Below, in pieces: positions 1 through 64,000 of a stretch of 64,000 nt of DNA. The notes below the pieces were generated by a model. It saw nothing but the letters and a program-made list of their open reading frames with translations. It was not told the origin of the DNA and made no database searches. This DNA comes from an archaeon. GTDB taxonomy: Archaea; Thermoproteota; Nitrososphaeria; Nitrososphaerales; UBA183. A program made the translations under genes and the position numbers. Position 1 is the first letter of the stretch; every line of letters starts with the position of its first letter. The stretch covers positions 62,001-126,000 of the forward strand of contig JAKASI010000003.1 in assembly GCA_021828185.1 (NCBI GenBank), read 5' to 3'.

Positions 1-190
1 TGACGAACCTCACCGATTCCATTGCTATCTGCTTTTCTCCGGGGAGAGCTGTCACGAAGGACTCCAGGTTGCCGGTCGGAATCCTCTTCTCCATCAGGAG
101 GGAACCATCTTGGCCAAAGACCGCCAGCTGGGACTCCCTTTCGTGTAGATCCACCCCTACGAACAGGGTGGAGTCTTGGTTTTGCGTCAT
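1..190 (-). CDS. IS110-family transposase, N-terminal part (runs off left edge)
   Basis: The minus strand from an ATG at 190 reads MTQNQDSTLFVGVDLHERES and continues to the window edge. This is the N-terminus of the RuvC-like DEDD domain of IS110-family transposases: the first catalytic Asp lies in FVGVDLHE, and the following QLAVFGQDGSLLMEKRI matches the second strand of the fold. Only about 63 codons are visible, so intactness cannot be judged. Members of this family are recombinases that use a bridge RNA encoded in the non-coding end of the element. In the IS110 group that end lies upstream of the gene, here 191 to about 450. The family call is by recognition; the bridge RNA is inference. 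Confidence 0.75.
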   Translation of the reverse strand, partial: MTQNQDSTLFVGVDLHERESQLAVFGQDGSLLMEKRIPTGNLESFVTALPGEKQIAMESVRFV

Positions 191-247
191 ACCCTTGGAT
201 GCGAATCGCTTCCTCTTCAACGGTCATAGGGTTCACCTGGGTTGTAG
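165..247 (-). repeat. Inverted copy of 2985-3066 (IS110 start region)
   Basis: Read on the minus strand, this segment contains GAACCCTATGACC, GAAGAGG and GCGATTCGCATCCAAGGGTA. It matches 2985-3066 on the plus strand at roughly 85 percent over the first 57 bases, and more weakly into the transposase start. The two copies are about 2.8 kb apart in inverted orientation. The boundary straddles the transposase start codon, so the natural reading is the 5' end of two related IS110 elements, one of them decayed. Confidence 0.6.
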
Positions 248-861
248 GCAAGGTCTTCTCTGTGCAGCCCGTAGCGCCCGCTCAGGACTGCGTCGGCCAC
301 GTTCGCCCCGCTCCCCCCCACGACATTGAGCGCCTCGTCGAGGACTCCGACCAGCACCGCGACATAGGGCGGGTGTCGAGTGGGGGAAGGGAGGACTTCC
401 TGTTTCTTCGTCGCATCAGCGGCAGGAATCTTTCCGGCTAACGTTCTTCCAGAAGCCGCGAGTCTTTCAGGCGGCGGCTCAGGCTTAAGCACGTCCATTC
501 TCGGTTTGATTCCTCAACACAATCGTCTTGCCTTTAGGACGGGAGTGGAAGCTACGCTCACTCAGCTTATGCCTCATATGCGCCTGGAGCTCCAAGCTGT
601 TTCTCCGCGTCATCAGGATACAGATGAATTACCATAGCGTTGGTTAGAAGTAATTCGACTTCGGCGTAGACACCAACAACTGTACCTGCCCTCGCCCTCG
701 CTCGCAGCTAATGTCTAAACTCTTCACTATCACCTGCTGGAAATGAGAAAAGTCAACTGCTCATAGCAACGAGGTTTAGGAGGCTGCGCTAATTCTGTTG
801 TTAGATAGGCTAACGTTGCCCCACACCGCCCTAACGCATTAGCATTTAGCAAAATGATAGG
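191..861. other. Non-coding stretch upstream of the IS110 transposase
   Basis: No gene is supported here. The minus-strand reading frame from 498 to 217 (93 codons) has no recognisable domain and overlaps the expected non-coding left end of the IS110 element, where a bridge RNA would be encoded. From about 500 to 861 both strands are rich in stops and I see no RNA gene. A MITE-like element begins at 862. Confidence 0.4.
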
Positions 862-994
862 TTGTTGAATAACTACCGCTCAACGCACGCAGTTGGTAGA
901 TCAGGACCCGGTGAACGTGTGGATTTGAGCAGCCGGTGACAAGCTGCGGCCCTCAAACTGCTAACAACGACGGTAGAGTCGAGTTATTCAACAA
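862..994. mobile_element. MITE-like 133-bp element with 13-bp perfect terminal inverted repeats
   Basis: TTGTTGAATAACT at 862-874 is mirrored exactly by AGTTATTCAACAA at 982-994. A second complementary pair lies just inside (CTACCG near 873, CGGTAG near 970). The interior has no reading frame. The 9-mer GCAAAATGA occurs just outside both ends (849-857 and 999-1007) but does not abut them, so it is not a clean target-site duplication. Either a miniature inverted-repeat transposable element or a structured non-coding element fits. It lies immediately upstream of the secreted-protein gene at 1045. Confidence 0.5.
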
Positions 995-1044
995 TGCTGC
1001 AAAATGAGGAATCCTTATACGATTATCATTGATTTTCTAGTTTG

Positions 1045-1578
1045 ATGTCTGCGGAAAAGAAGCGAATTGGACTTCTTGTGGGGTTGGTTTTAGCGGTACG
1101 TCTCATAGGCCCTGCTGTTTACGCCTACACAACGTCACAGACAGGAGGCCATGACAAGGGAACGGTCGACGCTTTGGCCGCAACTCCCCTATCTCCGAGC
1201 GGATCGTATCCGGATCAGGCCACGTCTTGTCAAACTAGTTCTGACGGCGGAGCCTATGGTTGGGTTACGGCTTGGGGAGCCAATGGCATTGCGTATCAGG
1301 AGGAATACTACACAAAGGTGATAACCTCGCATGGGTCAGGAAGTTATGCTCAAGCCGCGTCGTATTGGGATCTTCAATGGGCGTTTGGACCAAAAGAGTA
1401 TCTGAACACAGGGCAAACATATAGCACGAATCTGATAACGCAGGACAACACCAAGAGTGAGATACTCGTGTGGGATGGAACCAACCCAATGACGAACCCA
1501 ACTAATTACTTGGTTCCCATGGTTTACAACATGTCGCCATGTCCTGCTTGCTCAGGACCGCAAATCCCATCCCCGTAG
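1045..1578 (+). CDS. Secreted or membrane-anchored hypothetical protein
   Basis: The protein has 177 aa from ATG 1045; a TTG three bases upstream is an alternative start. Residues about 8-28 form one hydrophobic segment after a KKR basic patch, typical of a signal anchor. The rest is Ser/Thr/Tyr-rich with few charges and four Cys, two of them in a C-terminal CPAC. I recognise no catalytic motif or family. It is followed on the same strand by another single-anchor extracytoplasmic protein, so the pair may be co-expressed surface proteins. Function unknown. Confidence 0.6.
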   Translation: MSAEKKRIGLLVGLVLAVRLIGPAVYAYTTSQTGGHDKGTVDALAATPLSPSGSYPDQATSCQTSSDGGAYGWVTAWGANGIAYQEEYYTKVITSHGSGSYAQAASYWDLQWAFGPKEYLNTGQTYSTNLITQDNTKSEILVWDGTNPMTNPTNYLVPMVYNMSPCPACSGPQIPSP

Positions 1579-1613
1579 AGGCCCACTGGGAGGCTCATGC
1601 GAGACTGAGAAGT

Positions 1614-2153
1614 ATGAACGCAAGGGCGCCCATGTCCAGCTTAGACGTTCCAGAGGCGAAGGCAGGCAAGAAATGGCTCGCCCTAGGAGTTATAGCGGGC
1701 GTCCTCGTCATTTCCTTGGTTGGGGTTCTGTTGTTGCGTGGGAGTGGACCCGGCCAAGTCACTACGTCGAGCGGGTATACCGTCTATCCCCAGGGTAACG
1801 TGACCGTTGTCCAACCCAACACGGCACGTGGAATCGAGTTCCTGATTTCCACCAATGGGACAATCAGCGGGAGTTTCAAGGCGACTGGAAATGTCACTGT
1901 CTACATCCTGTCCGAGGAAGAATGGAACTATTTCCCAATGTATCATAATGGAGTGGCATCCTGTCCTCTGGCCTGTCCCCCGTATTTCATCCTCAAGGAC
2001 GCTAACAGTGGAACGATTTCCGCTCAACTTTCGCCGGGACGGTATTGGCTGGCCTTCGACAACAACAGCCCCACGCAGCAGGCCAGCATCACTATAACTG
2101 AAAGCGTCGTGGCCACGGGGGGTGGCTATGTGTGCCAGACCTCGAATTGTTGA
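1614..2153 (+). CDS. Membrane-anchored extracytoplasmic protein
   Basis: The protein has 179 aa from ATG 1614; a second in-frame ATG at 1632 is possible. A cytoplasmic N-terminus of about 25 aa ending in KAGKK precedes a hydrophobic anchor (about residues 19-40). An extracytoplasmic beta-rich domain follows, containing repeated short strands such as GNVTVYILSEEEWNYF and GRYWLAFDNNS. This resembles small lipocalin-like or jelly-roll extracellular domains seen in archaeal anchored proteins, including the C-terminal part of the HTH membrane protein at 18460 (GNVTVSLPPGQYHFYAW). That similarity is visible but short. Function unknown. Confidence 0.6.
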   Translation: MNARAPMSSLDVPEAKAGKKWLALGVIAGVLVISLVGVLLLRGSGPGQVTTSSGYTVYPQGNVTVVQPNTARGIEFLISTNGTISGSFKATGNVTVYILSEEEWNYFPMYHNGVASCPLACPPYFILKDANSGTISAQLSPGRYWLAFDNNSPTQQASITITESVVATGGGYVCQTSNC

Positions 2154-2333
2154 CTCTGCTGCAGTGCTGGCCTGACCAATTCAATTCTAAGAGCGAGAGG
2201 CAACGTGTCCGTGTTGGACTTCGGAACACGAGGCAATCGGCTATCCAAGACTGTATGACCACCAGCTCAAGGCCTTTGGGTAACCGCCAGGCTCCAAGAC
2301 CCATGCCGCTGCGCCGGCATTCTGGTGAGTTGC

Positions 2334-2891
2334 TCAGATGCCTTCAGCCCGACCAGACCTGTTTTCCTTCGACAGAAGATAGGCTGCCACAAGGACAACG
2401 CCACCAGCTATCGTGACGTAGGGTCCGAAAGAAATCCCCACGGGTAGGCTCACCGTCTCCCCGACGAATCCGGGCCACTCCGACAGGCTGGCAACGATGG
2501 CAGGAGCGGTTGATGAGACTCCTGCAATCGAGAGAACGCCGGCAGAGATGGACAGGAGCCCCGAAGGGAACGTCAACCACCACTTGAAGAAGGCGGCCAG
2601 ACCCAGCAGTAACCCCAGAACGACCGCTATTATCGCAGTAACTAGTTCCCAGCTGCCGGCGATGATGGGTGGCAGAGCGGAATCGACGTAAGCGTCGAAA
2701 TCGAGGGTAGAGGCGAGGGAAGAGTGTGTAGGCCCGGTCCGCGACCCCACCATTCCGAAGAGGCAGAGCATGGTGAACTGGGCGAAGGACCCGCTGAAAG
2801 GGTCATTTCTGATGGTCAGCCAATAGGCACCCAGCGATATGAACAGCATGATGAGTCCAACGAACAACGCGAATCTTGCCGAGGCCAACAA
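2334..2891 (-). CDS. Multi-pass membrane protein, unknown
   Basis: The protein has about 185 aa. The frame is open upstream to 3035, but that part overlaps IS110 debris and a GC hairpin, so the start is placed at one of two adjacent TTG codons (2891 or 2888) just before the first hydrophobic segment. Four to five membrane spans are visible: FALFVGLIMLFISLGAYWL, a middle pair around VTAIIAVVLGLLLGLAAF, a Gly/Ser-rich span, and a last one ending in VVLVAAYLLSKE. There are no recognisable motifs. It is convergent with the gene ending at 2153. Confidence 0.55.
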   Translation of the reverse strand: MLASARFALFVGLIMLFISLGAYWLTIRNDPFSGSFAQFTMLCLFGMVGSRTGPTHSSLASTLDFDAYVDSALPPIIAGSWELVTAIIAVVLGLLLGLAAFFKWWLTFPSGLLSISAGVLSIAGVSSTAPAIVASLSEWPGFVGETVSLPVGISFGPYVTIAGGVVLVAAYLLSKENRSGRAEGI

Positions 2892-2984
2892 GGATAGATG
2901 GGGGGAGGAATGGTACAAACCCGTTCTGCGGCTTGTTCGACCCCCACCGGCGGGTGGGATTCGAACACCTACGTCCGGAGTATG

Positions 2985-3098
2985 CCTACCCCAGTGAACC
3001 CTATGACCATTGAAGAGGCGGCGATTCGCATCCAAGGGTATGTTGCGAAGTCAAGACTTCGCCCTCACCTTGATGCCCAAGAGCACGATTTCGATTAG
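2985..3098 (+). pseudogene. Decayed 5' end of an IS110-type element
   Basis: This is the inverted-orientation copy of 165-247. It includes the same upstream block (GAACCCTATGACC...CATCCAAGGGTATG) and an ATG at 3040 corresponding to the transposase start at 190. Past the start, the reading frame shares only a few residues with the intact N-terminus and soon loses similarity. Just upstream, 2941-2960 holds the GC-rich hairpin CCACCGGCGGGTGG. I interpret it as a relic left by deletion or imprecise insertion. Confidence 0.45.
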
Positions 3099-3115
3099 TT
3101 CTTTGAGTCGTCCCC

Positions 3116-3392
3116 CTATTTCATGTTCCTGAAGATGAGGTAGTCAATCGGTGAGCCGGTGAGCCGAGCTTCCACAGGGTTGTACTTCGCCAGGAACCCC
3201 GGCAGCAGCGGTGCCATCTGCTCCGCAATCTTCCCGCTCGGCCTCCGCCCCCTTCCTGTCATTCAGCGCCCTCGCGGCGAAGGCGTCCGAATCCCCCGGG
3301 TCTTGGCCATCATGCACCCGTAGACCCTGCGGGTGGCCTCGGTCCGGCGCGAGTCGATGAAGTCCCTGAACACGCGGCTGTCCCTCTAACAT
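3116..3392 (-). pseudogene. Fragment of a Holliday-junction-resolvase-like endonuclease gene
   Basis: On the minus strand, 3236 to 3116 encodes GKIAEQMAPLLPGFLAKYNP, then GSPIDYLIFRNMK and a stop. This is nearly the same as the nuclease-domain start of the broken gene at 27748-28370 (GKIAEQIAPLLPGFLAKYNP, GSPIDYLIFRNMSKG), a family related to archaeal Holliday junction resolvases (Endonuc_Holl). The copy is truncated before the catalytic DxxxxDxxTG-like block. The upstream part (to 3392) is in other frames; a stretch reading FIDSRRTEATRRVY resembles the core-binding domain of tyrosine recombinases, but weakly. Confidence 0.6.
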
Positions 3393-3481
3393 GAAATATG
3401 GACGACCGCCATATAACGGCCAATCTCAGCAGATAGACGCGCTTTAGAACGAAAGCCGTCTGCAGGTTAGAGGGGCCGGAA

Positions 3482-5113
3482 CTATTTTAGGAGTTCGAAC
3501 ATCCTGCTGAGGTCTATCTCGAACCCCGAGACGGGGACCGCCAGGCCGAACGCCTCGATCGTTTCCGGCCTCATTTCGCCGACGTGCCCTAGCTCTTTGC
3601 CGTCCATCTGCGCCTTCGCACACCGGCCGGGGACGAACGCCCAGTGCTGACTCTGCTGCGCCATGACCTCCTTTCCTGCGAGGGTCCTGCAGGCGGCCTC
3701 CAGGTACATCTTCGCTTCGGTGTAGGAGGACTGTGAGTGTGCGACCACGCACCCCAGATGCCACGCTTCAGAGACCCCTGCCTTGCCTCTGGAGTAGATC
3801 CTCCCGATCTCGAAGACCCTCTGCGGGTAGTCGGACCTGACGTTCCCTGAAAGGGACGCCATCAGAGTTGGAAGAAGCGAATCCCTCAGGACGGAGTGCT
3901 CCAGGCTCTTGGGGTTCTGGACCCTGATCGAACCAGAGGAGGACCGCTGGAATCTGGAGTAGAGCGAGGCCTCGTCGGTGAGCTCGAAGGTCATCATCTC
4001 GATCATCCCGGCGCCGGCCATCACGGTCGACGCCGTATCCAGGAAGTCTTCAAACCCGTTGAAGGAGCCGGGACTCCCGCTGGGCGGATAGGTCGGACTA
4101 ATTCGGTCGAAGCCGTATCCGAGGGCCACTTCCTCGGCGATGTCCACCGGGTGCATGAGGTCCATGCGGTACCTCGGAGCGAGCACCTTCCTCCTCCTGA
4201 CGCCAAGTCGGCTTCGCGCGAGCGACGCGTGGATGTCTCTGTTCGACAGGTCGAGTCCAAGCACCGACCTGACAAGGCCGACATCCAGGGGGACCTCGGT
4301 CGGAGTGAGGTCCGGGGTCACTCTCGCCCTGGCGCCCCTTATCTCGACGGTGCCTATCCTGCCGCCGGCTTCCGCCAAGGTCGTGGCGACCACAGCCAGC
4401 ACGTCGTCCCCCGCCTGCCTGACGGTGCTTGTCACGTCGACGAGGATGTTCCTCGTCTTCGGAGTGACCCTGGTGGCTGCACCGTTGATGACTGGGGGGA
4501 AAGAAAGGACGGTTCCCTTCGAATCGGTTATCACCGGGAAGTGCCTGCTTCCTCCGAGCGCTGCGCCGTACGCCTTCCCCTCGTAGGTCTCTGAAAGGAC
4601 TGAGCCTATGGTCATCGGAGACCGTCCTCCAAGGGGGAGGAACCTGAAGGCACGCCCGACCGCCCTGTAGGACAGAGGGGGTGCGACCGCGTCTAGGTCG
4701 TGCAAGCCGATGGCGACGACCTTGCGCTTTCTACCGAGCCCGTTGTGTAGGTCTTCCTGAAGCGAGATGATCTGCCGCACGTCTTCGTCGTCAAGCCGGA
4801 GGCCTGTGGCCACGACGCAGGCAATGTGTGGGCGTACGGTAGCCAACCTCTTGTCCACGGTCACCGAGACCCCTGAAGGTTGGACCGGGAACCGTGGCAG
4901 GCCAACCTCCCTTCCAAGGATGCCTTTCAGGGCCCGGGCGACCCCGAAGTCTGTCCCGAAGTCAGGCCTATTGGGGCTGTATTCGACCCGGATGGAGTCC
5001 CCGTCGACGCTCTCTATGTCGAGGCCTACGTAGGGGATGCGCTCGATAATCTTCTTTCTGTCGGCCCCCACCATCTTGGAGAACCTTTGGAGGTCGATTC
5101 TAACTACGGGCAA
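3482..5113 (-). CDS. pheT: Phenylalanyl-tRNA synthetase beta subunit
   Basis: The 543-aa protein is the beta subunit of archaeal/eukaryotic-type PheRS, which charges tRNA-Phe as an alpha2-beta2 heterotetramer. The N-terminal signature YSPNRPDFGTDFGVARALKG, the B3/4-type editing region in the middle and the B5/catalytic-like fold toward the C-terminus (RVFEIGRIYSRG) are in the usual order, and the length is normal for archaea. The start is a TTG at 5113, overlapping the end of pheS by 14 bp, so the two are translationally coupled. Operon order is trpS-pheS-pheT, all on the minus strand. Confidence 0.95.
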   Translation of the reverse strand: MPVVRIDLQRFSKMVGADRKKIIERIPYVGLDIESVDGDSIRVEYSPNRPDFGTDFGVARALKGILGREVGLPRFPVQPSGVSVTVDKRLATVRPHIACVVATGLRLDDEDVRQIISLQEDLHNGLGRKRKVVAIGLHDLDAVAPPLSYRAVGRAFRFLPLGGRSPMTIGSVLSETYEGKAYGAALGGSRHFPVITDSKGTVLSFPPVINGAATRVTPKTRNILVDVTSTVRQAGDDVLAVVATTLAEAGGRIGTVEIRGARARVTPDLTPTEVPLDVGLVRSVLGLDLSNRDIHASLARSRLGVRRRKVLAPRYRMDLMHPVDIAEEVALGYGFDRISPTYPPSGSPGSFNGFEDFLDTASTVMAGAGMIEMMTFELTDEASLYSRFQRSSSGSIRVQNPKSLEHSVLRDSLLPTLMASLSGNVRSDYPQRVFEIGRIYSRGKAGVSEAWHLGCVVAHSQSSYTEAKMYLEAACRTLAGKEVMAQQSQHWAFVPGRCAKAQMDGKELGHVGEMRPETIEAFGLAVPVSGFEIDLSRMFELLK

Positions 5114-6578
5114 GCTCTCTCCTTGTCCTGAGCCAAGATAGGTCGTCTCCGTACAGGGCCCTGATGTCGTCCAGGCCGAAGCGCAACAGCATCAGCCGCT
5201 CGATCCCGGGCCCCCATGCAAGCACCGGGACATTGACCCCGAGAGGAACCGTAACCTCCGGCCTGAAGACCCCTGAACCCCCGAGCTCGACCCACCCTTT
5301 CACTGCCTTCGAGTACCCCACCACCTCAAGCGAAGGCTCGGTATAGGGGAAGTATGTTGGCCAGAGCCTGACGTCCGACATGCCGAGCTTCTTGTAGAAC
5401 TCTGTAAGGAAGCCCATCAGGTGCCTCACGTTCAGTCCCCTCCCGACGATGATCCCGTCCATCTGGTAGAACTCGGCCAGGTGCTTGTAATCGAGGTTTT
5501 CGTTCCTGTAAACCTTGGAGACCGCGAACACGCGCCTTTCCCTTTCTCCTTCATCGGAGAGCGACCTTACGGAGAGGACTGTGTTGTGGGTCCTCAGGAC
5601 GAGCCTGCGAGCCTCTTCCACGTTCCAGCTGTACCCCCACCCTCTGCTGCCTGTCTTCCACCCATTCTCGTGCGTCGAGGCCACGTTGGCCACGACCCCG
5701 GCCCGTTTCATCTTCGCTTCAGAGAGGCCCTCGAGGTAGAAGGTGTCCTGCATGTCCCTTCCAGGGTGGTCCTGCGGAATGAAGAGGGCGTCGAAGTTCC
5801 AGAATGCGGGCTGCACGCTGTTTCCCTCCAGTTCTGTGAAACCCATGGAGATGTACGCCTCTCTGACCTCCCTGATGAAATCGCGGACGGGATGGCGCCT
5901 CCCCGGGTAGAACTGTGGGGCCTTGGCTTCCACGTCAATGGGACGCAGGGTCCTTCCCCTCCACCCCCCGGAAGCCAGGACCTCAGGGGTGAGCCGTTGA
6001 ATCTGGTCACCCCGTTCGGAGACCGTGGCCGACACCTTCCCTGCTTCGGTGATCCCGATCGTCGTGCTGCGGCTCTCGATTCGCCGGAGGACCCCTCTCC
6101 TCAGCAGGTCGGGAAGGAGGGAAGCCTGATCATCGGGGAGAGTCTCTTCCCCCTTGCCGGTCGAGATAGCCTCGAGGAGAGATCCGAGCACCTCTGGGCC
6201 GGCGGGATTCGCGACCCGGACCGAAGGGGTCGGCTCCCCTTCCACCCTTACCCAGCCGGCGCTCCTGGCCCTCCCGAGGGCGGCAGAGAACTCTTCGGCC
6301 GAGAAGCCAGTCTTCAGCCTGTCCAGGGCCAGCGGCGCTGCGGACGCCGCGACCCTCTGGAACAAATCGAGCTCAGGCGGCCGGCGGGCGACCTCAACCC
6401 TGCTTTGCACCGTCTCGCTTATGGCCACCAGCCCCTTCGAGCTCAGCCACTGGAGGGCACGTCTCACCTGGTCTTCGTTCAGGGCGGTCGCTTCCACCAA
6501 GGCGTCGAAGGGGGTCGGCCCTCTCTGGGCCAGGGCCGCGAGAATCTTCTGCTCGAGGGGGTGAAGCGAAGTCGACAT
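5100..6578 (-). CDS. pheS: Phenylalanyl-tRNA synthetase alpha subunit
   Basis: The 492-aa catalytic alpha subunit has N-terminal winged-helix tRNA-binding domains (about residues 1-200) followed by a class II catalytic core. Motif 2 is visible as KVYRNENLDYKHLAEFYQMD, and motif 3 as AWGPGIERLMLLRFG near the C-terminus. The frame is open to 6749, but the extra residues overlap trpS and look like an antisense shadow. ATG 6578 (MSTSLHPLEQKIL) is the family-like start, 5 bp after the trpS stop. Confidence 0.95.
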   Translation of the reverse strand: MSTSLHPLEQKILAALAQRGPTPFDALVEATALNEDQVRRALQWLSSKGLVAISETVQSRVEVARRPPELDLFQRVAASAAPLALDRLKTGFSAEEFSAALGRARSAGWVRVEGEPTPSVRVANPAGPEVLGSLLEAISTGKGEETLPDDQASLLPDLLRRGVLRRIESRSTTIGITEAGKVSATVSERGDQIQRLTPEVLASGGWRGRTLRPIDVEAKAPQFYPGRRHPVRDFIREVREAYISMGFTELEGNSVQPAFWNFDALFIPQDHPGRDMQDTFYLEGLSEAKMKRAGVVANVASTHENGWKTGSRGWGYSWNVEEARRLVLRTHNTVLSVRSLSDEGERERRVFAVSKVYRNENLDYKHLAEFYQMDGIIVGRGLNVRHLMGFLTEFYKKLGMSDVRLWPTYFPYTEPSLEVVGYSKAVKGWVELGGSGVFRPEVTVPLGVNVPVLAWGPGIERLMLLRFGLDDIRALYGDDLSWLRTRRELARS

Positions 6579-6583
6579 CCTTT

Positions 6584-7717
6584 TCACTCGCTCCCTGTCG
6601 AAGAGAGGTACTTCCTGCTCCTGACCAGGAGCTCCTTGGCGTCCCCCATCATGGACTCGCGCTTCCTGTGGTGTTCGATGAGGAAGCTCTTCACGAGCCC
6701 TATGGCCTCGTCCTTGCACTCCCCGCAGAGCCGGACTCCCTTGGCGCACTCGGAGTGGACCCGGTCGACGTGCTCGTCGTCGTGGGCAAAGTGGAACCGG
6801 TAGAGGTCGAAAATAGGGCAGATGTCGGGTCTTCCACCGAGCCTCCGCTGCTCCTCGACGGTGTCTCTGCCTCCCGTGAAGGCGACACGCACCCTGCGGG
6901 CAGCTTCGGTGGGACCGTCGTCGAGGGTGAACCCGGACTCGGGGACCCTCTTGGACATCTTCTGGCCCCCGGTAAGGGAGAGCTCGAGACGGTGATAGAT
7001 CGCCGATGGCGGGACGAAGGCGAAGTCAGAGTGATAGCGCGCGGCGAGGTCTCTGCTCAGCCGGATGTGAGGGTCCTGGTCGGCGCCCACAGGGACGAGA
7101 ACGGGCTTGGGTCCTCCGAACTCCGGGAGCTGCGGCATGAGGATGTCCCCCGCCTGAATCAGGGCCGACATGTAGAGGCCGATCTGCCGTTCACCGTAGA
7201 TCGCCTTCAGCATGTTGTTCGTCACCCCTCTGGAGAAGATCGTCGACATCTTCATCACCCGCATCTCTTCGCTCTGCCTGTAGACGACCGCCCGGTCGGG
7301 GTCCAGCCCGAGGGCGAGTATGTCGGCCACATTCCTCACGGCCACCTTCGAGCTCTCCTCGTAGGAGAGGCCGTTGTCGGCATAGGCCTCCACGTCGGCC
7401 ACCGCGTAGTAGACGGTGGCCTTCTTCGACAGTGATTGAAAGTAGATCATGTCATCGGCGGTCATCTTATTCCCCAGGTGGAAGACCCCGTCAGGCTTGA
7501 TCCCGCTCATGACTGCAAAGGGCTTGTGACTGTCGACGGCGTCCAAGACCTTCGCCAAGTCTCTCTGCCCGAAGTCGATGCCTCGGCTTATGTGGGGGCT
7601 GGGGTTCTTGAAGCGCGGAACCAGCGGAGCAATCGGTTCAATCCCAAACTCCGACTGCAGGCGGGAGTAGTCCTTGATGGAGCTCGTCCCCCACGGGTCC
7701 AGTGTGTCCTTCTCCAC
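6584..7717 (-). CDS. trpS: Tryptophanyl-tRNA synthetase
   Basis: The 377-aa class I synthetase is of archaeal/eukaryotic type. The HIGH-like signature is FHLGNKM near residue 82 and the KMSKS loop is KMSKR near residue 253. Specificity residues lie in DQDPHIRLSRDLA, and the length fits archaeal TrpRS. It heads the trpS-pheS-pheT operon. Its substrate tRNA-Trp gene, with two introns, lies about 3.4 kb away on the other strand. Confidence 0.95.
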   Translation of the reverse strand: MEKDTLDPWGTSSIKDYSRLQSEFGIEPIAPLVPRFKNPSPHISRGIDFGQRDLAKVLDAVDSHKPFAVMSGIKPDGVFHLGNKMTADDMIYFQSLSKKATVYYAVADVEAYADNGLSYEESSKVAVRNVADILALGLDPDRAVVYRQSEEMRVMKMSTIFSRGVTNNMLKAIYGERQIGLYMSALIQAGDILMPQLPEFGGPKPVLVPVGADQDPHIRLSRDLAARYHSDFAFVPPSAIYHRLELSLTGGQKMSKRVPESGFTLDDGPTEAARRVRVAFTGGRDTVEEQRRLGGRPDICPIFDLYRFHFAHDDEHVDRVHSECAKGVRLCGECKDEAIGLVKSFLIEHHRKRESMMGDAKELLVRSRKYLSSTGSE

Positions 7718-7770
7718 ATTACTTTCGCCTGAAGGAGTTCCGATTTAACCACTCCTCAAGTTCTGCCGTC

Positions 7771-8271
7771 TCATAGCCGGCTTCGGGGCCTGATTACCCT
7801 GCCTTCAGTGTCAATCTCCCCGTTCCTTATCCTCGTCGAGGAGATCGGCTCGCGGTCGTCGGCGAGGACGTAGTCGACAGTGACAACATCGAGCGGCGCG
7901 AACCCCTTTGCTGCCCTGGCGGCGTTGGCGATGGGTACCCTCTTCGCCGTCTCTCGGCTGACCACTATGGCCTGGACGTCGGGGGACGTGATGCCGGGCC
8001 CGAAGTAGTCGTCGAGTTTGGCGATCAGGTACCTCCTCCCCGGGAACTTGGCGCGGACCAGGGCTTCGAGGGCCCGGACCCGCTCGTCATACTTCTGGTC
8101 CGGCTTCTTCCCTTCTTTGAGGGCGAAGGCGTCGGACGTCACCCCGATCACGACCCGGTCCCCCACCTCGAAGCTCCTAGTCAGCATGGCGAGGTGCCCT
8201 CTGTGGATGTGATCGTAGGTCCCTCCGGTGGCAACGGTCGCGTATTTCAGGTCAGGCCGCCTCTGCTGCAA
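7771..8271 (-). CDS. coaD: Phosphopantetheine adenylyltransferase (archaeal type)
   Basis: The protein transfers AMP from ATP to 4'-phosphopantetheine to give dephospho-CoA, the penultimate step of CoA synthesis. The nucleotidyltransferase motif GGTYDHIHRGH (HxGH) is at the N-terminus and the ISSTRIRNGEI motif at the C-terminus. The frame is open upstream to an ATG at 8352, but that start overlaps the divergent map gene and leaves no promoter room. The TTG at 8271 gives 166 aa, the usual length for archaeal PPAT, with a 60-bp divergent intergenic region. Start choice is inference. Confidence 0.88.
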   Translation of the reverse strand: MQQRRPDLKYATVATGGTYDHIHRGHLAMLTRSFEVGDRVVIGVTSDAFALKEGKKPDQKYDERVRALEALVRAKFPGRRYLIAKLDDYFGPGITSPDVQAIVVSRETAKRVPIANAARAAKGFAPLDVVTVDYVLADDREPISSTRIRNGEIDTEGRVIRPRSRL

Positions 8272-8331
8272 ATCAGTTGAAATACCACTGACGATGCCGC
8301 CGGCCTCAGAACGGGATAAAGGGTTTGTGAA

Positions 8332-9225
8332 GTGACATTGATTCCAGACCAATACAGGGCTTCGGGAAAGATAACGAGCGAGGTGAAGGCGCTAGTCCCA
8401 TCCGAGGTGAGATCCGGGGTCCCGTTCCTCGAGGTGTGCGACTTCGTCAAGAGAGAAGTCGAGTCGAGGGGCGGGAAGCTCGCCTTTCCCACTGGCATCG
8501 GGGTGAACCAGGTGACCGCCCACTACGCGCCCCAGGACGGCGACCTGTCAGTCTTCAAGGAAGACGACCTGGTGAAGGTCGACTTCGGGGTCCATGTCGA
8601 CGGCTATGTCACCGATACTTCGGTGAGCGTCGCCCTCAACCCCGAGTACAACCTGCTCTTGGAGGCGACCCAGAGGGCGCTGGAAGCTGCCATAGAAGTC
8701 GCCAGGAGGGAGACCAGGACCGGAGAGATCGGGAGGGTCATCCACCGCGAGGCTGCGAGGTTCGGCTTCAAGACCATTGAGAATCTCACAGGGCATACTG
8801 TGGACCGGTATGTCGTCCACGCGGGCAAGAGCATCCCCAACTTGTACATGGCGCACACCCAGGACCTGAGGAGGGGAGACGTCTTCGCCATCGAGCCGTT
8901 CCTCACGCTCAGCTCCGGCGCCGGCTACGTCGTGGACGCCCCGAGCAAGACAATCTTCTCGCTGGTGGCAAGGAAGAGGACCGGGACCGCCGAGCTGGAC
9001 GCATTCGCGGACAGAGTCTGGGACGAGAGGAAGACCCTTCCATTCACCCCGCGCTGGTACGCGTCCGAGTACGGCAGGGGGAAGCTCGGCCCCATCATCG
9101 ACAAGCTGGTGGCCAAGAAAATCCTGAGGGCGTATCCGACCCTGGTGGAAGCCTCAGGGAGCCCGGTGGCTCAGTTCGAGCATACCATGGCGCTGGACGA
9201 CGGCGGACTGGTGCTACTTACCTGA
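8332..9225 (+). CDS. map: Methionine aminopeptidase, type II
   Basis: The 297-aa enzyme removes the initiator Met from nascent proteins. The pita-bread metal ligands are all visible: two Asp in VDFGVHVDGYVTDTSV, His in HAGKSIPN, Glu in FAIEPF and Glu in QFEHTMAL. The helical insert that distinguishes type II enzymes lies between the last two. The start is GTG 8332 or the TTG two codons later. It is divergent from coaD and overlaps the zinc-ribbon gene by 12 bp at the 3' end (convergent). Confidence 0.95.
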   Translation: MTLIPDQYRASGKITSEVKALVPSEVRSGVPFLEVCDFVKREVESRGGKLAFPTGIGVNQVTAHYAPQDGDLSVFKEDDLVKVDFGVHVDGYVTDTSVSVALNPEYNLLLEATQRALEAAIEVARRETRTGEIGRVIHREAARFGFKTIENLTGHTVDRYVVHAGKSIPNLYMAHTQDLRRGDVFAIEPFLTLSSGAGYVVDAPSKTIFSLVARKRTGTAELDAFADRVWDERKTLPFTPRWYASEYGRGKLGPIIDKLVAKKILRAYPTLVEASGSPVAQFEHTMALDDGGLVLLT

Positions 9226-9420
9226 AGGCTTCGAGCCCTCGGCGTAGACCAGGCTGACACGGGTCTGGTTCGAGCACTTCGTACACTTCGCCCCTTCCTT
9301 GGTGACGTAGTCTCCGACCGCGAAGGCCCTCTTGGTCTTCTGACCGCAGGCGGGGCACTCTTCGATGGTGTATACTAGGAGCTTCGTCTTCTTGTCTGGC
9401 CCGGGGACCGAACTCATCAT
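9214..9420 (-). CDS. Small zinc-ribbon protein, unknown
   Basis: The protein has 68 aa with two CxxC knuckles (CPACGQK at about residues 22-28 and CTKCSNQ at about 47-53), a four-cysteine zinc ribbon. Its start overlaps the stop of the DUF1512 gene as ATGA, so the two are coupled. I cannot name a family. Small zinc ribbons of this kind often bind nucleic acid or associate with transcription or translation complexes, but nothing here shows which. Confidence 0.75.
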   Translation of the reverse strand: MMSSVPGPDKKTKLLVYTIEECPACGQKTKRAFAVGDYVTKEGAKCTKCSNQTRVSLVYAEGSKPSGK

Positions 9421-10538
9421 TGCGCGACACCGAGGGTGTTGCCGATACCAGCTACCACGACGTCGTCCCCCTCCTTCGTCTTCTCCTCTATGACCCGGTT
9501 CAGCACCTGGGCGACCTTGTCTGCGGCTTCGGCGATCTCCTTCCGCATGACCGTGATTGCCTCGAGGATGCTCTGTTTGACAAGGATGGCATAGAGGGGC
9601 GCCTTCACTTTTGTGGCCACCTCTTCGATCTGGAACTTCTCGACCCCGATCCCGCCTATGGCCGCGCCCACGCCTTCGGCAATCTCTCCGGTCTTCTCTC
9701 CCTCGAGCTTGAGGGCCGCATCGATCATCACGATGGCGCTCGGCTTGACCCCCATGTCATCAATTATCTTCTTCATTGCGACCCCCGGCTGCCCGACATA
9801 GGCCATGGGTCCGTCGGCCTTCAGCACGTACAGCTTCCTGCCCTTGTATTCAGTTATGGCCAAGACTGTGTCCTTCGCCACGACGCGCTTCTCCTGCCCG
9901 ACCATGAACCGCGAGACAACAATCGGCCCGATGCCGTCCCCGACAGGCTGTCCCACCTTGAAGGAGTCGACGGCGTTGAGCAGGGCGTCCGCCTCCTGGA
10001 TAATCTGCGGCATCAGCATCTGGAGCTGGATCAGGACGAAGTAGGAATTGGTCTTCTTGCCAAGGAGGTAGAAGTGCCTGACTATCTTGTGGATGGCGTT
10101 CAGCGACGTCGCCACCTCAAGGAGGTTCTCTGAAATCGACACCGTCACCGGGCTGTTCTGCCCCAGGAGCGCGCCGACCTCGGCCCTCACCCTGTCGTTG
10201 TTGGTGGTGACTATGTGGTCGATCTTGCCGATGATCCCTGCCGGGTCGGTGTCCACTGGCATTATCGTGACGTAGTCCAGGAACTGGTCGACACGCTGGG
10301 TCGGGTCGTTGGGCGCCTTGCCGACGTTGACCAGGTAGTCGATGGCTTCCTTCCTTGCCTTGTCCTTCATCCCCTTCAGCTTGGTGAGCCCCCTGTTGAT
10401 GTCGTTCAGGGCCAGGTAGGACTGAATCCTCGTCTGATAGAAGAAGGTGATGAGGATGAAGCCGATCCAGAAGACAGTGATGAGAGTCGAACTGGAGTCC
10501 GCCAGAGTCTGGAGCACGTTGGCCGTCAGTACAAACAT
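9417..10538 (-). CDS. DUF1512 family membrane-associated protein
   Basis: The 373-aa protein has one N-terminal transmembrane helix (about residues 16-36, LITVFWIGFILITFFYQTR) followed by a soluble domain. The text PVGDGIGPIVVSRFM and the downstream GKKLYVLKADGP-like stretch match my recollection of the archaeal DUF1512 family, conserved in several archaeal phyla but without known function. A TATA-like ACATTTAAG (minus strand, around 10571-10581) lies about 35 bp upstream. It is coupled to a zinc-ribbon gene downstream. Confidence 0.8.
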   Translation of the reverse strand: MFVLTANVLQTLADSSSTLITVFWIGFILITFFYQTRIQSYLALNDINRGLTKLKGMKDKARKEAIDYLVNVGKAPNDPTQRVDQFLDYVTIMPVDTDPAGIIGKIDHIVTTNNDRVRAEVGALLGQNSPVTVSISENLLEVATSLNAIHKIVRHFYLLGKKTNSYFVLIQLQMLMPQIIQEADALLNAVDSFKVGQPVGDGIGPIVVSRFMVGQEKRVVAKDTVLAITEYKGRKLYVLKADGPMAYVGQPGVAMKKIIDDMGVKPSAIVMIDAALKLEGEKTGEIAEGVGAAIGGIGVEKFQIEEVATKVKAPLYAILVKQSILEAITVMRKEIAEAADKVAQVLNRVIEEKTKEGDDVVVAGIGNTLGVAQ

Positions 10539-10618
10539 GAAGGTCCAAGAATCGCCGCCGCGCGCTCGGACTTAAATGTTCTGTAACAAATGAGACGGCA
10601 AACGCGGATTTTGAAGGT

Positions 10619-10748
10619 GCCAGCATCAGGGCTTCGCGAGGGCTCTCGCACCTCACTACCACCCTGACGACGCGCGGTTTGACTTCTTCCCCTCTCGCGA
10701 GTCTGGGATCGGAACGAGTCCAGGTCGGACCCGCGCGCTATGGCCGGC
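10619..10748 (-). rRNA. rrf: 5S ribosomal RNA, interrupted by a BHB intron
   Basis: The minus strand from 10748 reads GCCGGCCATAGCG and ends TGATGCTGGC at 10619. Helix I pairs GCCGGC with GCTGGC, helix II CGCGGGT with ACCGCGCG, and helix III CCTGG with CCCAG. GGTGGTAGTGAGG and GCGAGAGCCCTCGCGAAGCC form the helix IV/V arm typical of archaeal 5S. Between CCCAG and AAGTC lies a 17-nt insertion (10686-10702). Without it the RNA is 113 nt with the expected CCCAGAAGTCAA. Ends are accurate to a few bases. A TATA-like box lies about 28 bp upstream. No 16S or 23S gene is adjacent, as is common in this part of the archaea. Confidence 0.88.
10686..10702 (-). other. 17-nt BHB intron inside 5S rRNA
   Basis: The minus-strand context is TCCC-AGA-CTC-GCGA-GAG-GGGA-AGA. 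TCCC pairs with GGGA (4 bp), flanked by two 3-nt bulges (AGA and AGA) on opposite strands, and capped by a CTC/GAG stem with a GCGA tetraloop. This is the strict bulge-helix-bulge substrate of the archaeal tRNA splicing endonuclease. Cutting after the second base of each bulge removes exactly 17 nt and joins CCCAG to AAGTC, the canonical 5S sequence. Confidence 0.82.
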
Positions 10749-10772
10749 TGGGGGCGGGGGAAGTCGTTCGGT

Positions 10773-10782
10773 AGATTAACGT
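10773..10782 (-). promoter_or_regulatory. TATA-like box for 5S rRNA
   Basis: On the minus strand ACGTTAATCT lies about 28 bp upstream of the 5S 5' end, the standard archaeal spacing. On the other strand, TTTTTTAG at 10801-10808 is similarly placed for the Trm112 gene, so this is a divergent promoter region. Confidence 0.5.
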
Positions 10783-10830
10783 TTTGCTGCTCCGCCAAGC
10801 GTTTTTTAGCGGACTCGGGGGACGAACGGC

Positions 10831-11100
10831 ATGCAAAGGAAGCTCCTCGACATCCTCGCCTGCCCCATAGACAAGCACTACCCGCTTGAAATGCTGGAAT
10901 TCAACGTGAAAGGGGACGTGGTCCTGGACGGGGTCCTGTCCTGCTCCCAGTGCGGGAGGTACTACCCGATCGTCGATGAAATCCCCGTGATGCTCCCGGA
11001 CAACCTCCGAAACAAGAAGGAAGATCTGGAGTTCCTCGAGAGATGGAAATCGAAGCTCCCGGACAGAGTGGTCCACGGAGGCAAGCCGTGGAGCCTCTAG
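10831..11100 (+). CDS. trm112: Trm112-family methyltransferase activator
   Basis: The 89-aa protein has the Trm112/YcaR zinc fold: LLDILACPIDK at the N-terminus (C11), then LSCSQCGRYYPIVDEIPVML with the CxxC pair and the characteristic YPI.dgIPvmL strand. In archaea and eukaryotes Trm112 is a small activating partner of several methyltransferases acting on tRNA, rRNA and release factor. A TATA box at 10801-10808 places the transcription start close to the ATG, suggesting a leaderless mRNA. Confidence 0.85.
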   Translation: MQRKLLDILACPIDKHYPLEMLEFNVKGDVVLDGVLSCSQCGRYYPIVDEIPVMLPDNLRNKKEDLEFLERWKSKLPDRVVHGGKPWSL

Positions 11101-11156
11101 CCGGCGAACCCCGGAAGAAACTCTAAAGCCCCCAGCGGTTCGCCCCGTAGGTTGTG

Positions 11157-11313
11157 GGGGGTATAGCCCAGGACCTTAACCAAGGTGGGCAGCTAGGCAG
11201 GGCGACAGGCTCCAGTGGTCAAACATAGAAGTTTGATGACACAGCAGCGTGGATGATTAGGCATTGGAGCTGCAGAAACCTGTAGACCGTCGGTTCAAAT
11301 CCGACTACCCCCA
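11157..11313 (+). tRNA. tRNA-Trp (CCA) with two introns
   Basis: The acceptor stem is GGGGGTA/TACCCCC and the T-arm GTCGG-TTCAAAT-CCGAC, with discriminator A and no encoded CCA. Intron 1 (11172-11192, 21 nt) lies in the D-loop after position 15. GCCC pairs with GGGC, flanked by bulges AGG and AGC and an ACCTT/AAGGT hairpin, a strict BHB. Removal gives D-loop AGCTAGGCA between GCCC and GGGC. Intron 2 (11216-11277, 62 nt) follows G37 in the anticodon loop (ACAGG-CTCCAG / A-CCTGT). Its central helix is imperfect at the 3' site. The mature RNA is 74 nt. TCTAAAG at about 11122-11128 is a suitable TATA box. Confidence 0.9.
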
Positions 11314-11355
11314 CACGCCCAAGCCAAAGGGCGAAGCGGCGTTCTAATTGTTACA

Positions 11356-11364
11356 ATTATATAC
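11356..11364 (+). promoter_or_regulatory. TATA box for the PEF-CTERM protein gene
   Basis: AATTATATAC lies about 27 bp upstream of the TTG start at 11388, implying a nearly leaderless transcript covering the substrate protein and the archaeosortase. Confidence 0.5.
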
Positions 11365-11387
11365 AGTCAGGACGTCCTAGGGAAGGT

Positions 11388-12026
11388 TTGGCGAGCAGAT
11401 CTAGCGCTATTTTCTCTGCTGCAGTCCTTGTCACCCTGATTCTGGGCGCAGGGGGGGCTTCGGCGCAGACGGCCTACGCCCTGAAAGTGCAGACTGACCA
11501 GCAGTCGTATTTCGGAACCCAGCCCATCCTGATCTCAGGGAGCGTCACACCGGCGCCTGGCGCCTCAACGGGCGTTGTGTTTACCATAGTGAACCCCAGC
11601 GGAACGAAGCTAGGATACTGGAATGCAGACGTGAACGGGACGACAGGGGACTTCAGCTACTCCATTGTTGCCGGCGGGAGTTCCGCCTGGGTCGCGGGGA
11701 CTTACACGGTGAACGCCACATGGGGAGCCTACCCTCCGCAGGTCTACGCCCATTCAACCTTCAGCTGGTCTCCCACAGCGACCACGACCACAACTACCAC
11801 CACGACCACAGAAACGCCGACTACAACCACCACCACAACGCCATCAACGACCACTACCACAGCCGCCCCTTCTACGACGACCACTCCCAGCAGCAGCGGC
11901 GGGGGAATCCCGGAGTTCCCATTTCAGGCCGTTTCGGTGGGCATCCTCGTGGCCGTCGTAGTTGCAGGCTACCTCCTCGCGAAGAGGTCTTCACTGGCTG
12001 GGCGTCGTCTGCCGTCGCCTCGATGA
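11388..12026 (+). CDS. Cell-surface protein with PEF-type archaeosortase sorting signal
   Basis: The 212-aa protein has an N-terminal signal peptide (about residues 5-26, ending GGASA-QT) and an Ig-like beta domain (about 30-125). A Thr-rich stalk (130-168, almost only T/P/S/A) is probably O-glycosylated. The C-terminal tripartite signal is GGG-IPEFP (174-178), a membrane helix (about 180-198) and a basic tail. This architecture is that of archaeosortase substrates of the PEF type. The archaeosortase gene starts 13 bp downstream, so enzyme and substrate form one unit. The start is TTG. Confidence 0.8.
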   Translation: MASRSSAIFSAAVLVTLILGAGGASAQTAYALKVQTDQQSYFGTQPILISGSVTPAPGASTGVVFTIVNPSGTKLGYWNADVNGTTGDFSYSIVAGGSSAWVAGTYTVNATWGAYPPQVYAHSTFSWSPTATTTTTTTTTTETPTTTTTTTPSTTTTTAAPSTTTTPSSSGGGIPEFPFQAVSVGILVAVVVAGYLLAKRSSLAGRRLPSPR

Positions 12027-12039
12027 GACCTGCTGGTAG

Positions 12040-12942
12040 TTGAAAGCTAGACTTCGGTTTCTCGCGTGGCTGGGCGCAGGCACAGCGCTATCCGCGGTCA
12101 CCGCTCCCAACTTCATCCCCCTGTTCAGTCAGCTGCTGGGGGACCAGTTCGGGGACGTCTTCCCGGTCTTCCCGTTCGCTGCCCTGGTTGTTCTCATTAC
12201 CGCACTCCGGTGGAAGGAACTGGCCGAAGTCCTCGACTCGGAGGATGGGGCGAAGTCCGAATGGAGAACTCGGGCGTCTGGGGTCTCGACTCTCCTGGCC
12301 CTCCTGGTCCTTGAGCCGTTGACCGGTCAGACGGTCACGACCGCGGGGGTCGCTCTTGTCCTTACGTTCTACGCGGCTGCACTCGCCATCAATCCTCTGA
12401 CGAAGCGGCTCCTCCTCCCCTACGCCGCTGTGTTCGCAGCCGGAGTGGGGTCTCCTTCGGTGCTCCAGTGGGCCTTCGGAGAGCCCCTGGCGGTAGTCTC
12501 ATCCTGGCTCTCGGCCAAGCTCGTTGCCATTGTTGGGCTCCCTGTGGCCTGGGCAGGGACGCAGTTTCAGTTCGTATCCAGGTCCGGGGACGTCATCAGC
12601 AGCTTTGTCGCCCCCGGCTGCTCCAGCATAATCTCGGTGACGACGTTCCTGGGGCTGCTGGCGCTGATGCACCTTGACATGAGGAAGGAACTGCGGTCCA
12701 CCGCCCTGGTCGCAATCGCGGGGACCTGCATCCTCACGGTCTTGAACTCCGTCAGGATACTGGTGCTGATGTGGGTTGGATACGAGCAGGGAGCCGCAGC
12801 GTTCTGGGGAGTCCACAACTGGGTGGGGTACGTCCTCTTCCTCGCGTTCTACCTAGCGGTCCTCCCGGTCTACTCTAGGATGGGCGGGGGCGGAAGCGGC
12901 CCCTATTCCGTGAACACGGGGGTCCCGTACACTCCGTCATAG
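12040..12942 (+). CDS. Archaeosortase/exosortase family transpeptidase
   Basis: The 300-aa protein has about eight membrane helices. The three residues proposed as the exosortase/archaeosortase catalytic site are visible in order: Cys194 in APGCSSI, Arg239 in LNSVRILVLM and His259 in WGVHNWVGY. The family cleaves PEF/PGF-CTERM type C-terminal signals and transfers surface proteins to a lipid. The adjacent upstream gene encodes an IPEFP substrate, which strongly supports the assignment. The start is TTG 12040. The 3' end overlaps the convergent EndoQ gene by 40 bp. Confidence 0.85.
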   Translation: MKARLRFLAWLGAGTALSAVTAPNFIPLFSQLLGDQFGDVFPVFPFAALVVLITALRWKELAEVLDSEDGAKSEWRTRASGVSTLLALLVLEPLTGQTVTTAGVALVLTFYAAALAINPLTKRLLLPYAAVFAAGVGSPSVLQWAFGEPLAVVSSWLSAKLVAIVGLPVAWAGTQFQFVSRSGDVISSFVAPGCSSIISVTTFLGLLALMHLDMRKELRSTALVAIAGTCILTVLNSVRILVLMWVGYEQGAAAFWGVHNWVGYVLFLAFYLAVLPVYSRMGGGGSGPYSVNTGVPYTPS

Positions 12943-14114
12943 CCTGGGACCACTCTCACTTTCCCCTCCCGATTGGAGACTATGGCGGCAGCGACCTTGG
13001 GGGAGACAGCTTCGGCAAGCGCGCCCTCGGGAGCGTCCAGGAGTACGGTGAACTCGCTCCCGAACCGCGCTATCAGCCTTTCCTGGAGGTCGATGACCGA
13101 CTTCGCGTATAGCCGGTTGATCCCCATCGAGTGCGAGATGACCTCGTACAGAGGGAGGAGCCTCTTGAACGGGATGGCGCCTTCGGGGACGTAGCCTTCC
13201 GGTCGGTCAGCCAGGTCGTCGACGCGCTGTAGGACCCCCACCGTCAGCTTCTCTCCGCACTTCGGGCAGACGTTCTTCAGACGCTTCGCATCGCCTGGGA
13301 TGAGGGAGACGCCGCACTTCTTATGCCCGGTGAAGTGGTACTTCCCATATGCAGGGTCGACTTCCACTGTGAACAGGAACCTCTTGGGGTCCTTCCTTCT
13401 TATCGCGTCGAAAAGCGTCCGGTATGTCAGCTCCGGCAGGTCGAAGACGTTAGCCTCCCTTCCGAGCCGCCAAGGATTGGGCGAGTGGGCGTCCGAGTTC
13501 GAGATCAGTGCCACCCTGTCCAGCGACGATAGTCGCCAGTTCATGGGAGGGTCCGAGCTCAACCCCGTCTCAATGGCGAAGATGTCCTTCGCTCGGTCCC
13601 CGTAGCATTCTTCGAGGGAGTCGAACCCCGACCTACTCCCGAAGACCCCGAACCAGGGCGTCCAGGCGTGGGCTGCGGTCACGACCACGTCTCGAGAGAC
13701 CGACAAGAGGGCGTCCGCCAACTCTGCCGAATCGATTCCTGTGAGGGTGGGCCTTCCATCCGAGCCTAGGTTGCCATGCGACGCCAGGACGTCATTGATC
13801 TGCGACACCGTATCGAAATCTGGGGCAAACACGAGGTGGTGGATCTTCCTCGTCCGCCCGTCCTGCTGGTAGACGGTGCTGACCTCGCAGGAAAGCAGCC
13901 AGCGGATTCCTCGGTAGCTGTAGATGCCCTGGCCATCTTCGGCGCCCAGTCTTGCTCTGATCTCCGCCAGCCACTTCGGGTGGGTGAAGTCCCCGGTCCC
14001 GAGGAGCCCTATCCCCTTCGCCTTCGCGCCGGCGGCCAGATGCTCCAGATCTGTGTCCTTGCTGGTGGCCATTGCGTACTTTGAATGAATGTGAAGGTCT
14101 GCGACGGTCTGCAT
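12903..14114 (-). CDS. Endonuclease Q (PHP-family DNA repair nuclease)
   Basis: The 403-aa protein has an N-terminal PHP metal-binding domain beginning DLHIHSKYAMATSKDTDLEH. NSDAHSPNPWRLGREANVF supplies further metal ligands. The C-terminal zinc module is CGV...CPKCGEKLTVGVLQRV, followed by DDLADRPEGY. This order and wording are those of EndoQ, which nicks DNA 5' of deaminated bases (uracil, hypoxanthine, xanthine) and abasic sites. EndoQ was characterised in Thermococcales and is patchy elsewhere. An alkyladenine glycosylase, also a hypoxanthine-excising family, lies one gene away. Confidence 0.88.
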   Translation of the reverse strand: MQTVADLHIHSKYAMATSKDTDLEHLAAGAKAKGIGLLGTGDFTHPKWLAEIRARLGAEDGQGIYSYRGIRWLLSCEVSTVYQQDGRTRKIHHLVFAPDFDTVSQINDVLASHGNLGSDGRPTLTGIDSAELADALLSVSRDVVVTAAHAWTPWFGVFGSRSGFDSLEECYGDRAKDIFAIETGLSSDPPMNWRLSSLDRVALISNSDAHSPNPWRLGREANVFDLPELTYRTLFDAIRRKDPKRFLFTVEVDPAYGKYHFTGHKKCGVSLIPGDAKRLKNVCPKCGEKLTVGVLQRVDDLADRPEGYVPEGAIPFKRLLPLYEVISHSMGINRLYAKSVIDLQERLIARFGSEFTVLLDAPEGALAEAVSPKVAAAIVSNREGKVRVVPGYDGVYGTPVFTE

Positions 14115-14168
14115 CCGCTCTGGAAGGCATCTTCTGGTTAATTAACGGAGGGCAGGCGAGGCCGGCAC

Positions 14169-15410
14169 TTGTCGCAGCCCTTTCCGGTGTCTTCTGGCGA
14201 CACCGACCGCTCCGTCCCCACGAAAGTGAAGCTCCTAATCTACAGCCAGGTCCTCAACAACTTCGCCTTCGGGTACTTCCTCATCTACCTGACCGCCTAT
14301 CTGGTCGAATCGGGCGTCTTCGACGCCTACCAGGTGGGGGTCATTCTTGGTCTCGAGACGGTCATCGTGATTGTCGCAGGCATTCCGATCGGGATCCTCT
14401 CGGACAGGAAAGGGAGGAAGAAGTTCCTGATTTTCGGCAATGCCCTGATCCCTGCCGTCCTCCTGATCGTCAGCTCCACCTACGACTTCGACTGGTTCCT
14501 GTTGGCCGCGGTGCTCCTGGGGCTGGCCGAGTCTTCGTCACTCGGATCCTGGAACGCGATAATCGCGGACCAGACTCACCTTGGGAACAGGGATTCCGCA
14601 TTCTCGCGCTCCTTCGTGGTCAGTAATCTGTTCCTCTCCGGAGGCTTCGCCATCCCGCTGGCCCTCCCCTCGCTGCAGGAAGCCTTCGGATTGACCGCGG
14701 CGCAAATTCACTCCGGGCTCTTCTTCTGGTTCGGGATTTTCAGCATACCGGTCCCCCTGGTCATCTGGATGCTGCTGAGGGGGTACCACGAGAGGTCACG
14801 GGCGCTGCAGGAACCGGAGCGCCCCGGTGAACTGAAGCTCCTCCTCAAGTTCTCCGCCTTGAATGGGATCATCGGGCTGGGCGCGGGGCTGATCATCCCG
14901 CTCCTGGGCTCTTGGTTCTACTACAAGTTCGCTGTCCCCGACACGTTCAGCGGGCCCTTCATCGCGCTGTCGAACATCACCATTGCCTTCGCGGCGGTTG
15001 CCAGCCCCAGGCTGTCGAAGAAGTACGGCCTCTTCAACTCCATCCTCCTGACTGCCGGGAGCTCGACGCTGTTCATGTTCGGGATGGCGTTCGTCCCCAC
15101 AGTGGCGATAGCGGGAGCGGTCTACCTGGTCCGCGCGGCGCTGATGAACATGGCCTCCCCTCTGTTGGACTCTTACCTCATGGGAATCGTGCACTCCGGG
15201 AGGCGAGGGTTGGGGAGCGCAATCTCGGCCATTGTGTGGAGGCTCCCCAACAGCGTGACTACAGTGGTCGGAGGATTTCTCCTCTACACGGGGTATGTGG
15301 CGGGGAACCACTTCCTGTACGACCTGCCCTGGATCCTGGCCGCAGGGCTTTACGTTGTCGGGATCGGGCTCCTGTATTACAGCTTCAGGAATGTGAAGCC
15401 CAGGGGGTAG
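14169..15410 (+). CDS. Major facilitator superfamily transporter
   Basis: The 413-aa protein has 12 predicted membrane helices and the MFS motif A loop GILSDRKGRKKF between helices 2 and 3. The substrate cannot be told. The start is a TTG 54 bp downstream of the divergent EndoQ start, so promoters are shared or overlapping. The glycosylase gene begins 5 bp after its stop and may be cotranscribed. Confidence 0.85.
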   Translation: MSQPFPVSSGDTDRSVPTKVKLLIYSQVLNNFAFGYFLIYLTAYLVESGVFDAYQVGVILGLETVIVIVAGIPIGILSDRKGRKKFLIFGNALIPAVLLIVSSTYDFDWFLLAAVLLGLAESSSLGSWNAIIADQTHLGNRDSAFSRSFVVSNLFLSGGFAIPLALPSLQEAFGLTAAQIHSGLFFWFGIFSIPVPLVIWMLLRGYHERSRALQEPERPGELKLLLKFSALNGIIGLGAGLIIPLLGSWFYYKFAVPDTFSGPFIALSNITIAFAAVASPRLSKKYGLFNSILLTAGSSTLFMFGMAFVPTVAIAGAVYLVRAALMNMASPLLDSYLMGIVHSGRRGLGSAISAIVWRLPNSVTTVVGGFLLYTGYVAGNHFLYDLPWILAAGLYVVGIGLLYYSFRNVKPRG

Positions 15411-15415
15411 AACGC

Positions 15416-16003
15416 GTGGCAAGGCTCGGGAGGGATTTTTTCGCGAGGTATTCACCGAGGGTCGCGAAGGAATTGATTGGGTGCAGCCTGGTCAGGGTCG
15501 TCGGCGGGACGAGGCTCTCCGGGGTCGTCGTGGAGACGGAGGCCTACAGAGGGAGCGGGGACCCGGCCAGCCATGCACACAGGGGGAAGACCGGGAGGAA
15601 CGAGGTGATGTTCGGCCCGGCCGGGTTCGCCTACGTGTATTTCACCATGGGAGCTCACTTCTGCCTCAACGTGACCACGGAGAGGACGGGCATCGCGGCC
15701 GCGGTGCTGATACGCGCGGTCCAGCCCATGGAAGGCATGGAGGAGATGGGAAAGAACAGGGGGGTGGCGGAACAGACGAAGGTAGCGTCCGGCCCGGGGA
15801 ACCTGACGAAGGCGTTCGGAGTGGACAGGCGGTTGAACGGCGAGGACATGGTGACCTCTGAGCGGCTTTTCTTCGAAGCGGGACAGAAGGTCAGGAATAT
15901 CGGGGCCAGCTCAAGGGTTGGAGTCAGCGCGGGGAAATCCTTCAGATGGCGGTTCTATGTCAAGGGGAACCCTTTCGTCTCGAAGGGGAGGCCCTCATCT
16001 TGA
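15416..16003 (+). CDS. Alkyladenine DNA glycosylase (AAG/MPG family)
   Basis: The 195-aa protein matches the AAG fold throughout: catalytic Glu and neighbours in VVETEAYRGSGDPASHA, then GRNEVMFGPAGFAYVYFTMG and the LNV strand, and SGPGNLTKAFGV in the active-site wall. The family excises 3-methyladenine, hypoxanthine and etheno-adenine. The frame is open far upstream inside the MFS gene, but GTG 15416 (VARLGRDFF) gives the family length. Proximity to EndoQ suggests a local cluster for deaminated or alkylated purine repair. Confidence 0.88.
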   Translation: MARLGRDFFARYSPRVAKELIGCSLVRVVGGTRLSGVVVETEAYRGSGDPASHAHRGKTGRNEVMFGPAGFAYVYFTMGAHFCLNVTTERTGIAAAVLIRAVQPMEGMEEMGKNRGVAEQTKVASGPGNLTKAFGVDRRLNGEDMVTSERLFFEAGQKVRNIGASSRVGVSAGKSFRWRFYVKGNPFVSKGRPSS

Positions 16004-16045
16004 CCGGCAACCCATAACTATCTCAGGATTCGAGCATGGATTCGT

Positions 16046-16154
16046 GGGGTCGTCGGCTAGTCTGGTCTAGGCTTCAAGCCTTGGGTGACCTTGCAGTGAA
16101 CTTCTGCGGGTCCGAGCCCGCTTGAGATCCCCGGTTCAAATCCGGGCGACCCCA
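16046..16154 (+). tRNA. tRNA-Pro (TGG) with one anticodon-loop intron
   Basis: The acceptor stem is GGGGTCG/CGACCCC and the T-arm CCCGG-TTCAAAT-CCGGG, with discriminator A and no CCA. The anticodon stem is CAAGC/GCTTG with loop CTTGGG. A 33-nt intron (16086-16118) follows G37. CTTG pairs with CGAG, flanked by bulges GGT and CCC, a strict BHB cut as GG|T and CC|C. The D-stem uses two G-T pairs (GGCT/GGCT), which is slightly unusual. The last 23 bases including flank (16134-16156) recur at 52283-52305, as expected of an integrase target. Confidence 0.9.
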
Positions 16155-16220
16155 TCTCAGTTTGAGTTCAGAATCAGTAGCCGTTTTATGCTCTCTGCGC
16201 ATCTTCCTTCTGGATAACCA

Positions 16221-16583
16221 ATGCCAGCCCTGACGCGCTCGAAGTACAGGGGGCTGCTCGAGGACCCCGACTTCCGCCGGTGGTACGAGAACGTCTCGAG
16301 GGGGAGCCTTGCCACCGCCCAGGAGTGGTTCAGGAGGATGGGGCTTGTGCGAGACAGGTTCGGCGTGGCCCCGGGGGAGATAGCGAAGATGAGCCAGGGG
16401 AGGGCCTCCGACTTCCTCCTAGACGTGGTCGGGGCCCTCGACAAGGAGGGGAGGAGCGGGACCTACATCGCCAGCCAGGCCGGGACAGGCAGTCCACAGC
16501 AGGTGGGGCGGCTCTGCATGAGAGTCCTCGACAGGGCGAAGAGGGTGCTGGACCTCATCTACGAGGCTCCGGCGCAGCCCTGA
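16221..16583 (+). CDS. Tyrosine-recombinase-like fragment (core-binding domain only)
   Basis: The 120-aa protein has a run (about residues 6-90) that looks like the SAM-like core-binding domain of archaeal tyrosine recombinases: LLEDPDFRRWYENVSRGSLA, an EWFRRMGLVRDRFG helix, then DFLLDVVGALDKEGRSGTYI. The expected next segment and the whole catalytic domain (R..HxxR..Y) are missing, and the C-terminal 35 residues do not fit the family. Its position 67 bp downstream of tRNA-Pro fits an integrase relic. It may be an unrelated small protein. Confidence 0.55.
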   Translation: MPALTRSKYRGLLEDPDFRRWYENVSRGSLATAQEWFRRMGLVRDRFGVAPGEIAKMSQGRASDFLLDVVGALDKEGRSGTYIASQAGTGSPQQVGRLCMRVLDRAKRVLDLIYEAPAQP

Positions 16584-16618
16584 CCGGGGTTGCCATTGCG
16601 GATAATTTCCCTTTCAGC

Positions 16619-16638
16619 CCCTCTTCTTTTTTTGAACG
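16619..16638 (+). terminator. Oligo-T element, copy 1 (20-mer shared with 19371-19390)
   Basis: CCCTCTTCTTTTTTTGAACG lies 36 bp after the gene ending at 16583. An identical 20-mer occurs at 19371-19390, and a 16-bp version at 17731-17746. A T7 run after a pyrimidine tract is a plausible archaeal terminator. The conserved GAACG after the run is not explained by termination alone. Confidence 0.5.
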
Positions 16639-16752
16639 AATCTCAGACTGCCGTAACCTTGCCAGCGCTTCAAGGCGCGCATCCTTTGTCAGCGAAGTGT
16701 GCCGCTTGCTCACACGTTAAAAGCGCCGCAAGTTCGAAGTCTTGGTTCTCAG

Positions 16753-17571
16753 ATGCGGGATCGCCATAAAGCCATTACCCGTTGGTTGAAGTTTCTGGTT
16801 GTCGAACTAGCGATAGTTGGGGCGGCTTTAGGAGCGATTTGGCTCTCCTCATCCGGATCCAGTCTCTCTAACTCATCGTCAACGCAGGGAGGAGTTGAGA
16901 TGTGCACGCCATTCACCGGCAAGATGAATGCCGCCAATGAGCTGACGGCTGAAAGAGGTCCTCTGGGAGCATACTACAACACCCAGTTCTGGCTAGGTCT
17001 AACGGGGAACTTCACGAGACTTGCGATCAACGTTACAGCGATAGCTCAGAATGACACATACGGGTTCGGGCCGGCCTACTTGCTCAACGGACTTGGCAAC
17101 ACTGGTTACTGGTACCAGGTGGGCATATCTTGGGACTGGGTTGATCATAACTCGACTTCTCACAATACAGGCTTCCACTTCATCTGGGAGGTTTTCGACG
17201 CGGCGACGAACAAATCGATTTTGCCTTATGGTGGAGGTTCTGGAGGCGGCAACTTCAGTGGGGTTGTGAATTCCGGAGATACCATCTCGCTGACGCTGGG
17301 GTTTGGCCGGGATTTCGTCAATGGGAGCGCGTTTGATGTGAGTTCCAGCGCCAGGGAAAGCGTCCCGTTACCTCTTTTCAACTCGACATCGTTCGTCGGC
17401 TCTCGTAACAGTGCAACTAGATATCCAACCTCGTTCCTGACCGAGTGGTATCACCTCCTCCCCTATTACTGCAGCCCACTTCAGGTTAGGTTCTCCAACG
17501 ACCTCAACGAATCTGTAGTGTCCTGGGCCAAGATAGACGAGTGGAACTTCACTGGAATTCCGCAAAGCTAG
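16753..17571 (+). CDS. Membrane-anchored extracytoplasmic protein, ends at an in-frame TAG
   Basis: The protein has 272 aa from ATG 16753; the frame is open from 16699. Residues about 12-32 form a single anchor after a basic patch. The rest is a large extracytoplasmic beta-rich domain with many NxS/T sequons (NFT, NVT, NST, NGS). I recognise no family, though aromatic-rich blocks such as GYWYQVGISWDWVDHN suggest a lectin- or concanavalin-like fold. The frame continues after the TAG with sensible protein sequence to 17709, so this gene is probably interrupted. Confidence 0.6.
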   Translation: MRDRHKAITRWLKFLVVELAIVGAALGAIWLSSSGSSLSNSSSTQGGVEMCTPFTGKMNAANELTAERGPLGAYYNTQFWLGLTGNFTRLAINVTAIAQNDTYGFGPAYLLNGLGNTGYWYQVGISWDWVDHNSTSHNTGFHFIWEVFDAATNKSILPYGGGSGGGNFSGVVNSGDTISLTLGFGRDFVNGSAFDVSSSARESVPLPLFNSTSFVGSRNSATRYPTSFLTEWYHLLPYYCSPLQVRFSNDLNESVVSWAKIDEWNFTGIPQS

Positions 17572-17709
17572 TGGTTCAACGCCTCTGATCCCAAGCAACA
17601 GTTGTTTGGCCTTGGAACGTACCCCGGCGTTTGGGGGGAGTCATTCGCTTACGTCGAAACGAACGGAACAAGAATTTATGCAAACTATAGGACGTTCGTT
17701 ACGCCCTAG
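17572..17709 (+). other. In-frame continuation after TAG of the 16753 gene
   Basis: Immediately after the TAG the same frame reads WFNASDPKQQLFGLGTYPGV, WGESFAYVETNGTRIYANYR and TFVTP, ending at TAG 17707-17709 (45 further codons). The composition, including NAS and NGT sequons, matches the upstream protein. Either a nonsense mutation has truncated the protein, or the TAG is read through. Several other genes here end in TAG and I see no pyrrolysine genes, so mutation is the simpler reading. Confidence 0.55.
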
Positions 17710-17730
17710 GCTCCTCTCCCTCCCTACCCA

Positions 17731-17746
17731 CCTCTTTTTTTGAACG
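17731..17746 (+). terminator. Oligo-T element, copy 2
   Basis: CCTCTTTTTTTGAACG lies 22 bp after the extended frame ends at 17709 and 31 bp before the next start. It is the shorter variant of the 20-mer at 16619 and 19371, and it keeps the T7-GAACG core. Confidence 0.45.
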
Positions 17747-17776
17747 ATTTTCACCCTCCCTTGATGGTGGACATCC

Positions 17777-18385
17777 ATGCGGCTTAGGACAAGCGCCCAG
17801 TTCCAGAACGCAGCCGACGCCCTGGCCGCCGAACACCATCTGGACGTCGGTTCCATCAAAGTCGTCCCCTCTTGGTTCAACCCGGTCCCGATGGTGGTCC
17901 ACAGGAGTTCGAGGATGACGGAGATAGGCGACGTGCTGCTCGCTCTAGTTCTCATCCTCATTGCCAGGTCTTTCCCGCTCGGCGCAACCTCGGATCTCGC
18001 CGTCGCGCTTGTCTGCTCTTTTCTGCTCTCGTGGTTCGGCTTCAGAGTGTACTACGACTTCAGGTTCGGCCAGTCAGAGCGGATGATCCTCATCCCGCCC
18101 ACGGCCAGCGACCACGTTCTCTTGCACGAACTGCTCCACGTCCACCTGGGGCACATCAAGAAGATGTCTGTCGCGCACCGGCTTCTGGCGATGTCCCCGC
18201 TGGGACCGTTCGAGTACGGGGTCAGGGTGGCGCGCGAGGATTACGGAGGGGAGGGGGTCGTGGATGAACTTCACGAGCGGACGAGGAAGAACCTTCACGG
18301 CTTCCTGGTTTCCCCGGGGCTGGTCACCTTCGGTGCCACCTCCTTCATCCTCTTCGTCCTCCTGATTGCCTTCGCGTTTGGGTGA
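17777..18385 (+). CDS. Membrane protein with HELLH zinc-protease-like motif
   Basis: The protein has 202 aa. Two hydrophobic spans (about residues 50-66 and 72-90) are followed by HELLHVHLGH (H117, E118, H121, H126), an HExxH zinc-binding motif, and a final hydrophobic segment (about 180-201). The arrangement of two spans, HExxH, then a C-terminal span suggests a small membrane-embedded or membrane-tethered metallopeptidase. I cannot assign it to a named family, and HExxH alone can occur by chance. It precedes a membrane-bound HTH regulator, a natural setting for regulated proteolysis, but that is speculation. Confidence 0.65.
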   Translation: MRLRTSAQFQNAADALAAEHHLDVGSIKVVPSWFNPVPMVVHRSSRMTEIGDVLLALVLILIARSFPLGATSDLAVALVCSFLLSWFGFRVYYDFRFGQSERMILIPPTASDHVLLHELLHVHLGHIKKMSVAHRLLAMSPLGPFEYGVRVAREDYGGEGVVDELHERTRKNLHGFLVSPGLVTFGATSFILFVLLIAFAFG

Positions 18386-18459
18386 CCTTCATGATAACCA
18401 GATGATAACCCCTCCAGTCAAGAAGGCTGATTATCCCTCCGCGAGGGAGGTACCCCGCC

Positions 18460-19323
18460 TTGGAGACCGACTGGGCGTCCCTGCACAAGATCCTGAGCGA
18501 CACGACCAGGAGGAGCATCCTGGGGCTCCTGGCGGAGAAGGAGTCCCTCACCTACACCGACATGATGACCCTGCTCCAGATAACTAACACGGGGAGGCTC
18601 AACTACCACCTGAAGGCGCTGGGGACCCTGATATCGAAGGACGAAGAGGGGAGGTACCGCCTGACGGAGCAGGGGAGGCAGGCAGCCGACCTGCTCAGGA
18701 CCTTCCCCGAGAGGGTCCCACCTGAAAGGAAGCTCACAGGGGTAAAGGTCACAGCAGCAGTGGTGCTGATCTTGATCGGCGTCCTCCTCATCGCGAGCTT
18801 TTCGTTTGCGGTCATAGGTTTGGCGGGGACCGCCTACGTCAGCACGACGGAAAGCGGCGGGGTCGGGCCCCAGGCTCTGCCGCAGAACACCACTGTCAGC
18901 CTCATCGGCTGGCCCACGACAGTCCCGAGCTTCAGCATGGCGTGGAGCGCCCTCGGCCCGGTCCACATCTACGTCCTGAACCAGACCCAGAACGATGCGC
19001 TCCAATTCAGCCATTCGGAGGGGGGTCAGCTCGTGTACAACTTCACGGGCCCGCCGGCGGCGTGGTCCGAGCAGTACTACAAGCAGTCGGGGAACGTGAC
19101 GGTCAGCCTCCCGCCCGGGCAGTACCATTTCTACGCGTGGTCGCAGTCGGCGAATTACCTCGACTCCCTCAGCCTGAGCCAGAAGAGCCAGCCGCAGGCG
19201 GTGCCCGTAGGGGGGTTCTCGCCCTTCTTCTTCCTCTTCCTCTACGGTGCCGTCTTCATCACCGTAGGTGTGCTCCTGATAGTGCTTGCAGCCTCGATAC
19301 TCACCCATCGCTTCTGGCGCTGA
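18460..19323 (+). CDS. Membrane-anchored ArsR-type winged-helix protein
   Basis: The protein has 287 aa from TTG 18460. Residues about 5-80 form an ArsR-like winged helix (LHKILSDTTRRSILGLLAEK, then NTGRLNYHLKALGTLI and DEEGRYRLTEQG). A hydrophobic segment (about 92-118) and an extracytoplasmic beta domain (about 125-250, including GNVTVSLPPGQYHFYAW) follow, and a last span (about 255-282). DNA-binding inside and a domain outside suggest a one-component membrane sensor. Similar architectures are common in Thaumarchaeota-like genomes. Ligand unknown. Confidence 0.78.
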   Translation: METDWASLHKILSDTTRRSILGLLAEKESLTYTDMMTLLQITNTGRLNYHLKALGTLISKDEEGRYRLTEQGRQAADLLRTFPERVPPERKLTGVKVTAAVVLILIGVLLIASFSFAVIGLAGTAYVSTTESGGVGPQALPQNTTVSLIGWPTTVPSFSMAWSALGPVHIYVLNQTQNDALQFSHSEGGQLVYNFTGPPAAWSEQYYKQSGNVTVSLPPGQYHFYAWSQSANYLDSLSLSQKSQPQAVPVGGFSPFFFLFLYGAVFITVGVLLIVLAASILTHRFWR

Positions 19324-19370
19324 CCGGTCAGGCCCCTGTAGCGCGAGTGGTTCAGACCTTCCCTCTCCGC

Positions 19371-19390
19371 CCCTCTTCTTTTTTTGAACG
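19371..19390 (+). terminator. Oligo-T element, copy 3 (identical to copy 1)
   Basis: CCCTCTTCTTTTTTTGAACG, identical to 16619-16638, lies 48 bp after the gene ending at 19323 and 25 bp before the start at 19415. Confidence 0.5.
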
Positions 19391-19414
19391 TTTTCTGGTT
19401 CCGTTGGTGCTTAA

Positions 19415-19906
19415 GTGCGCCTGCGGCCGTCTGAGGCGTTGAGACTCCTCTGGGGCCTCCTCCTCCTGCTGGCGCTGGCGGCGTCCCCCCTCCTCGCGTT
19501 GGTCCTGCTCGCCCTGATCCCTATCGTCGTGATTCGTCCCCTTCATCGCAGGGAGTACGGCCGTCCTTCGATGACACTTCGGGGGGAGGTCGTCAGGAGT
19601 TACTCTGAGAAGGTCATCGCGGACTGGCTCTTCCGGAGGGGGATCAGATACGTGTACGAGTATCCGGCCTTCGACCGGAGAGGGTCGGTTATCAGCAGGC
19701 CGGACTTCTACCTGCCTGATTACGGCGTGCATGTCGAGTACTGGGGGCTTGCGGGCACCGAGAGGAAGTATGACAAGACGATGATGTGGAAAGCATCACA
19801 GTACCGAAGGAATGGGGTGAGGGTCGTCTCTCTGTATCCGGATGAGCTGACCGATCTTGACGCAGCATTCAGGTCCAAACTTGGGTTAACCGCTCCCGGC
19901 ATCTAA
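19415..19906 (+). CDS. Membrane-anchored PD-(D/E)XK (Vsr/DUF559-like) nuclease
   Basis: The 163-aa protein has an N-terminal hydrophobic stretch (about residues 10-40, possibly two short helices). A nuclease-like domain follows: SYSEKVIADWLFRRGIRYVY supplies the first acidic residue, SRPDFYLPDYG the Asp, and VHVEYWG the Glu, with a downstream Lys/Gln helix. This order is typical of the Vsr-like endonuclease domains found alone or fused to UvrD helicases. A soluble paralogue lies at 28420-28797 with nearly the same core. A membrane-tethered nuclease could act on incoming DNA, which is inference. Confidence 0.75.
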   Translation: MRLRPSEALRLLWGLLLLLALAASPLLALVLLALIPIVVIRPLHRREYGRPSMTLRGEVVRSYSEKVIADWLFRRGIRYVYEYPAFDRRGSVISRPDFYLPDYGVHVEYWGLAGTERKYDKTMMWKASQYRRNGVRVVSLYPDELTDLDAAFRSKLGLTAPGI

Positions 19907-20068
19907 CCCCCGCTGCCCCCAGGGGCGGACAGCGAAGCGGGAGCGGTTTGACTTTTCAGGCTCTGTTAGCTTGGCGGTTGTTCGTGCGGGTTCTTCTTCC
20001 TCTTAACTTGCGGTTGACGGCGCGGAATCAGGTGGTGCTAAGAGTCGGCCATATCCAGATAGCGCAGG

Positions 20069-20209
20069 CTACGGAGCGAACGGGACATAATGGGGTGCGA
20101 AAAGCCAAGAGAAGATGAGGTAAGAGACAGCGGCTACTATGATTATCACGATGATAGCCTTCGCTGTCAGCAACTTCTGCTTGCGATGCGCGACTTCGGC
20201 CTCTCTCAA
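20069..20209 (-). CDS. Small single-span membrane protein (46 aa)
   Basis: From TTG 20209 the frame reads MREAEVAHRKQKLLTAKAII, then a strong helix VIIIVAAVSYLIFSWLF and a short tail to TAG 20069. The basic N-terminus followed by one helix is protein-like rather than random. It sits 22 bp downstream of the gene ending at 20232, so it could be its operon partner. The start codon is uncertain. The flanking 19907-20068 shows no gene. Confidence 0.4.
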   Translation of the reverse strand: MREAEVAHRKQKLLTAKAIIVIIIVAAVSYLIFSWLFAPHYVPFAP

Positions 20210-20231
20210 TTCTGGAACCTCGTGGGTGGTA

Positions 20232-20504
20232 CTACGGATTGGTCGATGCCCACGCGTTGCCGAGGCTTTCCATGATTAGAGCAAGTTCACCGAAGCTGTT
20301 GTAGGTAATAGAGTTCGAGAATACGGGCTCTTCCCCTTTTGCTTTCCTTGTAAGTTGAATGTGGCCTCTCCTTGCGAACTTCGAAAGACAACCTATGTTG
20401 AACTGGGGGAACGCCCTCCAATCTTCGGTTTCCTCTCGGTATGTCTTCACAATATCCCTGCATCGGGACTTCATATCCCTAAACTTGACCTTCCTCTTTG
20501 CCAT
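20232..20504 (-). CDS. Hypothetical protein
   Basis: The 90-aa protein is basic in its first 25 residues (MAKRKVKFRDMKSRCRDIVK), with no membrane segment and no motif I recognise. Its composition is compatible with a small nucleic-acid-binding protein. It is divergent from the NYN-domain gene, with TATA-like ATTTAGC sequences between them. Confidence 0.5.
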   Translation of the reverse strand: MAKRKVKFRDMKSRCRDIVKTYREETEDWRAFPQFNIGCLSKFARRGHIQLTRKAKGEEPVFSNSITYNSFGELALIMESLGNAWASTNP

Positions 20505-20581
20505 AGACGCGAGGGTTGGCCGCCTTCTTAATCAAGCTAAATACTCAGTAGGCAGTCGAGAGCAGCGAGCACGTGCATAGC

Positions 20582-21190
20582 ATGGGAATGAGTGCCGTCG
20601 CAGGTCCATTGCAGTCCCGACTAGTGATGGTATTCATTGATGGGGCTGTGCTTCGCCGAAAACTGAGGGAGTGGTTTGGGCATGACCGGATTGACCTACT
20701 TAACTTCACATGGTACGAGCTAGTGCGGATTGTCGATTTCAACGTAGTCCACGGAGAGCTGGTGCGCGCCTACTTCTACGATGCAATCCTGCCTCCTAAC
20801 GATCCCGACTCTGCTGCGCAGGAGAAATACTACGCGCGCCTGCGACGTTTCGAATTTTGCGAAGTCCGCCTCGGCCGAGTCATTCGCGGCGACGGGGGGC
20901 AACTCCGTCAGAAGGGCGTCGACGCGCTGATGGCAATCGACATGGTTTCGAAGGCCTTCCAGGGCCAGTACGACATTGCGGTGATGGTCGCAAACGACGA
21001 CGATTTCGTTGACATCGCGAAGAGCATTCGTGATACCGGGAAGCGGCTATGTGGTGCGTACTTCGAACCCAACGTGTCGCAACGCCTGCTGGACCAGTTT
21101 GACCGCAGGAAGGCGTTGACCAAGGAGACCCTCGCAAAGTACATGATGAAAGAGGAAGATTGGGGGAAGGGAGTAGGCTCTGCACCTTGA
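20582..21190 (+). CDS. NYN-domain (PIN-like, LabA/DUF88) ribonuclease
   Basis: The protein has 202 aa from ATG 20582 (GTG 20573 also possible). Acidic residues expected for the NYN metal site are visible: VMVFIDGAVL at the N-terminus, KGVDALMAIDMV in the middle and MVANDDDFVDIAKSIRDTGK near residue 140. NYN proteins are Mg-dependent RNases related to PIN toxins. The next gene starts in its stop codon (TTGA), so the zinc-finger protein is coupled to it. CTAAATACT at about 20537-20545 is a possible TATA box. Confidence 0.85.
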   Translation: MGMSAVAGPLQSRLVMVFIDGAVLRRKLREWFGHDRIDLLNFTWYELVRIVDFNVVHGELVRAYFYDAILPPNDPDSAAQEKYYARLRRFEFCEVRLGRVIRGDGGQLRQKGVDALMAIDMVSKAFQGQYDIAVMVANDDDFVDIAKSIRDTGKRLCGAYFEPNVSQRLLDQFDRRKALTKETLAKYMMKEEDWGKGVGSAP

Positions 21191-21408
21191 CGCAGCAAAA
21201 GGCGCCGGAGTCAAAGGGTCAGCCTGTGACCGGCAAGTGCAAGAACTGCGGGGAGGAGGCCGAGTTGAGCGACGACGGTCTCTGCGACGACTGCTACAGA
21301 GACGAGTGGGACGACTGGGGGGACGAAGGGCCCGGCGGCGACGAGCCATGGAGCGGCGACGAATATGAGCCAACTGACGATTACGGCGGACCTGAGGACA
21401 AGGGCTAG
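21187..21408 (+). CDS. Acidic zinc-knuckle protein coupled to the NYN gene
   Basis: The 73-aa protein starts at TTG 21187, overlapping the NYN stop. One CxxC...CxxC zinc knuckle (CKNCGEEAELSDDGLCDDC) is followed by a very acidic tail rich in D, E, G and W. The coupling suggests it is the partner of the NYN ribonuclease; an acidic tail could mask the nuclease or mimic nucleic acid. No family recognised. Confidence 0.65.
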   Translation: MTQQKAPESKGQPVTGKCKNCGEEAELSDDGLCDDCYRDEWDDWGDEGPGGDEPWSGDEYEPTDDYGGPEDKG

Positions 21409-21614
21409 ATCTGCTTACAACTTCTGCGACCGCTTCCTCTCGACCCTCTGCCCCAGCTAGGCCTCGTAGACGTCCGCCTCCACTCTGCCCTTCTGCCCCC
21501 TGGTCGCAGGGGGAAGGGGGTGGCCCTGTTGCACAGCATCAAAAGCTCAAAGGGCAAGGCTTCTCCGAGTGTTGCTCTTTTAAGACGCTTCAGGGGAACC
21601 GGAATCCGAACTAA

Positions 21615-21821
21615 TTGTACCAGAAGAACTCGCTCCCGTACGTTCTAATCGCGGCATTCCTTTGCATAATCTATGCAACCATCGATGTAGTGCTGGATTG
21701 GGTCTCGGGTCCTGGGTTGATTCTGCCTTTGGCCGCGTTCGAATTTCTGACTCCTGCGCCTATGTTTGTGGTTTGGATTAGGTCAACGAAGATCAAGGTA
21801 ATGGACTCCCTGGATCTCTAA
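21615..21821 (+). CDS. Small two-span membrane protein
   Basis: The 68-aa protein starts at TTG 21615. Two hydrophobic helices (about residues 7-27 and 33-55) are linked by an Asp-rich loop. No family recognised. It lies between the zinc-knuckle gene and a resolvase-like remnant; the 206 bp before it (21409-21614) show nothing else. Confidence 0.45.
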   Translation: MYQKNSLPYVLIAAFLCIIYATIDVVLDWVSGPGLILPLAAFEFLTPAPMFVVWIRSTKIKVMDSLDL

Positions 21822-21849
21822 CGGAGCGAGCCAGGCGTCGACCCAAGCG

Positions 21850-21963
21850 CGGCAGATGGCTTCCCAGATGTTCGAGTCCCAGAAGTCGCAGCTGGAGATG
21901 TCGCTCCGTGAGGCCTGCGAGCCGAGGCTAGGGGAGGGGCTGGATTCGAAGGCGCTGGGGGTT
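21850..21963 (+). pseudogene. N-terminal fragment of the Holliday-junction-resolvase-like gene
   Basis: The plus strand encodes RQMASQMFESQKSQLEMSLR then EACEPRLGEGLDSKAL, a clear relative of the coiled-coil N-terminus of the copy at 27748 (RMMSQVVVHSQRMFEQQRSQ, LEASFREVYESKLGEWK). There is no start codon or transmembrane segment before it and no nuclease domain after it. Confidence 0.65.
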
Positions 21964-21965
21964 AC

Positions 21966-22904
21966 TCAGGCACAGGTGTAGGGCGTGTACGGGATGGGCC
22001 CGTTCGTGGCAGACAAGGCCGAGACGCTGTACGAGAAGGTGGATTCGCCGCCGGTAGCAGCCGATCTGACTGTAATGAGCAGATTCGCGGAGTCGATGAT
22101 GGCCGACGCGGGTGAAATATGGAACGCCAGCCCGATGTCCTGACCCTGGGAAACCGCCTGCTGCCCGATCGCACATGGGCCGCTGTTGGCGGAGTCCATG
22201 GTTGAAGATGAGAGCTGGTAGCTCACCGGAAAGTAAATCGACGAGAGCCACTCGACGCCGAAGAAGAGTTCCGTTCCGTTGAACGACTCGGACAAGACTT
22301 CGGCGTAACCCCCGAACTGGTTCGAAGAAGACGCGGCTTGGGTCGCAGAATAGTTCGAAGGCGTTCCCGGCGGTTCTGCGCTGACGACCTTGGCACCCTC
22401 GATGAAGAGCCAATAGCCGCCGTTGAGGTTCAGTTCTTCTCCCTCGAACGTCCCTTCGACGGTCAGCGTCCAGTCGGGCCCAAAGCTCCCCGCTGTCACG
22501 CCTGCGTCGGAGGAGAAGTATGCGGAAAGGAACCCGTACCCGTTTGGGTCTTGAAGGGCAACGACGTACTCCTGAGCTCGGGAATCCCAAGCGACCCCGG
22601 TCCAGATTCCTGCCTGTTCGGTCACCCCCGTGGTCTCGATCAGCTTTCCCTTGTAGAGGGCGTCCTCAGAAGGACAATAAGGGGGGATCTGGCCGCTGCA
22701 CCGGGCGTCCTGTGGATTGTCGTACGCGTTCACAAGCGTCTGAATTGGAACTACCATGGGCTCTCGTGGCTGCCTGCTCGAAAATGACAGCGCCGCTCCC
22801 ACGGCTCCAAGAAGGAGTGCGGCAACGACCACGACCAGGATTGCCTTCGCCCTTTGGTAGACCAACTCGGGTCGGTCCTCCCGCCGTAGCTCGGGTCTCT
22901 TCAT
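21966..22904 (-). CDS. Membrane-anchored extracytoplasmic protein
   Basis: The protein has 312 aa. A cytoplasmic Arg-rich N-terminus (about 20 aa) precedes a hydrophobic anchor (about residues 21-45). The outer part has an OB-fold-like segment around residues 90-170 (YKGKLIETTGVTEQ, VEGTFEGEELNLNGGYW), reminiscent of CcmE/OB-type domains. A second beta domain follows, with NxS/T sequons. Function unknown. It is divergent from the surface cysteine-peptidase-like gene across 57 bp. Confidence 0.65.
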   Translation of the reverse strand: MKRPELRREDRPELVYQRAKAILVVVVAALLLGAVGAALSFSSRQPREPMVVPIQTLVNAYDNPQDARCSGQIPPYCPSEDALYKGKLIETTGVTEQAGIWTGVAWDSRAQEYVVALQDPNGYGFLSAYFSSDAGVTAGSFGPDWTLTVEGTFEGEELNLNGGYWLFIEGAKVVSAEPPGTPSNYSATQAASSSNQFGGYAEVLSESFNGTELFFGVEWLSSIYFPVSYQLSSSTMDSANSGPCAIGQQAVSQGQDIGLAFHISPASAIIDSANLLITVRSAATGGESTFSYSVSALSATNGPIPYTPYTCA

Positions 22905-22961
22905 TTAACCAAAATGGACTCCGAATCTATAGTGTAAAGGCTCAAACGCTTTAGAATTGGT

Positions 22962-24674
22962 TTGGTGACCAGGAGTGCGGGACCGATCGGAATGGGTTCG
23001 CATCAGGGGCTTGCCGGCCAGCTTTCGGCGCTGTTTGTATTGTTGATCATAGTGATGGGCGGGGTGGTCGTCTTCCCGTTTCATCCCACCAATCCCGCTG
23101 GTGGCCGGCTCGGAGGCGCTAAGGTTACGGCCTTGCAGTTTGGGAACGCGACGACCTCGTCCTCCTTCACGCTCTACAACACCACCACTTCTTCGAGCAC
23201 CACGCCGATTTCCACTACAAGCAGCAACACCACCACCATTCGTTCCACGCACACGAACTCGACGAGTTTCTCAACAACTACGAGTTTCCTCAACTCTACG
23301 ACCACCACCAGTTCTACGAACTCCACCCTGGTTCAGAACGTCAGCGCGAAGTGGGACCCGTCCACGGACTTCTACAGTTTCCTGAACTATGGACTGTTCA
23401 ACGATGGCGGAGATTGTTACGGGTTCTCGAGCACCGCAATCTTGTACTTCAGACACTACCAGCTTGGCGACCAGACTTATCCATACTATCCGGAGAGCAC
23501 GGCTTCGGTCTCAGCGCTGCCCGGCCAGACCGGGTACTACACCGATTGCTTCCTCGGGTCGTGCTTCAAGTTTACGACCAGCGACACTCTGTCACAGTCA
23601 ACATTTCCGCTCTACGTGCATGAAGCCTACGGGGGGTACCAACTCCCGTCAGATTGGTCTAACCCAACGAACGAGCAGGCTCAGGTCCTCCTTCTGGAGC
23701 AGGGCATCAGCAGTGGGGTTCCAGTTTTGCTTGCTCTTGGACCTGCTGATGGCCATGCAGTAATCGCGTGGAGCTACGAACGATTCTCGAACGGCAACCT
23801 AGTCATTGGCATTTCGGACCCCAACTACGGAAATGTTCCCCGAGACGCCTACCTTACGAACGGTCAGTTCTCATACGTCGGAACGGCTTCGTGGTCGACC
23901 TTCACCGTGGTTTCACCGGAGATGCTCCAGTGGGCCTGGCTGGCCCCAATCCAACTGAGCCAGACGGTGACGTCCACGAACCCGTACTACAACTTCGTCT
24001 TTTCAAGCGTCCCGATCACGATTGTTAGCGGCTCGGGCTCCGCCAACTTCACTTCCGCGGGAGACTCGCTCACATTCAGGTCGTCGATAGCCGGGGTCGT
24101 CGGATTCGAGGAAGGAGGCATTCAGGCCTACGCAATCCCGGAGGGAATGCCATACACCATACTGGACCCCGGGACGATTTCCTCGATGCTGGAGATCATA
24201 ATTCCCCAGAACGCCACGTCCGTTGCGGGCTATCGACTGACGAGCGCGTCATCAGCACCTCTAAGCCTCTCGGTGGTGCCAACTATAGGTAAACTGAACG
24301 TGACGACGTCGAACTCAATCAACATCTCGGTGGCGCTCTTCTCGGCGACCGAGACGAGTCACTCCATCGTGAATGCTACGTCGATACCTGTTTCGTCGTC
24401 CCAGACTGCAGTGGTTTCGGTCCCCGACTGGAATGGGTTGAACACTCCATCCTCGGCGCCGAGTCTCCAAGTGTTCTCGCCTGGAAGCAGCCAGCCCGTC
24501 ACTAGCTATACGCTCACCAACGGGCAGCAGGGCCTGACAAACGCGGGGGGTCTCTCGACGTTCTTGCTTCCTCTCATGGGCATCATTGTAGTTGTGGCCG
24601 CTAGCGCTGGATTAGTGGCGTACGCGAGGCGCAGAAGACAGGGGCAGAGAATAGTCACAGGACAGCCTACCTGA
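22962..24674 (+). CDS. Surface-anchored papain/C39-like cysteine peptidase candidate
   Basis: The protein has 570 aa. It starts with a signal anchor (about residues 20-40) and a Ser/Thr/Asn stalk (62-125). A domain with Cys152 in GDCYGFSSTAILYF, His265 in GHAVIAWSY and Asp286/Asn288 in SDPNYG follows. Cys-His-Asp/Asn in this order and spacing is the papain-like (C39/C70-type) arrangement. Beta-rich domains follow, then a C-terminal helix with an RRRR tail. It is probably an exoenzyme displayed on the surface, acting on peptides. The catalytic assignment is by motif only. Confidence 0.7.
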   Translation: MVTRSAGPIGMGSHQGLAGQLSALFVLLIIVMGGVVVFPFHPTNPAGGRLGGAKVTALQFGNATTSSSFTLYNTTTSSSTTPISTTSSNTTTIRSTHTNSTSFSTTTSFLNSTTTTSSTNSTLVQNVSAKWDPSTDFYSFLNYGLFNDGGDCYGFSSTAILYFRHYQLGDQTYPYYPESTASVSALPGQTGYYTDCFLGSCFKFTTSDTLSQSTFPLYVHEAYGGYQLPSDWSNPTNEQAQVLLLEQGISSGVPVLLALGPADGHAVIAWSYERFSNGNLVIGISDPNYGNVPRDAYLTNGQFSYVGTASWSTFTVVSPEMLQWAWLAPIQLSQTVTSTNPYYNFVFSSVPITIVSGSGSANFTSAGDSLTFRSSIAGVVGFEEGGIQAYAIPEGMPYTILDPGTISSMLEIIIPQNATSVAGYRLTSASSAPLSLSVVPTIGKLNVTTSNSINISVALFSATETSHSIVNATSIPVSSSQTAVVSVPDWNGLNTPSSAPSLQVFSPGSSQPVTSYTLTNGQQGLTNAGGLSTFLLPLMGIIVVVAASAGLVAYARRRRQGQRIVTGQPT

Positions 24675-24686
24675 AGTGGGGCACTT

Positions 24687-25319
24687 ATGAACAGAAGCTG
24701 GAGAGGGAAGTTCCTGGATGATATCATCGGGAATTTCATCGAAGAATACGCGAAGCATTCCCATTTGGATCCCACATATGGGGGAGCATACTACTGGAAC
24801 GAGAGGGAGATTCAGTGGGCTCTCATGTCACACTTGCGTGATAGAATGGTGTCATATAGTTTCGGGTCTCGCTGGTGGGTTCATGCAGAAGGCTCGATCG
24901 TCCGCCCTTGGTTCGCTAGACGAAAAGAATGGCCCGCGCCCCGACGGGCCGATATCGTCCTGATTGATCATTCTGCGTCTCGAAGGTGGTACAAGAATTT
25001 TCACGATGGAAAAGAAACATACTATCCCGATTATGAAGCAATGATCGAGCTCAAACTCTTCTGGTCAGGTCAGGGTTCTGCTTACATCAAACCTTTCGTT
25101 GAAGCAGACGTTCGAAAGCTCAGAAGTTGCCTCACAGACGGCAAGACCAACGAAGCCTATCAAATCGTCCTTGATGGCCTGGACAGAAAGGGAATCCCGT
25201 ACCTGAAAGGATCGTATCTTGAGCGATTAAAGAGAGGAACCAAGCTCCAAGTCTTTCATTGGCCTGACTCCGAAGAGCCCATTCAAGACGCCAAACAGGC
25301 CCCGTATCGGGTCTACTAG
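24687..25319 (+). CDS. Putative PD-(D/E)XK nuclease, hypothetical
   Basis: The protein has 210 aa with no membrane segment. RRADIVLID (about residue 90) followed by YPDYEAMIELKLFW (about residue 118) gives the D...ExK pattern of restriction-endonuclease-like nucleases. The N-terminal half has aromatic-rich helices (YYWNEREIQWALMSHLRD). It starts 13 bp after the surface-protein gene and is followed by a GIY-YIG gene, in a nuclease-rich region. The AT content is higher than in neighbouring core genes. Family not identified. Confidence 0.65.
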   Translation: MNRSWRGKFLDDIIGNFIEEYAKHSHLDPTYGGAYYWNEREIQWALMSHLRDRMVSYSFGSRWWVHAEGSIVRPWFARRKEWPAPRRADIVLIDHSASRRWYKNFHDGKETYYPDYEAMIELKLFWSGQGSAYIKPFVEADVRKLRSCLTDGKTNEAYQIVLDGLDRKGIPYLKGSYLERLKRGTKLQVFHWPDSEEPIQDAKQAPYRVY

Positions 25320-25425
25320 TTCGAAGCTAGAGAAGGGCGTAGTCAGGGCTCAGGCCATCGAGGATGGCTCACTCCATCACAGATGGCTCACTCCAAGACT
25401 TGAAGTAGGTGGCCGTAGTGGTGAC

Positions 25426-25815
25426 ATGACGATGAGGTTACAATGGGAGAAGTTCAAGGACTATTCGGCCGTCAGGGATGACGAAATGACAAGTTCTCCT
25501 GGGGTCTACGCATTGTGCAACAGGAGGGGTGTCCCCCTTTACATAGGACAATCGGTTGGAAAAGATGGCCTCAGGGGGAGATACAACGCGGGTGGATTGA
25601 TTGATGCAGCCCTGAAGGGAAGTGGAAAGTGCATATTCTTCGCCATAGTTGACCTCGAAAGATGTCAGGAAGTCGAGGCCAAGCTAATCTGGGAAAACAG
25701 GGCGACCGTGATAAACAAGATTAGACTCCGATTCCCATTAGTTGGGGGGAAGGACTTCCGCATCATCCACGGGGGCGAGGCCCCACGGTTCGCGAGGCCT
25801 TCGTTGGGACCTTGA
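25426..25815 (+). CDS. GIY-YIG nuclease-like protein
   Basis: The 129-aa protein carries the GIY-YIG signature GVYALCNRRGVPLYIGQS at residues about 26-43, a conserved Arg/Tyr in RGRYNAGG and the metal-binding Glu in EAKLIWENR. The fold is near minimal, so it is a stand-alone nuclease domain. Upstream, GATGGCTCACTCCA occurs twice within 25360-25400. It is probably part of the defence or mobile-element content. Confidence 0.8.
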   Translation: MTMRLQWEKFKDYSAVRDDEMTSSPGVYALCNRRGVPLYIGQSVGKDGLRGRYNAGGLIDAALKGSGKCIFFAIVDLERCQEVEAKLIWENRATVINKIRLRFPLVGGKDFRIIHGGEAPRFARPSLGP

Positions 25816-25893
25816 AGACTCATTCTGGCTGTCCCAAGTTAGTCTAATAATTCGTTGTTGAAGTGGTATTTCCCGACGGAGGCGCCATGAACC

Positions 25894-27651
25894 CTATGAG
25901 AGAGCCTCTAGCGCTTCCAGAAAGTACTCCGGGAATAGCCCCCTGTGCCTTCCTACGAACCATGGGAAGTTAGAGTCGAGCACATAGGTGACCGCGTGGT
26001 CGGTGTCGCTCCTTATGCTGCGCCCGTAGGTCTGGACCAGCCTCAGGGCCGTCTGCCAGTCGTACCAGCCCTGGTCCCTCTCCATTTTGACCCTCGTCCT
26101 CCTCTCTGATAAATCAGGATACGGTACCTTCACCAAAATCTGGAACCTGGACAATTCGTCCTTCAGGTCCACCCCCTGGTAGAGGCTCGGAGAGATAAGG
26201 ACCGACTCGTCCCTGGAGCCGTGGGCCTGCAGAAGGGCCGACCGTGATGAGACGTTCTCCGTGCTCGACAGCCTTGCCCTGTTGTACTCCGAGACGTGGT
26301 CCATGATGTACCTCGCCTGCTGGTACGACGTGGTGTGAACCACCCCCTTCTCCCCGGCGTGGCGCAGCATCACCTCGTCGACGGCCCGGGCTATGGTCCC
26401 GAGGGACGCGTCCATGGTGGTCCTGCTCAGCTGGGCCACGCTGAGGGCGTGGATGGGCCTGTTCTCCACGGGGAAGGAAGACTCCTTCACCCTGACGAAC
26501 GCCGCCTCCTCCTCGGGGATGCCGAGGGTCCTGCAGAAGACCTCCTTGGAGAAGACGGTGGCGGACATGAGCAGGACGGTCTCCCCGACGTCGAAGAGCA
26601 GCGAGGTGTAGGCGCCCACCTCCAGGGGCTGGAAGACGACCTCCTCTACCCCCGCCTCAGACTTCCTCACGGAGTTGACGACCCAGTTGGCCGGATCCGC
26701 CTCGAGCTCCTCGGAGAAGGCCTTCAGCGACCCGAGGACCCGCTTGCACGAGGCGACGGGGTCCTGCATCTCCCCGTCTGTGAGGTACGTGTTGACGAAA
26801 AGCCCCAGCGCCTCCCTGGCCTTCTTCAGCGGTCCCTCCCAGGCCGCCGCGTCCTCGACGCCCATGTCGGGGATCGTCACGGGCCCGTCGTCCTCCTCCA
26901 CCCTGTAGCTCTCCAGCGTCGACCTCCTGAGGGAGAAGGAGCCGGCGCCCACCATCTGCTTCTCAAGGTCGTGGGCTTCGTCGCAGACGAGGAGCCTCCT
27001 CCTCCGGACGTCCTCGGTGTACCTGATCTCGTTGAGGAGGAAGGGGTAGTTAGCAACCATGACCGGGGCCCTGAACGCGTCCCACTTCTGTCCGTAGTAG
27101 GGGCACAGCTTACCGTCCTTGAGGCGTTCGCACTTCGCGTCCCTTCGGCAGGCGTGCAGGTTGTGCTCGTCGTACTCCTCGAAGCTCAGGTAGTGGGGGC
27201 ACTCGGAGAGCTTCCAGTCGGCCTCGCACCTCCCCTTGCTGCAGGGAGGGTTCTTCCCATCGGAAGTGGGGACCAGGCAGGTGAAGTTCGACTTGCCCGT
27301 GACCACGGGAAAGCGGAAGTCGGCGGAGTACTGGTCCTGGAGCTGCTTCGTGGACGTAAGGAGGTAGGCGGAGCCCAGATGCCGGCACAGCGCGGCTGCG
27401 ATGGCCGACTTTCCGAACCCGACTGGCGCCTCGAGGATGACGAACCTCTTCGGCTGCGAGATGGCCTCCTCGACCTGCTCGAGGACCTCCTTCTGGGAGG
27501 GCCTCGGGGTCGTGAAAGGGAAGCTGTCGAGCAGCGTCCTCTTCCTTGGCGCCTCCCCCTGCGACAGGCTGGCGCCGCACTTGGCGCAGAACCTGCCCGG
27601 GGTGCCGGGGACACGCTTGATTCTGGCGCCGCACTTGGGACAGAAGTTCAT
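25894..27651 (-). CDS. XPD/DinG-family (Rad3-like) DNA helicase with N-terminal zinc ribbon
   Basis: The 585-aa protein starts with a double CxxC zinc ribbon (CPKCGAR, CAKCGAS; residues 4-30). The helicase core follows: Walker A in APVGFGKSAIA, then four Cys around residues 125-190 (including CLVP, CSKGRC, CPHY) that fit the XPD/DinG Fe-S domain. CDEAHDLE is the DEAH box and SLYQGVDLKDEL with RLVQTYGRSIRS are motifs V-VI. The family unwinds DNA 5'-3' in repair. A TATA-like TTTATAC (minus strand, near 27686) lies about 35 bp upstream. Confidence 0.9.
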   Translation of the reverse strand: MNFCPKCGARIKRVPGTPGRFCAKCGASLSQGEAPRKRTLLDSFPFTTPRPSQKEVLEQVEEAISQPKRFVILEAPVGFGKSAIAAALCRHLGSAYLLTSTKQLQDQYSADFRFPVVTGKSNFTCLVPTSDGKNPPCSKGRCEADWKLSECPHYLSFEEYDEHNLHACRRDAKCERLKDGKLCPYYGQKWDAFRAPVMVANYPFLLNEIRYTEDVRRRRLLVCDEAHDLEKQMVGAGSFSLRRSTLESYRVEEDDGPVTIPDMGVEDAAAWEGPLKKAREALGLFVNTYLTDGEMQDPVASCKRVLGSLKAFSEELEADPANWVVNSVRKSEAGVEEVVFQPLEVGAYTSLLFDVGETVLLMSATVFSKEVFCRTLGIPEEEAAFVRVKESSFPVENRPIHALSVAQLSRTTMDASLGTIARAVDEVMLRHAGEKGVVHTTSYQQARYIMDHVSEYNRARLSSTENVSSRSALLQAHGSRDESVLISPSLYQGVDLKDELSRFQILVKVPYPDLSERRTRVKMERDQGWYDWQTALRLVQTYGRSIRSDTDHAVTYVLDSNFPWFVGRHRGLFPEYFLEALEALS

Positions 27652-27747
27652 GGAGGAATTTGGTCTTAGACGGCTCGGCTGGTTGTATAAACCCGAGTCA
27701 AGGCTATCGCGTTTCTATAACAATCCGAGGGAGGGACGTAACCGAAA

Positions 27748-28370
27748 GTGAACGAGGTGAATGACTACTCTACAGCCGCCGGGGTGGTCGTGGGCTTCGT
27801 CTTGGTCTGGGCGGTGCTCCGCTCTAGGATGATGTCGCAGGTCGTGGTCCATTCGCAGAGGATGTTCGAGCAGCAACGGTCTCAACTGGAAGCGTCATTC
27901 AGGGAGGTCTATGAGTCGAAGCTGGGGGAGTGGAAGGCGACGGAACTCGCGAGGCGGGTGGAGAAAGAACGGGCGGACGCTGTGGACACTCCAGGGCGGT
28001 CCTGAAGGGGAAGATTGCAGAGCAGATAGCGCCATTGCTCCCGGGGTTCCTCGCGAAATACAACCCTGCAGATGCACGATTCATTGGCTCACCTATTGAC
28101 TACCTCATATTCAGGAACATGAGCAAGGGCGATGATTCTGACGACCAGATTGATATCGTGCTCCTGGACGTCAAGACGGGAAAGGCGGGGCTGAACGGGG
28201 TGCAGAAGAAGATCGAAGCGGCCATCGCGGCAAAGAGGGTCAATTTCGACGTGCTGAGAATCGGCGAAAAGACATTATCAGACGCAAGTCATGAAGAGCC
28301 GAGCGCTCAGCAACTCAAACTCAGCGTGCTTCCTGTCAAGGATATTCCAGATTCAGATTCGACAAGGTAG
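27748..28370 (+). pseudogene. Frameshifted Holliday-junction-resolvase-like endonuclease (Endonuc_Holl type)
   Basis: Two overlapping frames make one protein. Frame one (27748 to about 27990) has a membrane helix (YSTAAGVVVGFVLVWAVLRS) and a coiled coil ending ARRVEKERADAVD. Frame two continues from about 27990 with SRAVLKGKIAEQIAPLLPGF, then DQIDIVLLDVKTGKAGLNGV, the catalytic D...E/DxK region, and stops at 28370. A one-base indel near 27985 separates them. The intact family is a membrane-linked relative of archaeal Holliday junction resolvases. Two further fragments lie at 3116 and 21850. Confidence 0.75.
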
Positions 28371-28419
28371 GACCCGCAGGCGAGTTAAGGAGGAGGGCGG
28401 GAAGGATTACGGCCATCAT

Positions 28420-28797
28420 GTGGTGACCCTGTGGGGGGAGGTCGTCGGGAGCAACTCCGAGAGGGTCGTCGCCGACTACTTCAGCCGCAGCGGCATCAGG
28501 TACGTCTACGAGCAGCCCGCCGTGAGCCGGTGGGGGTTCAGGAGGATAAGCAGGCCCGACTTCAACCTCCCGGACTACGGGGTCTACGTAGAGTACTGGG
28601 GTCTAGCGAATTTGCCAGATGGCCCAGCCAGATTGAGATACGAGAAGAGCAGGCGATGGAAGATGGAACAGTACAGCAGCAACGGAATCAAGATCGTCTC
28701 ACTATATCCATGCGAGCTTGCAAACCTCGACACATTCTTTAGGTTCAAGCTGGACCAGTTGGTCGGCAACATACCGAGTTTTCGACTTGCGGCATGA
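28420..28797 (+). CDS. PD-(D/E)XK (Vsr/DUF559-like) nuclease, soluble paralogue
   Basis: The protein has about 125 aa from GTG 28420. An ATG at 28291 in the same frame would add 43 residues without homology and overlap the previous frame. The core is nearly the same as in the protein at 19415: NSERVVADYFSRSGIRYVYE, SRPDFNLPDYG and VYVEYWG, then KMEQYSSNGIKIVSLYP. The N-terminal membrane segment of the paralogue is absent. The codon after the start region reads LWGEVVG, matching LRGEVVR in the other copy, which supports the start region. Confidence 0.7.
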   Translation: MVTLWGEVVGSNSERVVADYFSRSGIRYVYEQPAVSRWGFRRISRPDFNLPDYGVYVEYWGLANLPDGPARLRYEKSRRWKMEQYSSNGIKIVSLYPCELANLDTFFRFKLDQLVGNIPSFRLAA

Positions 28798-28799
28798 CT

Positions 28800-29669
28800 T
28801 CAAGAGGGGTAGTGTGGTGGAATGAATTCAGCTGTGATCCTTGGCCTGAAGACATAACCCACGAATTCCTGAGGTTCCGCGATGTTCCACGGACCCGCCA
28901 TGAGCAAGAATTCGAAGTCGAACTTCCCTCGCGACTCCACCTCCCTCTCCAACAGAGCCTTCATATTCATGAACTCGGTCCCGAATGCCGAATCTCTGAA
29001 GTAGGTTATCAACACCCTTAGGGGTGCGGTTGTGTTGTCTAACAGCTTCTCGACTTCCCGCCCAATGGAACTCTCGCCCAGGGACTTCCCGTGCATGTCG
29101 CCTATGTTCTCATGCTCGATTGCAACTCTGTCCTGTTTGCCTCTACACCACCTCACATCAATTCTGACCGGGCTCCCAAAGTCAGTAATCACCTCGTAAC
29201 CCTCTTCTCTGCCCCATCTCGATAAGACATGCTCGAAGTACCTGGTCCACTGCTTGTCCGAGTCGCCTCCTTCGTAGCCTTTGAACTGGCCGCCTTCATC
29301 GGTAGAGGTCCTATCGATGAAATTTCGATACCACTTCGCGGCGTCAGTGTTCAGAACATCGGAAACAAGCGGTCGCGTAGGTTGACCTGGAACCAACTTC
29401 ATCCGGTACTCTCCCCGGCCGATTACCTCAATGGAAACTGTGTCGCCGATTCGAGCCCCATTCTGCTTGTACCAATCGGTCAAGCCCAGGAGCCTACGAT
29501 GACGTGCCTGGAAGTTGATCTTCTTCGCTTCATCTGACGAGTCAAAGAATACTCGAATTGGAGTTGTTGTGGTGACTTTGGGGAATGAGTCGATGTGTTT
29601 CGCCGGAATATTCAAGAATCCGAATTCGAGCGGCGCCTTGGTCACCTTGCATTCGAGGGCCCTCTCCAA
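28800..29669 (-). CDS. Putative DNA-binding PD-(D/E)XK-like protein (restriction-type)
   Basis: The protein has 289 aa. Residues about 12-95 resemble a B3-like DNA-binding domain of the EcoRII-N/BfiI type (FGFLNIPAKHIDSFPK, LLGLTDWYKQNGARIGDTVS). The C-terminal half has RIDVRW (D171) followed by VAIEHEN (E185, E187), compatible with a degenerate PD-(D/E)XK site. Both assignments are by eye and tentative. It is the last gene of a three-gene minus-strand group with a trypsin-like protease. AT-rich relative to core genes. It faces the nuclease gene ending at 28797, 2 bp away. Confidence 0.6.
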   Translation of the reverse strand: MERALECKVTKAPLEFGFLNIPAKHIDSFPKVTTTTPIRVFFDSSDEAKKINFQARHRRLLGLTDWYKQNGARIGDTVSIEVIGRGEYRMKLVPGQPTRPLVSDVLNTDAAKWYRNFIDRTSTDEGGQFKGYEGGDSDKQWTRYFEHVLSRWGREEGYEVITDFGSPVRIDVRWCRGKQDRVAIEHENIGDMHGKSLGESSIGREVEKLLDNTTAPLRVLITYFRDSAFGTEFMNMKALLEREVESRGKFDFEFLLMAGPWNIAEPQEFVGYVFRPRITAEFIPPHYPS

Positions 29670-29709
29670 ATTGCTGCGCCAATCAATGTTTCATTAGTAA
29701 TACTTAGCC

Positions 29710-30399
29710 CTATTGGGTGGCGAACTCCTTCGAATCCAGTAGCTCCTTCAGTTTGTCTGTGGTATGAACCACACCTATCCCAGAATTCTCTGAATAGACT
29801 GCCCTGACCTCACCTGTCTGGCCACTGATTGCCACATCTTCGTACGGTCTATAACCGACCACTATCCCCGCGAACCTCAATGGTCTCTTGTAAAGAAACA
29901 CCGGGCTACCACTGCTACCTGGGAAGACTTGGCCGTCGATAAGGAAGCCTTTGTCTTCGGTGTAGGCGACCATTCCCCGCCTGAGAACGATTGGGATGGG
30001 TGTATAGTATGGAAGTGAGCCGAAGATTACGTCATCTCCCAGATTAACCTCGCCTGAATTCATTGCGAATCTGAATGGCAGAAAGAAGCCGGTCTGCAAC
30101 TTGAGAGACCTTCTAATAGGCAGGACAGCAAGGTCAATCTCAGGGTCTGGATGCGGAATCCACTGGCCACCCAATTCGGCTAGAGTTTCGCTCGGTCGCA
30201 CTACCTTAGACCCGAGGCTGACCCCCAACTCTTCATCATCTTCGACCACATGCTTCGCAGTTACAACATATCTAGTTCCGTTGTATGACAAAAGAAATCC
30301 AAGGGCCGCAGCGCCTATCTTCTCTTTCCCATCCTTGTCCTTGGTCCCCTTTACGAACGGGACCATCATAAGAAGCGTAATTCGTAACGAAATAGTCAC
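29710..30399 (-). CDS. Trypsin-like serine protease (S1/HtrA fold)
   Basis: The 229-aa protein has a complete chymotrypsin-fold triad in order: His50 in YVVTAKHVVED, Asp89 in DPEIDLAVLPI and Ser163 in GQVFPGSSGSPVF. There is no signal peptide or membrane helix, so it is probably cytoplasmic, unusual for HtrA-like enzymes but typical of proteases in prokaryotic defence systems. Its GTG start follows the stop of the 68-aa gene without a gap, and the B3/nuclease-like gene follows 40 bp later. A protease plus DNA-binding nuclease unit is a defence-like layout. Confidence 0.82.
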   Translation of the reverse strand: MTISLRITLLMMVPFVKGTKDKDGKEKIGAAALGFLLSYNGTRYVVTAKHVVEDDEELGVSLGSKVVRPSETLAELGGQWIPHPDPEIDLAVLPIRRSLKLQTGFFLPFRFAMNSGEVNLGDDVIFGSLPYYTPIPIVLRRGMVAYTEDKGFLIDGQVFPGSSGSPVFLYKRPLRFAGIVVGYRPYEDVAISGQTGEVRAVYSENSGIGVVHTTDKLKELLDSKEFATQ

Positions 30400-30606
30400 T
30401 TACACACCAACTTCCGCATACCGGTTCGTAAGGAGATCTCTCCTCCACTCCCGCTGGCAAACGGAGCAAAGATAATACTTGAACTGGCCTTTCTTTACGG
30501 TTCGACCATAGAACTTTCGCTTGAAGTAATATCCTTCGGATATCCTAGGATATCTCGAAACTACGAGCTTCCCTCCATCCCCACTTGGGCAATTGAGTCG
30601 TGGCAT
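30400..30606 (-). CDS. Small hypothetical protein upstream of the protease
   Basis: The 68-aa protein is basic, with one CxxC (LCSVCQREW) near the C-terminus and possibly a second Cys at position 6, so a partial zinc site is possible. Its stop is followed directly by the GTG of the protease gene, which argues for a translated, coupled frame. No family recognised. Confidence 0.5.
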   Translation of the reverse strand: MPRLNCPSGDGGKLVVSRYPRISEGYYFKRKFYGRTVKKGQFKYYLCSVCQREWRRDLLTNRYAEVGV

Positions 30607-30790
30607 TCATTGTGGGATAGCAGACCTTGACTTATTTATCAGAGTGCTGACTAGGATTTCATCAGCTGGAAGCCGGACTCGATGTAGGAGTTTCCGTATT
30701 CCTCCAGACGCAAGTCGGTTTTCGGGTTTGATTCGGAGTACTCTAGCCTTAAGTCATGCAGAAGACTACCGTGCGTGAGTCAGACCTCCA

Positions 30791-33613
30791 ATGCAGGCAT
30801 CGACCGAATACAAGACTAGGAGAGACAAGATCGATGTCCTCCTGCGTCAAGCGGGCTGGGATGTCGACAATCAGACAAAGGTCTACACAGAAGTAGACAC
30901 GAAGCAATCGGATTTCAAGAAGAGGATCTACAAGACCGTCAAGGATACTTTGAGAGACCCTGACATCGACGAAAAGGCATATGCAGACTATCTTCTGCTG
31001 GACGCTCACGGATCCCCATTAGCAGTCATAGAAGCAAAGAAGACCTCAAAGGATCCAATTCTCGGCCAGAAACAAGCAGAGGGCTATGCGGACGATATGA
31101 GACGACAGACAGGGAAAGACGTCTTCATTTTTCTGACCAATGGGTACGAAATCTGGTTCTGGAACAGGCCCTATGAAAATCCTCGCATGGTGAAGGGGTT
31201 CCACGGTATCGAGGCCCTGATGAGATTGAAGTACCAGAACGAGTTCAAGGAGAATTTCTCCGAAGCCCCGATCCAGAAAGAGATCATCGACAGGCCATAC
31301 CAGATTGAGTCGGTCAAACGGGTCCTCGAGGGAATAGAGAAAGGTAAGCGAAAGTTCCTAATCGTTCAGGCGACCGGCACGGGCAAGACCAGGGTTGCAA
31401 TGGCCCTGATTGACGTGCTGCTGAGAACAAACCGTGCCCAGAAGATTCTATTCCTTGCAGACAGGAAGGCCCTGCGGGACCAGGCATTCTCTGACGGATT
31501 CAAGGCCTACTTCCCGAACGAACTGAAGTCGAAGGTGTTCTCGGGGACCTTGAACAAGAATGCGAGACTCTACGCCTCCACGATCCAGACGTTCATGGAC
31601 TGCTACCAGCAGTTCTCGATAGGTGACTTCGACTTGATCATCTCCGACGAGTGCCACAGGTCCATCTACAACAAGTGGAAGGACGTGTTCACATACTTCG
31701 ACGCAGTCGAGGTCGGCCTTACAGCGACGCCCGCAGAGATCATAGAAAGGGACACGTTTCGTTTCTTTGACTGTTACAACAAGATTCCCACCTTCCTATA
31801 CAGCTACGACGACGCTGTGAAGGAGAAGTGGCTGGTCCCGTACAAGGTCTACATCACTCAAACTCACTTCCAGATAGTCGGGATCAAGCCTGGAGACGTC
31901 CCTACCGAAGCTAGGAAGGAGCTTCTGGAAAAGGGAGTCGAGCCTGACGACGTCGACTTCGAAGGAACTGACATCGAGAAGAAGGTCGTGGTCATAGGGA
32001 CCAATGAGGCTATCGTGAAGGAGTTCATGGAGAACTGCATCATGGACTCCACCGGGACACTGCCGGCCAAGTCCATCTTCTTCGCGATAACCAAGGAGCA
32101 TGCCAAGCGGCTGTGGGAGGCCTTCGAGAAGCTGTATCCGGAATACAAAGGTAAGCTCGCGCGGATAATCGTCTCTGAAGACCAGAGAGCACAGGAGATT
32201 CTGACCGACTTCAAGAAGGAGAACTGGCCGAGGGTCGCCATATCTGTAGACATGCTCGACACTGGCGTGGACATGCCCGAGGTCTGCAACCTAGTCTTCG
32301 CGAAGCCGGTATTTTCGAAAATCAGGTTCTGGCAGATGCTCGGGAGAGGGACCAGAATCGACGCCACCTGCAAGCACAAGGAGTGGCTCCCGAACGGGAG
32401 GAAGGACGAGTTTCTCGTTTTCGACTGCTGGAACGTCTTCGACTGGTTCGACATGCACCCAGAGGGAAGGGAGGCAAAGCCTGCGGAGGCGGTTCCTGCA
32501 AAGGTATTCCTGCTCCGACTGCAGGAGCTGAGCTACTTCCAGAAGAAGAAGGACGAGAGAGCGAATGGAGTCAGGGCCAGAATCTTGGAAGACATGAAGT
32601 TACTCCCGGTAGATTCCATAACTGTCAAAGAGCACCTGAGGGACGTGGAGCTCGCGAAGTCAACGAAGCTGTGGGATAGGGTCGGAGTCGACCCGATTGA
32701 GTTCCTGAAGGCCAAGATCACGCCCCTTATGAGGTACCAGCAGAACGTTGAACCCAACGAAGCTTCATTTGTTCAGAAGTGCGAGCAGCTCAGCGTGGCG
32801 GCCCTCACTGGAAACGAACCCGAAATCGATAGGCTGAAGGAATCAATTGGTGAGACTCTGAATTACCTGCCGCTTACGATCAAAGAGGTGAAGAAGAAGG
32901 AAGAACTATTGGACAAGGTCCTCGCCAAGTCATTCTGGAGTAATGTCTCTTATGAGGATGCCCAGATGCTGATGAGGGAATTCTCCCCCCTCATGAAGTA
33001 CAAGAGGACCGAACCCCGACCAAAGATAGTCCTCGACATAGACGACATCATCCAAAAGAGGGAGATAATCGAGTACGGCCCCATAACGTCGCCGAGGTCA
33101 GAATATGTCGAAGACTACAGACAGAAGGTAGAGAAGAAGATCAAGCAGTTGGCCGAGGAGCATCCGACGATTCAGAAGATCAAGCGAGACGAGGCGCTCA
33201 CCGAGCAGGACCTCAAGAACCTGGAGAAGACGCTCAATAGTCCTGAGCTATTCATAACTGAAGAGAATTTGCAGAGGGTCTACAGGCAGAGCGAGGGATC
33301 GCTCACCGAGTTTATCAAGAAAATTCTTGGTCTTTATGAGTTCCCGAACCCGCATGAGAGGATTCAAGAGGCTTTCAAAACCTTCATGATTGAGAAGAAT
33401 TACCTCAACGCCGACCAGGTCAATTTCCTCAGGACTATCCAAGGCTACTTCGCGAAGAAGCATCACGTAGAATACTCAGACTTGTTCGAACCGCCTTTCA
33501 CAAACTTCGGCCCGAAGGCTCCAATCCCACTAATGAAGAAGGAGGACGTGGACGAAGTGTTGAGCTTATGCAACGTCTTGGAGGCACAGATATTCAAGCA
33601 TGCTGAATCCTGA
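30791..33613 (+). CDS. hsdR: Type I restriction enzyme, HsdR (motor and nuclease) subunit
   Basis: The protein has 940 aa. The N-terminal nuclease shows ADYLLLDAHG and VIEAKK (D66, E81-x-K83). The SF2 translocase core shows ATGTGKTRVA (Walker A), SDECHRS (DECH box), GLTATP (motif III) and QMLGRGTRID (motif VI). A long helical C-terminal region binds the methylase. It cleaves unmodified DNA after ATP-driven translocation. Its 3' end overlaps hsdM by 14 bp. The complete hsdR-hsdM-hsdS set is on one strand and looks intact. Confidence 0.95.
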   Translation: MQASTEYKTRRDKIDVLLRQAGWDVDNQTKVYTEVDTKQSDFKKRIYKTVKDTLRDPDIDEKAYADYLLLDAHGSPLAVIEAKKTSKDPILGQKQAEGYADDMRRQTGKDVFIFLTNGYEIWFWNRPYENPRMVKGFHGIEALMRLKYQNEFKENFSEAPIQKEIIDRPYQIESVKRVLEGIEKGKRKFLIVQATGTGKTRVAMALIDVLLRTNRAQKILFLADRKALRDQAFSDGFKAYFPNELKSKVFSGTLNKNARLYASTIQTFMDCYQQFSIGDFDLIISDECHRSIYNKWKDVFTYFDAVEVGLTATPAEIIERDTFRFFDCYNKIPTFLYSYDDAVKEKWLVPYKVYITQTHFQIVGIKPGDVPTEARKELLEKGVEPDDVDFEGTDIEKKVVVIGTNEAIVKEFMENCIMDSTGTLPAKSIFFAITKEHAKRLWEAFEKLYPEYKGKLARIIVSEDQRAQEILTDFKKENWPRVAISVDMLDTGVDMPEVCNLVFAKPVFSKIRFWQMLGRGTRIDATCKHKEWLPNGRKDEFLVFDCWNVFDWFDMHPEGREAKPAEAVPAKVFLLRLQELSYFQKKKDERANGVRARILEDMKLLPVDSITVKEHLRDVELAKSTKLWDRVGVDPIEFLKAKITPLMRYQQNVEPNEASFVQKCEQLSVAALTGNEPEIDRLKESIGETLNYLPLTIKEVKKKEELLDKVLAKSFWSNVSYEDAQMLMREFSPLMKYKRTEPRPKIVLDIDDIIQKREIIEYGPITSPRSEYVEDYRQKVEKKIKQLAEEHPTIQKIKRDEALTEQDLKNLEKTLNSPELFITEENLQRVYRQSEGSLTEFIKKILGLYEFPNPHERIQEAFKTFMIEKNYLNADQVNFLRTIQGYFAKKHHVEYSDLFEPPFTNFGPKAPIPLMKKEDVDEVLSLCNVLEAQIFKHAES

Positions 33614-35078
33614 ACTAAAGTCGAAGATCAACAAGCTCTGGGACGCGTTCTGGGCAGGGGGCCTAAGCAACCCACTTACCGCGATAGAGCAGATTTCGTA
33701 TCTCATCTTCATGAAGCGACTAGACGATCTCGATACTCATCACGTGGACGCTGCGAAAGCAAGGAACCAAACGTACAGGTCTCTTTTCGAAGGTCGGGAG
33801 AACTGTCGGTGGTCGAAATGGAAGCACATGAATGCGGAAGCGATGTTCAAGCACATGAACGAGGTCGTTTTCCCATTCATCAAGAACCTGCACAACGGTG
33901 AGGAAGTACTCTATTCGAGATACATGAAAGATGCCACTTTCATGATTCCAAAGCCGTCCCTGCTCCAGGAGGCAGTCGTTCTAATTGACGAGATAGAGAT
34001 TGGCGAAAGACCAGATATCCAAGGCGACATCTACGAGCATCTTCTTGGAGAGCTGAAGACCGCAGGGAAGAACGGGCAATTCAGGACACCAAGGCACATA
34101 ATCAGGATGATGGTCGAACTCATCGACCCTGACATCGGCGACAAGATTTGTGATCCTGCTTGTGGAACTGGAGGGTTTCTAGTGGGCGCATACCAGCACA
34201 TCCTGAAGAAGTACACCAGCCCAGAAATGGTCAAGATTGACGATGACGGGACGCCCCACGGACTGATTGGCGACAAGATAGTCAAGAAAGAGCATTGGAA
34301 CATTCTATGGACCGAGACCTTCTACGGCTTCGACTTCGAAGTAACAATGATTCGCATCGCCCTGATGAACATGATTCTGCACGGAATCACCGAGCCGAAC
34401 ATCGAACAGAGGGACACCCTGTCCAAGGGGTTTGAGCAGACACCAGTCTACGATATTGTCTTCGCGAATCCACCCTTCGCTGGATACGTAGACAAGAGCG
34501 ATATCAACGATAACTTCAGGATTGACACGACCAAGACAGAGCTCCTCTTCCTGGAACTCTTCTACAACTTACTCACGACGGGAGGCAGGGCTGCGGTAAT
34601 CGTTCCAAACGGCGTGCTTTTTGGTTCTTCAAACGCTCACATCAAAGCGAGGAGACTCCTGCTTGAGAATTGTGACCTCCAGGGTGTAATATCAATGCCT
34701 TCAGGAGTCTTCCAACCATATTCGGGGGTTGGAACTGCGGTGCTGGTCTTCATCAAAGGTGGCCAAACCGAAAAGGTTTGGTTTTACGAGATGAAGGCTG
34801 ACGGTTACAGTTTAGACCAGAAGCGCGATTTCATCGATGGTAAGGGAGACATCCCAGCCTTAATTGAGAAGTTTGAGAGAAGGGCTCAGTCAGATCACAG
34901 CGTTCTTGTCCCTATTGAGACAATCAAGAAGAACGATTACAATCTATCAATCTCCAGATACAAACAGGGTGAGCGTGAGAAAATTGAATCCGAAGAGCCG
35001 AATGTCCTAATCGAAAAGATAACGCAACTGGAAGAAGAGATTGCGAAGGAACTTGAGGAACTGAAATCGATGATATGA
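33600..35078 (+). CDS. hsdM: Type I restriction enzyme, HsdM DNA methyltransferase subunit
   Basis: The 492-aa protein has an N-terminal helical HsdM domain, then SAM motif I CDPACGTGGFLVGAY and the N6-adenine catalytic motif ANPPF. It methylates adenine in the sequence chosen by HsdS, and with two HsdS-bound copies forms the trimeric methylase. It overlaps hsdR, and hsdS starts at the next base after its stop. Confidence 0.95.
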   Translation: MLNPELKSKINKLWDAFWAGGLSNPLTAIEQISYLIFMKRLDDLDTHHVDAAKARNQTYRSLFEGRENCRWSKWKHMNAEAMFKHMNEVVFPFIKNLHNGEEVLYSRYMKDATFMIPKPSLLQEAVVLIDEIEIGERPDIQGDIYEHLLGELKTAGKNGQFRTPRHIIRMMVELIDPDIGDKICDPACGTGGFLVGAYQHILKKYTSPEMVKIDDDGTPHGLIGDKIVKKEHWNILWTETFYGFDFEVTMIRIALMNMILHGITEPNIEQRDTLSKGFEQTPVYDIVFANPPFAGYVDKSDINDNFRIDTTKTELLFLELFYNLLTTGGRAAVIVPNGVLFGSSNAHIKARRLLLENCDLQGVISMPSGVFQPYSGVGTAVLVFIKGGQTEKVWFYEMKADGYSLDQKRDFIDGKGDIPALIEKFERRAQSDHSVLVPIETIKKNDYNLSISRYKQGEREKIESEEPNVLIEKITQLEEEIAKELEELKSMI

Positions 35079-36185
35079 ATGTCAAATGAGTGGATTAGTG
35101 AACCGCTAGCCGAAATCGCTGAGGTTTTGATGGGCCAATCGCCTCCTTCGTCTACATACAATGAGGAAGGAAAGGGGTTGCCATTCTTTCAAGGCAAGGC
35201 AGAATTCGGCGAAATCTATCCTGTTGCTGCAAAGTATTGCTCTAGGCCCCTAAGAGTTGCTGCATTGAACGATATACTGTTGAGTGTGAGGGCCCCAGTT
35301 GGTCCGGTAAACCTCAGTCCTTCACAATGCTGTATCGGGAGGGGGCTCTCCGCAATCCGCGGGAAACAGCCCAAGGTGGACCAGATGTATCTCTTCTATT
35401 ACCTGCGTTCCATTGAAACGAGGCTGTCTGAACGGGGACAGGGAAGCACTTTCGGGGCCATCGGCCGAAAAGACCTCGAAAGAATTGAGGTCCCCCATCC
35501 AATTAGCCTTGATGTCCAGCATCGAATAGCTTCAGTCCTTCACAAAGCCCATGGCATTGCTCAGAAGCGCGAAGAAACCAACCAACTCACGAAAAAGACC
35601 ATGGGGTCAGTTTTTCTGAAGATGTTTGGAGACCCCGATGTCAATCCGATTGGGTGGAAAATCAATGAGTTAGGGGAATTAACAACTTGTTTGGATCATC
35701 GACGAGTCCCAATAAAGGAATCAGAACGAGAAATCGGTGACACGCCATATTATGGTGCAAATGGTAGGGTAGGATGGATAAAGGGTTTCATTTTTGACGA
35801 GCCCCTTCTCTTGTTAGCAGAAGATGGCGGGAACTGGAGTAAATTTCAGAAATCAGCCTACCGAATCAGAGGAAAAAGTTGGGTCAATAATCACGCCCAT
35901 GTTCTCAAGGAAAATGGCAGAGCCTGCCTTGAATTCTTGGAAAGTTGCCTCGACCTTAGCGATTTGACCAGGTATATCTCGGGTACAACAAGGGGCAAAC
36001 TAACAAGGGGGATGATGGACAAGATCAAGATTCCTACCCCCCCAATTGATTTGCAAGAACGATTTGTGCGAATAGCAAAGAAACTCGAAGCGCTTCAACA
36101 GCTGCAGAAGGAGGACACGCAAGAAATCGACGAACTCTTTCACTCCCTGATGCACAAAGCTTTCTCAGGAAAGCTGGTGGAGTGA
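35079..36185 (+). CDS. hsdS: Type I restriction enzyme, HsdS specificity subunit
   Basis: The 368-aa protein has two target-recognition domains separated and followed by conserved coiled-coil spacers: LDVQHRIASVLHKAHGIAQK after TRD1 and IDLQERFVRIAKKLEALQQL after TRD2. A bipartite recognition site is therefore expected. TRD1 begins near ISEPLAEIAEVLMGQSPPS and TRD2 near IGWKINELGELTTC. The TRD region is noticeably more AT-rich than hsdR, as usual for exchanged recognition domains. Confidence 0.92.
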   Translation: MSNEWISEPLAEIAEVLMGQSPPSSTYNEEGKGLPFFQGKAEFGEIYPVAAKYCSRPLRVAALNDILLSVRAPVGPVNLSPSQCCIGRGLSAIRGKQPKVDQMYLFYYLRSIETRLSERGQGSTFGAIGRKDLERIEVPHPISLDVQHRIASVLHKAHGIAQKREETNQLTKKTMGSVFLKMFGDPDVNPIGWKINELGELTTCLDHRRVPIKESEREIGDTPYYGANGRVGWIKGFIFDEPLLLLAEDGGNWSKFQKSAYRIRGKSWVNNHAHVLKENGRACLEFLESCLDLSDLTRYISGTTRGKLTRGMMDKIKIPTPPIDLQERFVRIAKKLEALQQLQKEDTQEIDELFHSLMHKAFSGKLVE

Positions 36186-36651
36186 GAATGTCGGTGCTAA
36201 GGTGATTGTGCCTGCATGAACGGTTCGTTGGGTGTTGCGTCCTTTGTTCATGGATAGGAGGCCAGTGTCGCTCCCCGATGAATGCGGCATATCAGACTGC
36301 TCACCATTCGAGGGAGATTCACCCAGAAGATGAAGGATTCGTGGGTTATGTCAGGAGGGTCAAGGTCAGGAGGCTCAAGCCATCGAGTATTCCGACGAGG
36401 AAAGGCATGGCTCGACCCATTGCACCAGGAAGAACTCCGAGGATGGCCTACCAAATCAGATTCCTCGAAGGTGGCGATTCTAGGCGAACCACTTAAACTA
36501 GCAATTCGCGTGGTCAGACGTTGGGCGAAGGGGAGGTTCCAAAAGCCTCTCTGCCCCATCAAAAGTAAAAGGGACAGATTCGGCCGACCTCACAATCCGA
36601 GTTAAGCTTTCTTCGAGCCGGCTCTATTAACTCGGGCCGTCAAGACGGAGT
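36186..36651. other. Intergenic region after hsdS with a tRNA-tail-like repeat
   Basis: No gene is supported. Overlapping frames on both strands lack motifs. The only clear structure is the repeat at 36511-36593, which is shared with 38071-38154. Confidence 0.4.
36511..36593 (+). repeat. About 84-bp repeat, copy A
   Basis: It begins TGGTCAGACG, contains GCGAAGGGGAGG, a short spacer, CTCTCTGCCCC, and ends CGGCCGACCTCAC. About three quarters of its bases match copy B at 38071-38154 with one gap. A hairpin GGGGAGG/CCTCTCTGCCCC is conserved, and the 3' end resembles a tRNA-Pro tail (ATCCGGGCGACCCC). Confidence 0.55.
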
Positions 36652-36978
36652 TCACGCCTTATGACCTGAATTCTGAACGCACCGTCCACGTGGAAAGAAG
36701 AGCATGATTGTAAAGGAAGTTATCATCCCGGCCAAGATTGCCAATCCGCTATTTCCCAGACTGGCCACCAGAACGAATACGACGCCGAGGACCTGGCGGT
36801 TGATCAAATCGATGGGTAGGACATCTACGATTTCAAGCTCCAACTCTACCGCCGTGCGCCTGCCGATTAGAGCTTCCAAAGCATCGGCGTACGTCGACCC
36901 GTCAGGAGCAAATCGCTTCAGCGCTCTTGCGCTTCGCCGCCTTACCCGGATGGTCGTGAATCCGGCCTGTTCCGCCAT
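36652..36978 (-). CDS. Ribbon-helix-helix-like domain fused to two membrane spans
   Basis: The 108-aa protein starts TTIRVRRRSARALKRFAP and continues STYADALEALI, a beta-strand plus two-helix pattern as in antitoxin or CopG-type ribbon-helix-helix domains. Two hydrophobic helices (about residues 60-76 and 80-94) follow. A DNA-binding RHH joined to membrane spans is unusual; alternatively the N-terminus is only RHH-like and the protein a small membrane protein. It is divergent from the regulator at 37032 across a palindromic operator. Confidence 0.6.
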   Translation of the reverse strand: MAEQAGFTTIRVRRRSARALKRFAPDGSTYADALEALIGRRTAVELELEIVDVLPIDLINRQVLGVVFVLVASLGNSGLAILAGMITSFTIMLFFPRGRCVQNSGHKA

Positions 36979-36999
36979 TGAAACGTAGTACCACGGCTC

Positions 37000-37007
37000 T
37001 TTTTATA
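37000..37007 (+). promoter_or_regulatory. TATA box of the 37032 regulator gene
   Basis: TTTTTATA lies 25 bp before the GTG at 37032, predicting transcription starting at or next to the start codon (leaderless mRNA). Confidence 0.6.
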
Positions 37008-37013
37008 GGCATG

Positions 37014-37031
37014 TTGCTACATGTGTAGCAA
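37014..37031. promoter_or_regulatory. 18-bp palindromic operator
   Basis: TTGCTACA-TG-TGTAGCAA is a perfect 8-bp inverted repeat with a 2-bp centre. It fills the space between the TATA box and the start codon of the 37032 gene and lies in the divergent region shared with 36978. A dimeric repressor bound here would block initiation. The HTH protein at 37032 is the obvious candidate for autoregulation. Confidence 0.6.
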
Positions 37032-38066
37032 GTGTCGCGGAAAGGAACGAGGATGGAACAAGCCGTTGAAGCCGCGCTGTCAGAGAAGCCTCTCCGCATG
37101 GTGGAAATCGCCAGGAAGCTGGGCGTTTCGAGGGCGGAAGTGATGCGGGGCCTTGGTGCCTTGCGTTCCAAGAATCGCGTCGCCGTGGAATTGATTGACG
37201 GCAAACCGCATTATGGCCTTAGAACGCTGGAGAATTCTCTCCAGGAGCTGGAGAAGAACAGGAGGATAATCCAGGGCGAATGGAGTGTCGTCCGAGTTCC
37301 TGACGAACTCTACGGTCTGGTTGTGGACCGATTCAAGAGGGGATGGGATACTTCGCATCTTGAGGCAGCCCTCGGCGGAAAGAGATACCAAGACATGACC
37401 CGTGCAGAGAAGATAGGCTACCATCTGGGATCTGCGTCCAACGAATTTCAGGTGATGGTCACAGAGTTGGTGGAGTCGAGGGTTCTCAACCAACTCACTG
37501 AAAGAGACAGGGCGCTCTTCAGGGGATACGTCGAGTGGATCAAGGGAAGGCGATACGGGGGTTTTGAGGGCCGGGAGGGGCAAGCCGCCGAGAAGATAGC
37601 GGACCGCGTAGCTGCTCTTACCCAGATTGAGATAGAGAGACTGGGGGCGAAGGATACCATGCTTCAGGTCCTTGGCGACCTTGTGGAGAATGTCCGGTTC
37701 GACGAGGCGTTACGAAGCGTCTTCCGAAGAGAAAATGGAATGACTGACGACCGGCTCAATGCCTTCGCTAAGGAGTTCCTGAAGATCTTCAATGACGACC
37801 GATATTACCTCATTTATCCGAACGGTCAGAGCAGGTTCCTAGGCCTGATCGACGGATTAGGAGTTGATTGGTCCAAGGTCGATCTCAGAATCAACTTACC
37901 TGATATGTTCATACATGTGGCCAACCTGATTCTGCTTGAGATTGACAGGAGAAAGGTCGACTTGGTGCCCTACCTGAAACCGCAACTGAAGAAAGCGTTG
38001 GAAATTCGTGAGATGTATGCTTCATATCGCGCCTCGAGAGAAAAGCAGGCTTGGGGAGCAGCTTGA
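37032..38066 (+). CDS. Winged-helix transcriptional regulator, unknown family
   Basis: The protein has 344 aa from GTG 37032 (ATG 37053 also possible). Residues about 8-70 form an HTH: VEAALSEKPLRMVEIARKLG, then SRAEVMRGLGALRSKNRV and KPHYGL, the wing. The remainder (about 80-344) is a mostly helical domain without recognised motifs. The perfect palindrome immediately upstream and the divergent RHH-membrane gene suggest a two-gene regulatory module. The tRNA-tail repeats A and B flank it on either side. Confidence 0.75.
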   Translation: MSRKGTRMEQAVEAALSEKPLRMVEIARKLGVSRAEVMRGLGALRSKNRVAVELIDGKPHYGLRTLENSLQELEKNRRIIQGEWSVVRVPDELYGLVVDRFKRGWDTSHLEAALGGKRYQDMTRAEKIGYHLGSASNEFQVMVTELVESRVLNQLTERDRALFRGYVEWIKGRRYGGFEGREGQAAEKIADRVAALTQIEIERLGAKDTMLQVLGDLVENVRFDEALRSVFRRENGMTDDRLNAFAKEFLKIFNDDRYYLIYPNGQSRFLGLIDGLGVDWSKVDLRINLPDMFIHVANLILLEIDRRKVDLVPYLKPQLKKALEIREMYASYRASREKQAWGAA

Positions 38067-38070
38067 CGGG

Positions 38071-38154
38071 TGGTCAGCCGTCGAGCGAAGGGGAGGCTAC
38101 AAAAGCTTCTCTGCCCCCGCCAGAAATGACGCGGTCAAATCCGGCCGACCCCGC
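38071..38154 (+). repeat. About 84-bp repeat, copy B
   Basis: It begins TGGTCAGCCG, contains GCGAAGGGGAGG, CTTCTCTGCCCCC and GGTCAAATCCGGCCGACC. The ends TGGTCAGCC and GGCCGACC are nearly complementary, and the tail resembles a tRNA T-arm plus acceptor. With copy A (36511-36593) it brackets the regulator module as a direct repeat. Confidence 0.55.
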
Positions 38155-38230
38155 GAATTCAGTTCTAGCCCTATGGTCGAGATTTTGCTTCATGCGGTTG
38201 CGACCCAGACAAATTTCACTAGAACGAAGG

Positions 38231-38362
38231 TAGCGAGGGGAGGATTTGAACGCACGGTCGGGTTCTGGCCCGATCTCCGCTCTGCGGGTCTCTCGGCTTG
38301 CGCCTATGAGCCCGCCGGGATGATCCTTACCCCCACAAGGGGTCTGGCTTCCCCACCTCGCT
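38231..38362 (-). tRNA. Initiator tRNA-Met (CAT) with three introns
   Basis: The acceptor stem is AGCGAGG/CCTCGCT with A1-U72, and GGG/CCC pairs flank the anticodon loop CTCATAA; both are initiator hallmarks. Intron 1 (38326-38343, 18 nt) lies in the D-loop, leaving AGCCAGGATCA. Intron 2 (38290-38304, 15 nt) follows A37 with hairpin GGC-GCAA-GCC. Intron 3 (38252-38274, 23 nt) splits the T-stem: GCGG pairs with CCGT, flanked by bulges AGA and GCG, and removal restores GGAGG-TTCAAAT-CCTCC. The mature RNA is 76 nt, with no encoded CCA. A TATA-like GATTTAAGG lies about 28 bp upstream (38387-38395). Boundaries of intron 1 are the least certain. Confidence 0.9.
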
Positions 38363-38405
38363 GCAGAAGTGGCTCTAATGGTTCGCCCTTAAATCTTCCC
38401 AGTGT

Positions 38406-38522
38406 TCACGCAGGAGTGGGGTAGGGCATGCACGCCGCCCTGTAGTATCTGCAGCAGGTGCACTTGGAGCAGCTCTCGTAATCCTTGTGCTTGCAGGCCT
38501 TGCAGATGCAGGACGCCATCAT
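38406..38522 (-). CDS. Small cysteine-rich protein (38 aa) in the TFE operon
   Basis: ATG 38522 overlaps the HD-gene stop (ATGA), and the frame ends at TGA 38406. It reads MMASCICKACKHKDYESCSK then CTCCRYYRAACMPYPTPA: eight Cys in 38 residues. This is enough for one or two zinc or other metal sites, as in a metallothionein-like or treble-clef knuckle. The coupling to the HD, TFE and Trm56 genes argues that it is real. Function unknown. Confidence 0.6.
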   Translation of the reverse strand: MMASCICKACKHKDYESCSKCTCCRYYRAACMPYPTPA

Positions 38523-39085
38523 TTCGCCGCCTTCTTCCTAGATTCTTTAATCTTGTCTAGGATGAGCTTCTCCGGGTCCTCCCCGAGCTCATCCGCCAGG
38601 CCCCTCTTCAGCGCCAGGAGCCTCCCGACGTCGTGAGACTTCGCCGTGAATCTGCGGACCTCCTCCCCGAAGGGTCTGATGTTGTCTGCATCGACCATCT
38701 TGTCGGCGAAGCAGACGATCCTCTCCTCGAGGGTGCGCGGTACATAGTCGAAGTCCGGCAGGCCCAGCGTCTTCGCCTCTTCCGGTGAGATCCCCGCTCC
38801 TACGTGCCTCCTGACGATTTCGATGACCTTGTAGTCGACCCCCTCCTTCTCGAGCATCTCGGCTCCTTCGACTCCGTGCCTCACGGTCTGGATCCTGGTC
38901 CTGCCGATGTCATGGAGCAACGCGGCTGCAATGACGGAGCTCTCGTCCACAGCGTGCCCCCGTCGCTGGAACTCGTCTGTCACAATCTTAGCGGCCATCG
39001 CGACCGCCTGGCAGTGGTTGACTATGCGATGGTTGCTCCCGCACTTCGAGTGGATTGCCATGGCCCCCTCGACCGAGGGGATCAC
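38519..39085 (-). CDS. HD-domain phosphohydrolase
   Basis: The 188-aa protein starts at GTG 39085, which overlaps the TFE stop as GTGA; the longer frame to 39355 is a shadow of TFE. HD-superfamily residues are visible: NHRIVNHCQAVAMAA (H), IAAALLHDIGRTR (HD), RHGVEGAEML (H) and VCFADKMVDAD (D). Small archaeal HD proteins of this kind are presumed metal-dependent phosphohydrolases of nucleotides or RNA ends. The substrate is unknown. It is the third gene of the Trm56-TFE-HD-Cys-rich operon. Confidence 0.88.
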   Translation of the reverse strand: MIPSVEGAMAIHSKCGSNHRIVNHCQAVAMAAKIVTDEFQRRGHAVDESSVIAAALLHDIGRTRIQTVRHGVEGAEMLEKEGVDYKVIEIVRRHVGAGISPEEAKTLGLPDFDYVPRTLEERIVCFADKMVDADNIRPFGEEVRRFTAKSHDVGRLLALKRGLADELGEDPEKLILDKIKESRKKAAK

Positions 39086-39591
39086 TTGGCCAGTTCCTCT
39101 TCGAGCTGATTGATTTTCCAGCGGAGGGCGTCCTTCAGCTCCGCGTTGTCCAGCCTGTTGAGTGGCTTCCCGCAGGTCGGGCACTTGAAGAAGTTCTCCA
39201 TGGAGTCCTCGAACGTCCGCGTGAGGCAGGTGGGGGTCCCACAGTGGTAGAACTCGTGCATGTCCTCGTAATCCAGCCTCTGTTTCAGCCTGTTCAGCAC
39301 CTTCCTCCTCTGGGTCTGGATGAATCCGTCCGTCTGGTCCCGCTGGGCCTTCCACCTGTAGACGAACCAGCCCCGCTTCGGGTCTCTCACCCTGACGCCG
39401 GTGATAAGACTCCGCCCGAACAGGTCGTAGAGGGCCTTCCTCACAGTCTTGATCTTCAGCCCCGTGGCTGAGGCGATTTCCTCGTCGGTGGCGTTCTCAT
39501 TGTTGAGCAGCGCCCTGGCCACGCGGACATAGTCAGGTCCGCCGATCAGGCCGGCGACCTTCACGAACGTGTCCTCGTATTCTATCTTCAA
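39082..39591 (-). CDS. tfe: Transcription factor E (TFE alpha)
   Basis: The protein has 169 aa. The N-terminal extended winged helix (about residues 10-90: DPVRV-type repeat, ENATDEEIASATGLKIKTVR) is followed by a zinc ribbon with Cys in FYHCGTPTCLTRTF and FFKCPTCGKPL, then an acidic C-terminus. TFE is the archaeal homologue of TFIIE-alpha; it stabilises the open promoter complex with RNA polymerase, TBP and TFB. It overlaps Trm56 upstream and the HD gene downstream by 4 bp each. Confidence 0.93.
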   Translation of the reverse strand: MKIEYEDTFVKVAGLIGGPDYVRVARALLNNENATDEEIASATGLKIKTVRKALYDLFGRSLITGVRVRDPKRGWFVYRWKAQRDQTDGFIQTQRRKVLNRLKQRLDYEDMHEFYHCGTPTCLTRTFEDSMENFFKCPTCGKPLNRLDNAELKDALRWKINQLEEELAK

Positions 39592-40115
39592 TTTTCTACA
39601 ACTCGCTTGCCCCGGGGGGAAGGAAGGATTCTAAGCCTGCTTTTTTGAAACGCCCTCTTAAGCTCTTCTCCGCCCTGGATCTCGTGGAGGGCTATCGCAA
39701 GGGCCGCGACTTCGGAATGAGGCTGGGACGTCACGGCGACGTTGAAGTCAGCCTCGTGGTACACCTTGCCGGGGACCTTCGGCCCTCCCACGACGATCAG
39801 AACGTCGTCGAGCGTACGGAGCTCGGGGATGACGTCCTGGATGGGGATGCCGTACATGGTCAGGTGCACGATGCTCCGCCCTTCCTTCTTTGCGTCTCTG
39901 ATCACCTTCCTCCAGGGCTCGCCCAGGACCGCCGCGAAGTCCCCGCCCCAGGTCCGGTTCACCTCCTCAAGAGTCCCTGTGACGTCCTTCTCCGCATCCT
40001 CCAGGTAGATTTTCTCGGCTCCGAAAGCCCTGGAGACCAGGCAGAGGTGGGTAAGAGTCCTGTCGTCGCGGACATACCTCTGGCCAATCCGGAGGACCCT
40101 GATGCTCTTGACCAC
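39588..40115 (-). CDS. trm56: tRNA (cytidine-56-2'-O)-methyltransferase, SPOUT family
   Basis: The 175-aa protein is the archaeal enzyme that methylates C56 in the T-loop of tRNAs. The N-terminal VLRIGQRYVRDDRTLTHLCL and the knot motif IVVGGPKVPGKVY are characteristic of aTrm56. The length matches the family. It heads the operon with TFE. C56 lies in the T-loop TTCAAAT seen in all three tRNAs here. Confidence 0.92.
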   Translation of the reverse strand: MVKSIRVLRIGQRYVRDDRTLTHLCLVSRAFGAEKIYLEDAEKDVTGTLEEVNRTWGGDFAAVLGEPWRKVIRDAKKEGRSIVHLTMYGIPIQDVIPELRTLDDVLIVVGGPKVPGKVYHEADFNVAVTSQPHSEVAALAIALHEIQGGEELKRAFQKSRLRILPSPRGKRVVEN

Positions 40116-40318
40116 TCCACCGCGCTCTCAGCGGGTGGCTACATGAATCATTCTCAGCCCTCCGAAGGAGGCTCGAAGGCGGGTCTCATCCGGAGCTTCA
40201 GGACCCTGGGCACGGGCACGGCCGCCCCGCTTCTGCCGTCCGCGGTCCGGTCCGCGGCCCGCTGCAACCCTGCCCGGTCCCTGCACCTTTATCGACCCAG
40301 GCGCCCTGGCGCCCCGCG

Positions 40319-40786
40319 TTGAGCCAGGTGCCAGACCTCCGCCGAATCTCCATAATGGTGGACTATCTTTTCGGCAGGGGCGTCAGCAGGGCTCTTCCGA
40401 AGGAGGGGTTCCGCCTGTTCTTCTCCAGACGGTCCGGCCGGGTCAAGCTGATTCAACACGAGGGGAAGATCTTCGCCACCGTGAAGCCGAACGGCGCTTT
40501 CGCCCTCTCAGTCTATGGGGCCCAGATGCTGGCGAAGAACGCTAGATTCAGCCGGAACTGCGTCCAGGTCTCCGACGGCGTCGTCGATTTCGTGAAGGGC
40601 GGGAAGTCCGTCTTCTGCAAGTTCGTGGAGAAGGCGGGGGAGAACATTCATCCGAAGAGCGAGGTCGCCATCACCGACGGCAGGGGGAGGGTCATCGGGG
40701 TGGGGACGGCGGTGCTAAGTGGGAGTGCGATGTCACAGTTTAAGAGCGGGGTAGCGGTGAAGGTCAGAGCAGGCCTCGAACGATGA
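40319..40786 (+). CDS. PUA-domain RNA-binding protein
   Basis: The 155-aa protein has an N-terminal part of about 75 aa followed by a PUA domain: VQVSDGVVDFVKGGKSVFCK, then IHPKSEVAITDGRGRVIGVG and a final strand. Stand-alone archaeal PUA proteins of this type are related to the C-terminal domains of archaeosine transglycosylase and are thought to bind tRNA or rRNA. The start TTG 40319 lies about 28 bp after a TATA-like CTTTATCG (about 40287-40294). The nac start overlaps its stop (ATGA). Confidence 0.85.
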   Translation: MSQVPDLRRISIMVDYLFGRGVSRALPKEGFRLFFSRRSGRVKLIQHEGKIFATVKPNGAFALSVYGAQMLAKNARFSRNCVQVSDGVVDFVKGGKSVFCKFVEKAGENIHPKSEVAITDGRGRVIGVGTAVLSGSAMSQFKSGVAVKVRAGLER

Positions 40787-41115
40787 AGATGGACAACAGG
40801 AACGCCCGCAGGATGATGGACCGGCTCGGGATCAACATGAAGGAGATTCCCAACGTGGAAGAGGTAGTCATCAAGACCCCCGACAGGGAGATGCACATCA
40901 CCAACGCCTCGGTCTCGGAGGTCAACGCCCAGGGGCAGAGGGTGTTTCAGGTGATGGGGGAGGTGGAGGAGGTGGAGGTGGAGAGGAAGGCCTTCAGCGA
41001 AGAAGACATCCTTCTGGTCCAGCAGCAGACAGGCGCGACGAAAGAGCGGGCGGTCGCTGCCCTCGAAGAGACAGACGGCGAGGTCGCCAGGGCGATACTG
41101 AAGCTCACTTCGTAA
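40783..41115 (+). CDS. nac: Nascent polypeptide-associated complex protein (NAC alpha)
   Basis: The 110-aa protein shows the NAC domain: VEEVVIKTPDREMHITNAS, with the beta-barrel dimerisation strand VFQVMGEVEEVEVE. The C-terminal UBA domain is SEEDILLVQQQTGATKERAV plus AALEETDGEVARAILKL. It binds nascent chains at the ribosome exit site as a homodimer. It is coupled to the PUA gene by an ATGA overlap. Confidence 0.95.
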   Translation: MKMDNRNARRMMDRLGINMKEIPNVEEVVIKTPDREMHITNASVSEVNAQGQRVFQVMGEVEEVEVERKAFSEEDILLVQQQTGATKERAVAALEETDGEVARAILKLTS

Positions 41116-41202
41116 CAAATCCCTGTAACGTCTTCGGAGCGAGAGTCACAGCAGCCGTTCTGGCATCTAGGTTCATCTAGAACCGGTGCGTGATTCTTCC
41201 AG

Positions 41203-42060
41203 ATGGTCGCAGTCGCTGCTGGTGAGCTGAGAAGGGGGATTTCTGTCGCCGCAGTCGCCGCGGTCGTCTGCGTAGTCGCGGTCGCCGGCGGGGTCGCGTA
41301 CCTCTACTACCCATCGTTGAGCCCAGGCGGTGAAACGACCACAGCCGCAACGACTTCTCGGTACCAAGGGAACCCCACCACGTGCACGAAGACCCTCTCG
41401 CGGTCGACGGCTCCACTTCCCAGCAAGATGTCTGCGGGGCAGGGGGGATGGGACCCCTTCGCCGTCGCCAACGTCACGCTCAACTACTACATGGACTCCG
41501 CATACATCCGCATGGCATGGAACTACACCTACGACATCGTCCAGACAGGCTCGAACCCCGTCCTCGTATCGAACTACATCCAGACGCTCGGCCCGCTGAG
41601 CGTGTACGGCAACTGGACCACAGGATACACCCTGAACTTCACGCGGACGATGTCTTTCAACGTCACTGTCCAGTTCACCCAGCCGTCAACGTATCAGGTC
41701 GTCGGCTTCCGCTCCACCAACAGCACAATCCCTGCGAACGAGTTCCAGCGCCTGCAGTTCAACGTTACCCAGCAGAGGGCGACATCCATCACCCTCGCCG
41801 ACGGCAGTGTCCGTGCATGCCTGAACCAACCCCCCTACCACTCGGCGTTCTATTACGTCGACTCCGCCTATGTCTTCCCGTCAGGCAACAAGACCTTCGG
41901 TGGTGACTATTTCGTATCAATCTACCAGACCGACGGGCCCGGGGTACTGAACGCGTTCGTCAACATGCAGAAGGGGGCTGTCGCAGCGACATACTCAGGA
42001 TCATGGGGGTCTACAGAATGCTATTCGAACGGGGGCTGCTTCACCAGCCCGTGGACGTGA
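41203..42060 (+). CDS. Membrane-anchored extracytoplasmic protein
   Basis: The protein has 285 aa. One signal anchor (about residues 12-38) is followed by a short Thr-rich linker and a beta-rich extracytoplasmic domain with many NxS/T sequons (NVT, NYT, NWT, NFT, NST). Cys pairs near residues 61 and 206 and in the C-terminal ECYSNGGCF may form disulfides. No family recognised. It lies just upstream of the ATPase operon but has unrelated content. Confidence 0.65.
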   Translation: MVAVAAGELRRGISVAAVAAVVCVVAVAGGVAYLYYPSLSPGGETTTAATTSRYQGNPTTCTKTLSRSTAPLPSKMSAGQGGWDPFAVANVTLNYYMDSAYIRMAWNYTYDIVQTGSNPVLVSNYIQTLGPLSVYGNWTTGYTLNFTRTMSFNVTVQFTQPSTYQVVGFRSTNSTIPANEFQRLQFNVTQQRATSITLADGSVRACLNQPPYHSAFYYVDSAYVFPSGNKTFGGDYFVSIYQTDGPGVLNAFVNMQKGAVAATYSGSWGSTECYSNGGCFTSPWT

Positions 42061-42135
42061 CCATCGGCTGAATCCGGTTTCCAAGGGCTGAACGTTTAAC
42101 TAGGGAAATCCGAAGCAGACAAAAAGCAGCTTTCC

Positions 42136-42465
42136 ATGAGCTCCGCGATAGAACAGACGGTCAAGGCCCTCGTCGAATTCGAGGCGCAGCTTGTCAGCGC
42201 GAAGGCGGAGTTGGTCGAAGCGGGGAAGAGGGCGACGAAAGAGGCGGTCGACTGGGCAGAGGCAGCGAAGGCCTCGGCAATCTCGAAGGCCAAGGGAATC
42301 GCGGCGCAAAACGTCGCGAAAGCGAGAGAGCAGGCTGAATCCGAGGCCGAGAGCATCAGGAAGAAGGGGGACGCAGATCTGAAGGCGTTCGAGAACTCCA
42401 TAGCAAAGAACAGGGACAGGGCGACCGAGCTGGTCTCTGCCAAGCTCCTGGGGGAGTCGCCATGA
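42136..42465 (+). CDS. atpH: A-type ATP synthase subunit H (peripheral stalk)
   Basis: The 109-aa protein is an almost continuous Ala/Glu/Lys-rich coiled coil (for example AELVEAGKRATKEAVDWAEA and EQAESEAESIRKKGDADLKA), as expected for the EH peripheral stalk. It is first in the H-F-E-A-B-D operon and overlaps atpF by ATGA. A TATA-like GTTTAACT (about 42093-42100) lies about 35 bp upstream. The assignment rests on position and coiled-coil character. Confidence 0.82.
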   Translation: MSSAIEQTVKALVEFEAQLVSAKAELVEAGKRATKEAVDWAEAAKASAISKAKGIAAQNVAKAREQAESEAESIRKKGDADLKAFENSIAKNRDRATELVSAKLLGESP

Positions 42466-42758
42466 AAGTGGTCGCGGTAGGGGGAAAAGCCTTCGTCACA
42501 GGTTTCGTCCTTTCGGGGGTCAGCGGGGAGTACGTCTCTTCTGCGGCGTCAGCCCTGGAGAAGATCCAGTCGCTCTCCAAGGACTCGACGGTGGGGCTCA
42601 TCATGGTGAGCGACGAGGTGTCCAAGCCGATATCGGACCAGCTGACTGCCCTCAGGTCAAAGAAGGCCATCCCGCTGATATACGAAGTGCCAGGTCCAGG
42701 GAGCAAGAAGGAGAAGGTCGAGTACAGGGCGATGCTCAGGGCGATCCTAGGAGTATGA
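42462..42758 (+). CDS. atpF: A-type ATP synthase subunit F
   Basis: The 98-aa protein is a Rossmann-like central-stalk protein: MKVVAVGGKAFVTGFVLSGV at the N-terminus, LIMVSDEVSKPISDQL in the middle and IPLIYEVPGPGS near the C-terminus, all typical of V/A-ATPase subunit F. It overlaps atpH by 4 bp; atpE starts 1 bp after its stop. Confidence 0.92.
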   Translation: MKVVAVGGKAFVTGFVLSGVSGEYVSSAASALEKIQSLSKDSTVGLIMVSDEVSKPISDQLTALRSKKAIPLIYEVPGPGSKKEKVEYRAMLRAILGV

Positions 42759-42759
42759 C

Positions 42760-43350
42760 TTGAGCAAAGCGGCGTCTGACACCCTCGAAAAGGTCTCCGG
42801 GGAGTTCGAGGCGGAGGTTCTGGCCGGCCTGGAAAATGGAAGGAAGGAGACCCTCGCCAAGGTCGAATCGGTCAGGAAGGACGCAGCCGAATCGGTCGTC
42901 AAGATAGTCGAGTCGAGCCTGAAGCAGGCGGAATCTGTCAAGAGACAGATCGTGGGGGCTGCCGAGCTCGAGGCCAGGAACACGATGCTCAGGTCCCTGG
43001 AGAAGGCGGTCAACGAAGCGATTGAACGGGCCACGAAGGAGATCTCGGCTTCAGGCGGGGACGGATACGAGCAGGCCCTGGAGAGACTGATACAGGAAGG
43101 GCTCGATGCAATCGGTCCCAACGCCCGCGTGAAGTGCGCCTCCAAGGACAGGAAGGCGGTCGCGTCGGCGGTCAGGAAGCTGTCCAAGGCGAATATCACG
43201 ATGGAGGACGAACCGGTCGAGACCATCGGCGGGGTCGTCATGACCACCTCCGACGGCTCCGTCAGGTTCGACAACACCTTCGAGGCCAGGCTCGACCGGA
43301 TGAGGCCAACTCTCAGGAAGGAGGTAGCGGCCCTCCTGACAGGGGCATGA
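42760..43350 (+). CDS. atpE: A-type ATP synthase subunit E
   Basis: The 196-aa protein has a long N-terminal coiled coil (about residues 1-90) and a globular C-terminal domain with IGGVVMTTSDGSVRFDNTFE, the subunit E signature (GGv.l...dG.i.vdNTle.rl). It forms the peripheral stalk with subunit H and caps the A3B3 head. The start is TTG 42760. Confidence 0.93.
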   Translation: MSKAASDTLEKVSGEFEAEVLAGLENGRKETLAKVESVRKDAAESVVKIVESSLKQAESVKRQIVGAAELEARNTMLRSLEKAVNEAIERATKEISASGGDGYEQALERLIQEGLDAIGPNARVKCASKDRKAVASAVRKLSKANITMEDEPVETIGGVVMTTSDGSVRFDNTFEARLDRMRPTLRKEVAALLTGA

Positions 43351-43370
43351 AGTCTTCGACACACCTCGAA

Positions 43371-43380
43371 ACATTATAAG
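43371..43380 (+). promoter_or_regulatory. Possible internal promoter before atpA
   Basis: CATTATAAGC (43371-43380) sits in the only gap of the ATPase operon (62 bp between atpE and atpA) and about 38 bp before the TTG start of atpA. It could supply extra transcripts for the catalytic subunits. Confidence 0.4.
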
Positions 43381-43412
43381 CCGACAATTTTCGCCGGTCG
43401 ACAGGTTCTGTT

Positions 43413-45200
43413 TTGCCGGTCAAAGGGAGGATCGAATGGATCTCAGGGCCCGCCGTCAAGGCCTCTGGCATGGCTGCCGCGAAGATGTACGAGGTGACCC
43501 AGGTCGGCGAGGAGAAGCTCGTCGGCGAAGTGATCAAGCTGACAGGGGACATCGCCTTTGTCCAGGTGTACGAGTCGACCAGCGGCCTCCGGCCTGGTGA
43601 ACCGGTCCTGGGGACCGGTCAGCCGCTCTCGACGACCCTCGGCCCTGGGATGATCGGCACAATCTACGACGGGCTGCAGAGGCCCCTCGACGTCATAGCC
43701 AGCAAGGCCGGCCCCTTCATCACCAGGGGAGTCACCGCCAATTCAATCCCCCTCGACAAGCAGTGGGAGTTTGTCCCCGCAGTCAAGAAAGGGGACGACA
43801 TCGAAGGCGGGACCATCCTAGGGTCGGTCCAGGAGACCCCCCTGATCGACCACAAGATCCTCGCTCCCCCTGTTACGCCGAAGTCCAGGGTGAAGGATGT
43901 CGTCAAGGGAGGAAAGTACAAGGTCGACGAGGTCGTCGTCGCAGCCGAGGACAAATCAGGGAAGAGGCAGGAGCTCATGCTCTACCACAGGTGGCCGGTC
44001 CGCACTCCCAGACCGATAAGGGAGAGGCTGGATCCTGAGATCCCCCTGCTCACCGGCCAGCGGGTGCTGGACTCCTTCTTCCCAATGTCGAAGGGAGGCA
44101 CCGGCGCCATCCCGGGCGCCTTCGGGACAGGAAAGACCGTCACCCTTCACAGCGTGGCGAAATGGGCGGACGCCAAGGTCGTGTTCCACATCGGGTGCGG
44201 CGAGAGAGGAAACGAGATGACCGAAGTCCTCGTCGAGTTCCCCGAACTCATCGACCCGGAGAGCGGGCGCCCACTGATGGAGAGGACCATCCTCATCGCC
44301 AACGTCAGCAACATGCCCGTGGCCGCCAGAGAGGCCAGCATCTACACCGGCGTGACCATGGCAGAGTACTACAGAGACATGGGGTACGACACCGTGCTCG
44401 TCGCAGACTCCACCAGCAGGTGGGCAGAAGCGTTGAGGGAAATCTCCGGCAGGCTCGAAGAGATGCCGGCGGAAGAGGGGTACCCGTCGTATCTCGCATC
44501 CAGGCTGGCCGAATTCTACGAAAGGGCAGGAAGGGCCGACATCCTCGGGACCCCCCAGAGAACGGGTTCCATCACCCTGATCGGCGCCGTCTCCCCGGCG
44601 GGCGGGGACTTCACCGAGCCGGTCACGTCCCAGACCATACGCTTCGTCAAGAACTTCTGGGCGCTGGACGCCCGGCTTGCCTATTCGCGCCACTATCCCT
44701 CGATAAACTGGATGAGTTCCTATTCGGGTTACATCGAATCGGTCAGCAAGTGGTGGGCCGAGCGGATTGACAAGGACTGGCTCCAGGTCAGGGCCGACGC
44801 CTACGGCATCCTGCAGCGTGAGGACGCCCTCAAGGAAATAGTGCGCCTGCTCGGGCCCGAGGCCCTCCCAGACGAAGAGAAGCTGATACTCGACGTCGCC
44901 AGGATGATCCAGATAGGATTCCTGCAGCAGAACGCCTACGACGACGTCGACGCCTACTGCAGCCCCCAGAAGCAGTTCACAATGATGAAGATGTTCGTCC
45001 AATACCACCAGGAGGCGCTGAAGGCGCTCCGGAACGGAGTCCCGCTCTCCAAGATAAGGGGGATGCAGGTCATCGCCCCCATGCTCAGAGCGAAGTTCGC
45101 CATCAAGAGCGACGAGCTGGGGAAGCTGGAGGCCCTGTCCAAGCAGATGTTCGACGAGTTCAACTCCGTCTCTGGCGTGCAAGAGGTGTCGGCAGCATGA
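43413..45200 (+). CDS. atpA: A-type ATP synthase catalytic subunit A
   Basis: The 595-aa protein has the P-loop GAFGTGKTV (about residue 234), the non-homologous insert typical of A/V-type A subunits (about residues 110-190) and [20 protein letters not shown] in the catalytic region. The length is normal and no intein is present. The start is TTG 43413. It overlaps atpB by 4 bp. Membrane subunits I and K and the C subunit are not in this window. Confidence 0.97.
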
Positions 45201-46609
45201 GCAAGTCGTCGTCGGGGCTGGAATACAGCAAGGTCGCCGAGATCAGAGGCCCTCTCCTCGTCGTCGACGGCGTCGACAGGGCAGCCTTTGACGAACTGGT
45301 GGAGATAGAGGACGACTCGGGGGCCAGGAGGCTTGCAAGGGTCCTGGAGACCGGGTTCGGCAAGGCAGTCGTCCAGGTCTTCGAAGGGACGTCTGGGCTC
45401 TCGGTCAGCGGGACAAGGGCCCGGTTCCTGGGGAAGACGATGGAGCTCCCAGTCTCCGACCAGCTGCTTGGAAGGGTTTTCGACGGCCTGGGACGCCCTC
45501 AGGACGGCCTTCCGGAACCGGTGGCGAAGGCGTTTCTCGACGTGAACGGCGCTCCGATCAATCCCGAAAGGAGGGAGTATCCGACCGATCTCATACAGAC
45601 CGGGGTCTCGGTGATCGACGGCATGCTCACCTTGGTGAGGGGTCAAAAACTCCCCATCTTCTCTGGCGCAGGGATGCCTCACAACATGCTGGCGGCGCAG
45701 ATCGCCAGGCAGGCGACCGTGGTCGGGGAGGGGGAAGAGTTCGCGGTGGTGTTCGCCGCGGTGGGGGTGTCTCACAGCGATGCGTCCTTCTTCCAGAGGA
45801 CCCTGGCCGAGTCGGGGGCCATCAGGAGGAGCATCCTCTACCTGAACCTGGCCGACGACCCGGCCATCGAGAGGATCATCACTCCCAGGGTCGCTCTCAC
45901 GGCAGCCGAGTACCTTGCCTTCGAGCTCGGCATGCACGTACTGGTGATCATAACCGACATCACCAACTATGCAGAAGCCCTGAGAGAGATATCAGCAGCC
46001 AGGGAGGAAGTCCCGGGCAGGAAGGGGTTCCCAGGCTACCTCTACACGGACCTTGCCACCAACTACGAGCGCGCTGGCAGGATTAAGGGGAAGAAGGGGA
46101 GCATCACCCAGATGCCCATCCTCTCCATGCCGAGCGACGACGTCACGCATCCGATCCCGGACCTCACGGGGTATATCACCGAGGGGCAGATCTTCCTTGG
46201 ACGGGAGCTGTTCAGAAAGGGGATCTATCCGCCGGTGTACGTCCTGTCGAGCCTGAGCAGGCTCATGGGCCCCGCTCTGGGGTATGTTATCAAGCAGGGG
46301 AAGGCGCGCCCCGACCAGCATCAGGTGGGGAACCAACTCTACAACGCCTACGCCAGGGCGGTCGAGCTCCGGGCCCTCGCTGAGATCATAGGCAAGTCCG
46401 GCCTCACAAGCTCAGACCTGAGGTACCTCCAGTTCGGAGACGAATTTGAGCAGAAGTTCCTCAACCAGGGGTACGACGAGAACAGGACCTTCGAAGACAC
46501 GCACCGCATAGCCTGGGAGGTCCTCTCTGTCCTCCCTGAGAGCGAGCTCACCAACATCAAGGAAGAGTTCATCAAACAGCACTACATCAAAGGGAAGTCG
46601 ACCGGATAG
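45197..46609 (+). CDS. atpB: A-type ATP synthase subunit B
   Basis: The 470-aa non-catalytic nucleotide-binding subunit is recognised by the degenerate P-loop region [19 protein letters not shown], the [20 protein letters not shown] block and [20 protein letters not shown]. It alternates with subunit A in the hexameric head. The start overlaps atpA by ATGA; atpD begins 3 bp after its stop. Confidence 0.97.
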
Positions 46610-46612
46610 GAA

Positions 46613-47254
46613 ATGTCCGTAGCATCGGGCGGCAACGTACTCCCAACCAAGATCGAGCTGATCGGCACCCGGAGGAGGCTCCAGACAGCCGCGCGGGTGA
46701 AGAAGGTGCTGGACGACAAACGGGACGTCCTGCTGAAGCGGCTCGACGAGATGATCGAGCAGGCGACGGTGGCCAGGGACGAGATATCCCAGCCGCTCTC
46801 GGACGCCTATCTCGCGCTCTACGACGCGTATCTGAAGCTCGGGCCCCTCCGCCTGGAGGGGATCGCTGCCAACACCCCCCCGATGGTGGAGGCGGACGTC
46901 AGCGTCCGGCGAATCGTCGACGTCGACATCCCTTCGGTCAGACTCTCAGAGAAGGAGGTGGGGATGACCTATGGGTTCGCCGACAGCAACGTGGCGGTCG
47001 ACAGGGCTTCCCGCCAGATAAGGAAGGTCCTCCCTTCCATCTTCAGGGCAGCCGAGTACGAGAACGCCATCTTCAGGCTCGCCAAGGAGCTCGAGAAGAC
47101 CCAGAGGCTCCTCAACGCCCTGGAGTACATGATCATCCCACGCTACGAGACCTCCATCCGCTACATTCAAGCGACCCTCGAGGAGAGGGAAAGGGAGGAG
47201 TTCTCCAGGTTGAAGCACGTCAAGAAGATCCTTGAGAGGAAGGCGGCCCAATGA
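46613..47254 (+). CDS. atpD: A-type ATP synthase subunit D (rotor shaft)
   Basis: The 213-aa protein has the two long helices of the central shaft: PTKIELIGTRRRLQTAARVK plus KVLDDKRDVLLKRLDEMI at the N-terminus, and RLLNALEYMIIPRYETSIRY with IQATLEEREREEFSRLK at the C-terminus, both family signatures. It overlaps the next small gene by ATGA. Confidence 0.95.
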   Translation: MSVASGGNVLPTKIELIGTRRRLQTAARVKKVLDDKRDVLLKRLDEMIEQATVARDEISQPLSDAYLALYDAYLKLGPLRLEGIAANTPPMVEADVSVRRIVDVDIPSVRLSEKEVGMTYGFADSNVAVDRASRQIRKVLPSIFRAAEYENAIFRLAKELEKTQRLLNALEYMIIPRYETSIRYIQATLEEREREEFSRLKHVKKILERKAAQ

Positions 47255-47388
47255 GCGAGGACCTGGTCGACGAACCGTTCAGGCAGGCGGCCCATAAGGT
47301 GGAGCAGGCATTCGACCAGGCCGCAGAAGAACTGAAGGCGAAAGTGCAGAAGGCCAAGGCCGAAGCGCTGAAGAAGGTCAGCGGCTGA
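47251..47388 (+). CDS. Small helical protein (45 aa) coupled to atpD
   Basis: ATG 47251 overlaps the atpD stop (ATGA). The frame reads MSEDLVDEPFRQAAHKVEQA, then FDQAAEELKAKVQKAKAEAL and KKVSG to TGA 47388. It is a charged amphipathic helix without membrane segment. The tight coupling and low random chance of such a composition suggest a real ATPase-associated peptide, perhaps a stalk or assembly element. Its role is inference only. Confidence 0.6.
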   Translation: MSEDLVDEPFRQAAHKVEQAFDQAAEELKAKVQKAKAEALKKVSG

Positions 47389-47605
47389 CTTCAGTCCGCG
47401 CCACTACCATCTTTATCACACGGAATATCACGAACATTCCCGCTACAAAGCCTACGGTGGAGAAGGCTATGGCGAAGATGCTCCTGGAGTACCCTAGGGC
47501 GTCGGCCACATAATAGCCCAGGTAGACTCCGCCCAGGATCAATGGGGTCAGTACCACTGCCGTGGTCAGTATGACAACGAGCAGACCTTTCTGGCCCTTC
47601 TTCAA
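47378..47605 (-). CDS. Two-span AtpZ/AtpI-like membrane protein
   Basis: The 75-aa protein has two membrane helices (about residues 8-28 and 40-62). Between and within them is GGVYLGYYVADALGYSRSIF, then FSTVGFVAGMFVIFRVIKMV. This spacing and wording resembles AtpZ/AtpI proteins that accompany F-type ATP synthases (G..LGy.lD..lg...l..liG...G...v.r.i). Here the neighbour is an A-type ATPase operon, with which it is convergent, overlapping the 45-aa gene by 11 bp. Assignment by eye. Confidence 0.6.
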   Translation of the reverse strand: MKKGQKGLLVVILTTAVVLTPLILGGVYLGYYVADALGYSRSIFAIAFSTVGFVAGMFVIFRVIKMVVARTEVSR

Positions 47606-47670
47606 ACGAGCAGGGGGTCCGCCAAGGCGGTAAAATCATTGCGGGGCCGGGGGGGCCCGACCCTCCTGGC

Positions 47671-49974
47671 CTACTCGCACTTGGAGTACCCGCACGCGCT
47701 GCAGTGGTAGCAACCGTTCTCAAACACGAGGGTGTTCTCGTGGCAGTCTGGGCAGGTACCGCCGATCTTCTTCTCGCTGTCCTGATGAGGGAACCCCGCC
47801 TCCTTCACCACATGGTTCAGGGTCAGCAGTTCCAGGGCTTTGGCTATGGCGTCGGGGATCGACTGGAGTTGGGTCCCCTCGTCCCAGGACACATACTTCC
47901 CCTTGATCCCCTTCAGGGTGCCGATCACGTTCTTGATGTCCCCGCCATGCTGAAGGTACAGGCTGATGAGCCTCCCCAGGGCCGCCGCGTCCGCGTTCTC
48001 ATCCGCGCCCGACTTGCCCAGTGTCACGAAGACCTCCTTGATCTGCCCCTCCACCAGATTGGCCGTGAGGTAGATGCTCCCCTGCGGGAGTTTCAGCTTG
48101 AGGGTCCTCCCCTCCATAACCTTGGGCCTCTCGAACGAGGCGGGTGCCCTGGGTGCCTCTACCTTCTTCGCTGCCTTCTCGGTCTCGAGGATCCCCTCCC
48201 TGCTCCCTTCCCTGTAGACTGTGATGCCTTTGCACCCCAGCTTCCAGGCGAGCATGTAGATCCTCTCGACCTCCTCCGAAGTTATGTCCTCCGGGAGGTT
48301 GACCGTGCTCGAGATGGCGGTGTCGATGTGCTTCTGGATGATCGCCTGCATCTTCACCCTCATCTCAGGCTGGATCTGGTGCGCGGTGACGAAGTAGTTC
48401 GGGAGCTGCTTCTCGTCTCCCGCCCCTGTCGCCGCCATGTACTCCTTCACGAGAGGGTGGAAGACCTTGAACTCCCCTTCGCTCAGGGACTTGCTCCTCC
48501 TCGTGTAGACGAGCGCGAAGACTGGCTCGACCCCGCTGCTTGTGCCTGCCAGTATCGACCCCGAGCCGACAGGCGGGATCGTCGTCACTGCGGCGTTCCT
48601 GATCCCCTGCGCCCTGATCTTCTCCTTCACCTTCCCGTCGAGCCTCGAGATGAAGGGCTGCGCCAGGTGCTTGTCCGCGTCGAAGGCTGGGAACGACCCC
48701 TTCTCCTTTGCCAGCTCCGTAGAGTAGTCGTAGAAGACGTTCTTGATCCTCTCGAAGAGGTGGTCGACGAACTCGATGGTCGAGTCGTCGTCGTACTTCA
48801 GCCCGAGCTTGATTAGCATGTCCCCGAGCCCGGTGATCCCTACCCCGATCCTCCTGCTGTGGAGAGACGCCTGCTTCTGCTGCGGGAGCGGGTGCCTCTC
48901 GGCGTTGTAGTCGAGGACGTTGTCGAGGAACCTCACCCCGTACTGGGCCGCCCTGGTGAGCGAGTCCCAGTCGATGTTGGCGCGGTCGGTGAAGGAGTCC
49001 TTGACGAAGGCGCTGAGGTTGACCGAGCCTAGGCAGCAGCACCCGTAGCTCTCCAAGGTCTGCTCGCTGCAGGGGTTGACCCCCTGCACCTCCATGCCGT
49101 TATACTCGGTGGTGGAGTCCCGCTTGATCGTGTCCCAGAAGAGGACCCCAGGTTCCGCCGACAGCCAGGCCCCCTTCACCAGAGACTTCCAGACGTCCCT
49201 CGCCCTGACGGTCCGGTTGACCTCGACCTTCTCATTCTTGAAGTGGAGGAGGAAGTCTCCGTCGGTCTCGACCGCTCTCATGAAGTCGTCCGAGATCTTC
49301 ACGGAGATGTTGGCATAGTTCACCCGCCTCAGGTCTCTCTTGACCGTGATGAAGTCCATCACGTCCGGGTGGTCCACCCTGATGGTGATCATGAGAGCGC
49401 CCCTCCTCCCTGCCTGCCCGATGGTGCCGGTGGTGGTCGAAAGGAGCTCCATGAAAGAGACCGCGCCGGAGCTGTAGATCGCCGAGTTGTTCACCGGCGC
49501 CCCCCTGGGCCTCAGGACGGAGATGTCGGTCCCGACCCCCCCGCCGAAGCTGTATGTCCTGGCAGCTTCCTTGCACCAGTCGAATATCGCTTCAATCGAG
49601 TCTTCTCTTATCTTGAAGAAGTAGCAGTTGAGGAGGGTAGACTTCCTCGTCTGCCCGGCCCCGAAGAGGATCCTCCCGCCGGGGACAAACCTGTAGTTCT
49701 CAAGCAGCCAGTAGAACCTCGAGGCCCACTCCTTCCGCCTTTCATCATCCTTCTCGGGCGAGGCCAGCTCCCTCGCCACCCTGCGCCACATGTCCTCCGG
49801 GCGCTTCTCAACCTGCCTCCCGTCGGCATCCCTCAGCGCGTACTTCTCATAGAAAACCCTGGCGCGCAGTTCATCCCCTCCGAATGCCGCCATCGTCTCT
49901 GCCGGAAGCTTGACTTCCTTGCCCTTGTCTCCTACGTCCGGAGAATCGCGTGGCTGTTCAACTATTGACGTCAT
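47671..49974 (-). CDS. nrdJ: Ribonucleotide reductase, class II (adenosylcobalamin-dependent)
   Basis: The protein has 767 aa. The catalytic barrel shows the substrate-binding GGRILFGAG and CYFFKI (one redox Cys), the NPCSEQTLESYGCCCLGSVN block with the thiyl-radical Cys and catalytic Asn/Glu, and PPVGSGSILAGTSSGVEP for the phosphate site. The C-terminus carries a zinc-ribbon-like CPDC...CYHCSACGYSKCE, with Cys able to re-reduce the active site, as in class II enzymes. There is no ATP cone in this protein. TATA box AAATATATAG (50003-50013, minus) lies about 30 bp upstream. Confidence 0.93.
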   Translation of the reverse strand: MTSIVEQPRDSPDVGDKGKEVKLPAETMAAFGGDELRARVFYEKYALRDADGRQVEKRPEDMWRRVARELASPEKDDERRKEWASRFYWLLENYRFVPGGRILFGAGQTRKSTLLNCYFFKIREDSIEAIFDWCKEAARTYSFGGGVGTDISVLRPRGAPVNNSAIYSSGAVSFMELLSTTTGTIGQAGRRGALMITIRVDHPDVMDFITVKRDLRRVNYANISVKISDDFMRAVETDGDFLLHFKNEKVEVNRTVRARDVWKSLVKGAWLSAEPGVLFWDTIKRDSTTEYNGMEVQGVNPCSEQTLESYGCCCLGSVNLSAFVKDSFTDRANIDWDSLTRAAQYGVRFLDNVLDYNAERHPLPQQKQASLHSRRIGVGITGLGDMLIKLGLKYDDDSTIEFVDHLFERIKNVFYDYSTELAKEKGSFPAFDADKHLAQPFISRLDGKVKEKIRAQGIRNAAVTTIPPVGSGSILAGTSSGVEPVFALVYTRRSKSLSEGEFKVFHPLVKEYMAATGAGDEKQLPNYFVTAHQIQPEMRVKMQAIIQKHIDTAISSTVNLPEDITSEEVERIYMLAWKLGCKGITVYREGSREGILETEKAAKKVEAPRAPASFERPKVMEGRTLKLKLPQGSIYLTANLVEGQIKEVFVTLGKSGADENADAAALGRLISLYLQHGGDIKNVIGTLKGIKGKYVSWDEGTQLQSIPDAIAKALELLTLNHVVKEAGFPHQDSEKKIGGTCPDCHENTLVFENGCYHCSACGYSKCE

Positions 49975-50002
49975 AACTGTAGCCTTGACCCCATCGCCCT
50001 AG

Positions 50003-50013
50003 CTATATATTTC
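50003..50013 (-). promoter_or_regulatory. TATA box of nrdJ
   Basis: The minus strand reads AAATATATAGC about 30 bp upstream of the ATG at 49974. It is one of the clearest TATA boxes in the window. Confidence 0.6.
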
Positions 50014-50127
50014 AGCGCCGGCCGAATTTCAGTCAACCTTCACGATGCAACCATGTTCAACGGGGCGCCGCATGAGACGTCGCGCAGTGAACTGTTCTTG
50101 ACCAAAAGTAAAGCCGATTCGCGGACG

Positions 50128-52215
50128 CTAGGCTGCCGTCGAATATTGCGTCATCGCGACTGACTTGCACCTTGGGCACCTCTGCGAGTTAAGCGGGAGC
50201 TTCGCGCCGCAGTTCCTGCAGACAGAGGTCGTCCTGTCCACCTTGAAGTACGGGAGCTTCGGAGTGGCGTTGAGTATCATGTTGTAGACCCCTCTCACAT
50301 CTTCGGCCGAGCCGTCCAGGGTAACTGAAAGGCCCCCACGCAGCCCCCCCGAGAGCTTCGCGATGTAGTTCATCTTCTCCGCATTCTCGAGGTCCGCCAG
50401 GACCAGCCGGGGTGCCTGCGTGTAGGCCCCCTTCATCAGCTGCTGGAGGGTGGCCTTTCCGTACTTCTCAGAGTCCAAGGTCGCCATCCTCAGGGCTCCG
50501 TCCAGGTCGACCATGGCCACTCCGAGCCGGTCAATCTTGGTGGATTTGTCATCGGCCACCTGGGTAGCGGTCCCCACTATCTTTTCCGCCAGTTCAAAGC
50601 GGGAGGTGGTGGTGGGGTCCCGGATGAGGCTTGCCAGCGTCTCATCGAGGCCAACCAGGTTCATGATGAGGGGCATCGTCTCCGAGGTCACGGCGTCCGA
50701 CCCCGACGCCAGTGACGGGAGGAGCCCTCGCTTCAGAGTCCTCTCGATCAGCCTCCTCCTGGTCGAAAGGGCGTCAGAAGCCACCCCTATGAGAAGAGCC
50801 AGCTTCGCCCTGAAGTAGGTCTCGTCCTGGTTCGAGTCGTAGGCAAGCCTCGGAAGGTTGAGGCTGAGGCCATGAAGGACGCTTATGTTGTCAGCCTGGT
50901 CCTCCTGGGATAGGATGTTGGTGTCGAGGCCGAGGAAGCTCCTCCTTTGGTCAGGCGAGAAGAACGCGATCCTGCCGCCGTTGAAGATTATCGATGCGGC
51001 ATCCTTCAGGGTCTTGGTCTCGTCCACCCTGTTGGGCTTTGCGAGGAGGAGCCTCACGTCCGGCCTCGGCGTCTCTTCTACGTAACTCCTGTATGCTCCG
51101 AGGGAGGCATCGAGTATCTTGTCCATGACCTCTCTCCCGACGTCGTCGTGCCTGTAGGGGTTCAGGTCGATGCTGATGGCTGGCCCCGCGGCGCCAGCGA
51201 CCGGGGAACCCACTGTCTCGAAGAACCTCAGCAGGAGCGACTCCAGTTCCCTCTTCCCCCTGGACTTGCAGTAGGGGCCGAGGAACTGCAGGAAGTTCCT
51301 GAGCGTTACCTCATCCGAGGCCTCACGGGAAAGCATCGACGCCATGCTGAGGACTATGTTCAGCGCCCTCTCGGCGTTCTCAGGGCTGGGGATCATCGAA
51401 GTGTTGGGGATCTTGCCCCTGGGGTTGAGCCCAGCTCTCCTCATGGAGAGCAGGTCTACGAAGACCGCGTCCGGAGTCAAGCCCCAGGACCCCGCGTTGG
51501 TGATATGGATGTCCCCCGAAAGATGGGCGTCGGCCACGTCCCTCGGCAGCTGCTCCAAGAGCAGGTACTCGGAGAACACCTGCTTCCCGGTCTGATGGAT
51601 GAGGGACTCCACGTTCCCGCCGTCGTCCCCAGCCTTGCCGAGGAGCTGGGTGACGTCGTAGATGGGCATCCCCAGCCTCGTCAACTTGTGCCGGTATTCT
51701 TCCATGCTGTGCTCGACCAGAAGAGCGTTCACGATCTCGCGTATGAGCGGAGCGGTGAGATACTGGGTCTGGAACTTGTACAGCCTCGACTCCGTCTCGC
51801 TGGTGATCTTCTGGGCAAGTTCCACCGGCATCCCGGCCTCCTTCACGAGGGACTGGAGGATCTTGTTGGCGTTGAACTCCTCCATGGTCTGATGGGACGT
51901 CCTCACGTACAGCTTGCCGCTCTCGACCAGCGACTGCTCCTCGATCTGGCGGGTCAGGTTCAGTACCAGCCGCCCGAGGTTGGTGACCGTGTACTTCCTC
52001 TCCTGCCTGTTCAGCTGGATCAGGAGCTGCTTCACCAGCTTCCTGAGGTGGTAGGCAAACTTGCCAGACTCCTTCTTCGATTTGAACCCGGCCAGGGTCT
52101 TCAGGGCGCTGTAGGTCAGTGGCCCCTTGATGTTCAGGATGCGGAGAATCTCCAGCCTCTGCGGAGATGCAATTACACTGTAGATTGTCTTTACTCTCCG
52201 CGGAGCAGCCTGCAA
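50128..52215 (-). CDS. ArsR-HTH / ATP-cone / NrdD-like protein lacking a glycyl radical site
   Basis: The protein has 695 aa. Residues about 1-95 form an ArsR-type winged helix (SVIASPQRLEILRILNIKGP, SGKFAYHLRKLVKQLLI). Residues about 100-190 are an ATP-cone (RTSHQTMEEFNANKILQSLV, with TAPLIREIVNALLVE). The rest resembles the class III RNR (NrdD) barrel (SEYLLLEQLPRDVADAHLSG, DIHITNAGSWGLTPD). The C-terminus has a zinc site CRNCGAK...CPRCKS but no RxxGY glycyl-radical loop. It is therefore unlikely to be a reductase; a nucleotide-sensing regulator for the neighbouring nrdJ is plausible. The start is TTG 52215; GTTAAGTATC lies about 27 bp upstream. Confidence 0.85.
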   Translation of the reverse strand: MQAAPRRVKTIYSVIASPQRLEILRILNIKGPLTYSALKTLAGFKSKKESGKFAYHLRKLVKQLLIQLNRQERKYTVTNLGRLVLNLTRQIEEQSLVESGKLYVRTSHQTMEEFNANKILQSLVKEAGMPVELAQKITSETESRLYKFQTQYLTAPLIREIVNALLVEHSMEEYRHKLTRLGMPIYDVTQLLGKAGDDGGNVESLIHQTGKQVFSEYLLLEQLPRDVADAHLSGDIHITNAGSWGLTPDAVFVDLLSMRRAGLNPRGKIPNTSMIPSPENAERALNIVLSMASMLSREASDEVTLRNFLQFLGPYCKSRGKRELESLLLRFFETVGSPVAGAAGPAISIDLNPYRHDDVGREVMDKILDASLGAYRSYVEETPRPDVRLLLAKPNRVDETKTLKDAASIIFNGGRIAFFSPDQRRSFLGLDTNILSQEDQADNISVLHGLSLNLPRLAYDSNQDETYFRAKLALLIGVASDALSTRRRLIERTLKRGLLPSLASGSDAVTSETMPLIMNLVGLDETLASLIRDPTTTSRFELAEKIVGTATQVADDKSTKIDRLGVAMVDLDGALRMATLDSEKYGKATLQQLMKGAYTQAPRLVLADLENAEKMNYIAKLSGGLRGGLSVTLDGSAEDVRGVYNMILNATPKLPYFKVDRTTSVCRNCGAKLPLNSQRCPRCKSVAMTQYSTAA

Positions 52216-52282
52216 CCCGCCGGAGACGTCGCTGTCAAAGATACTTAACGCTATGCGAATCCGAATTCAGCAAGGAGAATGG

Positions 52283-52305
52283 GATGGGGTCGCCCGGATT
52301 TGAAC
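52283..52305 (-). repeat. 23-bp copy of the tRNA-Pro 3' end (att-like)
   Basis: On the minus strand GTTCAAATCCGGGCGACCCC followed by ATC is identical to 16134-16156, the 3' part of tRNA-Pro plus 2 bp of flank. The 5' side does not pair as a T-stem and no partner acceptor strand is found, so it is not a tRNA gene. It fits an integrase attachment scar. Confidence 0.6.
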
Positions 52306-52367
52306 TCGTTTGGGTTCACAATGAATTGGCATAACGCTCCATTTACGCGACTTCTGGGCATCAAAGA

Positions 52368-52426
52368 GCGGGGTCGGCCGGATACAACCCAGCGGGAACT
52401 GGCGGGGTCAATGATGGGGCGGAGGG
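52368..52426 (-). repeat. Partial third copy of the A/B repeat
   Basis: The minus strand contains CTCCGCCCCATCA, then CCCCGCCAG and ATCCGGCCGACCCCGC, all of which align with the 3' half of copies A (36511-36593) and B (38071-38154), although the spacing between them differs. Confidence 0.45.
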
Positions 52427-52624
52427 TCCTGTGTGCACTAGGGTCCGCCTTGTTCTGGGAAGCATCTTCAACTTACCCGGTTAGTAATGTGCTGGCGGGT
52501 ATAAATCCACCACTCAATTGTGTGCTTCCGAAGTTTGCCTGAAGGACGCAGCTCAATTGATGGTTTGAAGGGCATCCCCCACTGGATGTCCTCGGTGTCG
52601 CTGCCTATCGGCTCCGCTGAGAAG

Positions 52625-52662
52625 CCTCCCCTCGCTACCCTTGTTTTAGTGAAATTCGTCTG
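52625..52662 (+). repeat. Copy of the tRNA-iMet 3' end plus downstream flank
   Basis: CCTCCCCTCGCTACC followed by a diverged spacer and TAGTGAAATTCGTCTG matches the reverse complement of 38206-38243 at 34 of 38 positions. The match covers the T-stem 3' strand and acceptor 3' strand of initiator tRNA and about 23 bp beyond. It is again the pattern left by integration into a tRNA 3' end. Confidence 0.55.
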
Positions 52663-52955
52663 AATCCCAATCCTCAAGCGGAATCTGAACGGGAAGACCA
52701 TTCTGTTTCACGGTCCCTACCCCCCAAGTGGTCCATCGGATGGTTTGGCACTAGGTTCTTGGGCTCTGTCTCGGGGCGGAGAGCCAAACCGCGAGTAGGA
52801 TAGCACCCATGGGTGCGCTTTGCTTCGGGGATGAGTCGCTGTCGCAACGTTACGGAATCCCTCCCCCCGCATTCAAGGTCACGGTAGAAACCCACTGTTC
52901 CCAGAGTTCCGTCCGCTCCCTACGATGACTTGCGTAAAGAGCGGACAAACCCTAG

Positions 52956-54287
52956 CTAAGAGATTATGTCGATGACGCCGAAGGACAGGTCCCCTACGTA
53001 TACCTCGCCGCTCGAGGCTGCAAACGCGATGCTGTAAGTCGGAATGTTCGTCGCTATCGTTCCGACTAGGGTGAAACTATTGCTAAAGACGAGGACTTCC
53101 TCGGGCTCCAAACCGATGGTCACGTAGAGAAGCCCGTCCTTGGAGTCGTAGGCGACCCCCACCATCATCGAGGGAGGGATGCCAGACGCGGTCTTGGGAA
53201 GATTGATCGTCTGGACCACCGCGTTGCTCTGAGCGTCGATCACTGAGATATTACCCTCGCACGCGACAAATATCTCCTGGTTCGGTCCGCCTGGCGAATT
53301 GACGGCGAAGGTGCTCCACTCAGACGGGTCCCCAATGGGAATCACTTTGAGGATTGTGTCCGTCCCAGGCTGGATGACCGTGACGTTCCCCAGGACGTTC
53401 CCGTAGGCTGACGTGTCACTCGTGATGTACAGAAGCTGGTTTGCTGAATCGTACATCATGTTGCCGAATACCATGTAATGAGGCAACACCAAGGTGCCCG
53501 CAGCTGTCTGAGTGGATGGGTCGATGGTCACCAGGTAGTCATTGCCCTGGAAGTCGCAGCAGTAGCCCGTGTACAAGACGTTGGCGTTGGAATCATAGGC
53601 GATGCCACTGGCCGTGCATTCGGAAAAGTAGTAGCTGCCGCACCCCTTGCCTGGGGGGGTAAAGTTTGGAAGCGCGGTGTTGGTGTTGGCATCGATGACC
53701 GTGATGTTGGCCGCGGCCGTAGACGGGGCGGTGCCATAGATGTATCCGTTGCTGGAGTCAAAGGTCATCTGGGTGGGAGCGGCTCCGTCGGCCAACTGGA
53801 TATCGGCGACGACCCTGTTCGTGGTCGTGCTGACGACGAGGACGATGTCAGGGTCGAGGGGGTTCGCGGAGGAGTTCAACCCTGAGACGTATAGGTTCTC
53901 GTTGCTCGGATCGTATATCGTGTCCAGGATTGCAATGGTGGAATAGTTGCCCGTGAAGGTCGCGTCGGAGATCTCAGGGGCTCCTGCCTTCAGGGTGTTG
54001 TTGTATAGGATCAGTGACGAAACGACGCTCCCATATGGGCCATTAGACTGCGAGTTCGTGGAGCTCGAAACGGTCGAGCTGTAGGCCGTGGACGAGGAGG
54101 AGGACGAAGTAGACCCAATCGATGACTGGGCCCCTGTGCTGCTCGTTCCTGCCGTCGTCGTCGCCGAGCTCGGAGTGCCAGTGCCATGATTGGCAAACAG
54201 CATGAAGTATGTGAGAGCGCCCGCTCCTGCGACGAGGATTACCAGAATCAGGGCAATCACGGCCGCAGCCAAGCCGACGCGCGACAT
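52956..54287 (-). CDS. Membrane-anchored YVTN-type beta-propeller surface protein
   Basis: The protein has 443 aa. An N-terminal anchor (about residues 5-32) is followed by a Ser/Thr-rich stalk (about 36-84). Repeated blades follow: YDPSNENLYVSGLNSS, FDSSNGYIYGTAPST, YDSNANVLYTGYCC, YDSANQLLYITSDTS, YDSKDGLLYVTIGLE. These are the YVTN/40-residue repeats of archaeal surface propellers. Probably a ligand-binding or adhesive S-layer-associated protein. It neighbours a giant relative upstream on the same strand. Confidence 0.85.
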   Translation of the reverse strand: MSRVGLAAAVIALILVILVAGAGALTYFMLFANHGTGTPSSATTTAGTSSTGAQSSIGSTSSSSSSTAYSSTVSSSTNSQSNGPYGSVVSSLILYNNTLKAGAPEISDATFTGNYSTIAILDTIYDPSNENLYVSGLNSSANPLDPDIVLVVSTTTNRVVADIQLADGAAPTQMTFDSSNGYIYGTAPSTAAANITVIDANTNTALPNFTPPGKGCGSYYFSECTASGIAYDSNANVLYTGYCCDFQGNDYLVTIDPSTQTAAGTLVLPHYMVFGNMMYDSANQLLYITSDTSAYGNVLGNVTVIQPGTDTILKVIPIGDPSEWSTFAVNSPGGPNQEIFVACEGNISVIDAQSNAVVQTINLPKTASGIPPSMMVGVAYDSKDGLLYVTIGLEPEEVLVFSNSFTLVGTIATNIPTYSIAFAASSGEVYVGDLSFGVIDIIS

Positions 54288-54420
54288 TTAGTGCTGCCAT
54301 CCTCCTGACCGGGTGAAGCATGCTGAATCTGGTCTTCCATAGACGGTTGCTCGCTCGCGGCACCGTGAGGTTGGCGGGAGCTCATTCCAATCTGGCGCGT
54401 TCACGAGCACATGCCTCATT

Positions 54421-57400
54421 CTATCCCGCCTCTTGGATCCTACCCCTAGGTGAGGTCCTTCTCCGCACCAGGACAAAGATTCCTGCGACCAAAGCCACGA
54501 CCAAAGCCACCGCCAAAGCACCCGCCAGGATATAGGTCAGGGGGACTCCCCCTGAAGGCGAAGTCGTGCCGGTTCGCGAAATAGTCGTGGTGTTAACCGA
54601 CGTGGGGGCGAAGGCGACGGATACTTGCGCATTGCTCCCGTCTATGGTAACTTTCCCGGCTGCAGGCGAAGCAGCGTAGCCCGACCCTGGTTCGACGGAG
54701 TACGGATAGGTCCCATTGCCCGGGGTGCTGAAGACGACCCGGTTCGACGTCGACGACACTGTCGACCCGTTGAAATCCACCGCCCAGGACCCTCCTGAAG
54801 AGAGCCCCGACTCTGCGAACGTTACGGTGTAGCCGGCGGCCGGCAGTATGCCCTCGGCGGCACCGCCTGGAACACCGAGCGCCTGCACCTCTACAGTGAA
54901 AGGCGTGAGTTTCTCCGAGAAGTAAGAAACGTTCGATGAAAACAGGGTAGAGTTCACCGCATGCATTTGATAGACCGTGTTGTTGAGAGTTAATGTCGCT
55001 GCCGAGGCCGTCACTTTGGTCCCGTTACTGAGGTAAGGCGTCATCAATACTGTGTAGTTCCCGCCGACACCCTCTGTGGTGATCCTAGGCTCTAAAAAGA
55101 TAGGCTGAATCAGCGTTCCGTTTTGTGAATAGTCGATTGCAATCGTCGTCAGAGTGCCCGTTTCGATCTCGCCGGAAAGGGCAGGGTGCACATAGGTGGG
55201 GGCGGTTGGGTAGACATCAACGGTGTACGGAACAGTGGCGTTGTTCGTACCCACGGTCCCCAGGACCAGGGTAAGGTTCTGTTTACCAAGGAAATACGTA
55301 TAGTAGAAATCTTCGCCGCCTACGATGAAACCCGCACTGCTATTATAGACCATGGTGCCCGTCGTCGGATCGTATCCAAGGACCAGCGTCCCGTTGGCAG
55401 CGTAGTAAGAAGGAGCCTCAGAGACGCCGTTTGGGTCCGCGGCGAGGAGAGAGCCCACGGCGGCAACGGCGGTCGTAACGTCCCTAATGACTGTGAGCGT
55501 GTTGCAGGTGCCTTGTATCTTTGATTCGTCTGGGTTCAGGGAAGTGCAGAGAACCAGGTTTACGACGTTGAGGCCGAAATTGAAGAAGTCGGCGAGAGTC
55601 TTGATGACCTCGCCTACCGCCTGGACATCCCAGGCCAAGACCATGCTCCAGAGTTTGATGATGTCCAGCATCAGGGACACCGAGGCGGTTAAGACGGCTA
55701 CTATCGCATTGAATAGCTGGGTGTCCTTCAAGATTAGGACGAAGTCCAGCAGAGTGGCCGCTGCGAGCTGCCCCGATGCGCCGATGTCCGAGATTGCGCC
55801 CAGGGTGATGTCACCGGTGAGGTCGGTGAGATACTTCAGCAGCGCAGACCAGAAGCCAACCGAACCTGTCCCGGTGTTGGAAACAGAGGTTATCCCCTCC
55901 CAACTCAAACTGCAGTTAGTTGGACTCGGCTTGATTAGACAGAGGAGCGCGGGACCAAGGATCCCGGCGATTCCTGAAAGCAGCTTGGCTCCATAGGTGG
56001 CGTAGTCAAGCCCAGAATTCACCTGTCCCACCGGGATACTATCGATATCAACGAGATTGACGCTACCCTCCCCCGGTACTCCGGGGAGCCCCATCACGAG
56101 GCTGAGAACACTGATGGGAAGGTGGACTAGCGTGACTGAGGCCGATAGGTAACCTGAAGGCGCACCTATCCCGAGGTCGTTGATTACGCTCTTGTTGTAC
56201 TCCTGAGCTGAAACGCCGCTCGCTGGGTTGATGGTGTAAATAATCACGCTCTCCGTTTGAGAATTGGCGAAGAGGAGAGGCGCAGCGGCCGGGGCGAGAG
56301 CGCCACCGCTCACCGCCGTGACGACGCCAGCCATTGCCTGCGGAGAGATCGAGACCGTGTTAATGTTGAAGTTGGGGTCATTGGCCCACAAAGGCTCGGG
56401 CTGTGGAACGACGAGCAGGCTCACGAGGCAGTCCGAGACTTCCGCCGAATTTGCCGTGCACTCCCCCGGTGTGACGGTGTAGGCGCCGTTCCGGCCCCCC
56501 AAAGCGACGTTGCCAGTGGCTGTCGCGCAAGGGGTCCCCCAGAGCTTGACGCATTGGGCATCATCGGCGAGCAATCCTACCGGGAGGGAATCGTTGAGTT
56601 GATAGGTCGAGTACGGCAAGTAAAGGGTGTTCTCCACCCCATCCTTTAGGTAGAGAGTGTCCTTATCGAGTGTGGCCCAGATGTTGAATCCGCGGCAAAT
56701 TGACTGTGCGAAGCTGGGAAGTAAGCTGCAGTCGAGGGAGAAGCTAAACGATACAGGAGTGGTCGGGAACACCAGGTAACTTATCCCCCTCCCGGTCCCG
56801 CCGCTAGAAGTCATGGAAGTCCAGGTCATACCCACCGTGGCGGTGCCGTTGTAGAAGCCGATGCCGTCGACGGTGCCCGACCCCATGGTGACGTTGACGA
56901 GGCCGGCCCCGACAGGCCTCTGCATCCCATATCCGTTTATCACTGTCGCGTAGTCGGTGCCGTTGAAGATGACGAACGCGTCTTCAGCCCCTGGCGTGGC
57001 GTCCCACGACAGGTACTTCTGCCAGGCATCCAAGTTCGGTGATGCTGTCATGGGCTCGGTGGTCGCAATGCCCACGGGGTTTCCAGCCACAGCCACCGAC
57101 GGGCAGGATTGGCTGCAACTGTTCAGGTCCGGGGGCTGTATGCTGTTCCCCCCGCCTGATTGGTCTGACGGGACCACAGTTACGCTGTCGGACATCGAGT
57201 TGGCCACGAGAAGGTTGCTGGCTTCGTCGGTGACAAGGCCCATCGGCCCAGCGCCGACTGTTATGGACCCTTGCGATATCAGTCCGCCGAACAGGTAATT
57301 GAAGTAGTCCACAGAGGAACTGTCGTAATCAGAAACGTAAACTGCATCGCCGTAGGCCTCGACCGCCACCCCCGTGGGGTGGAAACTGAGAGGTTGGAAG

Positions 57401-60400
57401 CTGACCGTAGCCGTTACCTCGTTGGCGAGCTGGGCGGCACTGGAGTACTTCAGGGCGATTACAGCGATGTCCTCCGAGAGGAAGTCGGTGACGTACGCGA
57501 CATCCTGGGTGCTGCTGAGCTTCTGGACGGCGATCCCCAGCGGGGCGCTCCCGACCGCCACCGATTTCAGCAGCACCCCGGTTGAGGCGTCTACGATCGA
57601 GACGTTGTTCGCACCTTCGTTCACCACGAGGACCAGGTTCAGCGGGCCGATGGTAGCGTTTGCGAGGGACACGGGGTTGGGGTCGCATGTGCACGATGGG
57701 AGGTCGGCGGCGGATCCGAGGGACTGGCTGGTCGCCGCATCGAAGACGAACAGGCCATTCACCGCGGGGTTGACGGCGAACAAGTCCCCGTAGGCGGTTA
57801 TCACACCTTGGCCCACATTGAGCAGCATCGAAGAAAGCTTGACCGTGACGTCGTTCCCGCTAATCGAGACCACGCCGTCAGAAGGTTTGACGAAATACCC
57901 CGGAAGGCTGAGGGCGAAGGCGTAATTGCCGTCCGGGACGTAGAAAGCGGCAGTCCCGCTTGCGCGCTTTGCGGTACCGCACAGTGTCGAGAAACTCGGA
58001 GACCCCATGACACAGTTGGATGGATTCAAGGTGTCAAGGGAGGGGATTTCGTTGGCGCAATTCTTAGTGCCGCCGGGGACCAGCGTGTCAAGGCACTGGT
58101 TGATGGTGGCGGAGAGGCTCGCTCCATTCTGGGGGGGGTGTGCAAGCGCGAAGGAGAGCTTGAAAATCTGAGCGAAGACAACAGGGACGCCGTAACCCGT
58201 TTGGGGCAGCGCTACTGACCCTCCAAGGTAGACTTCCTGGCCCATGGTTGGATTGCCTGAGGTGGGGAGGTAGAACTGGGGTGAGTAAGCCTGGGGGAGG
58301 TAGTCGGGCGTCCCGTGGTAGAGTAGTTCGGGGACGGTATAGGAATAGGTATATCCTTCAGGCAGGACGAACGAGATCGGCGACGGGCTGTACGCAACCT
58401 GTGTGAACGACCTGGGCCGCGCGCCGCTGGTGCCTTGGCCCGAAAACGTCACAGTCACGTTCCATTTGATAGATGGACCCTCGAACCCAGGTTGGATACC
58501 CGTCTCTGTGAAGACCAGGTCCCGGGGGAGTCTCCCTGCAACGGTCGGGACACCTACGATGTATCCGCTCTCCATGGCGAAGTACATGACACCGTTCCAC
58601 GAATCGTACACAGCCGAATCGGGGCCGCATTCGGTCCCGAGGAGAACCGGGACGGCGCAGACCGAGATCTCCTCGGCAGACCCGGTCAATGGATTGTAAA
58701 CCACGATGCTGTTCCCACCAAACTGGGGCCTCGCCAGGCCGTAGATCTCATTGTTCCCCGGGTTGAAGAAAAGCTCATCCCCAAGGCCGCCTGTCAGATA
58801 GGTGGCGTTCCCCAGAGAGACACTGGACGTGTATTGGTCGGAAGTGCCGTTGATCACGAAGAGGGTGAGGGGGCTGGCGTTTGACTCCTCGGCGTAGAGC
58901 AGGTGGTTCGAGGAGTCGTACGCTGTGTTGTACGCCAGCTGGTTCGGGATGGTGATGTTACCCATCGGTTCCTCGGTGGCGGGGTCGATTACCGTGATGT
59001 TGTAGTAATTCGTGTTCGCGTACGATACGAAGAGTCTGTTGGAGTAGGAGTCGTACACCACGTCCGACGGGGCGCTTGGGAGGGTGATGTTGGCGACCAA
59101 GGCGTTGGTGGAAGTGTCCACGGCAAGGAGGGTCCCCGTGACGACATCGGTGATGTATAGATATCCGTTCGACGGGTCGAGGGCCATCCTCGGGCTATAG
59201 CCGCCCCCGTTCCCGCCCCCGTTCCCGATCCAGATCTTCCCGACATAGCTCAGACTCGATGCGTTGATGATGAGCGTCGAGTTCACGTATTCGCCGGTCA
59301 CGTACAGGAGGTTGTTCGACGGGTCGAAGACCATCGCGGTGGAATAAGGGAGGTACGCGTTGATCTGGGGGGAGGTGATGTTCGCCACAACTTTACCGGA
59401 CAGGTCATCAATCGCGCTGACGGTGGTGTTGCAGCAAGAGGGGAAGTCGGAAGAAACAGCGAAAACATAGCCGTTGTTGGGGTCGTACGCCATGGCCTGC
59501 TCGTCGCTCGCGTAGGCGTTCATGCACCCGAACGCCTGGTTAACGGTGGGGTTGTCCACGTAGGTCCGGAACTGCGCTGCCTGACCTGCGTACAGGGTAT
59601 CGTTGCAGAGGCTCTGGCTCGGGTCCGAGCCATAGGAGAGAGCGGAGGGGATCGAAAGCGGGGGACTTGGGCTAGCGGTAGGCTCGGACTTCGAGCGGGA
59701 GTACCTGCTCCCCACCCCTCGCGATGTGGGGGTGCCCAAGTAAGTCGTGGACACCATCGGCTCCAGCCCAAGCTCCGGGATGAGCCCGCGCATTCGATAT
59801 GCGAGGACGATGCTCCCGACCCTGACCGACTCGAACCCCGGCCTGAACAGAGGCGTAACCGACGCGCTCGCAGTCGCCCCTTTCAACTCAATCTGAATAG
59901 CTGGAGAAAAGGCAGATGAAATCAGGAGGAATGCTATTGGGAGGCTGATGGCTCGGACCCGGCCCGTCTCCCTCCTCGCCAGGTGATTCTTCGACCCTGA
60001 GTGGAAGCAGGACGAGACCTCTTTCCGACCTAGGTAGAAGGCGATTGTCAAGTTGGCCGCGAAAGCCGGGGCCGCGGAGTACACCCCACTTACGACCAGC
60101 AGACCATACACCGACGCGTTGGCGAAAGAGGCGAACAGAAAGACGGCCCACGACCAGCGCATCTCCTTCCACAAACCGACGGCCGTCGCCATCGTGACGA
60201 GAAAGACGAATGGAAGGAAGCCGCCCATGGAGAAGAAGAGCACGCCCGGCCCAACGATGCCGACGATTTCGAAGAGGGAGGTTGCCCCATTCCAACCCAG
60301 ACTCCCAAGAAGAGCGAGGGAGCCTGAGAAGGACAGAAGGAAGGCACACAGCGTCAGAGCCTGCGGTCTCCCCAAAAGGAGTGGGCCGCTGGACAGATTC

Positions 60401-60429
60401 GTACCTCGTGTGCGGCTATCTTCTACCAC
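54421..60429 (-). CDS. Giant membrane-anchored beta-propeller surface protein (2002 aa)
   Basis: The first about 140 residues hold four to five membrane helices. A second hydrophobic stretch (RVRAISLPIAFLLISSAFSP, near residue 165) looks like an independent signal peptide. YVTN-type propeller blades follow (about 300-620: YDPNNGYVFAVSSD, FDPSNNLLYVTGEY, YDSYSNRLFVSYAN), with a second propeller near 870-1120. Large Gly/Ser/Thr domains, a PEGA/Big-like segment before the C-terminus (VTFAESGLSSGGSWAVDFNG) and one final helix with an RRR tail complete it. Either two proteins have fused or the true start is the internal GTG before the second signal. Probably an adhesin or sensor. Confidence 0.8.
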   Translation of the reverse strand: MVEDSRTRGTNLSSGPLLLGRPQALTLCAFLLSFSGSLALLGSLGWNGATSLFEIVGIVGPGVLFFSMGGFLPFVFLVTMATAVGLWKEMRWSWAVFLFASFANASVYGLLVVSGVYSAAPAFAANLTIAFYLGRKEVSSCFHSGSKNHLARRETGRVRAISLPIAFLLISSAFSPAIQIELKGATASASVTPLFRPGFESVRVGSIVLAYRMRGLIPELGLEPMVSTTYLGTPTSRGVGSRYSRSKSEPTASPSPPLSIPSALSYGSDPSQSLCNDTLYAGQAAQFRTYVDNPTVNQAFGCMNAYASDEQAMAYDPNNGYVFAVSSDFPSCCNTTVSAIDDLSGKVVANITSPQINAYLPYSTAMVFDPSNNLLYVTGEYVNSTLIINASSLSYVGKIWIGNGGGNGGGYSPRMALDPSNGYLYITDVVTGTLLAVDTSTNALVANITLPSAPSDVVYDSYSNRLFVSYANTNYYNITVIDPATEEPMGNITIPNQLAYNTAYDSSNHLLYAEESNASPLTLFVINGTSDQYTSSVSLGNATYLTGGLGDELFFNPGNNEIYGLARPQFGGNSIVVYNPLTGSAEEISVCAVPVLLGTECGPDSAVYDSWNGVMYFAMESGYIVGVPTVAGRLPRDLVFTETGIQPGFEGPSIKWNVTVTFSGQGTSGARPRSFTQVAYSPSPISFVLPEGYTYSYTVPELLYHGTPDYLPQAYSPQFYLPTSGNPTMGQEVYLGGSVALPQTGYGVPVVFAQIFKLSFALAHPPQNGASLSATINQCLDTLVPGGTKNCANEIPSLDTLNPSNCVMGSPSFSTLCGTAKRASGTAAFYVPDGNYAFALSLPGYFVKPSDGVVSISGNDVTVKLSSMLLNVGQGVITAYGDLFAVNPAVNGLFVFDAATSQSLGSAADLPSCTCDPNPVSLANATIGPLNLVLVVNEGANNVSIVDASTGVLLKSVAVGSAPLGIAVQKLSSTQDVAYVTDFLSEDIAVIALKYSSAAQLANEVTATVSFQPLSFHPTGVAVEAYGDAVYVSDYDSSSVDYFNYLFGGLISQGSITVGAGPMGLVTDEASNLLVANSMSDSVTVVPSDQSGGGNSIQPPDLNSCSQSCPSVAVAGNPVGIATTEPMTASPNLDAWQKYLSWDATPGAEDAFVIFNGTDYATVINGYGMQRPVGAGLVNVTMGSGTVDGIGFYNGTATVGMTWTSMTSSGGTGRGISYLVFPTTPVSFSFSLDCSLLPSFAQSICRGFNIWATLDKDTLYLKDGVENTLYLPYSTYQLNDSLPVGLLADDAQCVKLWGTPCATATGNVALGGRNGAYTVTPGECTANSAEVSDCLVSLLVVPQPEPLWANDPNFNINTVSISPQAMAGVVTAVSGGALAPAAAPLLFANSQTESVIIYTINPASGVSAQEYNKSVINDLGIGAPSGYLSASVTLVHLPISVLSLVMGLPGVPGEGSVNLVDIDSIPVGQVNSGLDYATYGAKLLSGIAGILGPALLCLIKPSPTNCSLSWEGITSVSNTGTGSVGFWSALLKYLTDLTGDITLGAISDIGASGQLAAATLLDFVLILKDTQLFNAIVAVLTASVSLMLDIIKLWSMVLAWDVQAVGEVIKTLADFFNFGLNVVNLVLCTSLNPDESKIQGTCNTLTVIRDVTTAVAAVGSLLAADPNGVSEAPSYYAANGTLVLGYDPTTGTMVYNSSAGFIVGGEDFYYTYFLGKQNLTLVLGTVGTNNATVPYTVDVYPTAPTYVHPALSGEIETGTLTTIAIDYSQNGTLIQPIFLEPRITTEGVGGNYTVLMTPYLSNGTKVTASAATLTLNNTVYQMHAVNSTLFSSNVSYFSEKLTPFTVEVQALGVPGGAAEGILPAAGYTVTFAESGLSSGGSWAVDFNGSTVSSTSNRVVFSTPGNGTYPYSVEPGSGYAASPAAGKVTIDGSNAQVSVAFAPTSVNTTTISRTGTTSPSGGVPLTYILAGALAVALVVALVAGIFVLVRRRTSPRGRIQEAG

Positions 60430-60596
60430 GAGCGAATGCCCCCTGACACTCGACTATCCAGCCCCAGACTGGCTGAAACGGTTGTGAAGAAGGAAAGGAC
60501 ACAGCAAGGGGGGGCCTTCGGGGACCGAAGTTCCTCATTACGCCTATACCCTCGCCGCAATCCTGCTACTGGGGTTGTGGCTCGAAGACTTCAATC

Positions 60597-61436
60597 CTAC
60601 GACGCGGGACAGGTAGGTTCGCCATCGAACGAAGCGCAGGTGAGCTGGTAGTCTTCGATGCCTGACCCGGACGCTGAAGTGGCCTCGAGGTGAAACTCCG
60701 CAAGTACCGTGATTTGATGCCCCTCGGGGGTCCCGTACTTCACAAGATAGCTTGTCGAAACGCCTCCCACGTTGGTGGTACCACTGTACGTCACGACCTG
60801 GAACTGAACATGTCCTATGGTTACAGTGACGCCCCCTCCTTGGGCCTGAAGAGAATTGTAGATTGATGCCCCGTCGGTGATGCCCGCGAAGAAAGACAAG
60901 AAGGCGCCACCAAATGCCTCCGCGGAGGCCCCAGTGTAGTTCTGCCCCTGCGTTGCCAGCGAGGTTACCGTGCCGCTCGAATTGATCACCAGGACCGTGG
61001 GGGGCTGCTCAGTTGGGGGGCTCCCTGACGACATTGTTACGTTGACCTCGTACTCTTTCGCACCATTTACGCTCGGCGTGCCTATTACCACGAATGTCGA
61101 GTTCAGATACTGAGAGCCGCTGGAGTCGTTGTTGTAGTACTCCACGGAAAAGGAGGAGAAGTTGCCGATGAGATCGTAGAAGTTCAGGGCCAAGTTGGTT
61201 GGTGTTCCGGAGTTCGAACTCGACTGGGTGGTCTGCGAAGTGGTTGGCGTCGCGCTTCGAGAGGTGGTTTGCTGGGAAGTCTGTGAGGGCGTCTGAGTGG
61301 AGGTCGTTGATGGCGAAGAAGCCGAACCGGCGGAAAGGAAATAGAAGCCGGCGGCGGCGCCCGCAACCGCAATGATGACAACAAGGCTGATAACGACAGC
61401 ACTTAGACCACTTCTGCTCCGCTCGCGCCGTAGCAT
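60597..61436 (-). CDS. Membrane-anchored extracytoplasmic protein with Ser/Thr stalk
   Basis: The protein has 279 aa. Arg-rich start, anchor helix (about residues 12-36), a Ser/Thr/Gln stalk (37-78), then one beta-rich domain ending with two Cys (LTCASF, PTCPAS). The domain has repeated short strands and is similar in style to lipoprotein-like LolA/LppX folds (SFSVEYYNND, STFVVIGTPS), but I cannot assign it. It is the first of three anchored surface genes on this strand (with 54421 and 52956). Confidence 0.65.
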   Translation of the reverse strand: MLRRERSRSGLSAVVISLVVIIAVAGAAAGFYFLSAGSASSPSTTSTQTPSQTSQQTTSRSATPTTSQTTQSSSNSGTPTNLALNFYDLIGNFSSFSVEYYNNDSSGSQYLNSTFVVIGTPSVNGAKEYEVNVTMSSGSPPTEQPPTVLVINSSGTVTSLATQGQNYTGASAEAFGGAFLSFFAGITDGASIYNSLQAQGGGVTVTIGHVQFQVVTYSGTTNVGGVSTSYLVKYGTPEGHQITVLAEFHLEATSASGSGIEDYQLTCASFDGEPTCPAS

Positions 61437-61597
61437 TTCGTCCTATGCCCTCGCCGCTCGCCCAGGAAGGTAATTTCGATTCGGGCGAGCTTTCACCGGC
61501 CGAAAGCCATTTGTTATTTGGACAAGACCCCGGACCAAGCCCTTATAGATTAGGGGGCCGTGAATTTAAAACCGCATGAAGCCGCCGTCTCCATTTA

Positions 61598-61622
61598 GGA
61601 CAGATTTATAGCATAATTGTCC
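61598..61622 (+). promoter_or_regulatory. TATA box bracketed by an inverted repeat
   Basis: GGACA (61598-61602) and TGTCC (61618-61622) are inverted arms around GATTTATAGCATAAT, a good TATA element about 40 bp before the TTG at 61648. The arms are suited to a dimeric repressor covering the TATA box. A further direct repeat GTCTCCATTTAGG / GTCTCCAATTTGG lies at 61587 and 61639. Confidence 0.45.
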
Positions 61623-61647
61623 ATTTTGAGAAGCGGCAGTCTCCAAT

Positions 61648-62602
61648 TTGGTTAGCCTCGACATCAGGATAGTGAGGGAGCTATCGCAGGGGAAGAACGT
61701 GGGTCTGGTCTGGGGGGACACAGACCCGCCTAGGGGGAGACAGGCCGCAACCTGGGGGTCTCGAAGGAGACCGTCGGCGATAGGATATCCAAGATGAAGT
61801 CGGCCGGTTTCCTCATGCCCTTCCTCATCCTGGTCAACCCGGCCCTGCTGGGGGTGACCATGGGCGCCCTGATCGTTGACATCCCCCCGTCAGCCCCGAA
61901 GGGAAGGCTGCTGCAGGAGCTCTCTCTCGTGGACGGGATGCTCCTCATCGTGTCGCTTGTCGGCACGACCCTTGGCATGGTCTTCTGGTACGAGGACGAG
62001 GGTTCCCGCCGGAAGAAGGTCGAGTTGGTTTCGCGGGTCTGCTCCGCAACTGCTGCTGAATTTGCCTCCATCCCCTACCCGCCTTGCACGGTGGCGCTAT
62101 CGAAGCTCGACTGGGAGATCGTCGAGGCCTTGCAACTAGGCGTCGGCAGATTCGGCTGCGAAGTCTCGGAGAAGCTCGGGATATCGGCAAAGACGCTGCA
62201 GACGAGGGTCGAGCGGATGATAGAAGGGCGGGCCGTCCCGAGGGTCATCTCCTTTGACGCCAGGCGGTTGCGGGGGGCGCCTGGGCTAACCTGATTGTCC
62301 ACTCCACGTCGGGGGAAGGTGGAGCCGAGGCCGACAGAAACCTGACCAGAACCCTCGACGAGCACCTCTTCTTCTCTGGCCTCTGGAGTACTTACAGCGT
62401 CTACAGCCTGATTCTTCCGGGCATCGCCGAAGCGACGAAGGTCTTGGAGGAGACGAGGGCCATTAAGGGGGTCGGTGCCGTTCGGATCGAGCTCGCGGAG
62501 GACAGGATCGAGTTGTATGGTTCGTTTGGCTGTCAGGTTCGGAAGGGGCCGAGTAGTTTCCGGGAGGCGGGGACGAAGATGGTCACCCCGACTGGCAGGT
62601 GA
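61648..62602 (+). pseudogene. Broken tandem copy of the two-HTH regulator
   Basis: Three frames in succession are homologous to the intact gene at 62612. The first starts VSLDIRIVRELSQGKN (intact: DTLDIRILRELAQP). A shift near 61735 leads into NLGVSKETVGDRISKMKSAG and the long middle part. A second shift near 62270 leads into DEHLFFSGLWSTYSVYSLIL (intact: DDYLFYSGVWGEMDVYSMIL) and a stop at 62602. Two indels make a functional product unlikely unless sequencing errors are involved. Confidence 0.75.
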
Positions 62603-62611
62603 GGCATCGGG

Positions 62612-63544
62612 TTGGATACGCTCGATATCCGCATCCTGAGGGAACTGGCCCAGCCTCAGCAGATTTTTCCATCCCGTCCCGGCGTGGACCTTTCCTACCG
62701 CCTGATGGCGAAGAAGCTGGGGGTTTCTTCCGGGACCGTGAGGGAAAGGCTCCGGAAGATGAAGTCGTCCGGTTTTGTGATGGAATCGAAGGTCCTCCCC
62801 CACCCAGGGTTGCTCGGCCTCCAGATGGGGGTCTACGCGATGGAGACCTCCCCTTCTCTCGAAAAGAGCGAGGTGACCGCGAAGCTCAGGCTCGTTGACG
62901 GGGTGGTCGTAGTCCAGAACCACCATGGGGCCTACGTCGGGCTAGTCTTCGTCTACGAAGACAAGAAGGGGCTTGAGAGGAAGCTGGAGCTCTTGAGAAG
63001 AATAGGGGGAGCAGCCAGTGGAATCTGCGGCAGCATGACGTTTCCGCCCTGCAACGTCCGCCTCAAGCCGGTGGACTGGGAGGTGATTTCCCGCCTGGTC
63101 AGGGGGGTCCCCGGAGCGCCGGCTCAGGTGGCCGGCGAAGTTGGCATATCAGTCAGGACCCTCAGAAGGAGATTGGTGAAAATGGTTCGTGCGGGAGTGG
63201 TCTTCACACAGCCGAATGTCAACTTCGGTGCCCTGCAGAACGCCGTCCCCGCCGACGCCACCGTGACGTACACCAGACAAGAGCTCAGGGCCGATGCGTG
63301 GAAGGGGATAATGCGGATGCTGGATGACTACCTGTTCTACTCGGGGGTCTGGGGAGAGATGGATGTTTACAGCATGATTCTCCCCAACCCCTATTTCGCA
63401 ACGAGGCTTGCAGGAATGATCAGGCAGGTCGCAGGGGTGAAGACTGCGAGGGTCGACCTCGTCGACGAGCACCTGGACCAGATGGAAGTCTTTGCAGGCT
63501 ACGTGGACAGGCATCTGGAGCGAGTCAGAACCTCCGTTCAATGA
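62612..63544 (+). CDS. Transcriptional regulator with two Lrp/AsnC-like HTH domains
   Basis: The protein has 310 aa from TTG 62612. The first HTH (about residues 4-55) is LDIRILRELAQ then SYRLMAKKLGVSSGTVRERL. A second HTH lies near residues 165-205 (QVAGEVGISVRTLRRRLVKM). Between and after them are RAM-like alpha/beta segments. A tandem but frameshifted paralogue lies directly upstream. The downstream ribbon-helix-helix gene starts in its stop codon (ATGA). Regulators of this two-HTH layout occur in several archaeal lineages; the effector is unknown. Confidence 0.8.
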   Translation: MDTLDIRILRELAQPQQIFPSRPGVDLSYRLMAKKLGVSSGTVRERLRKMKSSGFVMESKVLPHPGLLGLQMGVYAMETSPSLEKSEVTAKLRLVDGVVVVQNHHGAYVGLVFVYEDKKGLERKLELLRRIGGAASGICGSMTFPPCNVRLKPVDWEVISRLVRGVPGAPAQVAGEVGISVRTLRRRLVKMVRAGVVFTQPNVNFGALQNAVPADATVTYTRQELRADAWKGIMRMLDDYLFYSGVWGEMDVYSMILPNPYFATRLAGMIRQVAGVKTARVDLVDEHLDQMEVFAGYVDRHLERVRTSVQ

Positions 63545-63775
63545 GCACAGAGCAAGGACCTTGAGAGGACAGAGGCCCTGGTGAAGGCAGGGGAATACGC
63601 AACGAAGAGCGAGTTCATCAGGTTCGCCGTAAAGCAGTTGCTCTACAGCGAAGGCAGAATGGGGAAGCTGGAAGCAGCCTCCTCGAAGCTCCAGAAGGGG
63701 ACGAAGAGACGGAAACAGGTCGAGAGGGAGATCGAGGAAGTGAAGGCGGGAACCGGGAAGTCGCTCTCACACTAG
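63541..63775 (+). pseudogene. Ribbon-helix-helix regulator with damaged start
   Basis: ATG 63541 (ATGA overlap with the previous stop) opens MSTEQGP and hits a stop after seven codons. One base later the other frame reads DLERTEALVKAGEYATKSEF then IRFAVKQLLYSEGRM, the typical two helices of CopG/NikR-type RHH proteins. The N-terminal beta-strand that contacts DNA is missing. A GTG at 63581 could start a 64-aa product without the strand. It is probably decaying, or a truncated dimerisation partner. Confidence 0.55.
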
Positions 63776-63928
63776 ATCCTCCCTTTCATATAGATTCAAG
63801 ATCGGTCCGGCGTTAAGAACTCGTGAACCTTCGGACGCCCGCATGGCAAGCGCGCGCTAGCCGGGCCCCTCTGGTGCCCAATACTCGAAGATGCGCATTT
63901 CATATTTAACCTCCTCTCGCTGCTCTCG
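63776..63928. other. Intergenic region with a TATA box near the right edge
   Basis: No gene is seen. CATATTTAA at 63901-63909 lies about 24 bp before an ATG at 63929, suggesting a leaderless gene that runs off the window. Confidence 0.4.
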
Positions 63929-64000
63929 ATGCTCGTTGGATTCAGCGGACGCTTCACGCGGCCGCGTCAGGTGCTTTCCGTGCGCACAGTCCCGGCCTGC
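63929..64000 (+). CDS. Possible start of a gene cut by the right edge
   Basis: The frame from ATG 63929 is open to the edge for 24 codons (MLVGFSGRFTRPRQVLSVRT...). The only support is the TATA box at the correct leaderless distance. Too short for a family call. Confidence 0.25.
   Translation, partial: MLVGFSGRFTRPRQVLSVRTVPAC

Follow-up and report, generated by a model that had tools for sequence, protein, structure and literature searches.

Predicted bulge-helix-bulge introns at three sites in 5S rRNA genes of Thermoproteota

RESULTS

A 5S rRNA gene with a 17-nt insert

The stretch of DNA analyzed here, which we refer to as the window (64,000 nucleotides at its full length), carries a 5S rRNA gene on its minus strand. 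Rfam model RF00001 matches this gene at 10615-10751 (44.7 bits; model positions 1-120), an extent slightly wider than the 10619-10748 given in a sequence-only reading of the window, which had recognized the gene correctly. As that reading had also claimed, 17 extra bases sit between CCCAG and AAGTC on the minus strand, at 10702-10686; minus these bases, the gene is a normal 120-nt 5S rRNA gene. We refer to the position of this insert as site A, which, according to mapping done by hand, lies between the positions equivalent to Escherichia coli 51 and 52. The features of the locus are as follows, where BHB stands for bulge-helix-bulge.

10831-11100, divergent, upstream of the 5S rRNA gene: Trm112p-like gene
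10771-10780, minus strand: TATA-like box (GTTAATCTAC) upstream of the 5S rRNA gene, based on a by-eye reading of 14 upstream sequences
10703-10751, minus strand: 5' exon of the 5S rRNA gene, based on the RF00001 match and an alignment with intron-free relatives
10705-10708, minus strand: 5' strand (TCCC) of central helix H, with its final two bases pairing in mature helix III as well
10702-10704, minus strand: bulge 1 (AGA), with the predicted cut between 10703 and 10702
10686-10702, minus strand: 17-nt insert, predicted BHB intron (site A), based on its absence in close relatives and its geometry
10692-10701, minus strand: intron hairpin with a 3-bp stem (CTC/GAG, invariant in 14 of 14 sequences) and a variable 4-nt loop (here GCGA)
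10688-10691, minus strand: 3' strand (GGGA) of central helix H
10685-10687, minus strand: bulge 2 (AGA), with the predicted cut between 10686 and 10685
10615-10685, minus strand: 3' exon of the 5S rRNA gene, based on the RF00001 match
9417-10538, minus strand: DUF1512 protein gene, based on Pfam PF07431/PF23542 and synteny

The 5S rRNA gene stands alone, with the DUF1512 gene 76 bases downstream, and no tRNA gene was found in the window using ARAGORN. By eye, A/T stretches resembling the TATA-like box are also present upstream of the 5S rRNA genes of insert-bearing relatives. Elsewhere in the window, a Thr-rich protein with a C-terminal IPEFPF motif and a hydrophobic tail is encoded at 11388-12942 beside a gene of the exosortase/archaeosortase family. 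A stretch of lower GC content at 30791-36185 encodes a 940-aa type I restriction R-subunit-like protein, an M-subunit-like methyltransferase scoring below curated cut-offs, and a third protein without an NCBIfam match, and a 2002-aa open frame at 54421-60429 has no Pfam match at an E value of 0.001.

All the elements that the sequence-only reading had listed for the insert and its flanks (a TCCC/GGGA helix, two AGA bulges, and a CTC-GCGA-GAG hairpin) were found letter for letter. Cutting within the bulges would restore an uninterrupted 5S sequence at the BHB register, as had been proposed, with the qualification that the insert edges are ambiguous by 3 nt because AGA is present at both ends; four registers yield the identical joined sequence, and the BHB register is one of these four. 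Shuffled versions of the insert reproduce the geometry in ~1 of 1,100 cases (0.00087). The same reading had called the motif exactly the substrate of the splicing endonuclease. This description needs a qualification: the second bulge has no directly flanking outer helix in the ordinary place, and the motif is therefore nearer to the relaxed HBh' form than to the canonical substrate. We note that the insert and the 17 bases preceding it (together 10686-10719) share their first five (ACTCG) and last two (AG) bases, which is possibly a trace of a tandem duplication, or chance.

The site A insert is patchily distributed among relatives

To survey relatives, contigs were scanned with an alignment of 23 DUF1512 proteins, giving 34 loci. 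The DUF1512 proteins closest to that of the window are 94-95% identical to it, and one from Nitrososphaerota is 91% identical. At 26 of the 34 loci, a 5S match scored above the Rfam cut-off; a further four (L007, L019, L022, and L023) hold an insert-bearing 5S rRNA gene scoring below it, and at the remaining four no 5S rRNA gene was found near the DUF1512 gene. A 17-nt insert at the same site is present at six of these loci (L005, L007, L019, L022, L023, and L024). An order-wide search gave a 5S match in 360 of 400 genomes, and a closer look at 33 genomes (11 with weak matches, 2 with partial matches, and 20 of the 40 unmatched) added seven 137-nt 5S rRNA genes, all of them insert-bearing. In total, the site A insert was found in 13 genomes in addition to the window, in two families of one order and in 8 sequence variants. 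In the family of G007, it is present in 10 of the 39 genomes with a 5S match (46 genomes in all) and, in the family of G074, in 3 of 6 (7 genomes in all). Short or partial 5S sequences at L094-L097, L102, L106, and L107 contained no insert in the parts read, and L108 and L109 were left out of the insert reading.

The site A inserts follow the pattern ACTC-loop-GAGGGG-R-A-R. The stem CTC/GAG and the GGG are invariant, while the loop is GCGA, GCAA, GAAA, CAAA, or TTAG; the idea that it is always a GNRA loop was dropped after the TTAG and CAAA loops appeared. In L101 and L104, bulge 2 is AAA, a change on the intron side of the predicted cut that leaves the exon base in place. A pattern search of 398 genomes across the phylum, allowing up to 3 mismatches, gave hits in 5 genomes, comprising the known gene of G007 and four places outside 5S rRNA genes.

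A comparison with relatives, which had been suggested as a check on the original observation, gave a clear outcome: close relatives cleanly lack the insert and others share it at the same site. The 5S rRNA genes of L019 and L020 are nearly identical except for the insert, and in agreement with the expectation that the 5S model should score higher without it, L019 (with the insert) scored 35.4 bits and L020 (without it) scored 63.2 bits. L001, the nearest neighbor of the window on the DUF1512 tree, also lacks the insert. On this 48-row tree, the insert requires at least seven changes, six of which are forced by well-supported branches; L027 as well as the insert-bearing L103 (partial DUF1512 match), L098, L100, and L101 are not on the tree. 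SubAcS15-57 (L002) and the insert-bearing SubAcS15-15 (L024) are both listed in a table of the paper on the Gagatemarchaeaceae (PMC10640624), based on which we place the window, with probability rather than certainty, in this family of soil archaea.

Two further insert sites in two other orders

A phylum-wide search of 398 genomes (374 with a 5S match), followed by a closer look at 35 genomes (22 whose matches were weaker or of odd length, and 13 of 24 without a match), identified two further insert sites in 5S rRNA genes, in two other orders. Site B lies in loop C between GTAC and CCGTT or CCATT; in the order of G434 (12 genomes, 10 of them with a 5S match), six genomes have inserts of 17-19 nt there. 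Site C, also in loop C, lies between CCGAA and CACGG; in the order of G586 (38 genomes, 29 of them with a 5S match), 11 genomes have inserts of 17-56 nt at this position (17, 20, 26, 28, 35, 36, and 56 nt). Site C falls within conserved CCGAAC, which we take to be near universal. All these insert counts, including those for site A, are lower bounds. Lengths in the order and phylum searches were given among the best ~150 matches listed, and inserts in genomes beyond these may therefore have been missed. Moreover, the insert-bearing G413, G427, G517, G696, and G720 were first passed over and recognized once their orders were searched, and others may therefore bear inserts. No insert was present in the parts read of short or partial 5S sequences at L144-L147, L152, L154, L156-L160, L162, and L166; L155, L161, L163-L165, and L167-L169 were left out of the insert reading, L169 being a weak second 5S match, at 20.6 bits, in G675, a site C genome.

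The inner stems at site B change in compensation (GGG/CCC, GGA/TCC, and GGGG/CCCC). Those at site C differ among inserts (GCC/GGC, GCGAT/ATCGC, ACCCG/CGGGT, GTGA/TCAC, and a longer stem interrupted by an A.A mismatch), and in L195 and L196 a mismatch follows after only two inner-stem pairs. Once joined, the site C exons agree with the best intron-free relative at 107 to 121 of 122 positions. The central helix borrows bases from a strand of helix III at sites A and B. At site C, helix III as it stands (CCGT/ACGG) can act as an outer helix, which would complete a helix-bulge-helix-bulge-helix.

The DUF1512 protein of one member of the site C order resembles those of Bathyarchaeia (82%), and that of one member of the site B order resembles Thermoproteota/Nitrososphaerota proteins (82-90%), followed by Brockarchaeota (55%). 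Of 40 loci of roughly 3 kb from the site B and site C orders, insert-free ones included, 37 also contain a DUF1512 match. The pairing of this membrane-like protein gene with the 5S rRNA gene is conserved across distant Thermoproteota.

Inserts at all three sites share the BHB geometry

We scored 30 inserts (14 at site A, 5 at site B, and 11 at site C), representing 23 distinct sequences, by script. The exon ends in the scoring expressions were those of relatives lacking the insert, and the expressions for sites A and B additionally named some insert bases. In all 30, register 0 restores the uninterrupted sequence and leaves a 3-nt bulge on either side, the three bulge-proximal pairs of the central helix form, and no more than one of the first three inner-stem pairs is missing; a 31st insert, the sixth at site B (L151), fits by eye. 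The four-pair helix, allowing G.U, is complete in 16 of 16 inserts at sites B and C. Four of the 14 site A inserts, that of the window included, have four pairs, and the other 10 have three pairs and an A.G mismatch. The edges have a single placement in 15 of the 16 inserts at sites B and C; at site A, they are ambiguous by one or three bases. Shuffled inserts reach the observed match at frequencies of 0.00001-0.0098 each. When registers were scanned 12 positions either way, 9 of the 30 inserts also fitted one other register, which for 4 of these 9 (site A, register -1) gives the identical joined sequence. Covariation within the site A motif is almost nil (one pair, two cells), as six of its seven pairs are constant and the remaining one does not form in 10 of the 14 sequences. 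At all three sites, the insert is absent at the identical position in relatives.

Because the inserts fit the signal for cutting archaeal tRNA introns, we predict that they are spliced out. We consider it very probable that they constitute a family of BHB introns residing in the 5S rRNA of archaea. The predicted introns occur in this archaeon and 30 other genomes of the same phylum (Thermoproteota), each at one of three fixed places.

Predicted folding and the alternative of a retained segment

The predicted minimum-energy fold of the window precursor includes the BHB, as do those of two other site A precursors (3 of 14 in all). Across the 14, the probability of the central helix ranges from 0.01 to 0.88. 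In 6 of 14 (L007, L098-L101, and L105), helix III is more probable than the BHB, and L098 and L101 favor a third pairing. In 13 of the 14 site A precursors, all but L101, the ensemble energy was 0.1-3.5 kcal/mol lower with the BHB forced than with helix III and the hairpin forced. At site B, the probability of the BHB central helix is 0.20-0.33 in the five precursors computed, and helix III is kept. At site C, the BHB has a probability of at least 0.74 in 6 of 11 precursors, is near zero in L195, L196, and L198, and is low in L201 and L203. The energy predictions are thus mixed, favoring the BHB in only part of the sequences.

The higher probability of helix III in 6 of 14 site A precursors and its retention at site B speak for a rival explanation in which the insert is a retained expansion segment, i.e., a hairpin growing from the helix III bulge and kept in the ribosome, as in the 5S rRNAs of Halococcus or Thermoanaerobacterium. 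The positions agree with this explanation: by hand mapping, site A coincides with or adjoins the helix III bulge (52-53), site B is near positions 34-37 of loop C, and PMC7812874 describes 52-53 and 34-37 as the least obstructed sites in bacterial 5S rRNA and a 46-nt segment at the helix III bulge of a mature 5S rRNA. Also, 10 of the 14 site A inserts have a GNRA loop. Nevertheless, expansion segments lack noticeable complementarity to the core according to PMC7812874, in which the sole archaeal expansion site reported is at 104.1-105. By contrast, the GGG of the insert is complementary to exon CCC in 14 of 14 site A sequences, and all 16 inserts scored at sites B and C have four bases complementary to the exon. 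The 3-nt bulges at both junctions in all 30 inserts, the spread of lengths from 17 to 56 nt at a single site, and the location of site C inside a sequence that we presume to be close to universal likewise count against a retained segment. The checks proposed in the sequence-only reading would, taken alone, fit a retained segment too. What tips the balance toward a predicted intron is that independent inserts of the same architecture are present at two other 5S sites in other orders, with variable lengths (17-56 nt) at one of these sites. We therefore rank a retained segment as less likely than BHB introns and, overall, as improbable.

Splicing enzymes encoded by the insert-bearing genomes

In archaea, RtcB seals tRNA exons. 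An RtcB homolog is encoded in 13 of 13 site A genomes. The splicing-endonuclease family (PF01974) is represented in 11 of these 13 genomes, with two matches in 8 of them, and was not found in G023 and G147. G019, G022, and G024 have a single match, that of G024 without the DHAPY segment, and the second match in G081 is partial and contains a stop. In the six genomes for which both proteins were read, the DHAPY segment, which presumably holds the catalytic histidine, is present in one protein and absent in the other. This combination is as expected of alpha2beta2 enzymes. Enzymes of this type have been assigned to Thaumarchaeota and described as lenient (PMC4090602).

The BHB predicts cutting, and we infer ligation from the presence of RtcB. 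If the insert were cut out and the exons left unjoined, the result would be a two-piece 5S rRNA held together by pairing, in the manner of some bacterial 23S rRNAs. Given RtcB in every site A genome, we regard this outcome as very improbable and retain ligated exons as the preferred reading.

We made two further observations on splicing-related genes. RtcB is interrupted near profile position 50 in G012, G019, and G033 and also in G020, with the pieces ~1.5 kb apart; in G012, G019, and G033, a single open frame of 997-1007 aa spans both pieces, resembling an intein or another insertion in the ligase gene. Also, some DUF1512 loci, mostly insert-free, hold tRNA genes with long introns, and a tRNA-Trp-like match of 171 nt at L026 (2461-2631) by eye seemingly has a second insert near the T arm.

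The insert-bearing genes resemble working 5S rRNA genes

Among the 14 insert-bearing site A genes, the mature helices are 98.6% paired (helix cells), and 15 pairs are changed on both sides. A second intact 5S rRNA gene, which the sequence-only reading had raised as an objection, was not found above the Rfam cut-off in the 13 site A genomes, whose assemblies are incomplete: as far as assembled, each has one archaeal 5S match, and the second match in G005 adjoins a bacterial 23S. The part of helix III shared with the BHB (CTGG with CCAG) is invariant among the 14 insert-bearing genes, while insert-free relatives at the equivalent place also have CCTGG, CCTAG, CCCGG, CTTAG, and CTTGG. Of the 48 tree rows, 43 were readable, and among these all 10 insert-bearing rows keep CCCAG|A, versus 13 of 33 insert-free rows; this trend was not significant when relatedness was controlled for (6 independent pairs, median p 0.25). 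By sequence, an insert-bearing 5S rRNA gene thus looks like a working gene. An assembly artifact or a decaying pseudogene is scarcely credible: most of the genomes are metagenome assemblies and possibly incomplete, but 14 sequences from separate genomes share the 17-nt insert, compensatory changes maintain their helices, and, for the 13 genomes, no second archaeal 5S rRNA gene came to light.

DISCUSSION

Archaeal BHB introns are known in tRNA, 16S and 23S rRNA, and some mRNAs, and in tRNA introns the cut is made between the second and third bulge base. We propose that the 17-nt insert of the window is processed similarly. In the precursor, exon CCC, two bases of which come from the 3' strand of helix III, would pair with intron GGG, and this helix would be flanked by one 3-nt bulge on each side. 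The tRNA-splicing endonuclease would cut each bulge between its second and third bases, and RtcB would seal the exons to give a normal 120-nt 5S rRNA. The joined exons would then be free to form mature helix III (CTGG/CCAG).

More tentatively, 5S rRNA may be a spliced gene product in at least three orders of Thermoproteota, with three intron sites in the loop C-helix III arm, and the introns at sites A and B may hold the precursor away from its ribosomal shape, such that splicing would serve as a checkpoint for entry into the ribosome. We consider this broader proposal somewhat short of an even chance.

If the inserts are spliced, 5S rRNA would be a further substrate of the splicing endonuclease, its maturation would be tied to EndA and RtcB, and some "oversized" archaeal 5S rRNA genes would be explained. 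The insert-bearing and insert-free relatives would then also provide natural gain/loss pairs for studying how BHB introns arise and vanish. For annotation, the inserts already matter, as seven of the 13 site A 5S rRNA genes fall under the Rfam cut-off. The sequence-only reading knew of no described spliced 5S intron, and the literature searched, which most subscription journals lay outside, likewise gave no title or abstract opening reporting a 5S intron in archaea. PMC7812874 raises the possibility that unproven 5S expansion segments might be excised like introns.

The predicted introns resemble known archaeal BHB introns, including that in cbf5 mRNA (PMC2738675), in having a 4-bp helix between two 3-nt bulges, in exactly restoring the mature sequence, and in their patchy occurrence and length variation. 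They differ from known BHB introns in their host, 5S rRNA, and in the competition, at sites A and B, between their helix and a helix of mature 5S rRNA; at 17 nt, they are also short. Compared with the 5S expansion segments described in PMC7812874, they are likewise insertions in 5S rRNA within the range of 13-109 nt, with sites A and B falling on or close to permissive positions. Unlike those segments, which in archaea were described for Halobacteria at 104.1-105, they are complementary to the core, have BHB geometry, and lie at archaeal loop C and helix III sites. Sites A and B resemble the relaxed HBh' motifs of PMC4090602, cut by alpha2beta2 splicing endonucleases, in having a central helix, one bulge, and an inner helix but no clear outer helix. 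In keeping with such enzymes, six site A genomes carry two diverged proteins of the endonuclease family; the HBh' motifs presented there were described for tRNA, whereas those predicted here are in 5S rRNA.
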